From an uncultured Pelagibacteraceae bacterium (GTDB lineage: Bacteria > Pseudomonadota > Alphaproteobacteria > Pelagibacterales > Pelagibacteraceae): DNA of 64,000 bases. Of the stretch, positions 1 through 64,000 are shown piece after piece. Under the pieces are notes generated by a model. The model worked only from the letters and a program-made list of their open reading frames with translations, ran no database searches and was not told where the DNA came from. A program made the translations under genes and the position numbers. The stretch is taken from positions 62,001 to 126,000 of the forward strand of contig CABZCF010000002.1 of the NCBI GenBank assembly GCA_902524235.1. The letters are read 5' to 3'. The stretch's first letter is position 1, and the number at the start of each line of letters is the position of its first letter.

Positions 1-515
1 CTATATAGTGCATCATTTTCAAAACTTTTATAGTTGTAAACATCTTCTGCTGCAGGAATAACATTAAAATCTCCACCAATAATAATATTCTGATTTTTTT
101 TTAAACTCAGTTTAAGTAATTTAATAAAACTATCTAACCAATTCTTTTTATATGTATATTTATCAGTATCAACAGGATTACCGTTAGGTATATAAACATT
201 AATTAAATGGATAATTTTTTTTTTGTAATTTAGTTCAGAGGAGATAATTCTTGATTGTTTATTTTTGTCTTTAATAATGTCATTCTTAATATTATTAACT
301 TTACCTTTTGATAAAATTGCAACCCCATTATAACTTTTCTGTCCAAAAACATAACTTTCATAACCTAGAGATTTTATTTCATCATATGGATAAGTTTTGT
401 CTTCTGTTTTGATTTCTTGAATTAAAACAATATCAGGGGAAAATTTTTTAAGATAATCTTTTATGTTTTCTAATCTTGCTCTTACAGAATTTACATTCCA
501 CGAGCTGACGATCAT
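1..515 (-). CDS. xthA: Exodeoxyribonuclease III (partial; 3' end lies beyond window start)
   Basis: Manual minus-strand translation MIVSSWNVNSVRARLENIKDYLKKFSPDIVLIQEIKTED...GGDFN: ExoIII/EEP family motifs. Start ATG at 515-513 overlaps the erpA stop. Confidence 0.9.
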   Translation of the reverse strand, partial: MIVSSWNVNSVRARLENIKDYLKKFSPDIVLIQEIKTEDKTYPYDEIKSLGYESYVFGQKSYNGVAILSKGKVNNIKNDIIKDKNKQSRIISSELNYKKKIIHLINVYIPNGNPVDTDKYTYKKNWLDSFIKLLKLSLKKNQNIIIGGDFNVIPAAEDVYNYKSFENDALY

Positions 516-832
516 TAAAGTGAGAAAGAAACTCCACAACCACATGACGATTTGGTTTGTGGATTATTAATTTTAAAGGATTCACCAATAAGCTCCTCTA
601 CATAGTCAATTTCTGAACCTTTGAGCATATCGGCTGATTGTTGATCAATAAGTATATTATTTTCAATTAAATCATCATCATTTGGTTTAAGATCATATGA
701 AAAATCATATTGAAATCCTGAGCAGCCACCACCTTTTATTGCGATTCTAAAAAAAGAGCCTTTGTCCTTTTTAGATAGTAAAAAGTTGATTTGTTTTATT
801 GCTTTATCAGTAAATTTAATTTCTTTAATCAT
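515..832 (-). CDS. erpA: Iron-sulfur cluster insertion protein, HesB/IscA/ErpA family
   Basis: 105 aa with GGCSGFQY and C-terminal SCGCGVSF cysteines. Confidence 0.9.
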   Translation of the reverse strand: MIKEIKFTDKAIKQINFLLSKKDKGSFFRIAIKGGGCSGFQYDFSYDLKPNDDDLIENNILIDQQSADMLKGSEIDYVEELIGESFKINNPQTKSSCGCGVSFSL

Positions 833-882
833 TATTTAACACTGTTATTACTAATATAGTTAATTATTTGAACTTTTAAAGT

Positions 883-2004
883 ATGAAAAAATACTCAAAA
901 CTTGGTCTATTTAAAAGCAAAGGACGCTTGTTTAATGAACCTAAAAATAAATTCAGATCTGATTTTCAAAGAGATAGAGATAGGATAATTCATAGCACCT
1001 CGTTTAGGCGTCTAAAACACAAAACACAAGTATTTGTTAATACAATAGGAGATCATTATAGAACTAGAATGACTCATTCCATTGAAGTTGCTCAAATAGC
1101 TAGATCTATAAGTAAATACTTAGGTTTAAATGATGATTTAGCAGAAACTTTATCTTTATCGCACGATCTTGGTCATCCTCCGTTTGGACATGCAGGCGAG
1201 GATGCTCTAAACGAATGTATGAATGGTTATGGTGGCTTTGATCACAATTTACAGACATTAAGAATTGTTATGAATTTAGAAGATAAATATATAAAATTTA
1301 GCGGACTAAACTTAACCATAGAAACATTAGATGGCCTAATAAAGCATAATGGCCCAATTGATGACAATATAAATAAATTTAACAACATAATAGGTTACAA
1401 GAAATTATTTAAAAGGATAAATTTACAAAAATATCCATCACTAGAGGCACAAATCGCAACCATATCTGACGATATAGCTTACAATAATCACGACATACAA
1501 GATGGAATAACAGCAAACATATTTACATTAAATGATTTAAGAGAAATTAAATTTTTTGATGAAATTTATAAAAAAAATAGAAAAAAATTGAAAGGCAAAA
1601 CCACAAATACAGTATTATTTCAAATAATAAGAGACTCTATTAATTTAATGGTAGAAGATTTAATTAATAACAGTGTTAAAAATATTAGACTCAATAAGAT
1701 TAAATCAATAAAAGATGTATATAACTCTAAAGTTAATTTAATCTCATTTTCAAATAATTTTTTAAATATTGAAAATGATACTAAAAATTTTTTACGATTT
1801 AAAATGTATAACAATAAAAAAGTTTTAATTAGAAATAATAAAGGTAAAAAAGTTTTAAATTATTTGTTCAAGAAAATATCTAAAAACCCATCTTCGTATT
1901 TTAGTATCAAAAAAAATAAATCTACTATTTTTAGACAAATATCAGATTATATTTCCGGTATGACTGATAGGTTTGCTTTAAATTTATATAATAAAATAAA
2001 ATGA
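883..2004 (+). CDS. dgt: dGTP triphosphohydrolase-like HD-domain protein
   Basis: SFRRLKHKTQVF..THSIEVAQIARSI..LSHDLGHPPFGHAGE HD motifs. Confidence 0.92.
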   Translation: MKKYSKLGLFKSKGRLFNEPKNKFRSDFQRDRDRIIHSTSFRRLKHKTQVFVNTIGDHYRTRMTHSIEVAQIARSISKYLGLNDDLAETLSLSHDLGHPPFGHAGEDALNECMNGYGGFDHNLQTLRIVMNLEDKYIKFSGLNLTIETLDGLIKHNGPIDDNINKFNNIIGYKKLFKRINLQKYPSLEAQIATISDDIAYNNHDIQDGITANIFTLNDLREIKFFDEIYKKNRKKLKGKTTNTVLFQIIRDSINLMVEDLINNSVKNIRLNKIKSIKDVYNSKVNLISFSNNFLNIENDTKNFLRFKMYNNKKVLIRNNKGKKVLNYLFKKISKNPSSYFSIKKNKSTIFRQISDYISGMTDRFALNLYNKIK

Positions 2005-3725
2005 ATATTTTTGATAAATATCTAGAAATTATTTATAAACTAATAAAAGATGAAAGTGACAAAGGTAAACTTATTTTACCACATAAACTCAATTCTATAA
2101 CAGTTGAAATACCTCCTGAAAAATTTGATTGTGATTTGTCAACAAATGTAGCAATGGTATTGGGTAAAATTAACAAAAAACCACCCTTAATCCTTGCCGA
2201 ACAAATCAAAAAAAGACTAAGTGAAGTTTTAGATATTAATGAAATTACAATAGTAAAACCTGGTTTTATAAACATTAAATTAAAAAATGATTATTGGGGT
2301 TTATTCACAAAAGATATTTTATCGAACTCAAAAGATTTTGGTGTAAATTTAAAAGAAAAAAAAATTAGTTATTTAATAGAGTTTGTGTCTGCCAATCCCA
2401 CCGGACCTTTGCATGTTGGTCATTGTAGGGGTGCAATACTTGGTGATGTTCTTTCTAATTTATTAATCTTTAACAAACATAATGTTACAAAAGAATATTA
2501 TGTTAATGATTACGGTAATCAAATTGTATTCTTTACAAAGTCTGTTTTTTTAAGAATTAGAGAAATATTATTTAAGGAACCTTTTCCGTTTGATAATCCA
2601 GATTTATATCCAGGTGACTATTTAATAGAAATATCTAATAATATCATCAACAATAATTCTAAACTTAAATTCGACAATTTTGAAACTATCTCAGAGAAAC
2701 TTACTGAAATTTCAGTAAATGAATCTCTGAAAATCATTAAGAATAATTTGAATAATTTGGGTATTGAACATGATAATTTTGTAAGTGAAAAATCTATAGT
2801 CAACAATAAAGAGGTTGATAAAGTAATTAAAAAATTAAAACAGAAAAATCTCCTTTACAAAGGCACAATATCTGCACCAGAGAGAAAGCAATCTAATGAT
2901 TATAAAATACGAGAGCAAACACTTTTTAAATCCACAGAATTTGGCGATGATAAAGATAGAGCTTTACAAAAGTCGGATAATACATGGACTTATTTTGCAA
3001 GCGATGCTGCTTATCATAACAACAAAGTTGAGAGAAATTTTGATAAATTAATTAATATATTGGGTTCGGACCATACCGGTTATGTAAAAAGAATTACTTC
3101 ATTAGTTGAGGCACTTTCAAATAATAAAGAAAAATTAGTTTGCAAAGTGAGTCAGTTAGTTAAACTAATAAAAGACGGTAAGCCTTTTAAAATGTCAAAA
3201 AGAAAAGGTGACTATATAACAGTAGAAGATTTAATTTCAGAGGTAGGAAAAGACGCTACGAGGTTTATAATGTTAAATAGAAGTAGCGATGTTGAACTCG
3301 ATTTCGATTTTGAAAAAGTAAAGGAGAAGACAAAAGATAACCCAATTTATTACGTACAGTATTGTTATGCTAGGATGTCATCAGTTTATAGGAAACTAAA
3401 TAAAAATATTGATGATACAATAAATATTAATTCAAATTTAAATTTTGGTGTTGAGGAAATAAAAGTTTTAAGAAAGATATCAGAATGGCCTAAATGTGTT
3501 GAAATCTCATGTAATAAATTAGAGCCACATCGAATTACAACATACTTATATGAACTTGCTTCAGAATTCCATTACTATTGGAATCTTGGAAAAAATGATG
3601 AAAGTAAAAGATTTATTATAAATAATTCTATAAAATTAGAGAAATTAGTTTTTCTTAAAGTGGTTTCTTTAGTCATTAAATCTGGAATGAATATTTTAGG
3701 TGTTGAAACACCGGAAGAAATGTAA
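2001..3725 (+). CDS. argS: Arginyl-tRNA synthetase
   Basis: FVSANPTGPLHVGHCRGAILGDVL and KMSKRKGDYITVEDL class I motifs. Confidence 0.97.
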   Translation: MNIFDKYLEIIYKLIKDESDKGKLILPHKLNSITVEIPPEKFDCDLSTNVAMVLGKINKKPPLILAEQIKKRLSEVLDINEITIVKPGFINIKLKNDYWGLFTKDILSNSKDFGVNLKEKKISYLIEFVSANPTGPLHVGHCRGAILGDVLSNLLIFNKHNVTKEYYVNDYGNQIVFFTKSVFLRIREILFKEPFPFDNPDLYPGDYLIEISNNIINNNSKLKFDNFETISEKLTEISVNESLKIIKNNLNNLGIEHDNFVSEKSIVNNKEVDKVIKKLKQKNLLYKGTISAPERKQSNDYKIREQTLFKSTEFGDDKDRALQKSDNTWTYFASDAAYHNNKVERNFDKLINILGSDHTGYVKRITSLVEALSNNKEKLVCKVSQLVKLIKDGKPFKMSKRKGDYITVEDLISEVGKDATRFIMLNRSSDVELDFDFEKVKEKTKDNPIYYVQYCYARMSSVYRKLNKNIDDTININSNLNFGVEEIKVLRKISEWPKCVEISCNKLEPHRITTYLYELASEFHYYWNLGKNDESKRFIINNSIKLEKLVFLKVVSLVIKSGMNILGVETPEEM

Positions 3726-3979
3726 TGTTTAAAGAGATTAAATACTTATTTTATATTATTTCAATTTTTTTTTTTATTTTCTTTTCTTTAAAATATTATT
3801 TTTCAGACGAAAATAAGAAAATTTATTTTAGGTCGATAAATGAAATTGATAACAAAATTAAAATAAATGAAAAAAATTTGTTTGTTTTAGATAGCGATAC
3901 AGATAACATAATAGAATATGTCGATGGAAATTTAGATGAAAAAACTAAAAAGTATAAGTTCTGGGACTTACTTAAATAA
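3725..3979 (+). CDS. Small single-TM hypothetical protein between argS and nagZ
   Basis: 84-aa ORF; TAATG start/stop overlap with argS; N-terminal hydrophobic segment. Confidence 0.6.
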   Translation: MFKEIKYLFYIISIFFFIFFSLKYYFSDENKKIYFRSINEIDNKIKINEKNLFVLDSDTDNIIEYVDGNLDEKTKKYKFWDLLK

Positions 3980-4928
3980 ATTACAAAAACGTAGATCATT
4001 CATATGTGGTATAAAAGGCAAATTTCTTACTAATAAAGAAATAGTCTTTTTAAGAAAATATAAACCCTGGGGCATTATCCTTTTTTCAAGGAATATAGAT
4101 AATATTTATCAAGTGAGATTATTGACTAATAGGATTAAAAAATTATTTAATGATAAGAATTTTCCAATAATTATAGATGAAGAAGGTGGTCGAGTATCTA
4201 GATTTAGTAAAATTATTGATACCAAAATATTTACAGCTGAGTATTTCGGTAATTTATATAAAAAAAATAAAAAAAAATTTAATCTATATTTAGATGTTTA
4301 TCTAAAGCAAATTTCATATTTATTAAAATCATCTGGTATAAATTTTAATACTTCACCGGTATTAGATATTAAATATAAAAATAAACATAAAATAATTGGT
4401 GATAGATCTTATTCATCTAATCCAAAAATAGTTTCGTATATTGGAAAAAAAGTTATATTTAAATTTCATCAACAAAAGATATGTTCAATAATTAAACATA
4501 TACCAGGTCATGGACTCGCAAATGTTGATAGTCATAAAAAACTACCAATAATTAACAAAAGCATAAATTATTTACTTAAGAACGATTTTAATCCTTTTGT
4601 TAATAACAAAGCTTTTATTGCTATGACAGCTCATATTTTAATTAATAGTTATGATAAAATTAATTGTGTAACTCATTCAAAAAAAATTATTAAACTAATA
4701 AGAGAAAAAATAGGATTTAAAAACATTATTATTACTGATGATATTTCAATGAAAGCTTTAAAACACACAATTCAAATTAATACTATTAAGGCATTTGATG
4801 CAGGATGTGATATTGTTTTACATTGCAACGGAAACATAAACGAAATGGCAAAAGTTGCAAAAAATTCGCCTAAATTGAGTAGCTTTCTAATAAAAAAAAC
4901 ATCACAAATAAATAAATTTTTAAGTTAA
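3936..4928 (+). CDS. nagZ: Beta-N-acetylhexosaminidase (GH3); start uncertain
   Basis: KPWGIILFSRNI, IIDEEGGRVSRF, IKHIPGHG, ITDDISMKAL motifs. Confidence 0.9.
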   Translation: MKKLKSISSGTYLNKLQKRRSFICGIKGKFLTNKEIVFLRKYKPWGIILFSRNIDNIYQVRLLTNRIKKLFNDKNFPIIIDEEGGRVSRFSKIIDTKIFTAEYFGNLYKKNKKKFNLYLDVYLKQISYLLKSSGINFNTSPVLDIKYKNKHKIIGDRSYSSNPKIVSYIGKKVIFKFHQQKICSIIKHIPGHGLANVDSHKKLPIINKSINYLLKNDFNPFVNNKAFIAMTAHILINSYDKINCVTHSKKIIKLIREKIGFKNIIITDDISMKALKHTIQINTIKAFDAGCDIVLHCNGNINEMAKVAKNSPKLSSFLIKKTSQINKFLS

Positions 4929-4937
4929 AGTATACAT

Positions 4938-5675
4938 ATGGATTTAAATGATTCTTCTTATTTTGAGGTAAATCTTAACGAATTCAATGGTCCTTTAAAT
5001 GTTTTACTTGATTTAGCAAAAGCTCAAAAAGTAGATCTTGAAAAAATATCAATTACTAAATTAGCTGATCAGTTTCATAATTTTATTACAGAAAAAAAAA
5101 ATATAAATTTAGAAATTGCATCTGAATATTTGTTAATGGCTACCTGGCTTACTTATTTAAAATCGAAGTTACTTTTACCAGAAAGTGAAGAAGAAGAATT
5201 TAAAGTTTTAGAGGTAGCAGAAAAATTAAAACTGCAATTAAAGAAACTAGAATTAATTAGATTGCTATCTGATCAAATGCTAAAAAGAAAAAGACTTGGC
5301 AGAGATGTATTTTTAAGAGGTGGTAAGGCAAGAATAAGATCTACTTACCAAACCAAATATTCATTAACATTGTTTGAAATATTAAAAAATTATTCAACAA
5401 TAATAAATACTAGAAATTTTCAAAAAATATCTATACCCAAGTTACCTGTATTTACTACTGAGGATGGAATTAGAACTTTAAAACAATTTATAGGAAAAAT
5501 ATCAGATTGGAAAAATTTAAATGATTTTGTTCCTAAAAATTTTAAAAATCAAAAAAAAATGATTAAAACTGGAAATGCTGGTATTTTTTCAGCATCCTTA
5601 GAATTAGCTAAAGAAGGTAGTATTTCAATTAAGCAAGATAAACTGTTTGATGAAGTATTTATAAAAGAGAAATGA
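4938..5675 (+). CDS. scpA: Segregation and condensation protein A
   Basis: FEVNLNEFNGPLNVLLDLAKAQKVDL; followed by scpB. Confidence 0.92.
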   Translation: MDLNDSSYFEVNLNEFNGPLNVLLDLAKAQKVDLEKISITKLADQFHNFITEKKNINLEIASEYLLMATWLTYLKSKLLLPESEEEEFKVLEVAEKLKLQLKKLELIRLLSDQMLKRKRLGRDVFLRGGKARIRSTYQTKYSLTLFEILKNYSTIINTRNFQKISIPKLPVFTTEDGIRTLKQFIGKISDWKNLNDFVPKNFKNQKKMIKTGNAGIFSASLELAKEGSISIKQDKLFDEVFIKEK

Positions 5676-6355
5676 AAAAAATTAAAACAGATAATGTTGT
5701 AAAATTTCCTACATCAATTTCAGATGGAGAAAAAGAAATAGAGGCTATTTTATTTGCATCGTCTGAGCCACTTGATGAGGAAAATATTGAAACGAAAATT
5801 TCAAAAAAAATAAATATAAAAAAAGCTCTTGAAAATTTAAAAAAACATTACGAAAACAGAGGAATTAACTTAATTTGCATATCTAACAAATGGTCATTCA
5901 GAACTTCAGAAAAATTATCCTATCTTATGTCGAAACAAAAAACTGTAGAAAAAAAACTATCTAAAGCTGCAATAGAAACTCTATCAATTATAGTTTACCA
6001 TCAACCAGTCACAAGAGCTGAAATTGAGGAGATTAGAGGGGTTGCTTTTGGAACTAATACCTTAGAAATTTTAATGGAATTAAATTGGGTAAAACCTACA
6101 GGTAGAAAAGACGTGCCAGGTAAACCAATACAATATGGTACTACTGATGAGTTTCTTAATCACTTTAGTCTACAAAAGCTTTCGGATCTTCCGACTGTAG
6201 ATGAATTAGGCTCTGCTGGTTTAATTGACACAGCTAGTGTTAAATCAGATATTTTCGGTACTGGTAAATTTTATAAAGAGAAACAAGATAATAAAAATGA
6301 GGATATCTATTCAGATATAGACGATATGCTAAATAGCACTCTCAAAAACGAATAA
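5672..6355 (+). CDS. scpB: Segregation and condensation protein B
   Basis: IEAILFASSEPL...LSIIVYHQPVTRAEIEEIRGV. Confidence 0.93.
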   Translation: MKKIKTDNVVKFPTSISDGEKEIEAILFASSEPLDEENIETKISKKINIKKALENLKKHYENRGINLICISNKWSFRTSEKLSYLMSKQKTVEKKLSKAAIETLSIIVYHQPVTRAEIEEIRGVAFGTNTLEILMELNWVKPTGRKDVPGKPIQYGTTDEFLNHFSLQKLSDLPTVDELGSAGLIDTASVKSDIFGTGKFYKEKQDNKNEDIYSDIDDMLNSTLKNE

Positions 6356-6407
6356 CCTAATTAAAAAAGTGTCTTTTAAAACTTTTATATTAAGATATAA
6401 ATAACCT

Positions 6408-6620
6408 ATGAGTATAGGATTTTGGCAGATAGCAATTGTAGCAGTGCTTATAGTTTTACTGTTTGGTAGGGGTAAAATATCGAGCTTGATGGGCGATGTA
6501 GCAAAAGGTATTAAAAGTTTTAAAAAAGGTATGGCATCAGACCCCGTTGAAGACAATACACCAAAAAATATTTCTGAAAACCAAGAAACAAAAAACCAAG
6601 ACAATAATAATAAAGATTAA
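6408..6620 (+). CDS. tatA: Sec-independent translocase TatA
   Basis: [38 protein letters not shown]. Confidence 0.93.
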
Positions 6621-6625
6621 TTCAA

Positions 6626-6859
6626 ATGCCCCAGATCGGATGGCTTGAAATTTTAATAATAATTTCAATAGCTATAATTGTTGTTGGCCCAAAAGATTTT
6701 CCAGTTGTAATTAAAAAAGTTGGATCATGGATAGGCTCATTCAAAAGATATATTGGAGATATACAAAATCAAGTTACTAATATTGCGGATACTGATGAAA
6801 ATAAAGAAACAAAAACAGATGATACGGTAATGACTAAAAAGGATGATAAAAATGTCTAA
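6626..6859 (+). CDS. tatB: Sec-independent translocase TatB
   Basis: IGWLEILIIISIAIIVVGPKDFP, between tatA and tatC. Confidence 0.9.
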   Translation: MPQIGWLEILIIISIAIIVVGPKDFPVVIKKVGSWIGSFKRYIGDIQNQVTNIADTDENKETKTDDTVMTKKDDKNV

Positions 6860-7625
6860 AGACACCAATGAAGGTGGTTTTATAAGTCACCTAGCAGAAC
6901 TGAGAAAAAGATTAATTAATACACTAATTTTTCTATTTGGTTTATTTATTATTTGTTATTTATTCTCTGATTATATTTATGGATTTTTAGTTGAACCATA
7001 TGCTGCTGCAGTTAAAGACGACACTGTTGATAGACGATTAATCTTTACTGCATTGCAAGAAACTTTTTTGACATATTTAAAAGTTTCATTTTTTACAGCA
7101 TTTTTTTTTACCAGTCCTTTTATATTAATACAAATTTGGAAATTTGTTGCCCCTGGTTTATACGAACATGAGAAATCAGCAATTATTCCTTATTTTATAG
7201 TTACACCTGTTCTTTTTTTAATTGGTGGTATGCTGGTATATTATCTGATTATGCCATTAGCTATTAAATTTTTTCTATCATTTGAAAGCCTCGGTACTGC
7301 TACTAACTTGCCAATACAACTAGAGGCTAAGGTGAATGAATATTTATCTTTAGTAATGAAATTAATTTTTGCATTTGGGCTTAGCTTTCAACTACCTGTG
7401 GTATTAAGTTTGTTAGCTCGAATTGGTATCATTGACTCTATTTTTTTAAAAGAAAGAAGAAAATATGTAGTAGTAATGATTTTTGCTGCAGCTGCAATTT
7501 TGACTCCACCAGATCCGATAACCCAAATTGGTTTAGCTATACCTTTGTTACTGTTATATGAATTATCTATTATTTCTGTAAAAATAATTGAAAATAAAAA
7601 TAAAGAAAAAAATGCACAATATTAA
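6843..7625 (+). CDS. tatC: Sec-independent translocase TatC
   Basis: ISHLAELRKRLI; multi-TM; conserved TatC core. Confidence 0.96.
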   Translation: MIKMSKDTNEGGFISHLAELRKRLINTLIFLFGLFIICYLFSDYIYGFLVEPYAAAVKDDTVDRRLIFTALQETFLTYLKVSFFTAFFFTSPFILIQIWKFVAPGLYEHEKSAIIPYFIVTPVLFLIGGMLVYYLIMPLAIKFFLSFESLGTATNLPIQLEAKVNEYLSLVMKLIFAFGLSFQLPVVLSLLARIGIIDSIFLKERRKYVVVMIFAAAAILTPPDPITQIGLAIPLLLLYELSIISVKIIENKNKEKNAQY

Positions 7626-8871
7626 AAATATAAGAGCAAACTTTGATAATTTTAAAAATAAGTTAAAAAATAGAAATATAAATATTGATTTAAATAATAT
7701 TATTATTCTTGATAAAAAAAATAGAGAGTTAATTCAAAACAAAGAAACATTAGAAAAAGAAAAAAAAGATATATCAAAAAAACAAGATAAAAGTTTATTT
7801 GAGAAATCAAAAGTAATTTCTAATAAAATTAATTTATTATCTGAAGAACAAAAAAAAATTAAAAGCGATTTAGATTCATTACTATCATCACTTCCAAATA
7901 TACCTTTAGATGATGTTCCAATAGGCTCTGACGAAAAAGATAATATAGAAATTGAAAAGAAGGGAGTTATAAAAAATTTTAATTTTAAACCTAAATCTCA
8001 CTATGAATTGGGTGAAAATTTAAAAATGCTTGATTTTGATTTAGCTTCTAAAACAACTGGATCAAGATTTACCTTTGTAAATGGGGAACTTGCTAGATTA
8101 GAGAGAGCTATTTCTAATTTTATGCTTGATCTGCACATTAATATAAATGGATACAAGGAAATATCTCCTCCATTAATCGCCAATTATAGTTCAATGTTTG
8201 GTACAGGCCAATTACCAAAATTTGAAAATGATCAATTTGAGCTTAAGCTAGATGATAAAAGTGAAAGAAAGTTTTTAATACCTACTGCAGAAGTTATTTT
8301 AACTAATATTGTTAAAAACCAAATTTTAGATAAAAAAAATTTACCAATGAGATTTGTAGCCTCAACTCCTTGCTTTAGAAAAGAAGCGGGTAGTTACGGT
8401 AAAGACACCAAGGGCATGATTAGACAACACCAGTTTCATAAGGTTGAATTAGTAAGTATAGTTAAAATAGAGGAATGCTTAAGTGAATTAGAACGAATGA
8501 CTAATTGTGCAACTATGGTTTTAGATCAACTGAATTTGCCGTATAGAAAAATAATTTTATCTACTGGAGACATGGGTTTTAGTGCTGAGAAAACTTACGA
8601 TTTAGAAGTATGGCTTCCATCTGAAAATACCTATAGAGAAATCTCAAGCTGTTCTTCTTGTGGATCTTTTCAGTCAACAAGGATGATGACAAGATATAAG
8701 AACGACATGAATGAAACCATATATCCCGGTACATTAAATGGTAGTGGATTAGCTATAGGAAGAACTTTAATTGCTATAATGGAAAATTACCAAAATGAAG
8801 ATGGCTCAATTAATATACCCGATGTATTAAAACCTTATATGAATAATCTTGAGAAAATAGACATCAATTAA
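7612..8871 (+). CDS. serS: Seryl-tRNA synthetase (start taken as ATG 7612 rather than 7588)
   Basis: MHNIKNIRANFDNF...; class II motifs FRKEAGSYGKDTKGMIRQHQFHKVE and NGSGLAIGRTL. Confidence 0.95.
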   Translation: MHNIKNIRANFDNFKNKLKNRNINIDLNNIIILDKKNRELIQNKETLEKEKKDISKKQDKSLFEKSKVISNKINLLSEEQKKIKSDLDSLLSSLPNIPLDDVPIGSDEKDNIEIEKKGVIKNFNFKPKSHYELGENLKMLDFDLASKTTGSRFTFVNGELARLERAISNFMLDLHININGYKEISPPLIANYSSMFGTGQLPKFENDQFELKLDDKSERKFLIPTAEVILTNIVKNQILDKKNLPMRFVASTPCFRKEAGSYGKDTKGMIRQHQFHKVELVSIVKIEECLSELERMTNCATMVLDQLNLPYRKIILSTGDMGFSAEKTYDLEVWLPSENTYREISSCSSCGSFQSTRMMTRYKNDMNETIYPGTLNGSGLAIGRTLIAIMENYQNEDGSINIPDVLKPYMNNLEKIDIN

Positions 8872-8920
8872 GAGTTGTTTTAATAATTTATTTAGTATAA
8901 AAAACCAAATTTGAGGTTTT

Positions 8921-9211
8921 ATGGATCCAGCTATAGGTCAATTTATTCCGCTAATATTAATATTTGTAATTTTTTATTTCTTTTTAATTCGTCCACAACA
9001 AAGGAAAGCAAAAGATCATAAAAAAATGGTAGAAGATCTAAAAAGAGGTGACAAAATTATTACAAGAGGGGGCATAATTGGTACAGTAGAAAGAATTATC
9101 GATAATGAAAAAATTGAAGTTGAAATATCCGATAATGTAAAGGTTGAAATCTTAAGATCTGACGCTGGAGTGCTCTCTTTAGTTAGTAATAAAACTGAGG
9201 TAAAAAAATAA
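8921..9211 (+). CDS. yajC: Preprotein translocase subunit YajC
   Basis: IFYFFLIRPQQRKAKDHKKM; upstream of secD. Confidence 0.95.
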   Translation: MDPAIGQFIPLILIFVIFYFFLIRPQQRKAKDHKKMVEDLKRGDKIITRGGIIGTVERIIDNEKIEVEISDNVKVEILRSDAGVLSLVSNKTEVKK

Positions 9212-9221
9212 CATTTATTAA

Positions 9222-10778
9222 ATGTTATATTTTTCTAAATTAAGAATTATTTCAATCTTATTATTTACAATTACTTTATCTTTTTTTACAGTTTTAAACT
9301 TTATTAAATTAGAAAATTCCTTTTTACAAAAAAAAATCAATTTAGGTCTAGATCTACAGGGTGGATCTTATTTACTTTTAGAGATTGATAATGAACCAGT
9401 TATAAAGCAAAAACTACAAAGTAAACTATTAGATATTAGAAAATTATCAAAGACAGAAAATCTTCAAATTAAAAACCTAAAATTAAATAATAATGTAATT
9501 TATTTTGAAACTACAAGCTTATTACGTGATAAAGTAGAGAAATTATTTGAAAAAGACGATAGCGATATTAATCCTTATTATCAAAATTTTAAATCTCATG
9601 AATTGAATTTATCTATTGAAGAAAATTTATTTATTCTTTCGTTTTCTGATTATGGACTAGTACTTCTTAAAAACTCAACATTAGACCAGGCAATAGAAAT
9701 TGTTCGTAGAAGGGTTGATGAGTTAGGAACTAATGAACCTAACATAGTAAAAAGAGGAAATGACAGAATATTAGTAGAGTTACCTGGTTTAGATGATCCT
9801 GCTAGAATAAAAAATCTATTGGGAAAAACTGCTAATCTTACTTTTCAATTTGTATCAAAAAGTTCAGAGGAGTCATTTGGAACTCAAACTTTAAAGTATG
9901 ATGAAGATGATGAATTAGAGGAAATTGTAAGCAAAAGAGTAATACTAAGTGGGGAAAATCTACTGGATGCAAAACCTAGTATGAACAACGAAACTAATGA
10001 AACTGTCGTAGTATTTAATTTAGATAGAGTAGGTGCTAAGAAATTTGCAAAGGCTACATCCAAAGGTGTTGGTAGGCAATTAGCCATTGTTTTAGACAAT
10101 AAAATTATAAGTGCTCCTACTATAAGTGAAGCGATTGTAGCGGGATCTGGTCAAATATCTGGAGATTTTACATTTCAATCCGCTACTGATTTAGCTTTAT
10201 TATTAAGATCTGGAGCGTTGCCTGCTCCACTTAATATTATTGAAGAAAGAACAGTTGGCCCAGACCTAGGAAAAGACTCTATTAAAGCGGGAATAATATC
10301 TTTGATTATTGGATTTATATTAGTTATTTTGTTTATGATATATAAGTACAGAATTTTTGGTTTAATCGCAAACATAGCTTTAATAATTAATTTAATTTTA
10401 TTAGTTGGTATATTAACAATTTTAGAAGCGACATTAACATTACCAGGCATTGCTGGAATTATATTAACGGTAGGAATGGCTGTCGATGCTAATGTTTTAA
10501 TTTTCGAAAGAATAAAAGAAGAAACACTACGTGAAAAAAACAAAATCATTGCATTTGACTCTGGTTATACAAAATCTAGAACCACTATATTAGATGCCAA
10601 TATAACAACTCTGATTGCTACAATTATCTTATTTTTTATGGGTTCTGGTCCTATCAAAGGTTTTTCAATTACATTGGGTATAGGGATCCTAACAACTTTG
10701 TTTACTGTGTACTTTATAGCTAGATTGTTAACCTCGGTTATAGTTTTAAGAAATAAAGAGAAAGAAAAAATTATTTAA
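9222..10778 (+). CDS. secD: Protein translocase subunit SecD
   Basis: GLDLQGGSYLLLEID; RND C-terminal domain. Confidence 0.97.
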   Translation: MLYFSKLRIISILLFTITLSFFTVLNFIKLENSFLQKKINLGLDLQGGSYLLLEIDNEPVIKQKLQSKLLDIRKLSKTENLQIKNLKLNNNVIYFETTSLLRDKVEKLFEKDDSDINPYYQNFKSHELNLSIEENLFILSFSDYGLVLLKNSTLDQAIEIVRRRVDELGTNEPNIVKRGNDRILVELPGLDDPARIKNLLGKTANLTFQFVSKSSEESFGTQTLKYDEDDELEEIVSKRVILSGENLLDAKPSMNNETNETVVVFNLDRVGAKKFAKATSKGVGRQLAIVLDNKIISAPTISEAIVAGSGQISGDFTFQSATDLALLLRSGALPAPLNIIEERTVGPDLGKDSIKAGIISLIIGFILVILFMIYKYRIFGLIANIALIINLILLVGILTILEATLTLPGIAGIILTVGMAVDANVLIFERIKEETLREKNKIIAFDSGYTKSRTTILDANITTLIATIILFFMGSGPIKGFSITLGIGILTTLFTVYFIARLLTSVIVLRNKEKEKII

Positions 10779-11671
10779 TGACAGATTTTAAATTTAATAA
10801 ATTTTATAAGACTGGAAATATTTTATCCATAATATTAGTTTTCATTTCTGTAATTTTTCTATCGTTTAAGGGTTTAAATTATGGTGTAGACTTTAAAGGT
10901 GGAACTCTAATAGAATTAAGAATAACAGATAAAAATTATAATATAACAAATGTAAGAGATGTATTTAATAGTTTAAATTTAAAAGGTGTATCAGTAAAAA
11001 AGTTCGGTAATGAAACAGATTACATTATAAAATTTCAAACTGAGGATTTAAATAATCCAAATTTTATAAATAATATCAAATCCAATATTGAGAAAAAAAA
11101 TGGAAATATTTTTGAATATAGAAGGGTTGAAAATGTTGGTCCTAAAGTTAGTAAAGAACTTCTAAAATCTGGAATAATTGCCATCTCTTTATCACTTCTT
11201 GCGATGTTAATTTATATATGGATTAGGTTTGAGTGGCAGTTTAGTTTGGGTGCTATATTAGCATTATTTCATGATGTGATTTTAACACTAGGTATTTTCT
11301 CAATTTTTTCATTAGAAATTAACCTGTCAATCGTAGCAGCCGTTCTTACTATTGTTGGATATTCTATGAACGATACTGTAGTCATATATGATAGAGTTAG
11401 GGACAACTTAAAAAAATATTCGGATATAAAAATTTATGAACTATCAAATATTTCAATAAATGAAACTTTATCAAGAACAATTATTACATCTGTGACAACC
11501 TTATTGGCATTATTTTCAATTTTCTTTTTTGGTGGAGCTATATTAAAAGGATTTTCTTTGGCAATGATACTTGGAGTTATATTTGGAACATATTCATCTA
11601 TTTATATTGCCTGTCCTTTATTGGTAAATCTTAAAGTTACACAAAAAACGATCTTAAAAGAGGATAAATAG
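10778..11671 (+). CDS. secF: Protein translocase subunit SecF
   Basis: GLNYGVDFKGGTLIELR; follows secD. Confidence 0.97.
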   Translation: MTDFKFNKFYKTGNILSIILVFISVIFLSFKGLNYGVDFKGGTLIELRITDKNYNITNVRDVFNSLNLKGVSVKKFGNETDYIIKFQTEDLNNPNFINNIKSNIEKKNGNIFEYRRVENVGPKVSKELLKSGIIAISLSLLAMLIYIWIRFEWQFSLGAILALFHDVILTLGIFSIFSLEINLSIVAAVLTIVGYSMNDTVVIYDRVRDNLKKYSDIKIYELSNISINETLSRTIITSVTTLLALFSIFFFGGAILKGFSLAMILGVIFGTYSSIYIACPLLVNLKVTQKTILKEDK

Positions 11672-11672
11672 T

Positions 11673-14585
11673 TTAAGCAATTTTTTTAACTTTGCCATTA
11701 AGCAAAGGTTTTAAATATTGACCAGTGTAGCTATCCTTAACATTAGCGACATCTTCAGGTTTGCCTTCTGCTATGATATTGCCACCCTTTACACCACCAT
11801 CTGGACCCATATCTACTATATAATCTGCAGTTTTTATTACATCTAGATTATGCTCTATTACCACCACCGTATTACCTGTGGCAACAAATGTATGAAGAAT
11901 CTCTAATAGTTTCTTAATATCGTGCTGGTGCAGCCCAGTCGTGGGCTCATCTAAAATATACATTGTCCTACCAGTTGACCTTTTGGATAATTCTTTGGCA
12001 AGCTTAATTCTTTGAGCTTCACCCCCAGATAGAGTGGTCGCCTGTTGTCCAATTTTTATATAGCCCAAACCTACTTTTTTAAGTGTTAACAACTTACTTC
12101 TAATGTTTGAAATATTCTCAAAAAAATCGCAACCTTCCTCTACTGTCATGTTTAAAACATCCGCTATACTTTTATCTTTAAATTTTATTTCTAAAGTTTC
12201 TCTATTATATCTGCTTCCTTTACATTCATCACAAGTTATATAAACATCTGGTAAAAAATGCATTTCATAGGTTATTACACCATCACCTTCGCAGGCTTCA
12301 CATCTCCCACCTTTAACATTAAATGAAAATCTTCCTGGTTTGTAACCACGGCTTTTAGATTCTGGTAAATTTGTAAACCAATCTCTTATTGGACCAAATG
12401 CTCCTGTATATGTTGCAGGATTTGATCTAGGTGTTCTACCAATCGGTGATTGGTCTATATCAATAATTTTATCTATTAATTCCATGCCTTTTAAACCCCT
12501 AAAGGGCTTAGGTATTTTTCTAGATTTATTATTATTTAAACTTAAATTTAAAGCATTATATAATGTTTGTAGAACTAGTGTTGATTTACCACTACCAGAA
12601 ACACCAGTAACGCATGTAAATGTTCCAAATGGAATTTTTAAATTAACATTATTCAAGTTATTGCCACTAGCACTCAAGATTTGTAAAAATCTTCCATTTT
12701 TTGCTAATCTTCTTTTTTTTGGGATTGGAATATAAAATTTATTTGATAAATATTTTCCAGTTATGCTGTCTGCATTTAAAAGTTCTTCGTATGATCCTTC
12801 AGCAACAACCTTTCCACCATTATGACCTGCCTCAGGACCAAGGTCTATAATGTGATCTGCATTTTCCATAGTTTCAGTATCGTGTTCAACAACTACAACT
12901 GTATTTCCAAGATCACGTAATCTTTTTAAGGCATTTATCAATTTAACATTATCCTTTTGATGTAAACCTATAGACGGTTCGTCAAGAACATACAAAACAC
13001 CAGTCAAACCTGATCCTATTTGTGACGCTAACCTAATTCTTTGTGACTCTCCACCTGATAAAGTCCCTGACTCTCTTGATAAGGTTAAATAATCTAATCC
13101 AACGTTTAATAAAAAATCGAGTCTTTCATTTATTTCCTTTAAAATATGTTCAGCAATTTTTAATTGTCTTTGATCAAGTTTAAGTTGTAAAGAGTTGAAC
13201 CATTTTTTTGCTTCATAAATAGATTTCTCTGTAACTTGACTTATATTTAGATTATCAATTTTTACACACAACGCCTCTTCTTTTAATCTTTGACCATTAC
13301 ATTTGTCACAATTTGTATCAGATTGATATTGTGAAATTTCATCTCTTTTCCATTCGCTATCAGTTTCAAGATACCTTCTCTCAAGATTGTTAATTACACC
13401 TTCAAAAGTTTTTTTATGTGAATACTTTTCATAACCATCGTCATAGGAAAATTTTATTTCATCATCATCAGATCCAAATAGTATTATATCTCTTATTTTT
13501 TTAGATAATTTGTTCCATTTTTCATCTAAGGAAAAGTTATAATGTTTTGCAAGGGATGCTAATGTTTGCGCATAATATAAAGTAGTTGTTTTTGCCCACG
13601 GTTCAATTGCACCATCTGCAATAGATTTTTTCTCATTAGGCACTACAAGTTTTGGATCAACGTTTAGTTTTATACCTATTCCATCACATTCCTCGCAAGC
13701 ACCATACGGACTATTGAAAGAAAAAAGTCTTGGTTCAATTTCTTCGATTGTAAAACCACTTTCTGGACAAGCAAATTTAGTTGAAAATATTAATTTTTCG
13801 ATCTTTCTAAATTTTTTTGGTAATGTTTCATTTTCATACTCAACAAAAAGCAGACCATTAGCTAAATTAACAGAGGTTTCAATACTTTCAGCTAATCTGT
13901 TTCCCATTGAAGAGTTCAAAACTATTCTGTCTACTAAAATAGATATGTCGTGTTTTAATTTTTTATTAAGTTCAGGAACTTTTTCGATATCATATAGAAT
14001 ATTATCTATTTTTATTTTTCTAAAACCCCTTTTTTTAAAACCTAAAATGTCCTTTTTATATTCTCCCTTTCTACCTCTTACTACTGGTGCATATAAGTAA
14101 ATAGTAGATTTTTTTGGAAGCATTTTAACTTTATCAACTATTTGAGATATAGTCTGTGATACTATAGGTTTTCCTGTAAAAGGAGAAAAAGGTATCCCTG
14201 CTCTTGCATACAAAACTCTCATATAATCATAAACCTCAGTAACCGTAGCAACTGTTGATCTTGGATTTTTAGGTGCGTTTTTTTGTTCAATTGAAATTGC
14301 TGGACTCAAACCCTCTATCATATCGACATTAGGCTTTTTCATTTTATCCAAAAACTGTCTTGCATATGCCGATAAACTTTCTACATATCTTCTTTGTCCC
14401 TCAGCATAAATAGTGTCAAATGCTAGAGATGATTTTCCTGATCCAGAGATTCCTGTAATTACTACAAATTTATCTTTTGGGACCTCAACAGAGACATTCT
14501 TAAGATTGTGTTCTTTTGCCCCCTTAATAACTATCTTTTTTTGCATAATTTGTTGTTGCTTTAAAATAATAAAATCAATATTCAA
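11673..14585 (-). CDS. uvrA: Excinuclease ABC subunit A (likely true start MQKKIVIKG at 14546)
   Basis: Two Walker/ABC domains, Zn-finger CxxC motifs, [15 protein letters not shown]. Confidence 0.98.
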
Positions 14586-14635
14586 GTAAAATTGTGTTAT
14601 ATTAAAAAAATATCAATAATACATTTTAAAATATT

Positions 14636-15082
14636 ATGGCAGGAAGTCTAAATAAAGTTTTATTAATCGGGCGATTAGGCGCAGATCCTGAGATAAAACA
14701 GATGGTAAATGGTAAAAGTGTAGCAAGGTTAAGTCTAGCAACTAGCCAATCCTGGAAGGATAAAAGCTCCGGCGAAAAAAAAGAAAAAACCGAGTGGCAT
14801 AGAGTGGTTGTATTTAATGAGGGTTTAGTCAATGTTGTACAACAATATTTAAAAAAAGGTGCACAAGTTTATATCGAAGGTCAAATTTCAACCAGGAAAT
14901 GGAAAGACGAGCAAAGTGGTCAGGATAAATATTCTACTGAAATAATTATTCAAGGTTATAACTCGTCATTGACTATGCTTGGTGGATCTAACAATTTGCA
15001 ATCCCAGTATAGTCAAAATTCATCCCCAATTGAAGATACATCGCAAATTCCTTCAGAGTTAGATGATGATATTCCTTTTTAA
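14636..15082 (+). CDS. ssb: Single-stranded DNA-binding protein
   Basis: [21 protein letters not shown]...; C-terminal acidic DDDIPF tip. Confidence 0.98.
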
Positions 15083-15085
15083 TAA

Positions 15086-17680
15086 ATGCAAGATTCAGAA
15101 ATTTTAAAAAACAAAAATACTAAACAAATTACAATGTATGATGAAATGAGTTCATCATATCTGTCTTACGCTATGAGCGTGATTGTTAGTAGAGCTCTTC
15201 CAGATGTAAGAGATGGTTTAAAACCTGTACATAGAAGGATCTTATATGCCATGTACAAAGGTGGTTTTGATTGGTCTAAACAATTTAGAAAATCTGCAAG
15301 AGTTGTTGGAGATGTTATAGGTAAATATCATCCTCATGGTGATCAAGCTGTTTATGATGCACTTGTAAGAATGGTTCAAGATTTTTCAATGAGTTTACCA
15401 TTAATTGACGGTCAGGGTAATTTTGGATCTGTAGATGGTGATCCGGCTGCAGCAATGAGATATACCGAGACTAAATTAGCCAAAGTTTCTCAACATTTAA
15501 TTGATGATATTGAAAAGCAAGTGGTTCATTTTAAAAGTAACTATGATGAAACTGAAAAAGAGCCAGAAGTTCTACCATCTCAATTTCCAAATATATTGGT
15601 AAATGGTGCAGGAGGTATTGCAGTAGGTATGGCAACAAGTATACCGCCTCATAATCTTAAGGAAGTAATTAATGGCACTTTGGCTTTTATCGAAAATAAA
15701 AAAGTAGATAAAAAAACTACTCTAAAACAATTAATGCAGCATATTAAAGGACCAGATTTTCCAACAAAGGGTATAATTATTGGACAGCAAGCTATTAAAG
15801 AAGGCTATGACAAAGGCAAGGCATCTTCTTCATTTAAAATAAGAGGAAATATCGATATAGAACAAGTGAAAGCTGGTAGAGAAAGATTAGTAATATCTTC
15901 TATACCCTACCAAGTAAATAAATCAATTTTAACAGAAAAGATTGCACAATTAGTAAGAGAAAAAAAAATTGAGGGAATAAAAGATATTAGAGATGAATCT
16001 AATAGCGAAGGAATCCGACTAGTCATAGATTTACGAAATGGTGTAGAACCAGAAACAATAAAAAGACTTTTATACAAAAATACTTCAATTGAAAGCTCTT
16101 TTGGATTTAATATGTTGGCAATAGTTGCTGGTAAACCTGAGCAATGTGGTTTAGTAAAATTCTTAGATCATTTTTTAAATTTTAGGGAAGACGTTGTATT
16201 AAAAAAAACAAAATTTGAATTAGAAAAGGCTGAAAACAGATCACATATTTTGATTGGTCTATCTGTTTCAGTTGAGAACATAGATAAAATAATTAAAATT
16301 ATAAGATCTTCAAAAAATCCTGACGAAGCAAAAACATCCTTGTTAAAAATAAATTTTAATATTAATAAATCTCGAAATTTAATAAAGCTTGTTGATGCTA
16401 AGAATAATAAACCAAAATATACATTTTCTGAAAAACAAGTTGAATCTATTTTAGAATTAAAACTACAAAAATTAACTGCTCTTGGAATAAATGAGATTGA
16501 GGTGGAATTAAAAAAATTAGCTGCTCTTATTTCTCATTATAAAAAAATTATAAATTCAAAGAAAGAATTATTAAATGTTATCAAAGATGAATTAGTAAAT
16601 ATTAGAGATAAATATGGAACTGATAGAAGAACGATTATTGATACAAGAGATATTAATTCAGTACTAAATTATAATATTGAAGAAACTATACAAAAAGAGG
16701 CAGTGCTTATAACTGTAACTTTAAAAGGATATATAAAAAGAGGCTCACTTAGCAATGTAAAACAGCAAAAAAGAGGTGGAAAAGGTAAAACTGGAATTAA
16801 AACCAGGGAAGAAGACTCGGTCATTCAAACCCTATCTGTAGATACCCATACATCTGTATTATTTTTCTCAAATGAAGGATTTGTTTATAAAATAAAGGCC
16901 TGGAAAATACCAGAGGGCTCCGCAATTTCTCGAGGTAAATCTCTTTTTAATATTCTGCCGTTGAGAAATCATCAATCTATTAGTTCAATTATGCCTTTAC
17001 CTAATGATATTACTGATACTAAAGGTATGCATATCATATTTGCGACTAGTAAGGGTAAAATTAGAAAAAATAGCCTTGATGATTTTTCTTTAATTAATGC
17101 ATCTGGAAAAATAGCTATGAAATTAGATACAGATGATAAAATTGTTGGAGTTAAAATTTGCAATGATGATCAAGATATCGTTTTAAATACCAAACTTGGA
17201 AAATGTATAAGATTTGAATCTAAAAAACTCAGAATTTTTAAGGGCAGATCCTCAAAAGGTATAAGGGGTATTAATTTATCAAATAATGACAGCGTAGTTT
17301 CATTATCAATAGTTGATAAATTAAAAAAATCTAATGGTAACAATAATACAAATAACACCAATGGCCAAAACTATATGCTATCAATCACGGAAAATGGATA
17401 CGGTAAAAGAACGTCTCAAAAAGACTTTAGATTAACAAATCGAGGTGGAAAAGGGATTATAGGGATTGTTAATTCAAAAAGAAATGGAAATACTACATCT
17501 TCATTTCCTGTGTTTGAAGGTGACGAAATTGTTATATCAACTAACAAGGGCCGAATAATTCGTACATCAGTAAAAGAAATAAGAATTGCTGGGAGAAACA
17601 CGCAAGGGGTAAGAATAATTAAATTATCCGGGGATGAAAAAGTTGTCTCTGCTTTTAAAATAGATGATAATCTACTTTAA
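15086..17680 (+). CDS. gyrA: DNA gyrase subunit A
   Basis: [30 protein letters not shown] active-site region. Confidence 0.97.
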
Positions 17681-18183
17681 TGAAAAAAACAGCAATTTAT
17701 CCTGGAACTTTTGATCCCATTACATTTGGTCATATAGATGTAATTAAAAAATCTTTAAAAATTGTAGATAAACTAATTGTTGCTGTCTCTAATGGTAGCT
17801 CTAAGAAATATCTATTTAATTCAAATGAACGAGTTCAAATAATTAAAAAAGCATTATTTAAAGATCTAAAAAACGACCAAAAACGAATTAAAGTTATTAC
17901 ATTTAATAACCTAACAACCTCTTTGTGTAAAAAATACAATTCTACTTTAATATTAAGAGGATTAAGAGCAGTTTCAGACTTTGAATATGAGTTTCAATTA
18001 GCGGGTATGAATAGAAAACTTAATCAAAAAATTGAAACTATATTTTTAATGTCTGATGTTGAAAATCAAATTATTTCTTCAAGATTCGTTAAAGAAATAG
18101 CAGAATTAAAAGGAGATTTAAAAAAATTTACAACTATAAATACAATCAAAGCATTAAAGAATAAATATGATGAAAATAAATAA
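17680..18183 (+). CDS. coaD: Pantetheine-phosphate adenylyltransferase
   Basis: AIYPGTFDPITFGHIDVI; RGLRAVSDFEYE. Confidence 0.97.
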   Translation: MKKTAIYPGTFDPITFGHIDVIKKSLKIVDKLIVAVSNGSSKKYLFNSNERVQIIKKALFKDLKNDQKRIKVITFNNLTTSLCKKYNSTLILRGLRAVSDFEYEFQLAGMNRKLNQKIETIFLMSDVENQIISSRFVKEIAELKGDLKKFTTINTIKALKNKYDENK

Positions 18184-18727
18184 AATTATATTAATATTTT
18201 TTTTAATATTACAAACAAACTCAATAGCAAAGGAGAATATTATGATATTAAAACTTAAAGATGGTGAAGTTAAGATAGAGCTATTTAAAGACAATGCCCC
18301 AAACCATGTAGAGAGAATTAAAAAATTAGCGAATGATGGTAATTATGATGGTGTTGTTTTTCATAGAGTTATAGATGGATTTATGGCACAAACCGGTGAC
18401 GTAAAATTTGGAAACTCTAATAATAATGATTTTGATTTAAATAGAGCAGGCATGGGTGGCTCTAATTTACCTGATTTAAAATCTGAATTTAATAATTTGC
18501 CACACGATAGAGGAACATTGTCTATGGCTAGATCTTCCGATCCAAATAGTGCAAATAGCCAATTTTTTATTTGTTTTGAACCCGCACCATTTCTAGATAG
18601 ACAATATACTGTTTTTGGTAAAGTTATCAGTGGTATGGAATATGTAGATAAAATTAAAAGAGGCGACTCAAATAATAATGGTTCAGTAAAAGATCCAGAC
18701 AAAATAATTAGCTTTAGATCTGAATAA
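18167..18727 (+). CDS. Peptidylprolyl isomerase, cyclophilin type
   Basis: VVFHRVIDGFMAQTGD, SMARSSDPNSANSQFFIC. Confidence 0.95.
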   Translation: MMKINKIILIFFLILQTNSIAKENIMILKLKDGEVKIELFKDNAPNHVERIKKLANDGNYDGVVFHRVIDGFMAQTGDVKFGNSNNNDFDLNRAGMGGSNLPDLKSEFNNLPHDRGTLSMARSSDPNSANSQFFICFEPAPFLDRQYTVFGKVISGMEYVDKIKRGDSNNNGSVKDPDKIISFRSE

Positions 18728-18736
18728 TATTTTTAA

Positions 18737-19849
18737 ATGGCATTAAAAAAATTTACTTTTAATGTTGTAAAAAATGACGGTTACGCAAGATTAGGAAAAA
18801 TTACTACTCATAGAGGCCCAATAGACACTCCTGCATTTATGCCTGTCGGCACACAAGGCACTGTTAAAGGAACATTCATAAAAGATATTGAGAAGACAGG
18901 GAGCCAAATTATTTTATCAAACACTTATCATTTAATGATTAGACCAGGTGTCAAAAGAGTCAAAAAATTTGGTGGCCTTCACAAATATATTAATTGTAGG
19001 CTTCCAATTTTGACTGACTCTGGAGGATATCAGATTATGTCACTTTCTAGATTAAATAAAATAGACAGAAAAAAGGGCGCAATTTTTAATTCTCACATAG
19101 ACGGTTCAAAATTTATATTAAGTCCTGAGGAAAGCATTAATATCCAAAAAAAACTAAATTCAGATATAGTAATGGTTCTTGATGAATGTCCTAAAAAAAA
19201 TTTAAATTATAAATTTATCCAGAAATCAGTTGAACTATCTTCACACTGGGCTGCAAGATCAAAAAAAGCATTTGGCATAAATAAACATAAGGCTTTATTT
19301 GGAATAGTTCAAGGTGGTCTTTTCAAAGATTTAAGATTGAAATCATTAAATGATTTAAAAAAAATTGGTTTTGATGGATATGCTATAGGTGGTCTTGCTG
19401 TTGGCGATACCCAATATGAAATGTTTAGTGTACTTGATGATTTAAAAAAATATATGCCCAAAGATAAACCAAGGTATTTAATGGGAGTAGGAACCCCATC
19501 AGATATTTTAGGTGCAGTTAAAAGAGGTATTGATATGTTCGATTGTGTATTACCAACAAGATCAGGTAGAACTGGTTTAGCTTTTACTTGGAACGGACGT
19601 GTACATATACGGAATGCAAAATATAAAAATGATAAAAAACCTCTTGATAGTTCTGTTAAAAAATTTGATTTAAATAAATATTCCAAAGACTACTTAAATC
19701 ATTTATTTAATACAAATGAGATGCTCGGATCAATGATTCTTACATTAAATAACATTAATTTTTATCAAGAACTTATGTTTGAGATAAGAAAGAATATCAA
19801 AAAGGGTACTTTTACTAAATTTTATAATAAATATTCGAGAAAGTTGTAA
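18737..19849 (+). CDS. tgt: tRNA-guanine transglycosylase
   Basis: ILTDSGGYQIMSL, GIVQGG, YLMGVGTPSDI. Confidence 0.97.
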   Translation: MALKKFTFNVVKNDGYARLGKITTHRGPIDTPAFMPVGTQGTVKGTFIKDIEKTGSQIILSNTYHLMIRPGVKRVKKFGGLHKYINCRLPILTDSGGYQIMSLSRLNKIDRKKGAIFNSHIDGSKFILSPEESINIQKKLNSDIVMVLDECPKKNLNYKFIQKSVELSSHWAARSKKAFGINKHKALFGIVQGGLFKDLRLKSLNDLKKIGFDGYAIGGLAVGDTQYEMFSVLDDLKKYMPKDKPRYLMGVGTPSDILGAVKRGIDMFDCVLPTRSGRTGLAFTWNGRVHIRNAKYKNDKKPLDSSVKKFDLNKYSKDYLNHLFNTNEMLGSMILTLNNINFYQELMFEIRKNIKKGTFTKFYNKYSRKL

Positions 19850-19859
19850 AATTTACACG

Positions 19860-19887
19860 TTGATAATATAAAAAAAATCACTATAAA
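19860..19887 (+). promoter_or_regulatory. Candidate sigma70-like promoter for tRNA-Lys
   Basis: TTGATA (19860-19865), 16-nt spacer, TATAAA (19882-19887), about 12 nt before the tRNA 5' end. Confidence 0.5.
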
Positions 19888-19899
19888 ACATTCTGTTGT

Positions 19900-19975
<76 letters not shown>

Positions 19976-19977
19976 AA

Positions 19978-20799
19978 TTAAATGTTTGGTGGATAATTAA
20001 TAATAACCTCATTCATCCAGTCATTAATTTGGTTAATTCTGTTACTTGATGAAGGATGTGTACTCATAAACTCTGCTGGTTCCTTTCCTTTATTTGCTTC
20101 TTTCATTCTTTCCCATATTTTAACTGTTTCTCTAATGTCATATCCTGATAAAGAGGAAAAAATCATCCCAAGGAAATCTGCTTCACTTTCTTGTTTACGA
20201 CTAAATGGATTCATTATACCTATTTGGGATAATAATCCCACTGTATCCATACCTGTTGCACGATTGACTTGAGATAATTTACCCCCAGAAAATATATCAA
20301 TTAAACTTGTACCAGTTTTAAGTAAGACACCTCTGCTTGCCCTTTCCACAGAATGTTTTGCTACAGCATGAGCAATTTCATGTCCCATTACAGCGGCAAG
20401 TCCATTAGTATTTTTTGTAATTGGTAAAATTCCTGTATAAACAGCAATTTTCCCACCAGGCATACACCATGCATTTTTAATTTTATCATTTTGAATTAAA
20501 ATATACTCCCAATCAAATCCTATTGTTGGGTCAGAAATATTTTGACTATCAAAATATTTACCTATTGAGTTCTCAATTTTTTTTCCGATTTCTTTTATTT
20601 CACCTAATTTAACCTTATCATCACTTAATTTTTCTTTTTCTTTTACTTTTTCATAAATTTTAGCCGCTTGAGCATTCAGTTTGTGCTCAGGTATTAGCTT
20701 TAGTTGTTTTCTTTCAGTAATAGGTGTAGTTGAGCAAGAATGTAGGCCAAAAGCCAAACACCCACAGCCGATATAATTTATAAATTTTCTTCTATTCAT
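19978..20799 (-). CDS. M48-family metalloprotease with twin-arginine/lipobox signal
   Basis: HEIAHAVAKHS zinc motif; N-terminus MNRRKFINYIGCGCLAFGLHSC. Confidence 0.9.
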   Translation of the reverse strand: MNRRKFINYIGCGCLAFGLHSCSTTPITERKQLKLIPEHKLNAQAAKIYEKVKEKEKLSDDKVKLGEIKEIGKKIENSIGKYFDSQNISDPTIGFDWEYILIQNDKIKNAWCMPGGKIAVYTGILPITKNTNGLAAVMGHEIAHAVAKHSVERASRGVLLKTGTSLIDIFSGGKLSQVNRATGMDTVGLLSQIGIMNPFSRKQESEADFLGMIFSSLSGYDIRETVKIWERMKEANKGKEPAEFMSTHPSSSNRINQINDWMNEVIINYPPNI

Positions 20800-20838
20800 A
20801 AAAACAATTTAATATAGTAAATATATACTAGATTTAAA

Positions 20839-21459
20839 ATGACAAAAACATTAAAAAAAAAAAGATCGTTTTTAGCAAGACTTCGTAATTATTTTATTAC
20901 TGGAATAGTAGTTTTAGTTCCAATTGGTATAACACTATATTTAACAAAATTTTTTATATCAGTATCCTCAAATTTAATACCCAAGGAGATTAATCCTAAT
21001 AGCTACTTGCCCTTTTCAATACCAGGTCTTGAAATATTGTTGTCTATCATATTTATAACAGTTATTGGTTGGTTATCTCTATCTTTTATAGGAAAAAAAA
21101 TTTTACAATTAGTCAATGAAACATTAAAAAGAATTCCCATATTAAGAACTATATATTCAGCGATCGGACAAATGACTGAAAGTTTGGCTCCAAGAAAAGG
21201 TAATAAAAAAAGTGTTGTTTTAGTAGAGTATCCAAGAAAGGGTAGCTGGGCTGTTGGATTTGCGACAAAAGATAATAAAGGTGAAATATCAAAAAAAACT
21301 AGCACAGAATTGGTAAATGTTTTTGTTCCAACTACTCCCAATCCAACCAGCGGATTTCTTTTAATGTTTCCAAAAAAAGAAATCATTTATTTAGATATGA
21401 CTTTTGAAGAGGCTTCTAAATTTATTGTTTCCGCTGGGACTTCTAACCCAAAAAACTAA
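20839..21459 (+). CDS. DUF502 family membrane protein
   Basis: FITGIVVLVPIGITLYL... SAIGQM...VLVEYPRKGSWAVGFAT. Confidence 0.88.
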   Translation: MTKTLKKKRSFLARLRNYFITGIVVLVPIGITLYLTKFFISVSSNLIPKEINPNSYLPFSIPGLEILLSIIFITVIGWLSLSFIGKKILQLVNETLKRIPILRTIYSAIGQMTESLAPRKGNKKSVVLVEYPRKGSWAVGFATKDNKGEISKKTSTELVNVFVPTTPNPTSGFLLMFPKKEIIYLDMTFEEASKFIVSAGTSNPKN

Positions 21460-23495
21460 ACAAGATCGTTTAAAATATCCGCCCTATCATATAATTTGAG
21501 TAGTGTATTGTACTTGTTTAAATCTGTATCGTCATTTTCAATTCTTTTGATTTCTTTTTCTGCAAGCAAAAATAAATTTTCATTTTGTACTGGGTCTGCG
21601 AGTCTAAATGTATGAAGTCCGCTTTGTTTAAAACCCAACAGTTCACCATATCCTCTTAATTTCATATCTTCTTCAGAAATTTTAAAACCATCATTATTTT
21701 TTTTTAATATATTTATTCTTTTTTTTGCATTTTCACTTAATGTAGATTTGAACAGAAGTATACAATAAGACTGCTTTTCACCACGACCAACACGACCACG
21801 TAATTGATGAAGTTGAGACAAACCAAACTTGTTAGCATTTTCTATTATAATTGCTGATGCGTTAGGAAAATCAATTCCTACCTCAATGACAGTTGTTGAT
21901 ACTAGTATATCTATTTTTTTTTCTAAAAAATCAGTGAGTATTTTATCTTTTTCCTCCTTTTTTAAAGATCCATGAAGAAGCCCAACCCTTTTATTAAATA
22001 TTTTTTTTAATATCTCGTATCTTTTAATTGAAGATTGATGGTCTATTTTTTTTGACTCTTCAATCAAAGGGCATACCCAAAAAATCTGTTCTCCAGTTCT
22101 AATAAGTTTTTTTATAAATAAAATTATTTCATTAATTTTATTATCTGGCTTACTATAAGTGATTACATCTTTTCTGTTTCTAGGTTTACTTCTAATTATT
22201 GACTTATCCATATCTCCAAATGCGGTCATGATCATAGTTCTTGGAATTGGTGTTGCAGACATTACCAAAACATCACAATTTACTCCTCCTTTATCTGAAA
22301 GTTTTTTCCTTTGTTTGACACCAAATTTGTGTTGTTCATCAATTATTATTAAACCTAATTTTTTAAACTGAATTTTATCTTGAAATAGTGAGTGTGTACC
22401 AATTAAAAAATTTATCTTATTTAAAGATAAATCTGATATAATTCTTTTTCTCTCTTTATTATCTGTTTTACTTGTTAAAATTTCTATCTTTATGTTTTTT
22501 GGAAAAAGTTTTTTAGCTAATTGATGATGTTGTTGAGCTAATATTTCTGTTGGAGCCATTAGAGAGACTTGAAAACTACTTGAGATTACATTTAAACTTG
22601 CAATTAATGAAACAATTGTTTTTCCACTACCAACATCTCCTTGTAATAACCTGAACATTTTTTGATTTGACTTGAGATCTTTATTAATTTCATTTATCGA
22701 ATTAATTTGATCTACAGTCAGATCAAAATTTAATTTTTTTGTTATAAAATTAGCAGTATTAAGTTTAAATTTTTTTTTATTTTTTTTAATTTTTTTTATT
22801 GATTTTCTGACTTTAGAACTTATTAGAAAACTCGATAATATTTCATCGAACGCTAGTCTATCAAAAAAAGGTCCTTTTTTATTTATATTTTTAGGATCAT
22901 GTAGTTTTTGTATTGACTCTTTCCAACTTATATTTTTAAATTTATTTAGTACAGACCTGTCATGCCATTCATCTAAATCAGGTAATTTTTCTAAAACAGA
23001 GTTTACGATAGCTAGATATTTTTTTTCACTTAAACCTTCTGTTAAACTATATGATGAGTGAATTCTTTTAATCTTATTTATATCTGTAGATACATGAGTT
23101 GGGTTTGTAATCTGATATTTATTTTTATAAAACGAAATTTTACCACTAATGGTTACTTTAGATTTTAATGGCAAAATTTTTCTTATATATCCCTCATAGC
23201 TATTAAAAAAAATACATTCTAATTTTCCAGTTTCATCATTACATATTACTTTATTAGGTAAATTTCTAATTCTTGGAAAACTATACTTTTCTACATTTAC
23301 CACAATAGTTTGGACTTTTCCTAATTGCAGCTCATTAATCTTTGAAATCTGTGACCTGTCCGTATAATTTCTTGGTAAACTCCATAAAAGATCGAATACC
23401 GTATTTATATTCTTTTTTTTAAATAATTTTGTAGTTTTAGTCCCTATACCTTTTATGCTACTTATATCTGAAACTAAAAATTCATAATCGTTCAT
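21456..23495 (-). CDS. recG: ATP-dependent DNA helicase RecG
   Basis: LLQGDVGSGKT, IIDEQHKFGVKQR, MSATPIPRT, QLRGRVGRG. Confidence 0.97.
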   Translation of the reverse strand: MNDYEFLVSDISSIKGIGTKTTKLFKKKNINTVFDLLWSLPRNYTDRSQISKINELQLGKVQTIVVNVEKYSFPRIRNLPNKVICNDETGKLECIFFNSYEGYIRKILPLKSKVTISGKISFYKNKYQITNPTHVSTDINKIKRIHSSYSLTEGLSEKKYLAIVNSVLEKLPDLDEWHDRSVLNKFKNISWKESIQKLHDPKNINKKGPFFDRLAFDEILSSFLISSKVRKSIKKIKKNKKKFKLNTANFITKKLNFDLTVDQINSINEINKDLKSNQKMFRLLQGDVGSGKTIVSLIASLNVISSSFQVSLMAPTEILAQQHHQLAKKLFPKNIKIEILTSKTDNKERKRIISDLSLNKINFLIGTHSLFQDKIQFKKLGLIIIDEQHKFGVKQRKKLSDKGGVNCDVLVMSATPIPRTMIMTAFGDMDKSIIRSKPRNRKDVITYSKPDNKINEIILFIKKLIRTGEQIFWVCPLIEESKKIDHQSSIKRYEILKKIFNKRVGLLHGSLKKEEKDKILTDFLEKKIDILVSTTVIEVGIDFPNASAIIIENANKFGLSQLHQLRGRVGRGEKQSYCILLFKSTLSENAKKRINILKKNNDGFKISEEDMKLRGYGELLGFKQSGLHTFRLADPVQNENLFLLAEKEIKRIENDDTDLNKYNTLLKLYDRADILNDLV

Positions 23496-23512
23496 GTTTT
23501 ATTTATATATCT

Positions 23513-23770
23513 ATGGCCATAAATAAAGAAGAAATTAAAAATAAAATTATTTATCGCGCTTCCTATAGAGGAACTAAGGAGATGGATATATTAATGATTG
23601 GTTTTGTAAGATCTATTATAAACAACATAGATGAAAATTATTTAGAAACTCTAAATGATTTTGTCAATATGGACGATGAAACGTTAAAATCATTTAAAAA
23701 AAAAGAATCATTAATTAATATAGATAATAGTATTATGTTAGAAATAATAGATAAGTTTCAAAAATATTAA
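23513..23770 (+). CDS. sdhE: Succinate dehydrogenase assembly factor SdhE-like
   Basis: 85 aa with RASYRGTKEMDILMIGF (RGxxExD-like motif); follows recG. Confidence 0.8.
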   Translation: MAINKEEIKNKIIYRASYRGTKEMDILMIGFVRSIINNIDENYLETLNDFVNMDDETLKSFKKKESLINIDNSIMLEIIDKFQKY

Positions 23771-23776
23771 TTGCAA

Positions 23777-23866
23777 TGGCGGAGAGACTGGGATTCGAAC
23801 CCAGGAAAGAGTTGCCCCTTTGCCGGTTTTCAAGACCGGTGCTTTCAACCGCTCAGCCATCTCTCC
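23777..23866 (-). tRNA. tRNA-Ser(TGA)
   Basis: Reverse complement GGAGAGATGGCTGAGCGGTTGAAAGCACCGGTCTTGAAAACCGG...CCGCCA; long variable arm; encoded CCA. Confidence 0.97.
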
Positions 23867-23969
23867 ATTAGCAACTTTTTATAAGTATAATAATAAAATT
23901 CAACAAAATAAATGTATATTTCAAAATTAACTAAATACTTTAATAAAAACTTTATTTAGAAATTATTAT

Positions 23970-24848
23970 ATGGAAAATAAAAATTTAAAAAGTGGAATTT
24001 ATTATGCAACAATTGGTTCATTATGGTGGGGTTTGCTTGGAACATATTTTTTTCAATATATAAGTTATGCAGGTACCTTAGAAGTTGTTGTTCATCGTAG
24101 TCTTTGGACATGTATAATTTTGTTTTTAACAACAATATACTTTAAAAAATGGACTCATTTTAAAAATATTTTTTTTAATAAGAAAAATTTATTTATTTTA
24201 TTTATTACAAGTATTTTAATACTAGCAAATTGGACAACATGGATTTATGCTGTTTCAACAAATAGAATAATAGATGCAAGTTATGGATATTTTATATTTC
24301 CGATTTTAAATGTTTTTTTAGGTTTTCTTTTTTTTAAAGAGGCTATGAATAAAAAAAGAATGATATCAATTATTATTGTTATCTTATCCTCAATTTTTCT
24401 GTTATTTAATTTTGAATCATTTCCATGGGTAGGTATTTTTGTAGCTATATTTTGGAGTGTTTATAATTTGCTAAGAAAAAAAATAGATGTAGATACTGAT
24501 ATAGGCCTATTTATAGAGAGTCTATTTGCTTTACCATTAGCTTTAGTGATTCTATATTTTATTTTTCAAAATAATTTTAATAATTTTTCAACAAATGAAC
24601 CGTTTAGTATTTTTCTATTATTTTTAGCTGGACCAATGACAGTGATTCCATTATTTTTTTATATCAAAGGACTTGAGAAAGCTGGCTTAGGCACATCTGG
24701 GATGATATTCTTTATAACCCCAACAAGTCAGTTTTTACTCGGTTATTTATATTTCAACGAACCTTTTTCACCAGAAAAGTTGATTAGTTTTATTTTTATT
24801 TGGATTGCTGTATTTATATATATGAAAGATTTATATGAAAATAATTAA
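23970..24848 (+). CDS. rarD: RarD-like EamA transporter
   Basis: GSLWWGLLGTYFFQYISYAGTLEVVVHRSLW; multi-TM. Confidence 0.85.
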   Translation: MENKNLKSGIYYATIGSLWWGLLGTYFFQYISYAGTLEVVVHRSLWTCIILFLTTIYFKKWTHFKNIFFNKKNLFILFITSILILANWTTWIYAVSTNRIIDASYGYFIFPILNVFLGFLFFKEAMNKKRMISIIIVILSSIFLLFNFESFPWVGIFVAIFWSVYNLLRKKIDVDTDIGLFIESLFALPLALVILYFIFQNNFNNFSTNEPFSIFLLFLAGPMTVIPLFFYIKGLEKAGLGTSGMIFFITPTSQFLLGYLYFNEPFSPEKLISFIFIWIAVFIYMKDLYENN

Positions 24849-25824
24849 AATAATTTTTTTTGTATTTATAATTATTAATAATGTTTATGCAAATGAGGAT
24901 TTTGAAAATTGGTTGGATAGTTTTACAAAAACAGCTTTGGAGCAGGGAATTTCACAAGAGACGGTAAATAGAGTTCTAAAAAATGCAAAATTTTTACCAA
25001 ATGTTATCAAATACGATAGATATCAGCCTGAATTTTATGAGGATACAAAAACATATATAGGCAAAAGAGTAACAAATAAAAGAATTAATAATGGTTCAAG
25101 ATTATATGCAGCAAATAAAAATTTTATAAATGAAATAGAGAAAAAATTCTCTGTCGAAAAAGAATTATTATTATCCTTAATGGCCATAGAGACAAATTAT
25201 GGAAAATATTTGGGTAAAATGGATATAATTTCATCCCTAGCTACTCTTAGTTTTGATAAAAGAAGAAGTGAGTTTTTTACTAATGAGTTATTAATTGCTT
25301 TAAGATTAATAGACAAAAAACTTATTGATCACAAAATTTTATATGGATCATGGGCAGGAGCCTTTGGTAATTTTCAATTTATGCCCTCCACAATAAAAAA
25401 TTATGCTATTGATTACGATAAAAATTATAAAATAGATCTTAAATCAATAAATGATTCATTTGCCTCCGCTGCAAATTATATAAATAAAATTGGTTGGAAA
25501 AAAAATAGCCCTTGTTTTAAAAAAATTAAACTTAAAAATACAATTCCAATAAAATACTTAAATACATCAGCTAGAATGATTAAGCACAAAAAAAAATTCA
25601 AATATTATAAAAAATATATAGAAAATAGTAAAAATATTAAAATTCAGGATAATTCAAAAATAGCCATTATAACACCCGATAAAGATATTGTAGATAATGC
25701 AGATATTTACTCTCCTGCATATATTGTATTTGACAATTATGAGTTAGTACTGAAATGGAATAGATCTTTACGTTTTGCATTAGCCGTATGTACATTAAAG
25801 GACAATTTTTATGAAATTTTATAA
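24835..25824 (+). CDS. Lytic murein transglycosylase (MltB-like)
   Basis: LMAIETNYGKYLG, GSWAGAFGNFQFMPST. Confidence 0.9.
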   Translation: MKIIKIIFFVFIIINNVYANEDFENWLDSFTKTALEQGISQETVNRVLKNAKFLPNVIKYDRYQPEFYEDTKTYIGKRVTNKRINNGSRLYAANKNFINEIEKKFSVEKELLLSLMAIETNYGKYLGKMDIISSLATLSFDKRRSEFFTNELLIALRLIDKKLIDHKILYGSWAGAFGNFQFMPSTIKNYAIDYDKNYKIDLKSINDSFASAANYINKIGWKKNSPCFKKIKLKNTIPIKYLNTSARMIKHKKKFKYYKKYIENSKNIKIQDNSKIAIITPDKDIVDNADIYSPAYIVFDNYELVLKWNRSLRFALAVCTLKDNFYEIL

Positions 25825-26551
25825 AATATTATTTCTATTTGTTTTTGCATCATGTGCGCCAATAGAAAAAACAACGAATATTCATTTTAAAGAGTCTTTT
25901 ACTAATTCTGGATTTGCCTTAGTATATGATGATAAATTTTTTGAGAATAAAAAAATAGATAAAAAGCTAGATAATAGATCCTATGAGATTTTCCAAAGAA
26001 ATCTTAAGCCAGGAACTAACGCTATAATTAAAAATTTATTAAATAATAAAACACTTCTTGTTACTGTTGGTAAAAATTCAAAATATCCAAATTTTTTTAA
26101 TTCAGTAATATCAAAAAGGATAGCAAATGAATTAGATATAAATATTGATGAACCTTATATTCAAGTTATTGAAATTGATAAAAACTCTGTTTTTTTAGCA
26201 AATAAAACTAAAACATTTGATGAAGAAAAAAATGTTGCTGAAAAAGCACCAGTTCTTGAAATAGGAATTAAAGATTTGTCAGACAATAAGACTGCAAAAG
26301 TAAAAAAACCTGAAATAAGTATATTTAAATATGTTATCAAATTAGGTGATTTTTATTTTTATGATAGTGCAATGAGCTTAAAACATAGAGTTAAAAACGA
26401 ATTTAAAGTTAATGAAGTTAAAATAAATAAGCTTTCAAAAACTAAATTTAGAGTATATTTAGGACCATATGATAATTTAAATTCACTAAAAAATGCATTT
26501 AATAAAATATCTATTTTAAACTTTGAAAATATTGAAATTATAAAGATATGA
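25811..26551 (+). CDS. rlpA: RlpA-like lipoprotein with C-terminal SPOR-like domain
   Basis: Lipobox FASCAP; RlpA-like core; SPOR-like C-terminus KLGDFYFYDSAMSLKHRV...YLGPYDNL. Confidence 0.75.
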   Translation: MKFYKILFLFVFASCAPIEKTTNIHFKESFTNSGFALVYDDKFFENKKIDKKLDNRSYEIFQRNLKPGTNAIIKNLLNNKTLLVTVGKNSKYPNFFNSVISKRIANELDINIDEPYIQVIEIDKNSVFLANKTKTFDEEKNVAEKAPVLEIGIKDLSDNKTAKVKKPEISIFKYVIKLGDFYFYDSAMSLKHRVKNEFKVNEVKINKLSKTKFRVYLGPYDNLNSLKNAFNKISILNFENIEIIKI

Positions 26552-27699
26552 AAAACAAATTGATCTATTATTTTTTCGTAATTTTTTTTATATCTACAAC
26601 ATCGAAAGCTAATTTTGATATAGATGCAAAAACTGCAATTTTACAAGATTATCTCTCTGGTGAAATACTTTATGAAAAGGAACCTGACTTATCTATCTAT
26701 CCTGCCTCTATGACAAAAATTATGACTTCTATAATTGCGTTTGATTTAATTCAAAAAGGAGATTTATCTTTTGACGAAAAATTTATGATTTCTGAGAATG
26801 CGTGGAGATTATCTCAATCTGGATATTCATCAATGTTTATAATGGTGGGGGACATGGTAAGCGTAGAAGATTTATTGAGAGGTATAATTGTTGTTTCTGG
26901 TAATGATGCATGCGTTGCATTAGCTGAAGGTATTGCTGGTAGTGAGGAAGAGTTTGCCGTGATGATGACTTCAAAAGCAAAAGAAATTGGTATGGATAAT
27001 ACTAATTTTTCCAACTCATCTGGAATTAACGATCCAGATAATTATTCTACTGTTCGCGATATACTAATTATGTCGAATTATATTATAAAAAACTATCCTG
27101 AATTTTACGAAATGTATAAAGAAAAAGAATTTACTTGGAATAGAACAGGTGGCGATCCAATAACACAAGGAAATAGAAATCCCTTATTGTATAAAAATTT
27201 TGGAGCCGACGGTATTAAAACTGGATATTTAGCTGTAGAAAAATACTCTTTAGCATCTTCAATAAAGAGAAAAGATAGAAGATTAATAGCTGTAGGAAGT
27301 GGGTTTAATAGCAAAAATTCTAGATCAAAACAATCTGCAAAACTTTTAACATATGGATTGACAAACTTTGATACTATAAAATTATTTAGTAAAGACAAAA
27401 GTATTGGTGAAGTTGATGTATGGTTAGGAAAGAAAAAAAAAGTGCAAGCTTATTTAAAAAAAGATATTTACAAAACTATTCCAAAAGCGAGAAAAAGATA
27501 TTTAAAGGCTGTAATGGTTTATGATGGTCCAATAAGTGCACCTATTTCTAAAAATCAAAAATTAGGTAAATTACAAATTTATTACAAAGACGATTTATTG
27601 GAAGAACATGATTTACTAGCATATGAAGATGTTAAAAAATTAAATATTTTTTCAAGAATTTTAAGCTCTATAAATTATTTAATTTGGGGCGATGTCTAA
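26548..27699 (+). CDS. D-alanyl-D-alanine carboxypeptidase (S11)
   Basis: SxxK PASMTKIMT, SGNDACVALAE, DGIKTGY. Confidence 0.95.
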   Translation: MKNKLIYYFFVIFFISTTSKANFDIDAKTAILQDYLSGEILYEKEPDLSIYPASMTKIMTSIIAFDLIQKGDLSFDEKFMISENAWRLSQSGYSSMFIMVGDMVSVEDLLRGIIVVSGNDACVALAEGIAGSEEEFAVMMTSKAKEIGMDNTNFSNSSGINDPDNYSTVRDILIMSNYIIKNYPEFYEMYKEKEFTWNRTGGDPITQGNRNPLLYKNFGADGIKTGYLAVEKYSLASSIKRKDRRLIAVGSGFNSKNSRSKQSAKLLTYGLTNFDTIKLFSKDKSIGEVDVWLGKKKKVQAYLKKDIYKTIPKARKRYLKAVMVYDGPISAPISKNQKLGKLQIYYKDDLLEEHDLLAYEDVKKLNIFSRILSSINYLIWGDV

Positions 27700-28303
27700 A
27701 TATCCAATTTTTGTATTTGAGGGTATAGAAGGTACCGGGAAATCAACTCAAGTTAAATCTATTAGTGTCTATTTAAAAAAAAAAAGGATTCCATTTATAA
27801 TTCTTAGAGAACCCGGTGGATCAAAGAATTCTGAAAAAATTAGAAAAATTTTACTTAATAAAAAATCTAATTTTAACCCTATAACTGATTTATTATTATA
27901 TTTAGCATCTAGAAGCGAGAATATTGAAAAAATTATTAATAAGAATTTAAATAAAAAGATAATTTTAATTGACAGATTTGTTTATTCAACATTGGCATAT
28001 CAGCATTATGGAATGGGAATCAATTTAAAATTAATTAAGTATTTAAATAAATTGATAATAAAAAAAATTAAAATAAAACATATTTTTTTACATACTGTAG
28101 ACAAAAAAAATCTATTTTTAAGACTTAATAATAGGAAAAATAAAAATAGGTATGATAATTTTAAATATAGTTTCTATAATACTGTTCAAAAAGGTTTTTT
28201 AAAAATGCTGAAAAATAAAAATAATGTGACAATTGTTGATACAAGAAAAAGTCAGTTAGATAATACAAATGAGATATTAACAATTATTAACAAGTATATA
28301 TAA
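27692..28303 (+). CDS. tmk: Thymidylate kinase
   Basis: FEGIEGTGKSTQ, DRFVYSTLAYQ. Confidence 0.95.
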   Translation: MSKYPIFVFEGIEGTGKSTQVKSISVYLKKKRIPFIILREPGGSKNSEKIRKILLNKKSNFNPITDLLLYLASRSENIEKIINKNLNKKIILIDRFVYSTLAYQHYGMGINLKLIKYLNKLIIKKIKIKHIFLHTVDKKNLFLRLNNRKNKNRYDNFKYSFYNTVQKGFLKMLKNKNNVTIVDTRKSQLDNTNEILTIINKYI

Positions 28304-28305
28304 TA

Positions 28306-29229
28306 ATGACTGATTTAAAACTATATGGATATAAAAAATATTTTGATGAATTATCTAATATTTATTTAAATAAAAAATTACCAAATAAAATAATTTTCTC
28401 AGGTCGCAAGGGAATTGGAAAATGTTACTTTGTTAATCATTTTATAAATTTTATTCTTTCAATTAATGAAGCATATTCATATGACAATAATAATAATTTA
28501 ATTAATCAAAAGAATAAAAGTTTTAATCTAGTTAAAAATAATTCACACCCAAATTTTTATAAAATTAAAAAAGAAGAAGGAAAAAAAAATATCGATGTAT
28601 CCCAAATTAGAAAAATTTATGACTTTGTAAATAGATCTTCATTTAATAATAAATTAAAAATAGTTTTAATTGAAGATATAGAAAATTTATCAATTAACTC
28701 ATCAAATGCATTACTTAAATTAATAGAAGAACCAAATAAAAATGTTCAGTATTTTTTGATACATGATATTTCCTATCATGTAATTGATACAATCAAATCA
28801 AGATGTATAAATTATAATCTAGTACTAGATAATAATTATAAGAAATATATAATTGATCATTACTTTGGTCAAAATATATATGATAATCTACCAAATGATC
28901 TTAAAAATCATTTCTTAACACCTGGAGATATAATTAGTCTTATTAATTTAATTATTAGCTTAAAATTAGATATAGAAAATTTTGATATAGAAACTTTTTT
29001 AAATCATTTGATAAAAGAAAATATATATAAAAATAAACAAGTCTCTATAAATAGTATTAAAATATTAATTGAGATGTTGTTTAGCTGTAGATATAAAGAT
29101 TCAAAAAATGAAAATTTATTAAAGTTATCAAGATATTTTAATAAAAAATTTTCTGAAGTAATAAATTTTAATCTAGATTTAGAAATTTTTTTTTTAGAAT
29201 TTAAGTCTAAAATAATTAATGCAAAATAA
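28306..29229 (+). CDS. holB: DNA polymerase III delta prime subunit-like
   Basis: SGRKGIGKCYFVNHF, SSNALLKLIEEP, IKSRC; between tmk and metG. Confidence 0.88.
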   Translation: MTDLKLYGYKKYFDELSNIYLNKKLPNKIIFSGRKGIGKCYFVNHFINFILSINEAYSYDNNNNLINQKNKSFNLVKNNSHPNFYKIKKEEGKKNIDVSQIRKIYDFVNRSSFNNKLKIVLIEDIENLSINSSNALLKLIEEPNKNVQYFLIHDISYHVIDTIKSRCINYNLVLDNNYKKYIIDHYFGQNIYDNLPNDLKNHFLTPGDIISLINLIISLKLDIENFDIETFLNHLIKENIYKNKQVSINSIKILIEMLFSCRYKDSKNENLLKLSRYFNKKFSEVINFNLDLEIFFLEFKSKIINAK

Positions 29230-30757
29230 AAACTATTACATAACCACACCTATCTACTATCCATCTGCTAAACCACATATGGGCCATGCTTATTCGAGTA
29301 TAATTGCAGATTTTTTTGCAAGATTTAAAAGGATGCAAGGTTTTAATGTTTTTTATTTAACCGGTACTGATGAACATGGTCAAAAAATAGAGCGTGCGGC
29401 AAAAGAAAATGGAAAAGAGCCTTTAGCATTTTGTGATGAAATAAGCCAAACATTTAAAGATCTTACTCAAACTTTAAATCTTTCTAATAATGATTTTATA
29501 AGAACCACTGAGGAAAGACATAAAAAGTCTGCAAAAAAAATATGGAATATTTTAGAAGAGAAGGGTGAGATATATCTCTCAAAGTATTCAGGCTGGTATT
29601 CTGTCTCAGATGAAGCCTTTTACACAGATGATGAAATAGAGGAAGTTAATGATTTTAAACAATGTAAAATTTCAGGTTCTAAAGTTGAATGGGTTGAGGA
29701 AGAGTCATATTTCTTTAAATTATCTAAATGGGAAAAACCATTAATAAAGTTTTATGAAGATAATCCGCATTTTATTTTACCAATATCAAGAAAAAATGAA
29801 GTTGTTAGCTTTGTTAAAGGTGGTTTAAAAGATTTATCAGTAAGTAGAAAATCTTTTAAGTGGGGTATACCTGTTCCAACAAATGACCAACATGTTATGT
29901 ATGTTTGGTTAGATGCTTTAACAAATTATTTGAGTGCATTAAATTATCCAAACGAAAAAGATGAATTATATAAAAATTTTTGGCCAGCAGATTTACACGT
30001 AATTGGAAAAGATATTTTAAGATTTCATGCTGTTTATTGGCCTGCATTTCTTTTAGCAGCAGACATTAAGCCTCCTAAAAGAGTGTACGGACATGGATGG
30101 ATTTTATCCGGAGATCAAAAAATGTCTAAATCTAAAGGTAATATTTTAGATCCTATTGAAATAATTAATACATATGGATTAGATCCATTGAGATATTACT
30201 TAATTAAAGAAGTTTCATTTGGAAATGATGGTAACATCTCAGAAGAAAAATTGGAAAATTGTATAAATAGTGACTTAGCAAATAACTATGGAAATTTATG
30301 TCAAAGAGTTACATCTTTTTGTGAAAAAAATATGAATTCTGATATATCTAAAGATGTAAACTTTATTGATGAAGATTTAAGTTTATTGTCAAATTATACA
30401 GATAATTTTACTAAAATAGTTGAATATGTGGATAAACAAGACATTAACTCATATATTAATTTCATAGTTGACCAGTTATTTGCTGCAAATAAATATTTTA
30501 ACGATCAAGAACCTTGGAAAAAAAAGGGTGATAAAAAAAGACTTAATACAATAGTATATACCTCTTTAGAATTAATTAGAAAGGTAACTATTTTGTTATA
30601 TCCTATTATCCCAAATACTGCCCAAAAAACAATGAAAATATTCAATATTGAATTTGAAAAAAATGATTTTGAAACAATAAAAAATAATAAATTCATAAAT
30701 AGTGGTAAGATAAATAAAATTCCTATTCTATTTAAAAAAATTGAAAAAAATGATTGA
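29219..30757 (+). CDS. metG: Methionyl-tRNA synthetase
   Basis: TPIYYPSAKPHMGHAYS, KMSKSKGN. Confidence 0.97.
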   Translation: MQNKNYYITTPIYYPSAKPHMGHAYSSIIADFFARFKRMQGFNVFYLTGTDEHGQKIERAAKENGKEPLAFCDEISQTFKDLTQTLNLSNNDFIRTTEERHKKSAKKIWNILEEKGEIYLSKYSGWYSVSDEAFYTDDEIEEVNDFKQCKISGSKVEWVEEESYFFKLSKWEKPLIKFYEDNPHFILPISRKNEVVSFVKGGLKDLSVSRKSFKWGIPVPTNDQHVMYVWLDALTNYLSALNYPNEKDELYKNFWPADLHVIGKDILRFHAVYWPAFLLAADIKPPKRVYGHGWILSGDQKMSKSKGNILDPIEIINTYGLDPLRYYLIKEVSFGNDGNISEEKLENCINSDLANNYGNLCQRVTSFCEKNMNSDISKDVNFIDEDLSLLSNYTDNFTKIVEYVDKQDINSYINFIVDQLFAANKYFNDQEPWKKKGDKKRLNTIVYTSLELIRKVTILLYPIIPNTAQKTMKIFNIEFEKNDFETIKNNKFINSGKINKIPILFKKIEKND

Positions 30758-31508
30758 TTCACATTGCCATTTAGATCATGAACCAATCTATAGTAATATA
30801 GATAATATTTTAAATAGATCTAAAGCTTTAGGTATTGAAAAATTGCTTACAATCTGCACTACTGATGATGGGTTTAAAAATATTCTTAATTTAATAACAA
30901 AAGATCTCATCATATATGGAACTTATGGTATCCATCCCCATGAGACCAGTAATAATAAAGTTTCAAAAGAAATTATTATTAAAAAAGTTAAATCTAACAA
31001 AAAAATAATTGGAGTAGGCGAGACTGGTTTCGATTTTTATTATAACAATAGTGATAAATTATCTCAGACTCGAAGTTTTACAAATCATATAGAAGCTTCT
31101 ATAGAATTGAATGTACCTATAATAATACATTCTAGAAATGCTGAAACTGAAACATTTGATATATTGTCAAATTATAAGAAATATGAACCTAAAATATTAA
31201 TGCACTGTTATACGGGCTCTGAAGATTTTGCTAAAAAATTACTTAATTTAAATGCGTATTTTTCTGCAAGTGGCATTATAACGTTTAAAAAATCTGAAGA
31301 TTTATGTAATACATTTAAATTAATACCTTCAGAAAATTTATTAATTGAAACTGATAGTCCATTTTTAGCACCTGATCCTTTTCGTGGAAAAAAAAACGAA
31401 CCTAGTTTCATAATTCATACTTTAAAAAAGCTATCTGAAATTAAAAACATTAACGTTTCAAAATTAGATAGAATTACATCAGAAAACTTTAATAAATTGT
31501 TTTTTTAA
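30750..31508 (+). CDS. tatD: TatD-family DNase (start taken as ATG 30750)
   Basis: MIDSHCHLDHEP, GVGETGFDF, ETDSPFLAP. Confidence 0.95.
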   Translation: MIDSHCHLDHEPIYSNIDNILNRSKALGIEKLLTICTTDDGFKNILNLITKDLIIYGTYGIHPHETSNNKVSKEIIIKKVKSNKKIIGVGETGFDFYYNNSDKLSQTRSFTNHIEASIELNVPIIIHSRNAETETFDILSNYKKYEPKILMHCYTGSEDFAKKLLNLNAYFSASGIITFKKSEDLCNTFKLIPSENLLIETDSPFLAPDPFRGKKNEPSFIIHTLKKLSEIKNINVSKLDRITSENFNKLFF

Positions 31509-32359
31509 TGAGGGCTATAATCCTCAATTTATCAGCATGGATAGTTTTGCCCATAATGGATGGTTTTGCTAAATTCTTGAGTACAGATTTGCCTGTATTA
31601 CAAATAACATGGGCTAGATATTTTTTTACTGTATTTTTTGTTTTACCAATTATGTTTTTTTTTTTTAAAAAAAATTTAGTGCGGACTAAAAAACTAAAAT
31701 TACAATTTTTAAGAGGCTTAATTCTATTAACTGCAAATATTTGTTTTTTTTACTCAATTTCAGTTATCTCTCTTGCAAAAGCTTTGACTTTAGCATTTAT
31801 AGCTCCTTTAATTGTGACCGCTTTTTCACCTTTTTTTTTAAACGAGAAAGTTGGTGTAAAAAGATGGACAGCAGTAATTATTGGCTTTATTGGATCTTTA
31901 GTTGTAATTAGACCAGGATTTTTAGAGATTAATCTAGCTAGTTTATTAGCACTTGGAACCGGTGTTTTATATGGTTTTTATTTAATTATTACACGTAAAT
32001 TGAGTTCCTCTGATAATCCATTATTAACCTTATTATTAACTGGTGTAGTAGGGGCCATAATCATATCCTCTATAATGCCCTTTGTGTGGGTTAAACCTAG
32101 TTTAGACCAATGGTTTATTATGGCTGCGATAGGAATATTTGCCTGTATAGGCCATTTATTGTTGATATTGTCCCTAAAATATGCAGATGCCTCTAAATTA
32201 GCCCCATTAAGTTACTTTGAAATTGTTACTAACATTATTATAGGTTATTATTTCTTTAATGATTTCCCAGATAATTGGACTTTTTTGGGTTTATTTATTA
32301 TTGTATTAAGTGGCATTTACATTTCTAGGCGAGAGACTGTTGTTAAAAAACTTTTATAA
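31508..32359 (+). CDS. EamA/DMT-family transporter
   Basis: Two EamA repeats; multi-TM. Confidence 0.88.
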   Translation: MRAIILNLSAWIVLPIMDGFAKFLSTDLPVLQITWARYFFTVFFVLPIMFFFFKKNLVRTKKLKLQFLRGLILLTANICFFYSISVISLAKALTLAFIAPLIVTAFSPFFLNEKVGVKRWTAVIIGFIGSLVVIRPGFLEINLASLLALGTGVLYGFYLIITRKLSSSDNPLLTLLLTGVVGAIIISSIMPFVWVKPSLDQWFIMAAIGIFACIGHLLLILSLKYADASKLAPLSYFEIVTNIIIGYYFFNDFPDNWTFLGLFIIVLSGIYISRRETVVKKLL

Positions 32360-32589
32360 TAGGTAATATTTATTTACTAATATATAAAGTAATACTTTAT
32401 ATATTAATAATAAAACATTGTATTTATTATATATTTTGTTTATGTTATATTTAGGATATTAATTAAAATAATATAAAAAAAAAAATGAATTTCTTAATAA
32501 TAGTTTAAATATGCTTATATTTACTAAAAAACTTAAATTAGTTATTAAAATATAGTATTTTAAACCCTTAAAATTATAAAATTTATCAA

Positions 32590-32735
32590 AAAATAGGGTA
32601 GTGAAAAACGTTGAAACTGCTGGTTATTATAGCAATGCACTAATTGAATATAGCGTTTAAACGATCATAGAGGGGTCTATTTTAAGTGTTTGCTTAATAA
32701 AGGTACAACTGAAGGGCGAAGTACGATATTTTTAA
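32590..32735. ncRNA. Candidate structured non-coding segment (weak)
   Basis: Non-coding, about 34% GC by hand count in a much more AT-rich gap; nested TAGTG...TGCT...AGCA...CACTA pairing, ATAGA-GGGG-TCTAT hairpin, CGTTTAAACG palindrome. Confidence 0.25.
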
Positions 32736-32808
32736 AAAAAACAAATAAAAATAGCAAAAAGTATTGATTTTAGTGATTTTTTTTACTTAAAAAGTTCTAA
32801 AAATACTT

Positions 32809-33084
32809 CTAAATTTCAACTTTTTCCGATCTCAATAATCGGAGTTTTTTCTTAATTCCACCTGTACCAGAATAACCTCCTGGAGCTCCATCAGACCTAA
32901 TCACTCTATGACAGGGTATTTTTGGGGCATATGGGTTTCTAGCACATGCATTAGCCACAGCACGTGCTGATTTAGGGCTTTTTATGCCCAAAGCCACTTG
33001 TTTATATGTTTTAACTTTGCCTTTTGGAATAGTTTTTAGATATGTCCAAACTTTTATTTGAAATTTAGTTCCTCTAGGTACCAT
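32809..33084 (-). CDS. Minimal methylated-DNA-[protein]-cysteine S-methyltransferase domain protein (91 aa; start MVPRGTKF)
   Basis: PCHRVI active-site motif, GGYSGTGGIKKKLRLL. The track start at 33168 would read through the terminator hairpin. Confidence 0.88.
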   Translation of the reverse strand: MVPRGTKFQIKVWTYLKTIPKGKVKTYKQVALGIKSPKSARAVANACARNPYAPKIPCHRVIRSDGAPGGYSGTGGIKKKLRLLRSEKVEI

Positions 33085-33090
33085 AATGTG

Positions 33091-33133
33091 AAAAAACCCT
33101 GTTTCCTTGTACCTTTTCAGGCACAAAGAACAG
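33091..33133 (-). terminator. Intrinsic terminator, minus strand
   Basis: CTGTTCTTTGTGCCT-GAAA-AGGTACAAGG-(A)-AACAG then GG-TTTTTT; 15 bp with one bulge. Confidence 0.8.
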
Positions 33134-33276
33134 TAGTTTTGGCACGTCGTTTTAGGCGCTACCGCCATGCCTTGCCACTCCGCTATTTTAGCGCTACTCC
33201 GCAGAGCTTTCTGCCCCCTAGGCTTGAACCTCTCGGTTTTTCCCCAGTTGGTCAGTTAAGAGTTGCCTCTTAAGTT
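33091..33276 (-). ncRNA. Novel structured RNA candidate, about 186 nt; sRNA or riboswitch/attenuator-like leader upstream of the methyltransferase
   Basis: About 53% GC over 33121-33270; -10 TATAAT (33288-33283, minus); hairpins 33256-33273 (GCAA loop), 33201-33214, 33181-33193, 33155-33166; 15-bp GAAA-capped terminator hairpin. Confidence 0.65.
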
Positions 33277-33282
33277 AAAATC

Positions 33283-33288
33283 ATTATA
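33283..33288 (-). promoter_or_regulatory. Perfect -10 (TATAAT) for the candidate RNA; no good -35
   Basis: ATTATA on plus = TATAAT on minus, 10 nt upstream of the first hairpin. Confidence 0.45.
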
Positions 33289-33361
33289 CAAATTTATGTT
33301 AAATGATGTTATCACTTAATAATTGATTATTTAAGTTACTAACATTGTTAATAAAAATACA

Positions 33362-33526
33362 TTAATTCATTAATAAAAAGAGCAAAACAAAAATACTTAA
33401 GAAAAAAACCCCGAAAATAAGCATTAAAACTCTATTTTTTCCTTGATTAGATAATTTTCCCCAGTAATGCATAGAAACAAACAATACCGCCATTACACCA
33501 AGCCCAATTAATAAATATTTTGGCAT
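33362..33526 (-). CDS. Small membrane protein, 54 aa (absent from ORF track)
   Basis: MPKYLLIGLGVMAVLFVSMHYWGKLSNQGKNRVLMLIFGVFFLSIFVLLFLLMN*: two hydrophobic segments with a basic loop. Confidence 0.55.
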   Translation of the reverse strand: MPKYLLIGLGVMAVLFVSMHYWGKLSNQGKNRVLMLIFGVFFLSIFVLLFLLMN

Positions 33527-33547
33527 TTTTAATTTTAACTTATTAGG

Positions 33548-33576
33548 TTGACATTTAAAATGTGATATATTATAGT
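33548..33576 (+). promoter_or_regulatory. Candidate sigma70-like promoter of the integrase gene
   Basis: TTGACA (33548-33553), 17-nt spacer, TATAGT (33571-33576). Confidence 0.65.
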
Positions 33577-33602
33577 TTCCGATAATTAATGGTTATCGGA
33601 AA
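33576..33602. repeat. 10-bp perfect inverted repeat, 7-nt spacer, immediately upstream of the integrase
   Basis: TTTCCGATAA-TTAATGG-TTATCGGAAA. Confidence 0.9.
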
Positions 33603-33607
33603 TAAAT

Positions 33608-34522
33608 ATGAATAATTTGATCACTGATGTAAAATATCTTGAATTAGAAACTTTAAAGAATTTAAAAAATTCTAAAGCTCACAATACTTTAAGGGCATAT
33701 CAGGCTGACTTTAAAGATTTTATGAAGTTTTGTTTAAAAAATAATTTTAATTCTATGCCAAGTGATCCAAAAATTATAGCTTTATACCTTACTCATTTGA
33801 GCTCTTTCTCTAAATTTAGCACTTTAAAGCGTAGATTAGCTTCAATAAAAGTCATTCATAGATTAAAAGGGCATTATATAGATACAAAACATCCAGTAAT
33901 TGCTGAGAATTTAATGGGTATTAAAAGAAAAATGGGTGTAAAACAAATATCAAAGAAACCAATATTAATCAATGATTTAAAATTAATTATTAATGTAATT
34001 AATCAAGATAAAAGTGAATATAAAAAATATCAAAATAGAGCATTAATATTAATAGGATTTGCAGGAGGGTTTAGAAGATCAGAATTGGTATCAATTCAAT
34101 ATGAAGATATAGAATTCGTTAATGAAGGTGTAAAAATATTAGTGCAAAGGTCAAAAACTGATCAGACAGGACTTGGAATGACCAAAGCTATCCCCTACTT
34201 TCAAAACAGATACTATTGTCCAGTAACATCCTTAAAAAATTGGATTAATCATGCAAAAATTAGTGAGGGTAAAATTTTTAATATATCCGATAAAACAGTG
34301 GCACTTACAATACAAAAATACGCGCTTTTAGCAGGATTGGATAAAACAAGATACGCAGGTCATAGTTTAAGGTCTGGTTTTGCAACATCAACAGCTGAAA
34401 CCGGAGCTGATGAGAGGAGTATCATGGCAATGACAGGTCATAAAACTAATCAAATGGTTAGAAGATATATACAAGAAGCAAATTTATTCAAAAATAATGC
34501 ATTAAATAAGATCAAAATTTAA
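33608..34522 (+). CDS. Tyrosine-type site-specific recombinase/integrase
   Basis: GGFRRSEL (Arg I), RSKTDQ (Lys), HSLRSGFA (HxxR), TGHKT (His), RRYIQ (Tyr). Confidence 0.92.
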   Translation: MNNLITDVKYLELETLKNLKNSKAHNTLRAYQADFKDFMKFCLKNNFNSMPSDPKIIALYLTHLSSFSKFSTLKRRLASIKVIHRLKGHYIDTKHPVIAENLMGIKRKMGVKQISKKPILINDLKLIINVINQDKSEYKKYQNRALILIGFAGGFRRSELVSIQYEDIEFVNEGVKILVQRSKTDQTGLGMTKAIPYFQNRYYCPVTSLKNWINHAKISEGKIFNISDKTVALTIQKYALLAGLDKTRYAGHSLRSGFATSTAETGADERSIMAMTGHKTNQMVRRYIQEANLFKNNALNKIKI

Positions 34523-34524
34523 TT

Positions 34525-35379
34525 ATGAATAAAAATATATCAATATTAGTATTATCCCATCAAAGTAAAAATTTGGTAATAAACTTAATAAAGAAATTAT
34601 ACAATAAATTTCCAATAATTGTTGTTGATAACTCTAATGACATAGAGCTTAAAAAAAGATTGAATACAGAATATACAAGAGTTATTTATCTTACAATTGA
34701 CAATAATGGTTATGGTGCAGCAATCAATTTTGGTAGCAATTTTATAAAAACAAAATATTTTTTGATCTTAAATCCAGATATAGAAGATTTAGATGAAAAA
34801 AAAGTAATATTATTTGAAGATGCAGCATCAAAATTAAATGACAAATTTTCTGTTCTTGGCCCTAGATATATTAACTTAGATACAAAATCTATTAAACAAA
34901 GTAAAGAAAATATTGAAATAGCAAATTGGAAATTCATTAGCGGCGCTTGTATGTTTGTTAAAAAAGAAACATTTAATTTTTTAAATGGTTTTGATGAAAA
35001 TTTTTTTTTATATTTTGAAGAAAGCGATTTTTGTTTGAGAGCTTATAAAATTAATAAAAATTATCAGTTAAACAAGATTAAGATTAAACATAATATAGGA
35101 TCTTCAATTAATACAAATAGTATAGCTGAAAAAGAAAAACTTAATAATTTATACAATTGGCATTTTACGTGGTCAAAATTTTATTTTTTTAAAAAACATT
35201 ATGGATTTTTAGTTTCAATAATATATTTTTTACCGATATTGATTAGGACTAATATTAAAATTATTTATTTTAGAATTTTATCTAAACACAAAAAAATTAA
35301 GAAGTACGAGATAAGAAATAATGCATTATTAAGTTCTATAAAAGGTACAAAATCTTATAAAAGGATAAATAATTTTTAA
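34525..35379 (+). CDS. Glycosyltransferase family 2 (rhamnosyltransferase-like)
   Basis: IIVVDNSND, NNGYGAAINFG, LNPDIE, GFDENFFLYFEESDFCLR. Confidence 0.88.
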   Translation: MNKNISILVLSHQSKNLVINLIKKLYNKFPIIVVDNSNDIELKKRLNTEYTRVIYLTIDNNGYGAAINFGSNFIKTKYFLILNPDIEDLDEKKVILFEDAASKLNDKFSVLGPRYINLDTKSIKQSKENIEIANWKFISGACMFVKKETFNFLNGFDENFFLYFEESDFCLRAYKINKNYQLNKIKIKHNIGSSINTNSIAEKEKLNNLYNWHFTWSKFYFFKKHYGFLVSIIYFLPILIRTNIKIIYFRILSKHKKIKKYEIRNNALLSSIKGTKSYKRINNF

Positions 35380-35402
35380 GGAATAGTATTTTTATTAAAT
35401 CA

Positions 35403-35426
35403 TTATTTTTTTTTTAAAAAAAATAA
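35403..35426. terminator. Possible bidirectional A/T terminator between convergent glycosyltransferase genes
   Basis: TTATTTTTTTTTTAAAAAAAATAA palindrome in a 63-nt convergent gap. Confidence 0.3.
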
Positions 35427-35442
35427 ATTGAATATAAGTAAT

Positions 35443-36330
35443 CTATTTATATAATTTTGAATTAAATATTTTTAGATAAATAAAGTTTAGTTTACATATA
35501 ATTAATTCTAGGTAAAATTTAATATTTTTTTTTGGATTTGATAGTTCTTCTTTATATATGCTATCTGACCTTAAATAATGTTTTTTAAAGAATTTAAATG
35601 TTATACCCCATTTCAACAAAAAAATTTTTCCTCCTTTGCTACCCGAATCTGTTTGAATTATAGGGTTATTTTTATATTTTCGTGTAACTATAGATCCAAA
35701 ATGATAAACTTTACATTTACTAAGGCCTTTAAATATTCTGACACCTTCTCTCCAAAGTTTCATATTTAAATCTGGATCTGAACCTGTTCCAGGATAAAAT
35801 TCTTCACTGAAACCTCCTACTGTATTCCATATTTCTTTATGTATTAAATGAGGTGCCCATGTCGATCCCTGAAAATCATAGTGATTAATTTTTTCATAAT
35901 TATCTAACAATTTTTTTTCATTAAATGTTTCAAGATTCGATCCAGCATCAAACTTTAATGGACCATTATTCATCATTATACCTGATAGATAAAATTTTTT
36001 ATGACCAATTTTTTTTATCTCTTTATTCATAATTTCATCCCATTTTGGACAAAAATAAAAATCATCATGAGAGTAAAGAATATAATCGAATTTAGCTTTT
36101 TTTGCTGCTTTATTCATTCCTTCGCAAATTCCAGCATTATAATTAGTAAAAGTATATTCTATATTTTCTTTATCTAAATATTCTTTTGTACCATCTTCGC
36201 CTATATTAACATGGGCTAATATTTCATGATTAAAAATTGAATTTTTTTTAATACTCTGTATACATAGTTTTAGATATTTGATGTTATTAAATGTTGGAAT
36301 AATGATAGAAAACATTAATATTATTCCCAA
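35443..36330 (-). CDS. Glycosyltransferase family 2
   Basis: FSIIIPTFNNIKYLKLCIQSI, YSHDDFYF, GTGSDPDLNMKLWREG. Confidence 0.85.
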   Translation of the reverse strand: MGIILMFSIIIPTFNNIKYLKLCIQSIKKNSIFNHEILAHVNIGEDGTKEYLDKENIEYTFTNYNAGICEGMNKAAKKAKFDYILYSHDDFYFCPKWDEIMNKEIKKIGHKKFYLSGIMMNNGPLKFDAGSNLETFNEKKLLDNYEKINHYDFQGSTWAPHLIHKEIWNTVGGFSEEFYPGTGSDPDLNMKLWREGVRIFKGLSKCKVYHFGSIVTRKYKNNPIIQTDSGSKGGKIFLLKWGITFKFFKKHYLRSDSIYKEELSNPKKNIKFYLELIICKLNFIYLKIFNSKLYK

Positions 36331-38429
36331 AGAAACTTATTTTTGTATTTTAAATTAAATGTTTTTTGAATTATAAAATTTGCTACATTTTTTGAATTAA
36401 AATATTTCAAGTATTTATTCTTACCATTTTTTGCAATTTTAATTCTAAGTTTATCATTTTCATTATATAAAAGTATTTTTTTACTTAAATCTTTTATAGA
36501 TTTGTAAAATACCACTTCATTATTATTAAAAAATTTGTTTAGCTTTGTTCTTTTATCAATAAATGTCATTAGTCCATTCCCAATTAATTGAGTTATTCTA
36601 TCGCTCGAATAATATTTTATAGACGGTCCTTGACTTAAATTAATTCCCATTTTTGAATTTAACAAAGCATTTTTAAAATTATCTGCCCATACAGGTTGCT
36701 TATTTTTATACCCATAAAAATCATATTTAATATTAGGAGTAATCTTAATTAATTTATCTAAAAACTGTTCTCTTTTGTCTACTTTACCTTTTTTAAGTAT
36801 ACCTCGATGAACCCCGTGCGACATTGCAAAAAAAACATCGCTTTTTGGATTTTTGTTATTATAAACTTCAAGATTTTCAAACGATTGGTCAGCTGGATTT
36901 GGAATATAAAAAATTTTGTTATTTTTCGGAAATTTTAGAATATCTGGGGATGTTGTACAGAAACTACAATCAACAAAATCAATTTTATCTAAAAATCTCT
37001 TTTTATTACTTTTCCAATCATTATCCATTCTGTCTAAAAACCATTGAGCAATTTTGATATGTGGATATGTTTCTCTTATAAATTTTAAAGTTTCTTTTTT
37101 AATTAAATCTGCGTGACCTAAAACTATAAGATCAGGTAAATAATTAGATATTACTTCTAATAACTTTTTATTTAATGTTTTAGATCCATCAAAGTCTTTA
37201 ATTGATCTATAATAACTTACTATATCTCTGTCACTTAATGTTAGCACACTGTGATTTAATCTCACAAAACCATTATTAATTCTTCTTCCAGTGTTATAAA
37301 ACAATCTACCATTATGTCTTTCATTAAAATTTGTAATATGAAGAATTTTAAACTTTTTTTTCGTTTTTACACTTTTAATTCTGCTTTGAATTAGTAAAGA
37401 CCTGTAAGAATCAATTTGTTTACATACAAATTTGTTCGTTAAATAAAAATTTGCTAATGAACTTTTTTGTAATTTTAATCTTTTTTTATCGTTTTCAATC
37501 AAAGTGGTTAATGCTTTGTAAAGAGCCTTATGATTAAGTTTTTTAAGTATAATTGCATTTGTTACAGTCTCAGGCAAACCTCCACGATCACTTATTACTA
37601 CAGCACACCCCCTACTCGATGCTTCTAAGCTTGTTCGTCCAAAAGGCTCTTGCCATCTAGAACATACAACAGTAATACTTGATTTCTTAAAATTATTTAA
37701 AACGATTTCATGCTGTTTAAACCCCATTAATTTTAAATTTTTATGTTTATAAAAAAGTTTCTCACGAGGCTCGTCTCCGAAAACATTGGATTTCCAGTCA
37801 GGATATTTGTCTAGAATTTTTACTATTGCTTCCCCAAATATATCATACCCTTTTGCTCTATTGAGCTTACCCACAAATGTTATTAATTTATCTTTTTTTT
37901 TTAAATTTATACTTACTTTGTTTGTGGATTGATAAATAACTAATAATTTTTTTGACTTAAAATAAATTTTATTCATTCCAGTTAAAAATCTTTTTTTTGA
38001 CCATTCACTGTTGAAAACAATTCTTTCAACTTTAGACAATAGATTTAATCTATCACTTATTTTTTTTGATCCATTCATTTCAAGTGGATCATTATGAAAG
38101 TAAAGTATTAATTTTGATTTAACATTATTAAAAATTGTATTAATATATGAGGGTCTATTATGTACTTCAATTATATCTGAATTTTTTTTTCTTTCCTCCC
38201 TTAAGAAATTATCAACATATATTTTGCTTGTGCTTTGAAATAATTCTTTATTAAATGGTAAATTAATATAATTATTTAACAATTTTTTTTTATAATTTGT
38301 ACTGCCATATATAAAGATTTTATTTTTAAATTTACTCGCAATAGTTATATCTTTTACATAAATCGAAACTGCGCCTGGATAATCAGGTGAAAAGTTTTCT
38401 TTATATGGCAACAATATAGAAATTTTCAA
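36321..38429 (-). CDS. Bifunctional glycosyltransferase: N-terminal GT4 plus C-terminal CgeB-like glycosyltransferase
   Basis: GT4 motif EPFGRTSLEASSRGCAVVISDRGGLPETV; second Rossmann-like half FYIPNPAD...INLSQGPSIKYYSSDRITQLIGNGL. Confidence 0.8.
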   Translation of the reverse strand: MKISILLPYKENFSPDYPGAVSIYVKDITIASKFKNKIFIYGSTNYKKKLLNNYINLPFNKELFQSTSKIYVDNFLREERKKNSDIIEVHNRPSYINTIFNNVKSKLILYFHNDPLEMNGSKKISDRLNLLSKVERIVFNSEWSKKRFLTGMNKIYFKSKKLLVIYQSTNKVSINLKKKDKLITFVGKLNRAKGYDIFGEAIVKILDKYPDWKSNVFGDEPREKLFYKHKNLKLMGFKQHEIVLNNFKKSSITVVCSRWQEPFGRTSLEASSRGCAVVISDRGGLPETVTNAIILKKLNHKALYKALTTLIENDKKRLKLQKSSLANFYLTNKFVCKQIDSYRSLLIQSRIKSVKTKKKFKILHITNFNERHNGRLFYNTGRRINNGFVRLNHSVLTLSDRDIVSYYRSIKDFDGSKTLNKKLLEVISNYLPDLIVLGHADLIKKETLKFIRETYPHIKIAQWFLDRMDNDWKSNKKRFLDKIDFVDCSFCTTSPDILKFPKNNKIFYIPNPADQSFENLEVYNNKNPKSDVFFAMSHGVHRGILKKGKVDKREQFLDKLIKITPNIKYDFYGYKNKQPVWADNFKNALLNSKMGINLSQGPSIKYYSSDRITQLIGNGLMTFIDKRTKLNKFFNNNEVVFYKSIKDLSKKILLYNENDKLRIKIAKNGKNKYLKYFNSKNVANFIIQKTFNLKYKNKFLWE

Positions 38430-38430
38430 T

Positions 38431-38676
38431 TTAGTCCTTTTTTAAAATTTTTCTTAATTTACTATTTTTTTTTAGTTTATATTCTTCTCTCATAGCATCT
38501 TTTTTAGATTTATAAGATTTGAAATATTTTAATTTCCAAATCCTTCCTTTAGTAAATTTAGCACCTTTTGAACTATTATGTAATTTTATCCTTTTTTTAA
38601 TATCATTAGTGTATCCAACATATGAAATTGTTCTTTTTTTGTCTTTAGATAAAATTAAATAAACATAAAATGTCAT
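38431..38676 (-). CDS. GIY-YIG nuclease family protein
   Basis: FYVYLILSKD...ISYVGYTNDIKKRIKLHN...AMREEYKLKK. Confidence 0.88.
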   Translation of the reverse strand: MTFYVYLILSKDKKRTISYVGYTNDIKKRIKLHNSSKGAKFTKGRIWKLKYFKSYKSKKDAMREEYKLKKNSKLRKILKKD

Positions 38677-38678
38677 TG

Positions 38679-38753
38679 TGGCGGTCCCTAGGGGAATCGA
38701 ACCCCTCTTTCATGGATGAAAACCATGTGTCCTAACCGATAGACGAAGGGACC
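38679..38753 (-). tRNA. tRNA-Glu(TTC)
   Basis: Reverse complement GGTCCCTTCGTCTATCGGTTAGGACACATGGTTTTCATCCATGAAAGAGGGGTTCGATTCCCCTAGGGACCGCCA. Confidence 0.97.
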
Positions 38754-38788
38754 AAAATTGCATCTTTTATTGTATAAATTATTAATAA

Positions 38789-39733
38789 TCAAGAGCAAGG
38801 TAATTTATTTATTATAATATTATTTGATAAATTCTTATGCGTCACTAAAGTTTCTGTGTAGTATGTATTATCTTTAATTTTTACACCTTTAACTAAGTCA
38901 CCATCCGTAATACCAGTAGCACAAAAAATACTATCTCCTTTAATGATTTCATTTATTTGATATTTTTTGTTAAGATCTGTGATACCCATTTTCTTTGCCC
39001 GAGTTATATCTTGATCAGTTTTAAATAAAAATCTTCCTTGAAAATGACAATTATAAGAGTCTAAGGCACATGCTGCCAAAACACCTTCAGGACCACCTCC
39101 TATGCCTAAGAAAATATCAACATTATATTTTTTATTTGTAACTAATAATGCTCCAGATATGTCGCCATCTGAAATAAATTTAATATTTACTTTTAGTCTT
39201 CTTAACTCATCTACAATTTTTTTATGTCTCGGTCTTTGCAATAAACATGCTGTAAGACTAGAAATTTTTGTGTTTTTAATTTCTGCCAAATTATTTAAAT
39301 TTTTTTCTATCGTATTGTCTAAATCTATTGCTTCTTTTGGAATTTCGTTACCAACAGCAATTTTCTCCATATATGTTTCAGGGGCATTGAACAAATTACC
39401 CCTATTAGCAACTGCTAATACTGATAAACCACCAGGCAAATTATTAGCCACAAAATTTGTTCCCTCAACTGGATCCACAGCTATATCCAAACTAGGGCCA
39501 TTGCTGGTTCCTAATTTTTCACCTGTGTAAAGCATTGGAGCATTATCCAATTCACCCTCTCCTATTACAATTTTTGCTGCAATATTTAATTTATTTATTT
39601 CGCTCCTCATTACATCAACTGCAGCTTTATCAGCTGCTATCTTATTTTTTTTTCCAATATATTTATATGTTGCTATTGCGGCTAAGGATGTAACATTTAT
39701 GAATTTATTAATTATATTTTTGTTTAAAGACAT
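38789..39733 (-). CDS. glpX: Class II fructose-1,6-bisphosphatase
   Basis: VIGEGELDNAPMLYTGE, DPVEGTN, IGGGPEGVLAA. Confidence 0.95.
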   Translation of the reverse strand: MSLNKNIINKFINVTSLAAIATYKYIGKKNKIAADKAAVDVMRSEINKLNIAAKIVIGEGELDNAPMLYTGEKLGTSNGPSLDIAVDPVEGTNFVANNLPGGLSVLAVANRGNLFNAPETYMEKIAVGNEIPKEAIDLDNTIEKNLNNLAEIKNTKISSLTACLLQRPRHKKIVDELRRLKVNIKFISDGDISGALLVTNKKYNVDIFLGIGGGPEGVLAACALDSYNCHFQGRFLFKTDQDITRAKKMGITDLNKKYQINEIIKGDSIFCATGITDGDLVKGVKIKDNTYYTETLVTHKNLSNNIIINKLPCS

Positions 39734-39736
39734 ATA

Positions 39737-40732
39737 TTAATCCGCGGTTTTCCTCTCATGCTTAATTAACTCTAATTTAGCCTCGAATTCTCTTAACCTT
39801 TTATAAACACTAGCAAGCTCAATGATAGTAGGCCATGCTTTTAGTATATACTGCATAGATCCCTCAACTTTACTAAATGCTCTAATAATTTGTTGCATAA
39901 CTCCTAAAGTTACAACACCTGCAACTATAGCTGGAGCTAAAAATACATATGCTGATAAAACATTAGCCTGTAAATATGCAATTCTTCCAATATTAAAATA
40001 TAGATATCTTATATAACTCAAAAAATGAATTTTTCGAACATCATCAAATAATTCATCTATTCTCTTTGGTCTTATATTTCCATCATCTTCTGCAATGACT
40101 AATATTTTTCGATAAGCCGCCTCTTGTTTTTGCAAATCGTATTCAACACCAACCAATCTTAAAATAATACCTAAGCCAACTAAAAAAAGTGTACCTCCAA
40201 TAGACCAAATTAGGGCTCCAGTAATTAAACCATATTCCCAATCTCCAAAAAAGAAAATGGGTATACCAATACTGAGACCAAATAAAATTGGTGTAAATTC
40301 TATTAACAACATAACAGCTTCTATTAAACTTGTGCCGAGTGTTTCCATTATTCTAGAGAATTTAATTGTATCCTCTTGAACTCTTTGAGATGCACCTTCT
40401 ATTTTTCTAGCCCTATCGTAAACACTATGGTACCATTCAACCATTGCTGTTCTCCATCGAAATAGATAATGTGATGTGAAAAATCCAACTACTACAGCAA
40501 CTCCAACATAAATAGCCGCTAATGTAATAAAAGAAAATAAACTTGCCCAATACTCTTCAATAGTAATTGAATTTGGAGCGCTTAAAGCTTTCTGTATCAT
40601 GTCGTAAAATTGACCAAACCAATTATTTATTTTAACGTCAATTTGAACTTGAAACCATAATGAGAAAAGAATAACAAAACTTCCTGCCCACGACCAATAT
40701 AACCATTTACCTTGTGTAAAAAATCTAAACAT
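39737..40732 (-). CDS. SbmA/BacA-like peptide transporter
   Basis: FVSHY/FTSHYLFRWRTAM, IEGASQRVQEDT, VKxxFxxYFxYxYFNIARIxYLQ-like region recalled from E. coli SbmA. Confidence 0.88.
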   Translation of the reverse strand: MFRFFTQGKWLYWSWAGSFVILFSLWFQVQIDVKINNWFGQFYDMIQKALSAPNSITIEEYWASLFSFITLAAIYVGVAVVVGFFTSHYLFRWRTAMVEWYHSVYDRARKIEGASQRVQEDTIKFSRIMETLGTSLIEAVMLLIEFTPILFGLSIGIPIFFFGDWEYGLITGALIWSIGGTLFLVGLGIILRLVGVEYDLQKQEAAYRKILVIAEDDGNIRPKRIDELFDDVRKIHFLSYIRYLYFNIGRIAYLQANVLSAYVFLAPAIVAGVVTLGVMQQIIRAFSKVEGSMQYILKAWPTIIELASVYKRLREFEAKLELIKHERKTAD

Positions 40733-40735
40733 TTG

Positions 40736-41017
40736 CTATTTTAAAAAATTATCAGTATAAGATTTTTTAATAACTGTTCTTTTTTTGGGTTCAATAACCT
40801 CATAATCAATTTTATTTTTTTTAGCGTATTCTATTGCTAAATCTTTTGATGAAAATTCTAAATTTATTTCCGAATATGTGTCGTCTGAACTTTCCCAACC
40901 CATTAAAGGATTTATAGATGTATCATTTGTTATAAATTCAAGTACCCATTTATCAAATTTTTTTAGACCTGATTGCATTGCTGTTTTTGAGGGTTTATAT
41001 ATTTTTGCTTTTTTCAT
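40736..41017 (-). CDS. NDUFS4-like / ETC complex I subunit (start MKKAKIYKPSKTAMQSG at 41017)
   Basis: AKIYKPSKTAMQSG...WVLEF...NPLMGWESSDDTYSEINLEFSSKDLAIEYA. Confidence 0.88.
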   Translation of the reverse strand: MKKAKIYKPSKTAMQSGLKKFDKWVLEFITNDTSINPLMGWESSDDTYSEINLEFSSKDLAIEYAKKNKIDYEVIEPKKRTVIKKSYTDNFLK

Positions 41018-41024
41018 AATTAAG

Positions 41025-41101
<77 letters not shown>

Positions 41102-41194
41102 AGCAAATAACTAATACATCAGTTATACTTAATTTCAATGCATAATCAGTCGCAAAAACAACGTAATTTTTAAAGAATCTGTTATAAACACCTC

Positions 41195-41656
41195 ATGGAA
41201 ATTCAGTGTCCAAAATGTAATAGATCATTTAAAATTGACAAGTCACTCATACCCGAAAAAGGAAGATTGCTCCAATGTGGGACATGTAGTCATAAGTGGT
41301 TCTTTAAAAATATAATACATGAAACTAAAACTAAAAATAAAACTGTAAATATAAATGAAGAAAATATTTTAAAAAAACCTGAAACTAAAAAAATACAAAA
41401 TCCTAAAATAAATATTAATGAGAAAGAATATAATAAAATAGATATTCAAAATGATGTTCTAAAAAAAAAAGTTAATAAAATCAATTATATCAAATACTTT
41501 TTTGTTGTAATAATATCTATAATTGCATTAATATTAGTATTAGACACTTTCAAAAGTGTTTTGATAAAAGTATTTCCAAATATTAAAATCTTATTGAATA
41601 ATTTATATGAAACATTAAAAGATATATCTTTATTTTTTAATGATTTATTAACTTAA
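41195..41656 (+). CDS. MJ0042-type zinc-ribbon domain protein with TM segment
   Basis: MEIQCPKCNRSFKIDKSLIPEKGRLLQCGTCSHKWFF. Confidence 0.85.
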   Translation: MEIQCPKCNRSFKIDKSLIPEKGRLLQCGTCSHKWFFKNIIHETKTKNKTVNINEENILKKPETKKIQNPKININEKEYNKIDIQNDVLKKKVNKINYIKYFFVVIISIIALILVLDTFKSVLIKVFPNIKILLNNLYETLKDISLFFNDLLT

Positions 41657-41657
41657 A

Positions 41658-42833
41658 ATGATTAATTATATTTCATCACCGTTTAAATGGTTTTTTAAAC
41701 TTGAGGCAGCAAGTGGAATACTTTTATTAATAAGTGCAATTGCTGCTTTAATTGTAAGCAATTCTGAGCTTTCTATATATTATTTTGAAACTTTAAATAA
41801 ATATTTATTTATAGGTATAAATAATTTTGGATTAAAATTAAGTGTATTACATTGGATTAATGATGCATTAATGGCGATATTTTTCTTTTTTGTAACATTA
41901 GAAATAAAAAGAGAATTTTTACAAGGTGAGCTTTCATCTTTGAAACAGGCAATGTTGCCAATTATAGGTGCTGTTGGAGGCATGTTAATTCCTGCACTAA
42001 TATATATTTATATAAATATAGGTAATCCAAATACTTTAAACGGATGGGCTATTCCATCAGCAACAGATATTGCATTTTCAATAGGTATACTATCATTGCT
42101 TGGATCACGAGTACCTATATCATTAAAAGTATTTTTAACTGCGTTAGCTATTATAGATGATTTAGGTGCAATTGTTATCATCGCATTTTTTTATACTGGT
42201 GATTTGAATATTCAATATTTATTGTTAATGTTAGTAACATTCATACTTTTGTTGGTGCTTAATAAATTTTCGATTAAGAAATTTACACCATATCTTATTT
42301 TAGGATTATTTCTTTGGTTTTTCACTCATGAGTCTGGAATTCACGCAACAATTGCAGGAGTACTACTTGCATCCGTTATCCCACATAGAAAAAAGGATCA
42401 TGATTTTTCTTTGTTAATAAAAATAGAACATGCAATTAGTCCATATGTGGCTTATATGATAATGCCCCTTTTTGCTTTTGCAAACGCTGGAGTTTCATTA
42501 GAAGGATTAAGTTTATCATCATTAATGTTACCAGTTCCATTAGGAATATTATTAGGATTATTTGTAGGTAAACAGTTAGGTGTGTTTGTTTTTTCATATG
42601 CTTCAATTAAATTTGGACTAGCAACCCTACCAACTAATTCTAATTGGGTAAGTTTTTATGCAGTAGGTGTTTTGACAGGGATTGGTTTTACTATGAGTTT
42701 ATTTGTTGGAAATTTAGCATTTGCCAATAATTTGGAATATATGGATGGTGTTAAAATTGGAGTATTAAGTGGGTCATTATTATCAACTGTAGTAGGATTT
42801 GTTTTGCTGTATTTATCATCAAAAAAAAAATAA
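41658..42833 (+). CDS. nhaA: Na+/H+ antiporter NhaA
   Basis: ASGILLLISAIAALIVSNS, WAIPSATDIAFSIGIL, ALAIIDDLGAI. Confidence 0.95.
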   Translation: MINYISSPFKWFFKLEAASGILLLISAIAALIVSNSELSIYYFETLNKYLFIGINNFGLKLSVLHWINDALMAIFFFFVTLEIKREFLQGELSSLKQAMLPIIGAVGGMLIPALIYIYINIGNPNTLNGWAIPSATDIAFSIGILSLLGSRVPISLKVFLTALAIIDDLGAIVIIAFFYTGDLNIQYLLLMLVTFILLLVLNKFSIKKFTPYLILGLFLWFFTHESGIHATIAGVLLASVIPHRKKDHDFSLLIKIEHAISPYVAYMIMPLFAFANAGVSLEGLSLSSLMLPVPLGILLGLFVGKQLGVFVFSYASIKFGLATLPTNSNWVSFYAVGVLTGIGFTMSLFVGNLAFANNLEYMDGVKIGVLSGSLLSTVVGFVLLYLSSKKK

Positions 42834-43385
42834 ATGTTTAACACAAACTGCAAAATATTATTTATTATTCTTATGATTTTTTTTTCATCTAGTGCCAATT
42901 CAAAGTACGAAAAAGTATTTTATGACTTTAGTATAAAATCAATTAGCGGTGACACGATAAATTTAAGCAAATATAGAAATAATGCCATTTTATTAGTTAA
43001 TGTAGCAAGTTACTGTGGATTTACTAATCAATATACTGGTCTTCAAGAGTTATGGGATGAGTATAAAGAACAGAATTTTGTTATATTAGGTGTTCCATCG
43101 AATTCTTTTAATCAGGAAAAAGATAATGAGAATGAGATTAAAAAATTTTGTGATGTAAATTTTAATATAACTTTTCCAATGACCTCTATTTATAATGTTA
43201 AAGGCGACAATGCGCATGAAATTTATAAGTGGGCTAAAGAAAATCATGGTAAATCTGCTATTCCTAAATGGAACTTTTATAAAATATTAATTAATAAAGA
43301 GGGAAAAATTGAAGAAACATACTCGTCGTTTACAAAACCTAGCTCAAATAAATTGAGAAGTAAAATTAATACTTTAATTAAATAA
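42834..43385 (+). CDS. Glutathione peroxidase family protein
   Basis: LLVNVASYCGFTNQYTGLQELW, KWNFYKILINKEG. Confidence 0.93.
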   Translation: MFNTNCKILFIILMIFFSSSANSKYEKVFYDFSIKSISGDTINLSKYRNNAILLVNVASYCGFTNQYTGLQELWDEYKEQNFVILGVPSNSFNQEKDNENEIKKFCDVNFNITFPMTSIYNVKGDNAHEIYKWAKENHGKSAIPKWNFYKILINKEGKIEETYSSFTKPSSNKLRSKINTLIK

Positions 43386-44150
43386 TATTTTCATCCCGTC
43401 ATAGGCTGGAATAATATTTTTTGGTAAATTTTTTTTTAATTTTGAGTAATCAACACTACTATGTAAATTTGTTAAAATTGTTTTTTTTGGTTTTATAATT
43501 TTAACTAAATTTAACACTCCCTCCAAATTGTAATGTGATGGGTGATATTCATATCTTAAACAATCAATAATAAAAAAATCAAGTTTATGTAGCTTTTTTA
43601 AGTCTTTGTCGTAAATTTTACTTACATCACTTCCATAGAATATTTTTTTATTTATTAAATAACTAGCAGCTTTTATATAACCATGTTGTGTCATTATTGG
43701 TTCAATTAATAGTTTTTTTTTTTTCGATTTAAAAGATATTTTTTTTTTTAATAAATTCATTTTTAATATTGCCGGATAGCCTGGTTTACTTTTAAAACAA
43801 TAACCAAAGGATGACATTAGATGTTTTTTTGTTAATCTATCTGCATAAACATTTAATCTTTTTCTATACTTAATATAGAAAGCCCTAAGATCATTTATCC
43901 CATGTGTTTGATCAGCATGAGCGTGTGTGTATAAAACACAATCTAAATCTTTAATATTGTTTCTTAACAGTTGGGACCTTAGATCGGGGGATGTATCAAT
44001 TAAAATACTAATTTCATTAAATTTTATATGTGCACAACATCTTGACCTATAATTTTTTTGATCTTTAGGATTACACTTGCCAAAATTACCATCTATTCTT
44101 GGAACACCTAGTGAACTTCCTGATCCTAATATTGTAAATTTTTTGGTCAT
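43374..44150 (-). CDS. MBL-fold metallohydrolase (PhnP-like)
   Basis: ILGSGSSLGVPRI, YTHAHADQTHGINDLR. Confidence 0.88.
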   Translation of the reverse strand: MTKKFTILGSGSSLGVPRIDGNFGKCNPKDQKNYRSRCCAHIKFNEISILIDTSPDLRSQLLRNNIKDLDCVLYTHAHADQTHGINDLRAFYIKYRKRLNVYADRLTKKHLMSSFGYCFKSKPGYPAILKMNLLKKKISFKSKKKKLLIEPIMTQHGYIKAASYLINKKIFYGSDVSKIYDKDLKKLHKLDFFIIDCLRYEYHPSHYNLEGVLNLVKIIKPKKTILTNLHSSVDYSKLKKNLPKNIIPAYDGMKILFN

Positions 44151-45049
44151 TAAACGAAATATTTTAAAGCTAAAAATACTACTATTGGTACAGTAATAAT
44201 AGATAATACTGTACTAACTACAATCATACTGGCAATATTATCCACTATCTTTTTTGGTGAATATATGGATCCAACTAAGTAATTTAAAATTGCACTTGGC
44301 ATAGAACACTGAATTAATAAAACCCCTGCAGCCACACCTTCCAAATTAAAAAATTTAATAATACCAAAACCAATTAAAGGGCCAATTAAAACTCTTGCAA
44401 CAGAGGAAATAAAAGCTTTATTAAATGAAAATACTTTAAGTCTAGTCAAAGCAATGCCAAGAGACATCAAAATTAAAAATATTGTGGCATATGTTAATAA
44501 CATAGTTGTATTAATAATAAAATTTGGAACGTCAATTTTAAAATAAATAAATATAACTGAAATTATAACCGAATAAAAAGCAGGACTTTTTATAATAACT
44601 TCTAAAGTAAATTTTTTACTTGCTAAAAATACCCCTAATGTAAAGTGAAATAAAATTATTATTGAAGCAATTGATCCAGCTATACCAAGACCTTGAGTGC
44701 CATATGCGAATAAACATATTGGCAATCCTATATTACCAGTATTAGGTAATATAAATGGTGGAAGTTCCATTATTATATCTTTTCTTAAAAATTTTAAAAA
44801 AATTATACCTACAATCGCAAATCCAATAATAGCTAAAAAATAGTATAAAAAATAACTTAAAAAAATTTTAAATGTAAGACCAGTCGTTGTAACTGAATAA
44901 AAAACAATTGCAGGGGAACCTATATTGGCGCCAAAATTAGCTATAAATGTAGTGTCTAATTTTGGGTTTCTTTTTCCAAGAAAGTATCCTATGCCTACAA
45001 CAAAAAAAACCGGGAATAAAACTTCAAAAAGTTTGAAATATATTTCCAT
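44150..45049 (-). CDS. AEC-family transporter
   Basis: Multi-TM with LPNTGNIGLPI and QCSMPSAILNYL. Confidence 0.85.
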   Translation of the reverse strand: MEIYFKLFEVLFPVFFVVGIGYFLGKRNPKLDTTFIANFGANIGSPAIVFYSVTTTGLTFKIFLSYFLYYFLAIIGFAIVGIIFLKFLRKDIIMELPPFILPNTGNIGLPICLFAYGTQGLGIAGSIASIIILFHFTLGVFLASKKFTLEVIIKSPAFYSVIISVIFIYFKIDVPNFIINTTMLLTYATIFLILMSLGIALTRLKVFSFNKAFISSVARVLIGPLIGFGIIKFFNLEGVAAGVLLIQCSMPSAILNYLVGSIYSPKKIVDNIASMIVVSTVLSIITVPIVVFLALKYFV

Positions 45050-45051
45050 AT

Positions 45052-46338
45052 TTAAAGTAATCTAATTAAAGTAGGATATTTTAAAATATTTTTGCTTTTA
45101 GAAATTGCTTTTATACAATGTTGAGCATCTAATTCCTTAGATTTATGAGTGATTATAACAATAGAAGCAGTTTTATTTTTATAATTTGGAATTTGTATAA
45201 GTCTTTCTACAGATATATTTTTTAACGCTAATCGATTTGTAATTTGTGCTAATACACCTGGTTTATCCATAACTTCAAATCTTAAATACAAAGAATTAAT
45301 ATAATTATCATAATTAAACACTTTAATTGACTTTCTTTTAATATTTGGAATTCCAAAAGGAAATTTAATATTACCTCTTAATATTGATAACAAATCTGAC
45401 ATAAGAGCAGATGATGTTGGGCCTGGTCCTGCACCCTCACCTTGCAACACGCTTTCACCAACAGGTTCGCCTTCCGTAATAACAGCATTCATAACTCCAT
45501 TAACATTACCTATATATGAGTCTTTATTTACTAAACAGGGATGCACTCTTTCAAACAATTTACCATCTACAATTTCTGATATACCTAACAACTTTATTCT
45601 AAAATTTAATTTATTTGATATTTCTACATCTTTAAGTGAAATATTTTCAATCCCTTCCATTAGGCATTCTTTTTTTGAAATTTTGTTATTGAAAGCTAAC
45701 GCAGATAATATTCTAACTTTAGCGAAAGCATCATAACCATTAAGATCAAGTTTGGGGTTGCCTGGCTCAGCATAACCTAATTTTTGTGCTTGTTTTAAAA
45801 CATATTTGAATTGATTATTTGATTTTTCCATTTGAGAAAGAATATAGTTACATGTTCCATTCAATATTCCATAAACTTTAAATATCTTATTTGTCGCCAA
45901 ACCCTCTTTTATAGTTCTAAGTATTGGAATACCTCCGGCAACAGATGCTTCAAATTCTAAATTTACCTTATGTTTTTCAGCTAATTCTGATAGATAATCA
46001 CCATGTTTTGCAATAAGTGCCTTATTAGGTGTTACAACGTGAACTTTGTTTCTTATAGCTTTTTCGACAACTTTTTTAGAAATACCTCCTGACAAACCAA
46101 TAGACTCGAACAAAACATCAATTTTTTCAAATTTAAATATATCTAGAGGATTTTTATAAAATATTTTTTTATTAATTTTATATTTTCTTTTTTTATTTAT
46201 ATTTTTTGCTGATATTGCAACAATATTAATATGTTTACCAGTTTTAAGCTCAATATCCTTTTTTTTAGAATTAAGTTCATGGAGAAGATAATTTCCAATT
46301 TGTCCCAATCCTACAACTGCAATATTTATTTTTCTCAT
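45052..46338 (-). CDS. hom: Homoserine dehydrogenase
   Basis: VGLGQIGNYLL, VVTPNKALIAKHG, GTCNYILSQM, C-terminal ACT domain. Confidence 0.95.
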   Translation of the reverse strand: MRKINIAVVGLGQIGNYLLHELNSKKKDIELKTGKHINIVAISAKNINKKRKYKINKKIFYKNPLDIFKFEKIDVLFESIGLSGGISKKVVEKAIRNKVHVVTPNKALIAKHGDYLSELAEKHKVNLEFEASVAGGIPILRTIKEGLATNKIFKVYGILNGTCNYILSQMEKSNNQFKYVLKQAQKLGYAEPGNPKLDLNGYDAFAKVRILSALAFNNKISKKECLMEGIENISLKDVEISNKLNFRIKLLGISEIVDGKLFERVHPCLVNKDSYIGNVNGVMNAVITEGEPVGESVLQGEGAGPGPTSSALMSDLLSILRGNIKFPFGIPNIKRKSIKVFNYDNYINSLYLRFEVMDKPGVLAQITNRLALKNISVERLIQIPNYKNKTASIVIITHKSKELDAQHCIKAISKSKNILKYPTLIRLL

Positions 46339-46547
46339 TTATTTATGTTAGGAAATTTATTATTTTTTGAGTAATTTAAAAGCTTATTTTTATATACTTT
46401 AAAACTATCATTCTCTGAGATACTTAAATTACCAAGATTTGACATTACGTTTTGTTTTGTTTTTTGCCGAAATATATTAGATGAGTAATCAATTGAGCAA
46501 TTTGCAATTATCAAAAATAAAAAAAAATAGTAAATTAGATTAATCAT
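46335..46547 (-). CDS. Small putative lipoprotein
   Basis: 70 aa; hydrophobic N-terminus with lipobox-like FLIIANC; 4-nt overlaps with argC and hom. Confidence 0.55.
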   Translation of the reverse strand: MINLIYYFFLFLIIANCSIDYSSNIFRQKTKQNVMSNLGNLSISENDSFKVYKNKLLNYSKNNKFPNINK

Positions 46548-47566
46548 TTAAAACCTTCATTAAATTTAAAATTATATAAAATATTAAAGTTTTGAACAGC
46601 TTGGCCTGCCCCACCCTTAATTAAATTATCGATAACACATACTATAATTGCTTTATTTTTTTCTTTTGATTTGCATACAGATATTTCACAAAAATTTGTG
46701 TTAATAACTGAACTTGTGCTTAATAAAGAATCTTTTTGTTTAATTTTAATGAATTCATTTAACTTATAATATTTTTTTAATTCATTAATAATTGTTGATA
46801 GATTTATTTTCTTATTTAAATCAAAATATATATTAGTAATTATTCCTCTAAACATTGGGGAAATGCTTGGTGTAAAAGTAAAATCGACTTTACTTTTAGA
46901 TACTAAATTTAATTCTTGTTGTATTTCAGCATTATGTTTATGATTAGAAATTCCATAAACACTCATCGACTTTAGTAAATTTATTTTTTTGTATTTTTTA
47001 AATACACCTCTACCGCCTCCAGAATATCCAGATTTTGCATCTATTATAATATTTTTATTACTAATTAAATTTTTTTTTAATAAGGGTATTAGGGGTAATA
47101 AAATAGAAGTCGGATAACACCCTGGACAAGATATAATATTATATTTTTTTATTTCAGGACCTTTGATTTCTGGAAGAGCATAAATACTATCTTTAATTTT
47201 TTTCGGTGCTTTATGTTTAATTTTGTACCATTTTTTGTAATCGTTATAATTTAAAAGTCTAAAATCTCCGGATAAATCAATTAATTTTTGTTTATCAGAC
47301 AAAAATTTTGAAATCTTTTGTGCGTCTCCATTTGGTAAAGCACTAAAAACTATATCTATTTTATTTAAATACTTTTTATTAAATTTAGATATTTTTGGTA
47401 ACTTGTATTTCTTAAAATACTTATCAAAAGTTGAAAGCTTTTTGCCTACACTTTTGTAACCACACAAATATCTGATCTTGACTTTGCTATGATTTAAAAG
47501 AAGCTTAACTAATTCTAAACCAATGTAGCCATTAGAACCAAGAATTAAAACATTAATATTATTCAT
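46544..47566 (-). CDS. argC: N-acetyl-gamma-glutamyl-phosphate reductase
   Basis: LGSNGYIGLELVKLL, SCPGCYPTSILLPL, GYSGGGR. Confidence 0.95.
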   Translation of the reverse strand: MNNINVLILGSNGYIGLELVKLLLNHSKVKIRYLCGYKSVGKKLSTFDKYFKKYKLPKISKFNKKYLNKIDIVFSALPNGDAQKISKFLSDKQKLIDLSGDFRLLNYNDYKKWYKIKHKAPKKIKDSIYALPEIKGPEIKKYNIISCPGCYPTSILLPLIPLLKKNLISNKNIIIDAKSGYSGGGRGVFKKYKKINLLKSMSVYGISNHKHNAEIQQELNLVSKSKVDFTFTPSISPMFRGIITNIYFDLNKKINLSTIINELKKYYKLNEFIKIKQKDSLLSTSSVINTNFCEISVCKSKEKNKAIIVCVIDNLIKGGAGQAVQNFNILYNFKFNEGFK

Positions 47567-47599
47567 TATAATAGATATAAAAGAAATTTAATTAAAAAA

Positions 47600-47989
47600 C
47601 TATCTTTTAGAAAATTGAAAACTTCTTCTTGCTTTTCTGTGACCATATTTTTTTCTTTCAACAGATCTAGAATCTCTTGTGGTCAGTTTTTCTTTCTTTA
47701 ATGTAGATTTTAAATTTTCATCATACAATAGTATAGCTTTGGATATTCCGTGTACCATTGCTCCTGCTTGACCAGTCATACCTCCCCCAATAACTTTACA
47801 AGTCACGTCATAGTCTGTTACCTGATTAATTATTTCAAAAGGTCTTGTGATTTGCATTTGATGATTTGGTCTTTTAAAATATTCTTTAAAATTTTTTCCA
47901 TTTACTGATATCTTCCCCGAACCCTTAGATAACCAAACTTTTGCTATAGATGTTTTTCTTTTACCAGTAGCGTATTTTGAATTTTCCAT
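47600..47989 (-). CDS. rpsI: 30S ribosomal protein S9
   Basis: ATGKRKTSIAKVWL; KKYGHRKARRSFQFSKR. Confidence 0.98.
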   Translation of the reverse strand: MENSKYATGKRKTSIAKVWLSKGSGKISVNGKNFKEYFKRPNHQMQITRPFEIINQVTDYDVTCKVIGGGMTGQAGAMVHGISKAILLYDENLKSTLKKEKLTTRDSRSVERKKYGHRKARRSFQFSKR

Positions 47990-47991
47990 TT

Positions 47992-48450
47992 TTAACTTTT
48001 AATTAGGTTTTTTTTATTAAGTGATAAAATATCTAATATTTTTGGATTTTGAGCTGAGTGTGGATGATTGTCTCCAACATACATTTTAAGTTTTGTTAAT
48101 TGTTTTTTTGCCAAAGGTCCTCCTGGCAACATTCTTTTAACCGCTAGTCTTAAGATTTCATCAGGTTTCTTTTTTGACAATCTTAATGGAGTAGTTTCTT
48201 TAATTCCACCTGGATATCCTGTGTGTCTATAGTATTTTTTGTTTTCAAATTTATTACCAGTAAACTTTAAATTTTCAATATTCTTTACTACAACAAAATC
48301 TCCGTTATCCATGTGAGGTGTAAAATTAGTTTTGTTTTTACCTCTTATTATTTTTGAAATAACTGTAGCTAATCTTCCAACAATGGCATTTGAAGCATCA
48401 ATTTCGTACCACTCGCTTTTTAACTCACTTTTTTTTAAAAATTTTGACAT
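47992..48450 (-). CDS. rplM: 50S ribosomal protein L13
   Basis: WYEIDASNAIVGRLATVISKIIRGK; MLPGGPLAKKQLTKLKMY. Confidence 0.97.
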   Translation of the reverse strand: MSKFLKKSELKSEWYEIDASNAIVGRLATVISKIIRGKNKTNFTPHMDNGDFVVVKNIENLKFTGNKFENKKYYRHTGYPGGIKETTPLRLSKKKPDEILRLAVKRMLPGGPLAKKQLTKLKMYVGDNHPHSAQNPKILDILSLNKKNLIKS

Positions 48451-48523
48451 AAATGCGGGATTAATACTTGATCTATTAATAAAGTCAATTGTTGGTTTAA
48501 TTAAAAAAAACTATATTTTAGTG

Positions 48524-48583
48524 GACTTTTTTAACCTTGAACCTAGTACAAAATTTATAATAGAATTACAATTTAAAAAAGTC
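48524..48583. repeat. 11-bp perfect inverted repeat upstream of the metY-like gene
   Basis: GACTTTTTTAA (48524-48534) and TTAAAAAAGTC (48573-48583), just before AAAGGAG. Confidence 0.85.
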
Positions 48584-48596
48584 AAAGGAGATAATA

Positions 48597-49922
48597 ATGT
48601 CTAAATCAAAAAACCCAGAGACTATAGCCTTACACGGAGGAGATTATAGAAGCGATCCCTCCACTACTGCTGTAGCGGTACCAATATACAGAACAACCTC
48701 ATATCAGTTTAATAATACTGATCATGCTGCAAATTTATTTGGTCTAAAAGAATTTGGTAACATTTATACTAGAATAATGAACCCAACAAATGATGTTTTA
48801 GAAAAAAGAGTTGCTGCATTAGAAAATGGCCTAGCTTGCGTTACAGTAGGTTCTGGTCAAGCTGCATCTACATTCGCAATTATGAATGTTTGTCAGTCAG
48901 GGGATAATTTTATAAGTTCTACAGATCTTTATGGTGGAACTGTAAACTTATTTACTCATACACTTAAAAAACTTGGAATAGAATGTAGATATGCAGATCC
49001 ATCTGATCCAAAAAACTTTGAAAAGTTAGTTGATGAGAAAACTCGTTGTTTTTACGCAGAAACGCTTCCTAATCCTTATTTAAGAGTATTTCCGATTAAG
49101 GAAGTATCGGATATTGGAAGAAAACATAATATCCCACTTATAATGGATAATACTGCGGCACCAGTTATTTGTAAGCCATTAGATCACGGAGCAGCTGTTG
49201 TTGTTCATTCGTTAACTAAATTTATTGGAGGTCATGGAACTGTAATCGGTGGATGTTTAGTAGATGGTGGTAATTTTGATTGGACTACTGATCCAAAAAG
49301 GCAACCGTTATTTAATGAACCTGATGCAAGTTATGGAGGTGCTGTATGGGGAGAGGTAGTACCACAATTAACTGGGGCAAACGTAGCTTTTGCAGTCAGA
49401 GCGAGAGTATGTTTATTACGTGATTTAGGTGCACCGTTAGCTCCTGATAATGCCTGGGGAATAATTCAAGGACTTGAAACTGCTCCTCTTAGAATGAAAC
49501 AGCATTGTTCAAATGCTGAAAAAGTTGTTGATTTTTTATCAAAACATAAGAGCGTGACCAGAGTTATATATCCAACTCTTCATAAAGGAGCTGTTGGAGA
49601 TAGGGCAAAAAAATATTTCAAAGGTGGAAATGGAGCTCTAGTAGGAATAGAGGTAAAAGGAGGAGTTGAAGCTGGTAAGAAATTTATTGAAGCTCTTAAA
49701 ATGTTCTACCATGTTGCAAATATTGGTGATGCAAGAAGTCTAGCTATACACCCAGCCACTACTACACATAGTCAGTTAACTGAAGAAGAGCTGTTAGCTG
49801 CCGGTGTAACACCTGGTTATGTTAGATTATCAATTGGTATAGAACATCCTGATGATATAATTGCTGATTTAGAGCAAGCATTAACCGCATCAGGCAAACC
49901 AGGTTTAAAAGCAGTTAGTTAG
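48597..49922 (+). CDS. metY: O-acetylhomoserine sulfhydrylase-like / Cys-Met metabolism PLP enzyme
   Basis: YTRIMNPTNDVLEKRVAALENG, HSLTKFIGGHGTVIGG. Confidence 0.85.
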   Translation: MSKSKNPETIALHGGDYRSDPSTTAVAVPIYRTTSYQFNNTDHAANLFGLKEFGNIYTRIMNPTNDVLEKRVAALENGLACVTVGSGQAASTFAIMNVCQSGDNFISSTDLYGGTVNLFTHTLKKLGIECRYADPSDPKNFEKLVDEKTRCFYAETLPNPYLRVFPIKEVSDIGRKHNIPLIMDNTAAPVICKPLDHGAAVVVHSLTKFIGGHGTVIGGCLVDGGNFDWTTDPKRQPLFNEPDASYGGAVWGEVVPQLTGANVAFAVRARVCLLRDLGAPLAPDNAWGIIQGLETAPLRMKQHCSNAEKVVDFLSKHKSVTRVIYPTLHKGAVGDRAKKYFKGGNGALVGIEVKGGVEAGKKFIEALKMFYHVANIGDARSLAIHPATTTHSQLTEEELLAAGVTPGYVRLSIGIEHPDDIIADLEQALTASGKPGLKAVS

Positions 49923-50931
49923 TTTTTAAATTTTTATAAAGCAAATAAATACTCGAACTAACTAAAAATATAGAACTTATTTGGTGCATAGATGCGAATC
50001 CAATCTGTGCACCATATAATAAAGTAAATATTCCAAGAACAATTTGTATTAATAATAGAACACCAAGTAAATAAACAACGTTTTTTAAACCAAAGATATT
50101 ATTTTTATAAATTTTGTACAGAATAATCATATAAAAAATTATGATTAAATATGCAAGATTTCTATGCATAAACTGAACTAATGATGGATCATTAAATGCT
50201 GAAATTTTAAATATATTTAATATAACATTATCGTCAGGAAAATAAGAATTACCCATTAGTGGCCATGAATTGTATATAGTGCCAGCATCCATTCCAGAAA
50301 CAAAAGCTCCTATTGAAATTTGTACAAATATAAGAATTAAAAAAATAAAAGGAAAAAAAAAGTTTAAACGTTTTTCTGGAACTTTAATTTCCTTTAATTT
50401 AAGATAATTCCAAAAAATTAAAGAGAGTATTAAAAAGGCTATTAATAAATGTAATGAAAGTCTATAGTGACTCACATCAACCCTATCAACAAGACCACTT
50501 GAAACCATGTACCATCCTATAAATCCCTGAAAACAAATTAGAAAAAATATTATATATAAATTAATAAGATATTTAAATTTTATCTTAAAAGAAAAATAAA
50601 TTAATGGAATTAAATAAGCTAGACCTATTAATCTTCCTAAAAATCTATGTATCCACTCCCACCAAAAAATAATTTTAAATTCGTTCATAGTCATAGAATA
50701 ATTTTGTAACTTAAATTCAGGTATTTCCTTGTACAAGTTAAAATAATGAACCCAATCATTTTCATTTAATGGTGGTAAAATACCAGAAAATAATTGCCAT
50801 TTAGTTATAGAAAGACCAGAGTCGGTTAGCCTAGTAAGTCCACCCACAATAATCATAATTGATATAAGCCAAAACATAGAACCTAACCATAAAGAAATAT
50901 AGACTTTTAATTTTGAATTATCTATGTACAT
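49915..50931 (-). CDS. ctaA: Heme A synthase (COX15/CtaA)
   Basis: GGLTRLTDSGLSITKW, EWIHRFLGRLIG, MHRNLAY, MHQISS. Confidence 0.93.
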   Translation of the reverse strand: MYIDNSKLKVYISLWLGSMFWLISIMIIVGGLTRLTDSGLSITKWQLFSGILPPLNENDWVHYFNLYKEIPEFKLQNYSMTMNEFKIIFWWEWIHRFLGRLIGLAYLIPLIYFSFKIKFKYLINLYIIFFLICFQGFIGWYMVSSGLVDRVDVSHYRLSLHLLIAFLILSLIFWNYLKLKEIKVPEKRLNFFFPFIFLILIFVQISIGAFVSGMDAGTIYNSWPLMGNSYFPDDNVILNIFKISAFNDPSLVQFMHRNLAYLIIIFYMIILYKIYKNNIFGLKNVVYLLGVLLLIQIVLGIFTLLYGAQIGFASMHQISSIFLVSSSIYLLYKNLKTN

Positions 50932-50974
50932 AGTCAGTTTGATATAATAAATTTATATAATTCCAATTGAATAA

Positions 50975-51265
50975 ATGTCGCCTATTAAAAAAAAAAAATT
51001 AAATAAATTGAGAAATGAGCTTGATTCTCTAGATAATACATTACTAAAGATTATTAAAAAAAGAACAGCAATTGTTAACCAGGTTTTAAAACTTAAAGAC
51101 TACAAGTATCAAATAGTTGATAAGAAAAGAATAAAAATAATCTTGAACAGAATAAAAAAAAAATCAATTAAAAATAAAATTGATCCAAAAATAACTAATA
51201 ATATTTGGAAAAACATGATTAAATCATACATTGATTATGAAAGAAGAAATTTTAAAAGTAAGTAA
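50975..51265 (+). CDS. Chorismate mutase type II
   Basis: LRNELDSLDNTLLKIIKKRTAIVNQVLKLK. Confidence 0.85.
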   Translation: MSPIKKKKLNKLRNELDSLDNTLLKIIKKRTAIVNQVLKLKDYKYQIVDKKRIKIILNRIKKKSIKNKIDPKITNNIWKNMIKSYIDYERRNFKSK

Positions 51266-51457
51266 TTATTTACTGTGAGGTGGCAATTTTTTTTCCACAA
51301 ACATCTCGTGTTTTCTAGTACTTGGATTGTACTTTTTAGCTTTTAATTTAATCTTAGCCTTTTCTCCACCAGCAGGTTTTTTTACATAATAAAAAAAGGG
51401 ACTATCTGGTTTTGACTCAGGGACTAATCTAACTTTAACGTGTGTTTTTTTTGCCAT
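51266..51457 (-). CDS. rpmG: 50S ribosomal protein L33
   Basis: VKVRLVPES..FFYYVKKP..KIKLKAKKYNPSTRKHEMFVEKKL. Confidence 0.93.
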   Translation of the reverse strand: MAKKTHVKVRLVPESKPDSPFFYYVKKPAGGEKAKIKLKAKKYNPSTRKHEMFVEKKLPPHSK

Positions 51458-51820
51458 TTAATTCTTTTTTAATTCTTTAATTAATTTAGATATTTTTTTT
51501 AATTTAATTTTAATTTTTTCAGAATTATTTATATTTGAAATATTGTTTTCGTCAACTAGTGTTTTCTCTGAATTAATTTGATTTTTTGCACCCTCTATAG
51601 TCATGCCTTTTTCTTTTAAAAGAAATTTAATTTTTTTTAAAATCTTTATAGTTTCAATACTGTAGTATCTTCTAGAATTAAATATTTTAGGTTTAACAAT
51701 TTTGAATTGTTTTTCCCAAAATCTTAATGTATGAGTATTTGGTTTTCCGTCGTTTTTTTTTAAATCTAAAATAATAGCAACCTCTCCAATAGTTTTGTAT
51801 TTTTGATTATTGTTGTTCAC
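51458..51820 (-). CDS. MerR-family transcriptional regulator
   Basis: TIGEVAIILDL..THTLRFWEKQFKIVKP..RRYYSIETIKILKKIK. Confidence 0.9.
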   Translation of the reverse strand: MNNNNQKYKTIGEVAIILDLKKNDGKPNTHTLRFWEKQFKIVKPKIFNSRRYYSIETIKILKKIKFLLKEKGMTIEGAKNQINSEKTLVDENNISNINNSEKIKIKLKKISKLIKELKKN

Positions 51821-52103
51821 TATTTATATATTTTTTAAAATCTTTAGATGCCTTAAATATTATAACATTTCTTGAACTTATGGTTGCTTTTTCTTTAGTT
51901 TTAGGGTTTCTGCCAATTCTCTCTTTTTTTTTTTTTAGAAAAAAGGTTCCAAAACCAGATATTTTAACTTTTTGATTTTTAATCAAATTTTCTAATAATA
52001 TGTCAAAAAAATCGTCAATTAGTGCTTCGCAAATTTTTTTTGAATAACCTATTTGCATATATATAGAGTTTATTATTTTTTTTTTAGTGAGGTTATCTCT
52101 CAT
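51807..52103 (-). CDS. ihfA: Integration host factor alpha / HU-family protein
   Basis: VKISGFGTFFLKKKKERIGRNPKTKEKATISSRNVIIFKAS. Confidence 0.92.
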   Translation of the reverse strand: MRDNLTKKKIINSIYMQIGYSKKICEALIDDFFDILLENLIKNQKVKISGFGTFFLKKKKERIGRNPKTKEKATISSRNVIIFKASKDFKKYINSEQQ

Positions 52104-52104
52104 A

Positions 52105-53109
52105 TTATAAAATATTATTTTTAATCTTTTCTATCAATTTACCCTCAATAATTTTTTCACATACTCCTAGAGAGTTTGCAAATCCAATATAATCAGTTCC
52201 TCCATGACTTTTTATCACTGGTGAATTAAGTCCAAGAAGTATTGCTCCATTATATAGTCTAGGATCTAATTTTTCTTTAAACTTTTTTAAATTTTTAATA
52301 TTTAGAAAAGAAGAAATTTTTCCTATTATATTTCCACTTAATGCATTTTTTAATTCATTTGTTATAAAATTTGCAGTTCCTTCAGCTGTTTTTAAAGCTA
52401 CGTTACCAGTAAATCCATCAGTAACAATAACATTTACATTACCATCCATGATTTGATTACCTTCTATATAGCCACAAAAATCGTATATAGGATTTTTTTT
52501 ATTTGAAAGTTCTTTATATGTATTTTTAATTGTTGAATTTCCTTTTATTTCCTCTGAACCAATATTTAATAACGAAACTTTGGAAGCCTCATGTGGAAAT
52601 AAAGATTTATGTAAAGCTGCACCCATCAAACTAAAATCAATTAAATTTTTTTCATTACACTCTACGTTAGCTCCTAAATCTAAAACAACATTCATACCAA
52701 TTTTATTAGGCCACAATGCTGATAAGGCTGGCTTATCAATGTTTTCAATCATGGGTATGTTTAATTTAGCAATGACAAAAAGTGCTCCTGTGTTACCTGC
52801 AGATACTACAACATCAGATTCTTTACACTTAACACTATCAATTGCTTTCCACATACTAGTATTCTTTCCTTTTTTTGCAGCTGAAAGAGCAGTGTCTTCA
52901 TTAGATATTTTTTCTTTAGTATCGAATAGTTTATAATTTTGTTTTATTGGATATTTTTTTATATATTCTGAGATTTTATCTAAATCACCAAAAATATTAT
53001 ATACTATTGCTTCTTTCTTTTTAGAATGCAAAGAAATACCTCTGATAACTTTTTCAGGAGAATTATCTCCACCCATTGCATCTACTGCAATTCTAATTGG
53101 AGTTAACAT
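52105..53109 (-). CDS. plsX: Phosphate acyltransferase PlsX
   Basis: IAVDAMGGDNSPEKVIRG; VSAGNTGAL; downstream of rpmF. Confidence 0.95.
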   Translation of the reverse strand: MLTPIRIAVDAMGGDNSPEKVIRGISLHSKKKEAIVYNIFGDLDKISEYIKKYPIKQNYKLFDTKEKISNEDTALSAAKKGKNTSMWKAIDSVKCKESDVVVSAGNTGALFVIAKLNIPMIENIDKPALSALWPNKIGMNVVLDLGANVECNEKNLIDFSLMGAALHKSLFPHEASKVSLLNIGSEEIKGNSTIKNTYKELSNKKNPIYDFCGYIEGNQIMDGNVNVIVTDGFTGNVALKTAEGTANFITNELKNALSGNIIGKISSFLNIKNLKKFKEKLDPRLYNGAILLGLNSPVIKSHGGTDYIGFANSLGVCEKIIEGKLIEKIKNNIL

Positions 53110-53112
53110 ATT

Positions 53113-53292
53113 TTACTCTTTGGGGTCTAAAACTTGTCTACCTTTATAAAAACCAGTTTTTAAATCCATATGGTGAGACAGCCTATATTCACCACTTTTT
53201 TTATCTTCAATAATATTTTTTGAAGAATGTCGTATATGAGATCTTCTCTTCCCAGTTCTAGATTTAGTTGTTTTTCGTTTTGGTACAGCCAT
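53113..53292 (-). CDS. rpmF: 50S ribosomal protein L32 (59 aa, absent from ORF track)
   Basis: [59 protein letters not shown]. Confidence 0.95.
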
Positions 53293-53294
53293 AA

Positions 53295-53765
53295 TTAAAC
53301 TTCCAATTTTATTATATTGTTTAAGAATGAATTTAAAGAGTTTTTTTTTAACAAATTTATATATTTATCAAAATAATCAACAAAAAAAGCTGTATTTGAG
53401 TTCATATCAACATAATTTAAAAAAAATTCTTTTTTGTTGTTATTATCTTTCTCTTCCCAATCCTCTATTTCTAATATTAGTTTATGAAATAAATTTAAGT
53501 AATTCTTCATTTTTTTATTGATTGAAACGTCGCCATAGCCGATTTCTCTAATAGAAATTTCTAGTTGCCTAAAATTATAATCATATATTTTTTGTAATAA
53601 CTTTTTTTCCTCACTCTTGTATATTTTAAGAAAAAATGCAAAATGAATAAGATAAAATGTTAATCTTATTGAAAAAGTTTCCTCACTATTAATATTTTTA
53701 TATAATAATTTATTTCTAGTTAAATTAATTAAATTATTGTAAATATTAAGGTAATTATCACTCAT
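53295..53765 (-). CDS. Ubiquinol-cytochrome c chaperone (CBP3/UQCC1-like)
   Basis: [30 protein letters not shown]; beside bamE. Confidence 0.75.
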
Positions 53766-54227
53766 ATGAAAATTATTTTAATTATTGTATTTATACTTAT
53801 ATCAAGTTGCAGCACTAATAAAGTAGTTAAAAATCATGGCACAAGTTTCATAAAAAATAAATCGAAGGATTTAATTGTTAATAAATCTAATAAAAATGAT
53901 GTTTTAGAAATCTTAGGTCCTCCATCTACAAAAAGCTCCTTTGATGATAATATATGGGTATATATAGAAACAAAAAAAGCTAGTACATCCATTTTTAAAT
54001 TAGGCAAAAGAAATACGGAAAAGAATAACATTTTAATATTACAACTTGATGATTTGGGTTTAATTAAAACAAAAAATTTTTATGATTTAGCTAAAATGAA
54101 TGAGATTGAATTTAGTGAAAAGATTACATCAAGTGGTTACCAAAAAAATTCATATGTCTACAACCTATTAACAAGTTTAAGACATAAAATAAATTCGCCT
54201 ATAGAAAGAACTAAATCAAAAAAATAA
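53766..54227 (+). CDS. bamE: Outer membrane assembly lipoprotein BamE (SmpA/OmlA)
   Basis: Lipobox ILISSC; VLEILGPPSTKSSFDDNIWVYIE. Confidence 0.85.
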   Translation: MKIILIIVFILISSCSTNKVVKNHGTSFIKNKSKDLIVNKSNKNDVLEILGPPSTKSSFDDNIWVYIETKKASTSIFKLGKRNTEKNNILILQLDDLGLIKTKNFYDLAKMNEIEFSEKITSSGYQKNSYVYNLLTSLRHKINSPIERTKSKK

Positions 54228-54229
54228 TT

Positions 54230-56335
54230 TTATGAAGCAATTACTGCAAGTAATAATAACGCTACGATATTTGTAATTTTGATCATAGGATTAACAGCAG
54301 GACCTGCAGTATCTTTATAAGGATCTCCTACAGTGTCACCGGTAACAGCAGCTTTATGAGCATCTGATCCTTTTCCACCAAAATTTCCATCTTCAATATA
54401 TTTCTTTGCATTATCCCATGCACCACCACCAGCTGTCATTGACACAGCAACAAACAATCCAGTTATTATAACACCCAATAACATTGCACCGACCGAGGCT
54501 AATGCTGCAACCTGTCCACCAATAAAAAATATTACAAAGTATAAAACTATTGGAGATAAAACTGGCAATAACGAAGGTATGATCATTTCTTTAATTGCTG
54601 CTATTGTTAAAAGATCAACTAATTTTGCGTAATCAGGCTTTTGAGTTTTCTTCATAATACCAGGAAATTTTTTAAACTGTCTTCTTACCTCAACAACTAC
54701 TGCTCCACCTGCTCTTCCAACAGCCTGCATACCCATTGAACCAAATAAATAAGGTAACATTCCACCTATTAATAAACCAACTACAACATATGGATTTGAT
54801 AAATCAAAGGTTACAACTACACCCTCAAGTTTCGAACCTGCAACCTTAGAGAAATGTTTTATATCTTCAGTGTATGCAGCAAAAAGAACTAATGCCCCTA
54901 AACCTGCTGATCCAATAGCATATCCCTTAGTTACAGCTTTTGTTGTATTTCCAACAGCATCTAAGGCATCCGTAGTTTTTCTTACATTATTTGGTAATTT
55001 AGACATCTCAGCTATTCCACCAGCATTATCAGTAACAGGTCCATAGGCATCTAATGCAACAACCATTCCAGCTAAAGCCAACATAGTTGTAACAGCTATA
55101 GCTATACCATAGAGTCCCGCAATTGAATTTGTTAATAAGATGCCAGCAACTATAATTAAAGCTGGTATTGCTGTTGCTTCCATAGATACTGCTAGACCTT
55201 GAATAACATTTGTTCCGTGTCCAGTTGTGGATGATTTAGCAACACTTTTTACAGGTCTGTAATTTGTACCCGTATAATATTCGGTAATCCATATAATCAA
55301 GCCGGTTATTACAAGACCGATAACTCCACAGTAATATAAACTTGTTCCATTAAATGTTTTTTCTTCAACTGAATAAATATTGTCAAAACCAATTACATAA
55401 TCTGTTAATGGATATAAAACAACTAATGATGAAATAGCTGTTACTATAAAGCCTTTATACAAGGCACCCATAACATTTTTACTTTGACCTAGTCTTACAA
55501 AATATGTACCCAAAATTGAGGTAATGATACAAGCACCACCGATTGTTAAAGGATATAACATCATGCTCATATCATTTTGGAAAAAAATTGAAGCTAATAC
55601 CATAGTTGCAACTATTGTAACTGCATAAGTCTCAAATAGATCTGCAGCCATTCCTGCACAGTCACCAACATTATCTCCAACATTATCAGCGATCACGGCA
55701 GGGTTTCTAGGATCGTCCTCTGGTATACCTGCCTCAACTTTCCCTACAAGATCTGCCCCAACATCGGCACCTTTAGTAAAAATTCCTCCACCCAATCGTG
55801 CGAAGATTGATATTAAAGATGCACCAAAACCCAAGGCAACTAATGCATTAACTATTTCTCTTTCATCAATATTGAATTTTAATAAAATGTAATAATAAAT
55901 TGAAATCGAAAGTAACGCTAAACCAGCTACTAACATTCCAGTTACTGCTCCTGATTTGAAAGCAACATTTAATCCATGTGTTAATCCTTTTCTAGATGCT
56001 TCTGCGGTCCGAACATTTGCCTGAACAGAAACAAGCATTCCAATGTATCCAGCAATACCAGATAAGGCCGCACCAATTAAATAACCTAGACCAACTAATG
56101 GACTGAAAGCAATACTTATAATTATTAGTACAACAATACCAACTATTGCTATAGTCTTGTATTGTCTATTTAAATATGCTTTAGCACCAACTTGAATTGC
56201 AGATGCTATTTCTTGCATTTTAGAATTACCTGAACTTGAATTAAGAATATTTTTACCTGTAAAAAAACCGTAAACAATTGATAAAATTCCTGCAAATATA
56301 GTGTAAAGAAGAATTGTTTCGCTTATAGTATCCAT
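54230..56335 (-). CDS. hppA: Membrane-bound proton-translocating pyrophosphatase
   Basis: [51 protein letters not shown]. Confidence 0.97.
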
Positions 56336-56402
56336 ATGATTTGATCCTTTATATAAAATGCGGACCTTACAAAAAAAATAATAAAAGGCAATAATTAACT
56401 TT

Positions 56403-57362
56403 TTAAAAAGTATGCCTATAACCTTTGAAATTAGTCATTTTAAGGGGTGTTCCATTTTTTAATAAAATATTTCTTGGATTATTTTTAATTATTTGACCAA
56501 TTATGGTTATCTTTTGATTCAATTTTTTTGCATATTTTTTTATCTCTTTTCTATGTTTTTTAGATGCAGTGAAAATAACCTGGTAATCATCTCCATTAAA
56601 TAAATTTTTTTGTATTGTGAAGTTATTTTTCTTAATAATAGATCTAAACTCCTTAGATACAGGTAATAGATCGATATTAACTTTATATTTATATTTCTGC
56701 TTATTGATCATATTTTGTAAATCTTCAATAATTCCATCAGATATATCAACCGAAGAATTTGCGAACTTTTTCAATAATTCACAGATATTTATTGGGATAT
56801 CGGGCAGATAGTATTTTTTTAAAAAAAAATTTTTTTCATATAATGAAAATTTTTTAATTTTTTTTTTTAAAAATTTTAGGCCTAAGTAACTATCACCTAT
56901 ATTTCCTGAAATATATATATCGTCATTAAACTTTACTTGATTTCTTTTAATAATTTTGGATGAATATCCTAATGAAGTAATGGTGAATGATAAAAAATTT
57001 CCATTTGTTGAGTCTCCACCTGATATCTTTATTTTATATTTTTTTTGTTCTTCTTTAAGTGAATTAATTAATTTTAAAATCATACTCTTGTTCAAAGTTT
57101 TTTTAGGAGATGTAAAAGATATGAAATAATATTTAGGCTTTACACCTTTACAAATCAAATCTGAGATAGATGAACGAATAATTTTCTTAATTAATAAACT
57201 TAATTTAGGTGATCTTGGAAAATGAGTGCCTTCATTATAAGTATCTACCGATATAGCAATTTCTTTTTTTTTATCAAAAAAAACGTCATCATTTAATTTT
57301 AATGCTGAAGGATTATTTTTAGCTAATTTACTTAAATATTTAATTAAATTTTTTTCGTCCAT
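56403..57362 (-). CDS. thiL: Thiamine-monophosphate kinase
   Basis: [39 protein letters not shown]. Confidence 0.93.
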
Positions 57363-57751
57363 TAGGCTCTGATTTTTTTTGATATCTTATCTAAAACAGC
57401 ATTTAAAAATTTTGTTTGTGATAGATCTATAAAAAAATTTGATGCATTTAGATATTCTTTTATAATTATATTTGTAGATGTTGTAGGTTTATATAATAAT
57501 TCAAATATTGCACTTTTCAATATTACTTCAAATACTTTGTCTATACGTCTTACATCTATATCATCCTTAAGATGTAGATTAATCTCGTTATTTATAACTT
57601 CATTTCTCTCAAGTGTGCCGTTAACAATATCCTTAATAAATTTTTTATATCTATGTTTAGGAAAATTTAAATCTAAGTCATTATTTATTAATTTACTGTA
57701 TATTTTTTGAATAATAATTACTCTTGGGTTATTTTTTCCATTATATTTCAT
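57362..57751 (-). CDS. nusB: Transcription antitermination factor NusB
   Basis: KYNGKNNPRVIIIQKIYSKLIN...AIFELLYKPTTSTNIIIKEYLNASNFF. Confidence 0.88.
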   Translation of the reverse strand: MKYNGKNNPRVIIIQKIYSKLINNDLDLNFPKHRYKKFIKDIVNGTLERNEVINNEINLHLKDDIDVRRIDKVFEVILKSAIFELLYKPTTSTNIIIKEYLNASNFFIDLSQTKFLNAVLDKISKKIRA

Positions 57752-57760
57752 TTTTGAATA

Positions 57761-58147
57761 CTATTGAGATAATACTGAAAGCATTGCATTTGCGGCTTCA
57801 GCGCCCTTTTTACTACGTGCAATTGCCTGTTTCTTATTTAGACATGTAATTATACCATTGCCTATAGGTTTTTTATTTTTAACTGAGATATTTAGAATAT
57901 TATCTGTCACAGAGCTTGAAATGAATTTAAAGTGAGGTGTTTGACCTTTTATCACACATCCTAAAGCAATAAATCCATCATATTTCCTCAAATTTTTTGA
58001 GATTGTAATTGGAATTTCAAATACACCAGGAACATAAATAATTTTAAAAGATAATTTGTTTTTTATAGATTTTAATGCACTTTGTAAAAGATTGTTTGAT
58101 ATATTCTCATAATAATTAGCAACAACTATTAAGCATTTCTTATTCAT
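57761..58147 (-). CDS. ribH: 6,7-dimethyl-8-ribityllumazine synthase
   Basis: VPGVFEIPITI, ALGCVIKGQTPHF, GNGIITC. Confidence 0.93.
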   Translation of the reverse strand: MNKKCLIVVANYYENISNNLLQSALKSIKNKLSFKIIYVPGVFEIPITISKNLRKYDGFIALGCVIKGQTPHFKFISSSVTDNILNISVKNKKPIGNGIITCLNKKQAIARSKKGAEAANAMLSVLSQ

Positions 58148-59247
58148 TTTAAAATTTCCTGTTTTATAATTTTTATATTATATCCATCTAATCCAATAAC
58201 TTTTTTTGGTGAACTAGTTATAAGTATCATTTTTTTAATTTTCAAATCTTTAATTATTTGAGCACCTATTCCGTAGTTTCTGATTAGGTTATCCTTTGTT
58301 TTATTTTTCAAAAGTTTATCTTTGTAGTTTTTTAAAGTCTCAGACACAGACTTTAAATTAGTATCATTTATAAAAACTAGTACACAATTATTAAATTTTT
58401 TAAAATAATTTAATGTTTTATTAAAAGAATTTGGTAGTTTTTGGTTAATTAAATAATTTTTAATTACATTTGATGAAATTACTCTGACACGGGGAACAAC
58501 TTTTTTCTTAATTTGTCCTTTAAGAAGTACAAAATGTTCAGAGCCATCAAGCAGATTTTCATATATTTTAATTTTATACTTTATGTTTTTTAAATTTATT
58601 TCAGAATTTTTTTTTAATTTAACGAATTTTTCGCTTTTTAATCTAAAAGCAATTAAATCCTCTATTTTACCGATTTTAAGGTTATGTTTGGATGCAAAAT
58701 TAATTAAACTTTGTCCTTTAGCCATAGTTCCATCATCATTCAAAATTTCACATATTACTGCCGAACTCTTTTTTTTTGCTAATTTTGATATGTCGACAGA
58801 TGCTTCTGTGTGTCCAGCTCTAACTAAAACACCTCCATCTCGTGCAATTATAGGAAACACATGACCAGGTGAAACTATTTCATTTTTTTTAACATTTGCT
58901 CTTGTTGCTATCTTAATAGTTCTAGATCTATCTTGAGCTGATATCCCAGTTGTTATTCCACTTTTAGCCTCTATAGATACTGTAAAAGCCGTTTGGTGTC
59001 TCGATTTGTTTACCGGAGACATATAATTCAAATTTAATTTTTTTGCCTGCGATGAATTTATAGCTAAACAGATGAGTCCTCTTCCATATTTAGCCATAAA
59101 ATTAATTTTTTTAGGAGTTACATCAGATGCACAAAATACTAAATCTCCTTCGTTTTCCCTATTTTCATCATCTATCAATATATACATACCGCCATTCTTA
59201 GCAGTTTTTATAATTTCGCTTATTTTACTAAATTTTTTTTTTTGCAT
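58144..59247 (-). CDS. ribB: 3,4-dihydroxy-2-butanone 4-phosphate synthase with degenerate GTP cyclohydrolase II-like domain (RibBX type)
   Basis: DDENRENEGDLVFCA, RHQTAFTVSIEA, GHVFPIIARDGGVLVRAGHTEA; RibA zinc cysteines not found. Confidence 0.9.
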   Translation of the reverse strand: MQKKKFSKISEIIKTAKNGGMYILIDDENRENEGDLVFCASDVTPKKINFMAKYGRGLICLAINSSQAKKLNLNYMSPVNKSRHQTAFTVSIEAKSGITTGISAQDRSRTIKIATRANVKKNEIVSPGHVFPIIARDGGVLVRAGHTEASVDISKLAKKKSSAVICEILNDDGTMAKGQSLINFASKHNLKIGKIEDLIAFRLKSEKFVKLKKNSEINLKNIKYKIKIYENLLDGSEHFVLLKGQIKKKVVPRVRVISSNVIKNYLINQKLPNSFNKTLNYFKKFNNCVLVFINDTNLKSVSETLKNYKDKLLKNKTKDNLIRNYGIGAQIIKDLKIKKMILITSSPKKVIGLDGYNIKIIKQEILK

Positions 59248-59830
59248 TTAAAAATTTTTTTACATATTTGGAAAGAATGTCAATTTCAATATTTACAAAA
59301 TCATTTATTTTTAAATTAGGTAAATTTGTAAGTTTTAGTGTATGAGGTATTACCCAGATTTTAAAAGTATTTTTATGAATATTTGATATGGTAAGAGATA
59401 TACCATTAATCAAAATTGATGCTTTATCAACCAGATAGATTTCAAATTTATTCATAATCTTAAAAGTAAAAATTAGTGCTTTATCAGATTTTTTTATATT
59501 CATAACTTTGGCTGTTGTATCAACATGTCCTTGACATATATGTCCAGAAATATCTTGTCCTTTTCTTAAGGGTTGCTCTAAATTGATTTTATCACCAATT
59601 TTAATCATCTTAAACTTTGATCTAATCAAAGTTTCATTTGAAAGAAAAAATTCTAGTATATTTTTTTTCTTTGAGATTAAAGTTAAACATACGCCGTCAC
59701 AAGATATAGACATTCCTATAGTTTTTTTTTTATATAATTTTAAATTTGACTTTAGAAATAAATTTATACCTTTGGATCTTTTATCTATCCTTATTACTTT
59801 TCCTACATTGTATATAATTCCATTAAACAT
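59228..59830 (-). CDS. ribE: Riboflavin synthase alpha chain
   Basis: MFNGII..VGKV, GMSISCDGVCLTL, GQDISGHICQGHVD. Confidence 0.93.
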   Translation of the reverse strand: MFNGIIYNVGKVIRIDKRSKGINLFLKSNLKLYKKKTIGMSISCDGVCLTLISKKKNILEFFLSNETLIRSKFKMIKIGDKINLEQPLRKGQDISGHICQGHVDTTAKVMNIKKSDKALIFTFKIMNKFEIYLVDKASILINGISLTISNIHKNTFKIWVIPHTLKLTNLPNLKINDFVNIEIDILSKYVKKFLNAKKKI

Positions 59831-60921
59831 TAGAAATATTTTATAATCTTATCTTTACCAAGGTAAGTGTTAATTGTTTGTTTATTCGAAAAAATTTTTA
59901 ATATACGACTTTTAAATTTATATTTAATAAATCTTTTTTTATTATTTATATTATTTTTAGATTTAAGCAAAAAAAATTCATTATATAGTTTATTTAGTAT
60001 AAAATAGTTAGTTAATTTAATTCCTCCTTCAACTAATAAATAATATACATTTAATTTTTTAATTTTTTTCAATACATATAATAAATCTAAACTATTATTT
60101 TGGTTCAACTTTATATGAATAAGTTTTATTCCCTTTTTTTTTAATTTTTTTAATTTATAATTAATTTTATTATAAAAAATATAAGTTTTAATTTTTTTTG
60201 AGGTTTGCACTAATTTAGATTTAAGACTTATATCTAAATTTTTATCTAAAACAAATCTTGTTGGAGAATATTTTAGTAGTCCATTAAGTCGACAATTTAA
60301 TTGTGGGTTATCAGAATTTACAGTTTTACTTGAAACTAATATTCCCTGATTTTTATATCTTAATAAATGGGAGAAATTCAAGCTATGTGGATTAGAAATA
60401 TATTTTTTATTAGTTTTGATATAATAATCTTTAGTACAAGCAATTTTTCCAGTAATGAAGGGGTAATCTTGACTCTTTAAAAAAAAATACGATTTATAAA
60501 GATTTAAATTTTTTTTAATATGTAAGTTATTTTTTACTTTTATATTAAATTTATTAAGAATTTTTTTTGTTTTTCCTGAGGTTCTAATATCTATATCATT
60601 AACTCCATAAAAAACTTTGCCAATTTTATGTTTTATTATTTGTTTTGTACAAGGTGGTGTTTTTCCATAATGATTGCAAGGTTCTAAAGTTACATACATT
60701 GTCGATCCTTTTAATTTTTCTTTTTTTGCATTTTTTATTGCTACAGTTTCAGCATGAGGGGTGCCACCTATACCTGTCTGTCCAACTGAAATAATTTGAT
60801 TTTTATTAACAATTACGCATCCTACAGAAGGATTGCTACCTGTAAGACCTAACCTATCATCTGCAAGTGATATAGCTAAACTCATGTATCTGTTATCAGA
60901 TTTACTTATTTTTAATGACAT
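59830..60921 (-). CDS. ribD: Bifunctional riboflavin deaminase/reductase
   Basis: [29 protein letters not shown]. Confidence 0.93.
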
Positions 60922-61360
60922 TTATTTTGTCTACAAATTGGACAAAATCTTTTTCTTCCCTGAAATTTCTATAAACAGATGCAAATCTGACGTAGGCTAC
61001 TGGATCTAATTCTTTCAATCCATCCATTACCATTGTTCCGACCGAATTTGATGTTATTTCACTTTGTCCTAATTCCTCTAAAGATCTCGAAATTTTTGTT
61101 ATAAATTTTTCAATTGTGTCTGTATCTATGGGTCTTTTCTTTAAAGCGATATAAATTGACTTTGATAATTTATCTCTGTCAAACGGAGATTTTCTTCCAT
61201 TTTTTTTTACAACTATTAATTCTCTAAATTGTACTCTTTCAAATGTAGTAAATCTCTGACCACACACGCAAAGTCTTCTTCGTCTAATTGAGGTTCCATC
61301 TTCTGTAGGTCTGGAGTCAACGACTGATGTCTCACCTTTTTTACAGAATGGGCAAATCAT
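60902..61360 (-). CDS. nrdR: Transcriptional repressor NrdR
   Basis: [31 protein letters not shown]. Confidence 0.97.
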
Positions 61361-61375
61361 TACTATGATTTATAT

Positions 61376-62686
61376 TTATCTAAGGTGTTTGTAAATCGGG
61401 AATTTAGAGCACAATTCAACAACTTCTTTTCTTACTTCAGCTTCAATTGCACTATTATCATTTGGATTTTTAGATAATCCATTAATTGTTTTAGTTATTA
61501 ACTCACCAACTTTTTCAAATTCCTTTAATCCGAAACCTCTCGTAGTAGCTGCTTGTGAACCTAATCTTATACCTGAGGTTATCATTGGGCTTTCCGTATC
61601 AAATGGAATACCATTTTTATTACAAGTTATATTTGCTCTTGATAAACTATCAGATGCGGTATTTCCCTTTACACCGAAAGGTCTTAAATCTACTAACATT
61701 AAATGAGTATCAGTGCCACCTGAGTATATTTTAAATCCATTATTTTTAAGGGTTTCAGCAAGTATCTTGGCATTTGCTAAAACCGTACTGATATATTCTC
61801 TAAACTCAGGTTTTAAAGCCTCTAAGAAACCTACAGCTTTAGCTGCTATGATGTGCATTAATGGACCACCTTGGTATCCAGGAAAAACTGCAGAATTAAA
61901 TTTTTTTGCTAAATCTTCTCTATTAGTTAAAATTATTCCGCCCCTAGCACTTCTAAAAACCTTATGAGTAGTTGAAGTAACTACATCTGCATGATCACAT
62001 GGATTAGGATATCCTTTACCAGCAACTAATCCTGAAAAATGTGCCATATCTACCATAAAGAAAGCACCTATTTTATCTGCTATTTCTCGAAATTTTTTAA
62101 AATCTATAATTCTAGAATAAGCACTACCACCCGCAATTATCATTTTTGGTTTATGTTCTATTGCTAGTTTTTCAATTTCATCATAATTTAACAATTCAGT
62201 TTCTTTATCAACTTCATAAGCTATTGCATTAAACCATTTACCAGATACTGCTGCTTTTGAACCGTGTGTTAAATGTCCACCTGAATTTAAACTCAGCCCC
62301 ATAATTGTATCACCTGGTTTAAGGAGTGCTAAAAAAACTGCACCATTAGCCTGAGCACCTGAATGCGGCTGCGCATTTGCAAACTTGCAGTTAAATAATT
62401 TTTTTAATCTATCAATGGCTAAACTCTCAGCCACATCTACATGTTCACAACCATTATAGTATCTTTTACCTGGATAGCCTTCAGCATATTTGTTTGTAAG
62501 CACAGATCCCTGCGCCTCCAAAACTGCTTGAGACACTATATTTTCAGAAGCAATAAGTTCTATATGATTTTGTTGTCTAATTAGTTCATCATCTATCGCT
62601 TTAGATATTTCTGGATCAATCTCAGATAGTTTTTTTTCAAAAAAATTTTGATATTCCGGATTTAAATATTTACCTTCACTAGACAT
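61376..62686 (-). CDS. glyA: Serine hydroxymethyltransferase
   Basis: [27 protein letters not shown]. Confidence 0.98.
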
Positions 62687-62687
62687 C

Positions 62688-63113
62688 TTAAATTCTCCTT
62701 ATTCTACTAAGGTGTCTTCCACCTTCAAAGTTAGTATTTAAAAAAAGATTTACTAAACTACAAGCTTTTTTTTTACTTAATAACCTTGAACCTAGTGTAA
62801 TGATATTTGCATCATTATGCAATCTAGATAATTTGGTAGATTTAACATTAAAACACTGAGCAGCCCTTATATTCTTATGTTTATTGGCAGTTATACACAT
62901 GCCTGTGCCAGATCCACACACCAAGATTCCAACATTTTTTTTACTTGTTTTAACCTTTTTTGCTAATTTGTGAGCGTAAATTGGATAATCAACCTTTTTA
63001 TTAGATGTAGGACCCAAATCAAAATAAGCTATATTTTTGGTTTTTAAATATTTTTTTATTTGTTCTTTTAGTTTATATCCAGCGTGATCTGAAGAAATAA
63101 AAATTTTTTTCAA
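62688..63113 (-). CDS. rpiB: Ribose-5-phosphate isomerase B
   Basis: [28 protein letters not shown]. Confidence 0.96.
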
Positions 63114-63114
63114 A

Positions 63115-63738
63115 TTAATTAAAATTATAGTCTAAAACGCAAGCAACCAGATGAACTCTATTTTCTTCTCCACCATTAAATGCATTATGGTATTTAACAT
63201 TATTTGTAACCCAAACTCCTCCATCAGCAGGCATATGCTGCGCAGTTTTATCTATAACCATTAAGCAGCCGGGATTTGTAATTATAGGAATGTGAAGTCT
63301 AGGTTCTGGGTCCCTATGCCAACTTAATGTAGATCTTGGTTCTTTTAATAACAATCTTACTCTGCCTAATTTGTAATGTTTCTTTAATTCATCGAATACT
63401 TCTTTGAAATAAGTGTGCTCAAAATCTTTTATGAACTCTGAATATTTGCTTTCATCAATATTTACATCTCTTGATACTTCAATTCCAGTAGAGTCTGGTT
63501 TAGTCCAATATACTCCACGAGCCTTATTTCCTTCAATTGAACTTGGGTCACCTGGTATCTGAGTCAAAGGTATAGCTGCGAAGTGCGGTATTCCCAAACT
63601 AGTATCGAATCCTTTTATTTTTAAAACTTCATTAAGTGCGTTTTGCAATTTTTTTAAATCGAAATTAACTTTTTGTTTTTGAAAATCACCAATTATTTTT
63701 TGTGATTTTACTTTATTTAAAGATGTCACGTTGTTCAT
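63115..63738 (-). CDS. Aspartyl/asparaginyl beta-hydroxylase-like 2OG-Fe(II) protein
   Basis: SWHRDPEPRLHIPI (HxD) and YHNAFNGGEENRVHLV (distal His). Confidence 0.78.
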   Translation of the reverse strand: MNNVTSLNKVKSQKIIGDFQKQKVNFDLKKLQNALNEVLKIKGFDTSLGIPHFAAIPLTQIPGDPSSIEGNKARGVYWTKPDSTGIEVSRDVNIDESKYSEFIKDFEHTYFKEVFDELKKHYKLGRVRLLLKEPRSTLSWHRDPEPRLHIPIITNPGCLMVIDKTAQHMPADGGVWVTNNVKYHNAFNGGEENRVHLVACVLDYNFN

Positions 63739-63807
63739 AATAAATAAATACTTTATTTCTAATCATAATACATATAAAAATTGCCGCATATTAAAATTTA
63801 ATTGAGA

Positions 63808-64000
63808 ATGATTATCACCGGAAAATATCCAAATTTAAGAATGAGAAGAAATAGACGTACGGATTGGGTAAGACGATTGGTTGAGGAGAACAATATAACT
63901 TCTAGTGACTTAATATTACCTATTTTTTTAGTTGAGGGAAGAAATAAGAAGCAGGAAATAATTAATATGCCAGGTGTTTATAGATATTCTTTAAATAAAT
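63808..64000 (+). CDS. hemB: Porphobilinogen synthase (partial, runs off window end)
   Basis: Manual translation MIITGKYPNLRMRRNRRTDWVRRLVEENNITSSDLILPIFLVEG. Confidence 0.92.
   Translation, partial: MIITGKYPNLRMRRNRRTDWVRRLVEENNITSSDLILPIFLVEGRNKKQEIINMPGVYRYSLNK

What the first reader, a model, noticed from the sequence alone, without database searches (positions are those of the whole stretch)
33091..33288. GC-rich structured RNA with its own -10 and an intrinsic terminator, ending 6 nt before a methyltransferase start codon
Seen: 33121-33270 is about 53% GC by hand count (79/150) in an otherwise very AT-rich sequence. On the minus strand it reads TATAAT, then TTAAGAG-GCAA-CTCTTAA, GCAGA-AAGC-TCTGC, CGCTA-AAA-TAGCG, GGCG-GTAG-CGCC, and finally CTGTTCTTTGTGCCT-GAAA-AGGTACAAGG-A-AACAG-GG-TTTTTT, a 15-bp hairpin with one bulge plus a U-tract. 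Minus-strand polarity is supported by two GNRA loops and by a G-U pair that would be an A-C mismatch on plus. The U-tract ends at 33091 and the methyltransferase ATG is at 33084. Known: structured RNAs stand out as GC-rich islands in AT-rich genomes, and riboswitches/attenuators often end in a terminator just before a gene. Inference: about 186-nt undescribed RNA, either stand-alone sRNA or cis-regulatory leader. I could not match it to tmRNA, RNase P, SRP, 6S, glycine, SAM-II/V or cobalamin RNAs.
Basis: partly seen in the sequence, partly recalled or inferred. Interest (0 to 1): 0.87.

Follow-up and report, generated by a model that had tools for sequence, protein, structure and literature searches.

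The report
Known IMES-2 RNA in SAR11 bacteria
The structured RNA is real, but it is a copy of IMES-2, an RNA family already catalogued from ocean DNA; it behaves as a free-standing RNA gene of SAR11 bacteria and not as a switch for the DNA-repair gene next to it.

Summary
33139-33280 (minus strand) is a GC-rich, strongly folding RNA gene with a -10 box and an intrinsic terminator, 6 nt from the ogt start codon. It is not undescribed: Rfam IMES-2 (RF02035) matches over its full length at 149.3 bits (gathering 54.7). Comparative analysis of 84 copies gives P1-P4 (the Rfam structure) plus a covarying loop-loop helix between P3 and P4 that the printed Rfam structure line lacks. The host is SAR11 (Pelagibacteraceae). 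IMES-2 is single-copy, confined to that family here, and missing from many members, including most closed same-genus genomes searched. It lies in four unrelated gene neighbourhoods, with a conserved upstream region but different terminators, and ogt persists without it. A cis-regulatory role for ogt is therefore rejected. The best reading is a free-standing, compactly folded RNA acting in trans, probably with a protein partner. Hfq and CsrA were not found in seven genomes searched; the partner is unknown. In passing: the adjacent lone tyrosine recombinase and palindrome at the GC-skew maximum look like a single-recombinase Xer/dif system, where a 2009 survey reported none in P. ubique.

The parts
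33139..33280 (-). IMES-2 RNA core (Rfam RF02035, model positions 1-141)
   Evidence: cmscan 149.3 bits, E 5.9e-39, full length
33256..33273 (-). P1 hairpin, GCAA loop; GNRA kept in relatives as GCAA/GUAA/GCGA
   Evidence: 99.8% of cells paired, 5 of 7 pairs with changes on both sides in 76 distinct sequences
33211..33255 (-). P2, two-part stem with an inner GAGA-loop hairpin
   Evidence: 99.2% of cells paired, 8 of 10 pairs with changes on both sides; same pairs in the Rfam structure line
33177..33207 (-). P3 stem; large loop holds GCGCU
   Evidence: 98.0% of cells paired, 6 of 6 outer pairs with changes on both sides
33141..33171 (-). P4 stem; large loop holds AGCGC
   Evidence: 99.5% of cells paired, 5 of 8 pairs with changes on both sides
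33190..33194 (-). P3-loop half (GCGCU) of the P3-P4 loop-loop helix
   Evidence: 96.4% of cells paired with the P4 loop; GCGCU/AGCGC, GCACU/AGUGC, GUACU/AGUAC, GUGCU/AGCAC, UCGCU/AGCGA
33156..33160 (-). P4-loop half (AGCGC) of the P3-P4 loop-loop helix
   Evidence: as above
33091..33136 (-). intrinsic terminator (hairpin plus U-tract 33091-33096), outside the Rfam model
   Evidence: conserved in the window's genus; unrelated hairpins take its place in other gene contexts
33283..33288 (-). -10 box TATAAT, with ATAACA 18 nt upstream (33307-33312)
   Evidence: promoter scan 10 of 12 (5 sites found, 4.4 expected by chance, so weak alone); position conserved upstream of homologues
33310..33317 (-). 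conserved upstream element AAGTGATA
   Evidence: kept upstream of nearly all IMES-2 copies aligned, in all four gene contexts (AGCGATA or GGAGATA in the most divergent genera)
32809..33084 (-). neighbouring gene, not part of the RNA: ogt-like methylated-DNA cysteine methyltransferase domain (91 aa)
   Evidence: PF01035 E 3e-31; TIGR00589

Best explanation
33091-33288 (minus) is a free-standing RNA gene, the SAR11 copy of the IMES-2 family. It is transcribed from its own promoter just upstream of 33276 and ended by an intrinsic terminator, giving an RNA of about 185 nt. The RNA folds into P1 and P2 placed end to end, P3 and P4, with the P3 and P4 loops paired to each other, leaving almost no free single strand. 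Shown by computation: family membership, the fold including the loop-loop helix, single copy, restriction to Pelagibacteraceae in the genomes searched, and independence of the neighbouring gene. Inferred: transcription itself, and that it acts in trans as the scaffold or decoy of an RNA-binding protein (or another folded-RNA function) and not by antisense pairing. Identity about 0.97, free-standing gene about 0.93, protein-bound trans action about 0.5.
For: Full-length Rfam match far above the gathering score. Four unrelated neighbourhoods carry the same RNA and upstream element: xer/small ORFs - RNA - ogt in the window's genus; mnmA-like gene - RNA - convergent unknown gene in genera g8, g9, g12; SNase-domain gene - RNA - convergent SRAP gene in g5; a fourth in g11. 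Terminator hairpins sit at the same place but differ in sequence between contexts. ogt persists without the RNA in six same-genus genomes. Linkers are short: 0 nt between P1 and P2, 3 between P2 and P3. Loop-loop helix covaries. Neither Hfq nor CsrA found in 7 genomes by Pfam model, with positive controls.
Against: No expression data were available here. In the window's genus ogt follows within 0-10 nt of the U-tract in nearly every copy, so read-through into ogt may still matter there. Only about half of the g8/g9/g12 copies passed my simple terminator test (11 of 22); their U-tracts are imperfect. Many same-genus genomes lack the RNA, so it is not essential. A protein partner is inference.
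Confidence: 0.65

Rival explanations
1. Cis-regulatory leader (riboswitch or attenuator) of ogt: the terminator is the expression platform and a ligand or alkylation signal allows read-through.
For: Terminator ends 6 nt before the ogt ATG; in the window's genus ogt is the next gene in nearly every copy.
Against: In g8, g9, g12, g5 and g11 the RNA is not upstream of ogt and mostly faces a convergent gene. ogt is kept without the RNA in G006, G012, G019, G022, G024, G028. In G025 a small ORF separates them. Terminator sequence is replaced wholesale between contexts while the core is conserved, so no antiterminator pairing with it can be conserved.
Confidence: 0.04
2. Trans-acting antisense small RNA that base-pairs with mRNAs.
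For: Free-standing gene with intrinsic terminator, the usual architecture of such RNAs.
Against: The conserved core is nearly all paired and its loops pair with each other, leaving no obvious free seed; Hfq not found by Pfam search.
Confidence: 0.25
3. A stand-in for 6S RNA, binding RNA polymerase.
For: Rfam 6S not found in 61 relatives while 5 of 14 controls, Caulobacter among them, rang; similar length and a free-standing gene.
Against: No long single hairpin with a central bubble; no 6S match even at E 10. Relatives without IMES-2 have no detected 6S either, so one does not replace the other.
Confidence: 0.08

Closest known systems
IMES-2 RNA motif (Rfam RF02035)
   Same: Full-length match on the same strand; same P1-P4 structure line.
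   Different: The terminator and promoter lie outside the Rfam model. The P3-P4 loop-loop helix is not in the structure line that cmscan prints; I could not check whether the original description drew one.
6S RNA (RF00013)
   Same: Free-standing RNA of similar length.
   Different: Different architecture, no match.
SAM-II and SAM-V riboswitches and other cis elements of Pelagibacter (PMC2704228)
   Same: GC-rich island in an AT-rich SAR11 genome, the signal used in that study to find RNAs.
   Different: Those precede fixed genes; this one does not.

Membership tests
IMES-2 (RF02035) | covariance-model score above the gathering score over the full model | tested here: met
   149.3 bits against 54.7, positions 1-141 of 141
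IMES-2 (RF02035) | P1-P4 consensus structure | tested here: met
   97.4% of cells paired in 76 distinct sequences, 33 of 42 pairs with changes on both sides
IMES-2 (RF02035) | marine bacterial origin | tested here: met
   Pattern matches in genome contigs carry SAR11/Pelagibacteraceae titles; in the class sample only members of the window's family rang
cis-regulatory riboswitch or attenuator of ogt | constant position upstream of the regulated gene | tested here: not met
   four different gene contexts
cis-regulatory riboswitch or attenuator of ogt | ligand binding that changes termination | not testable with these tools
   needs in-line probing or transcription assays
6S RNA | match to the 6S covariance model | tested here: not met
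   no match up to E 10 in 33070-33330
Hfq-dependent antisense sRNA | Hfq in the host | tested here: not met
   PF17209 found in 0 of 7 genomes, 5 controls positive; a divergent Hfq is not excluded
CsrB-type decoy RNA | CsrA in the host | tested here: not met
   PF02599 found in 0 of 7 genomes, 3 controls positive

The most novel reading that the evidence does not exclude
IMES-2 is a SAR11-specific, kissing-loop folded RNA of a so far unknown ribonucleoprotein, expressed under a conserved upstream signal (AAGTGATA plus tandem DnaA-box-like 9-mers) that has moved with the RNA between at least four chromosomal sites, and lost from many lineages: a regulatory RNA class in one of the most abundant bacterial groups of the ocean, in a host where Hfq and CsrA are not detected.
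Probability: 0.3. Interest if true: 0.6.

Novelty: already known. Interest (0 to 1): 0.3.

Why it matters
The locus itself is an annotated kind of RNA, so it is not a discovery. What the check adds: hosts of the family, including three single-contig genomes (G061, G064, G068); evidence from gene context that it is a free-standing RNA; a covarying loop-loop contact; and the pattern of absence, which would help choose an organism for the first functional test. SAR11 is among the most abundant bacterial groups in the sea, so the function of a structured RNA common there is worth knowing.

Tried and rejected
Considered and left open: tandem DnaA-box-like 9-mers about 75 nt upstream (TTATCCACA/TTATCCCCA then TTCACA; degenerate in the window itself). 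The RNA is not at the skew-predicted origin in the two carrier genomes I checked, so an origin link is not supported; in G068 it sits near the terminus because xer does, in G061 (303 kb) at neither. Led nowhere: literature searches for IMES-2 found only a squid genome paper listing it as environmental contamination (PMC6962438); the 2009 paper I believe described the motif is not held. One structure string of wrong length and one protein reference in a wrong frame were my errors and were corrected.

Full report
What is there. It folds 5.5 standard deviations better than shuffles.

Identity. A scan of the window against Rfam 15 gives one match here: IMES-2, RF02035, minus strand 33139-33280, 149.3 bits against a gathering score of 54.7, model positions 1-141 of 141. 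No other family comes near, even at E 10. My recollection, not checked because the paper is not held, is that IMES-2 was described in 2009 from marine environmental sequences without a function.

Host and distribution. The Rfam model finds it in 21 of 61 close relatives, the window's genome included, 200 of 397 of the order sample, and 3 of 385 of the class sample, all three in the window's family. Every row with a match lists one match. It occurs in genera g1, g5, g8, g9, g11 and g12 of the family and in no genome of the sister family f2 that is listed with a match. Absence from G012, G062, G063, G066, G070 and G072, closed or nearly closed same-genus genomes, holds with a second model built here; G067 gives only a chance-level hit, E 0.66. 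Single-contig genomes G061, G064 and G068 do carry it.

Structure. On 23 diverse sequences the comparative structure pairs 97.4% of cells, with covariation 0.53 against 0.21 in shuffles and at most 0.10 when slid; on 84 sequences the result is similar, 0.42 against 0.18, with the caution that that alignment was fitted to P1-P4. The loop-loop helix was not part of the model used to align, and its first test was on a plain MAFFT alignment. The P3 loop GCGCU and P4 loop AGCGC change together: GCACU/AGUGC, GUACU/AGUAC, GUGCU/AGCAC, UCGCU/AGCGA, with one end pair lost in a subgroup (UCGCU/AGCGC, 14 rows). Three of five pairs show changes on both sides. The pairing was noticed by eye on these sequences before it was counted, so the count is support and not an independent discovery test; the slid controls bear on that. 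P1 and inner P2 loops keep the GNRA form in most sequences.

Free-standing gene. Flanking genes fall into four contexts (names): A, window genus, mostly a divergent tyrosine recombinase and small ORFs upstream (a DUF2938 gene in some), ogt downstream; B, genera g8, g9 and g12, mnmA-like gene upstream and usually a convergent unknown gene downstream; C, g5, SNase-domain gene upstream and convergent SRAP gene downstream; D, g11, other genes. The terminator is replaced by an unrelated hairpin between contexts, and a simple test for hairpin plus T-run passes 51 of 55, 11 of 22, 3 of 3 and 1 of 1. The upstream element AAGTGATA and the -10 region stay with the RNA. Six same-genus genomes keep ogt without it, with other sequence directly upstream. 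The RNA is thus not a leader of ogt.

How it probably works. The conserved core is almost fully paired, P1 and P2 abut, and the large loops pair with each other, so it looks like an RNA that works through its shape. Hfq and CsrA models find nothing in seven genomes while controls ring. I commit to a protein-bound, trans-acting RNA at about 0.5; antisense pairing is the main rival. Nothing here tests the partner.

Verdict. Already known as a family; the additions are host, context, loop-loop covariation and loss pattern. Interest 0.3.

In passing. The recombinase gene beside the RNA is the only PF00589 gene found in G000, G004, G012, G062, G064 and G068 (G061 has two, and the sister-family genome G037 has two). 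A 27-31 bp palindrome lies beside it in the window, G012, G062 and G068, but the strict scan did not find one in G061 or G064. In the four closed genomes sampled, the gene lies within one sampling step (60-69 kb) of the start of the sample with the highest cumulative GC skew: G012 617 against 603 kb, G062 674 against 660, G061 774 against 720, G068 1338 against 1311. The samples cover about a third of each chromosome, so the maxima are coarse. A caution on one figure: the script took equal steps, so G068's last-but-one sample is labelled 1311 kb where it truly began at 1325 kb if it was the last one, or 1242 kb if it was the one before (regions); either way the gene is within about 100 kb. A 2009 survey states that P. 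ubique has no dif/Xer system (PMC2731167).

Noticed in passing
window 33575-33604 and 33608-34522; G012 617603, G062 674664, G068 1338526: Lone tyrosine recombinase gene next to a palindrome (consensus TACTATTGATAACAATTAATTATCATTAGTA) near the GC-skew maximum in 4 of 4 sampled closed genomes (palindrome found in 3): looks like a single-recombinase Xer/dif system in SAR11, although PMC2731167 reports none in P. ubique. The protein scores far below the XerC, XerD and XerS cut-offs.
   Followed up: partly
about 75 nt upstream of IMES-2 in relatives (e.g. L160, L162, L177); degenerate in the window: Tandem DnaA-box-like 9-mers (TTATCCACA or TTATCCCCA followed by TTCACA-like) conserved upstream of the RNA across gene contexts.
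   Followed up: partly
61 relatives of the window genome, families f1 and f2: No 6S RNA found by the Rfam model (stricter filters), while 5 of 14 controls ring.
   Followed up: no
L005 and L026 (G025, G019): A small ORF of about 58 aa (M.S.DGEIPA.WFLI...) sits between IMES-2 and ogt, or directly before ogt where the RNA is missing; in other genomes a relative of it lies upstream of the RNA.
   Followed up: no
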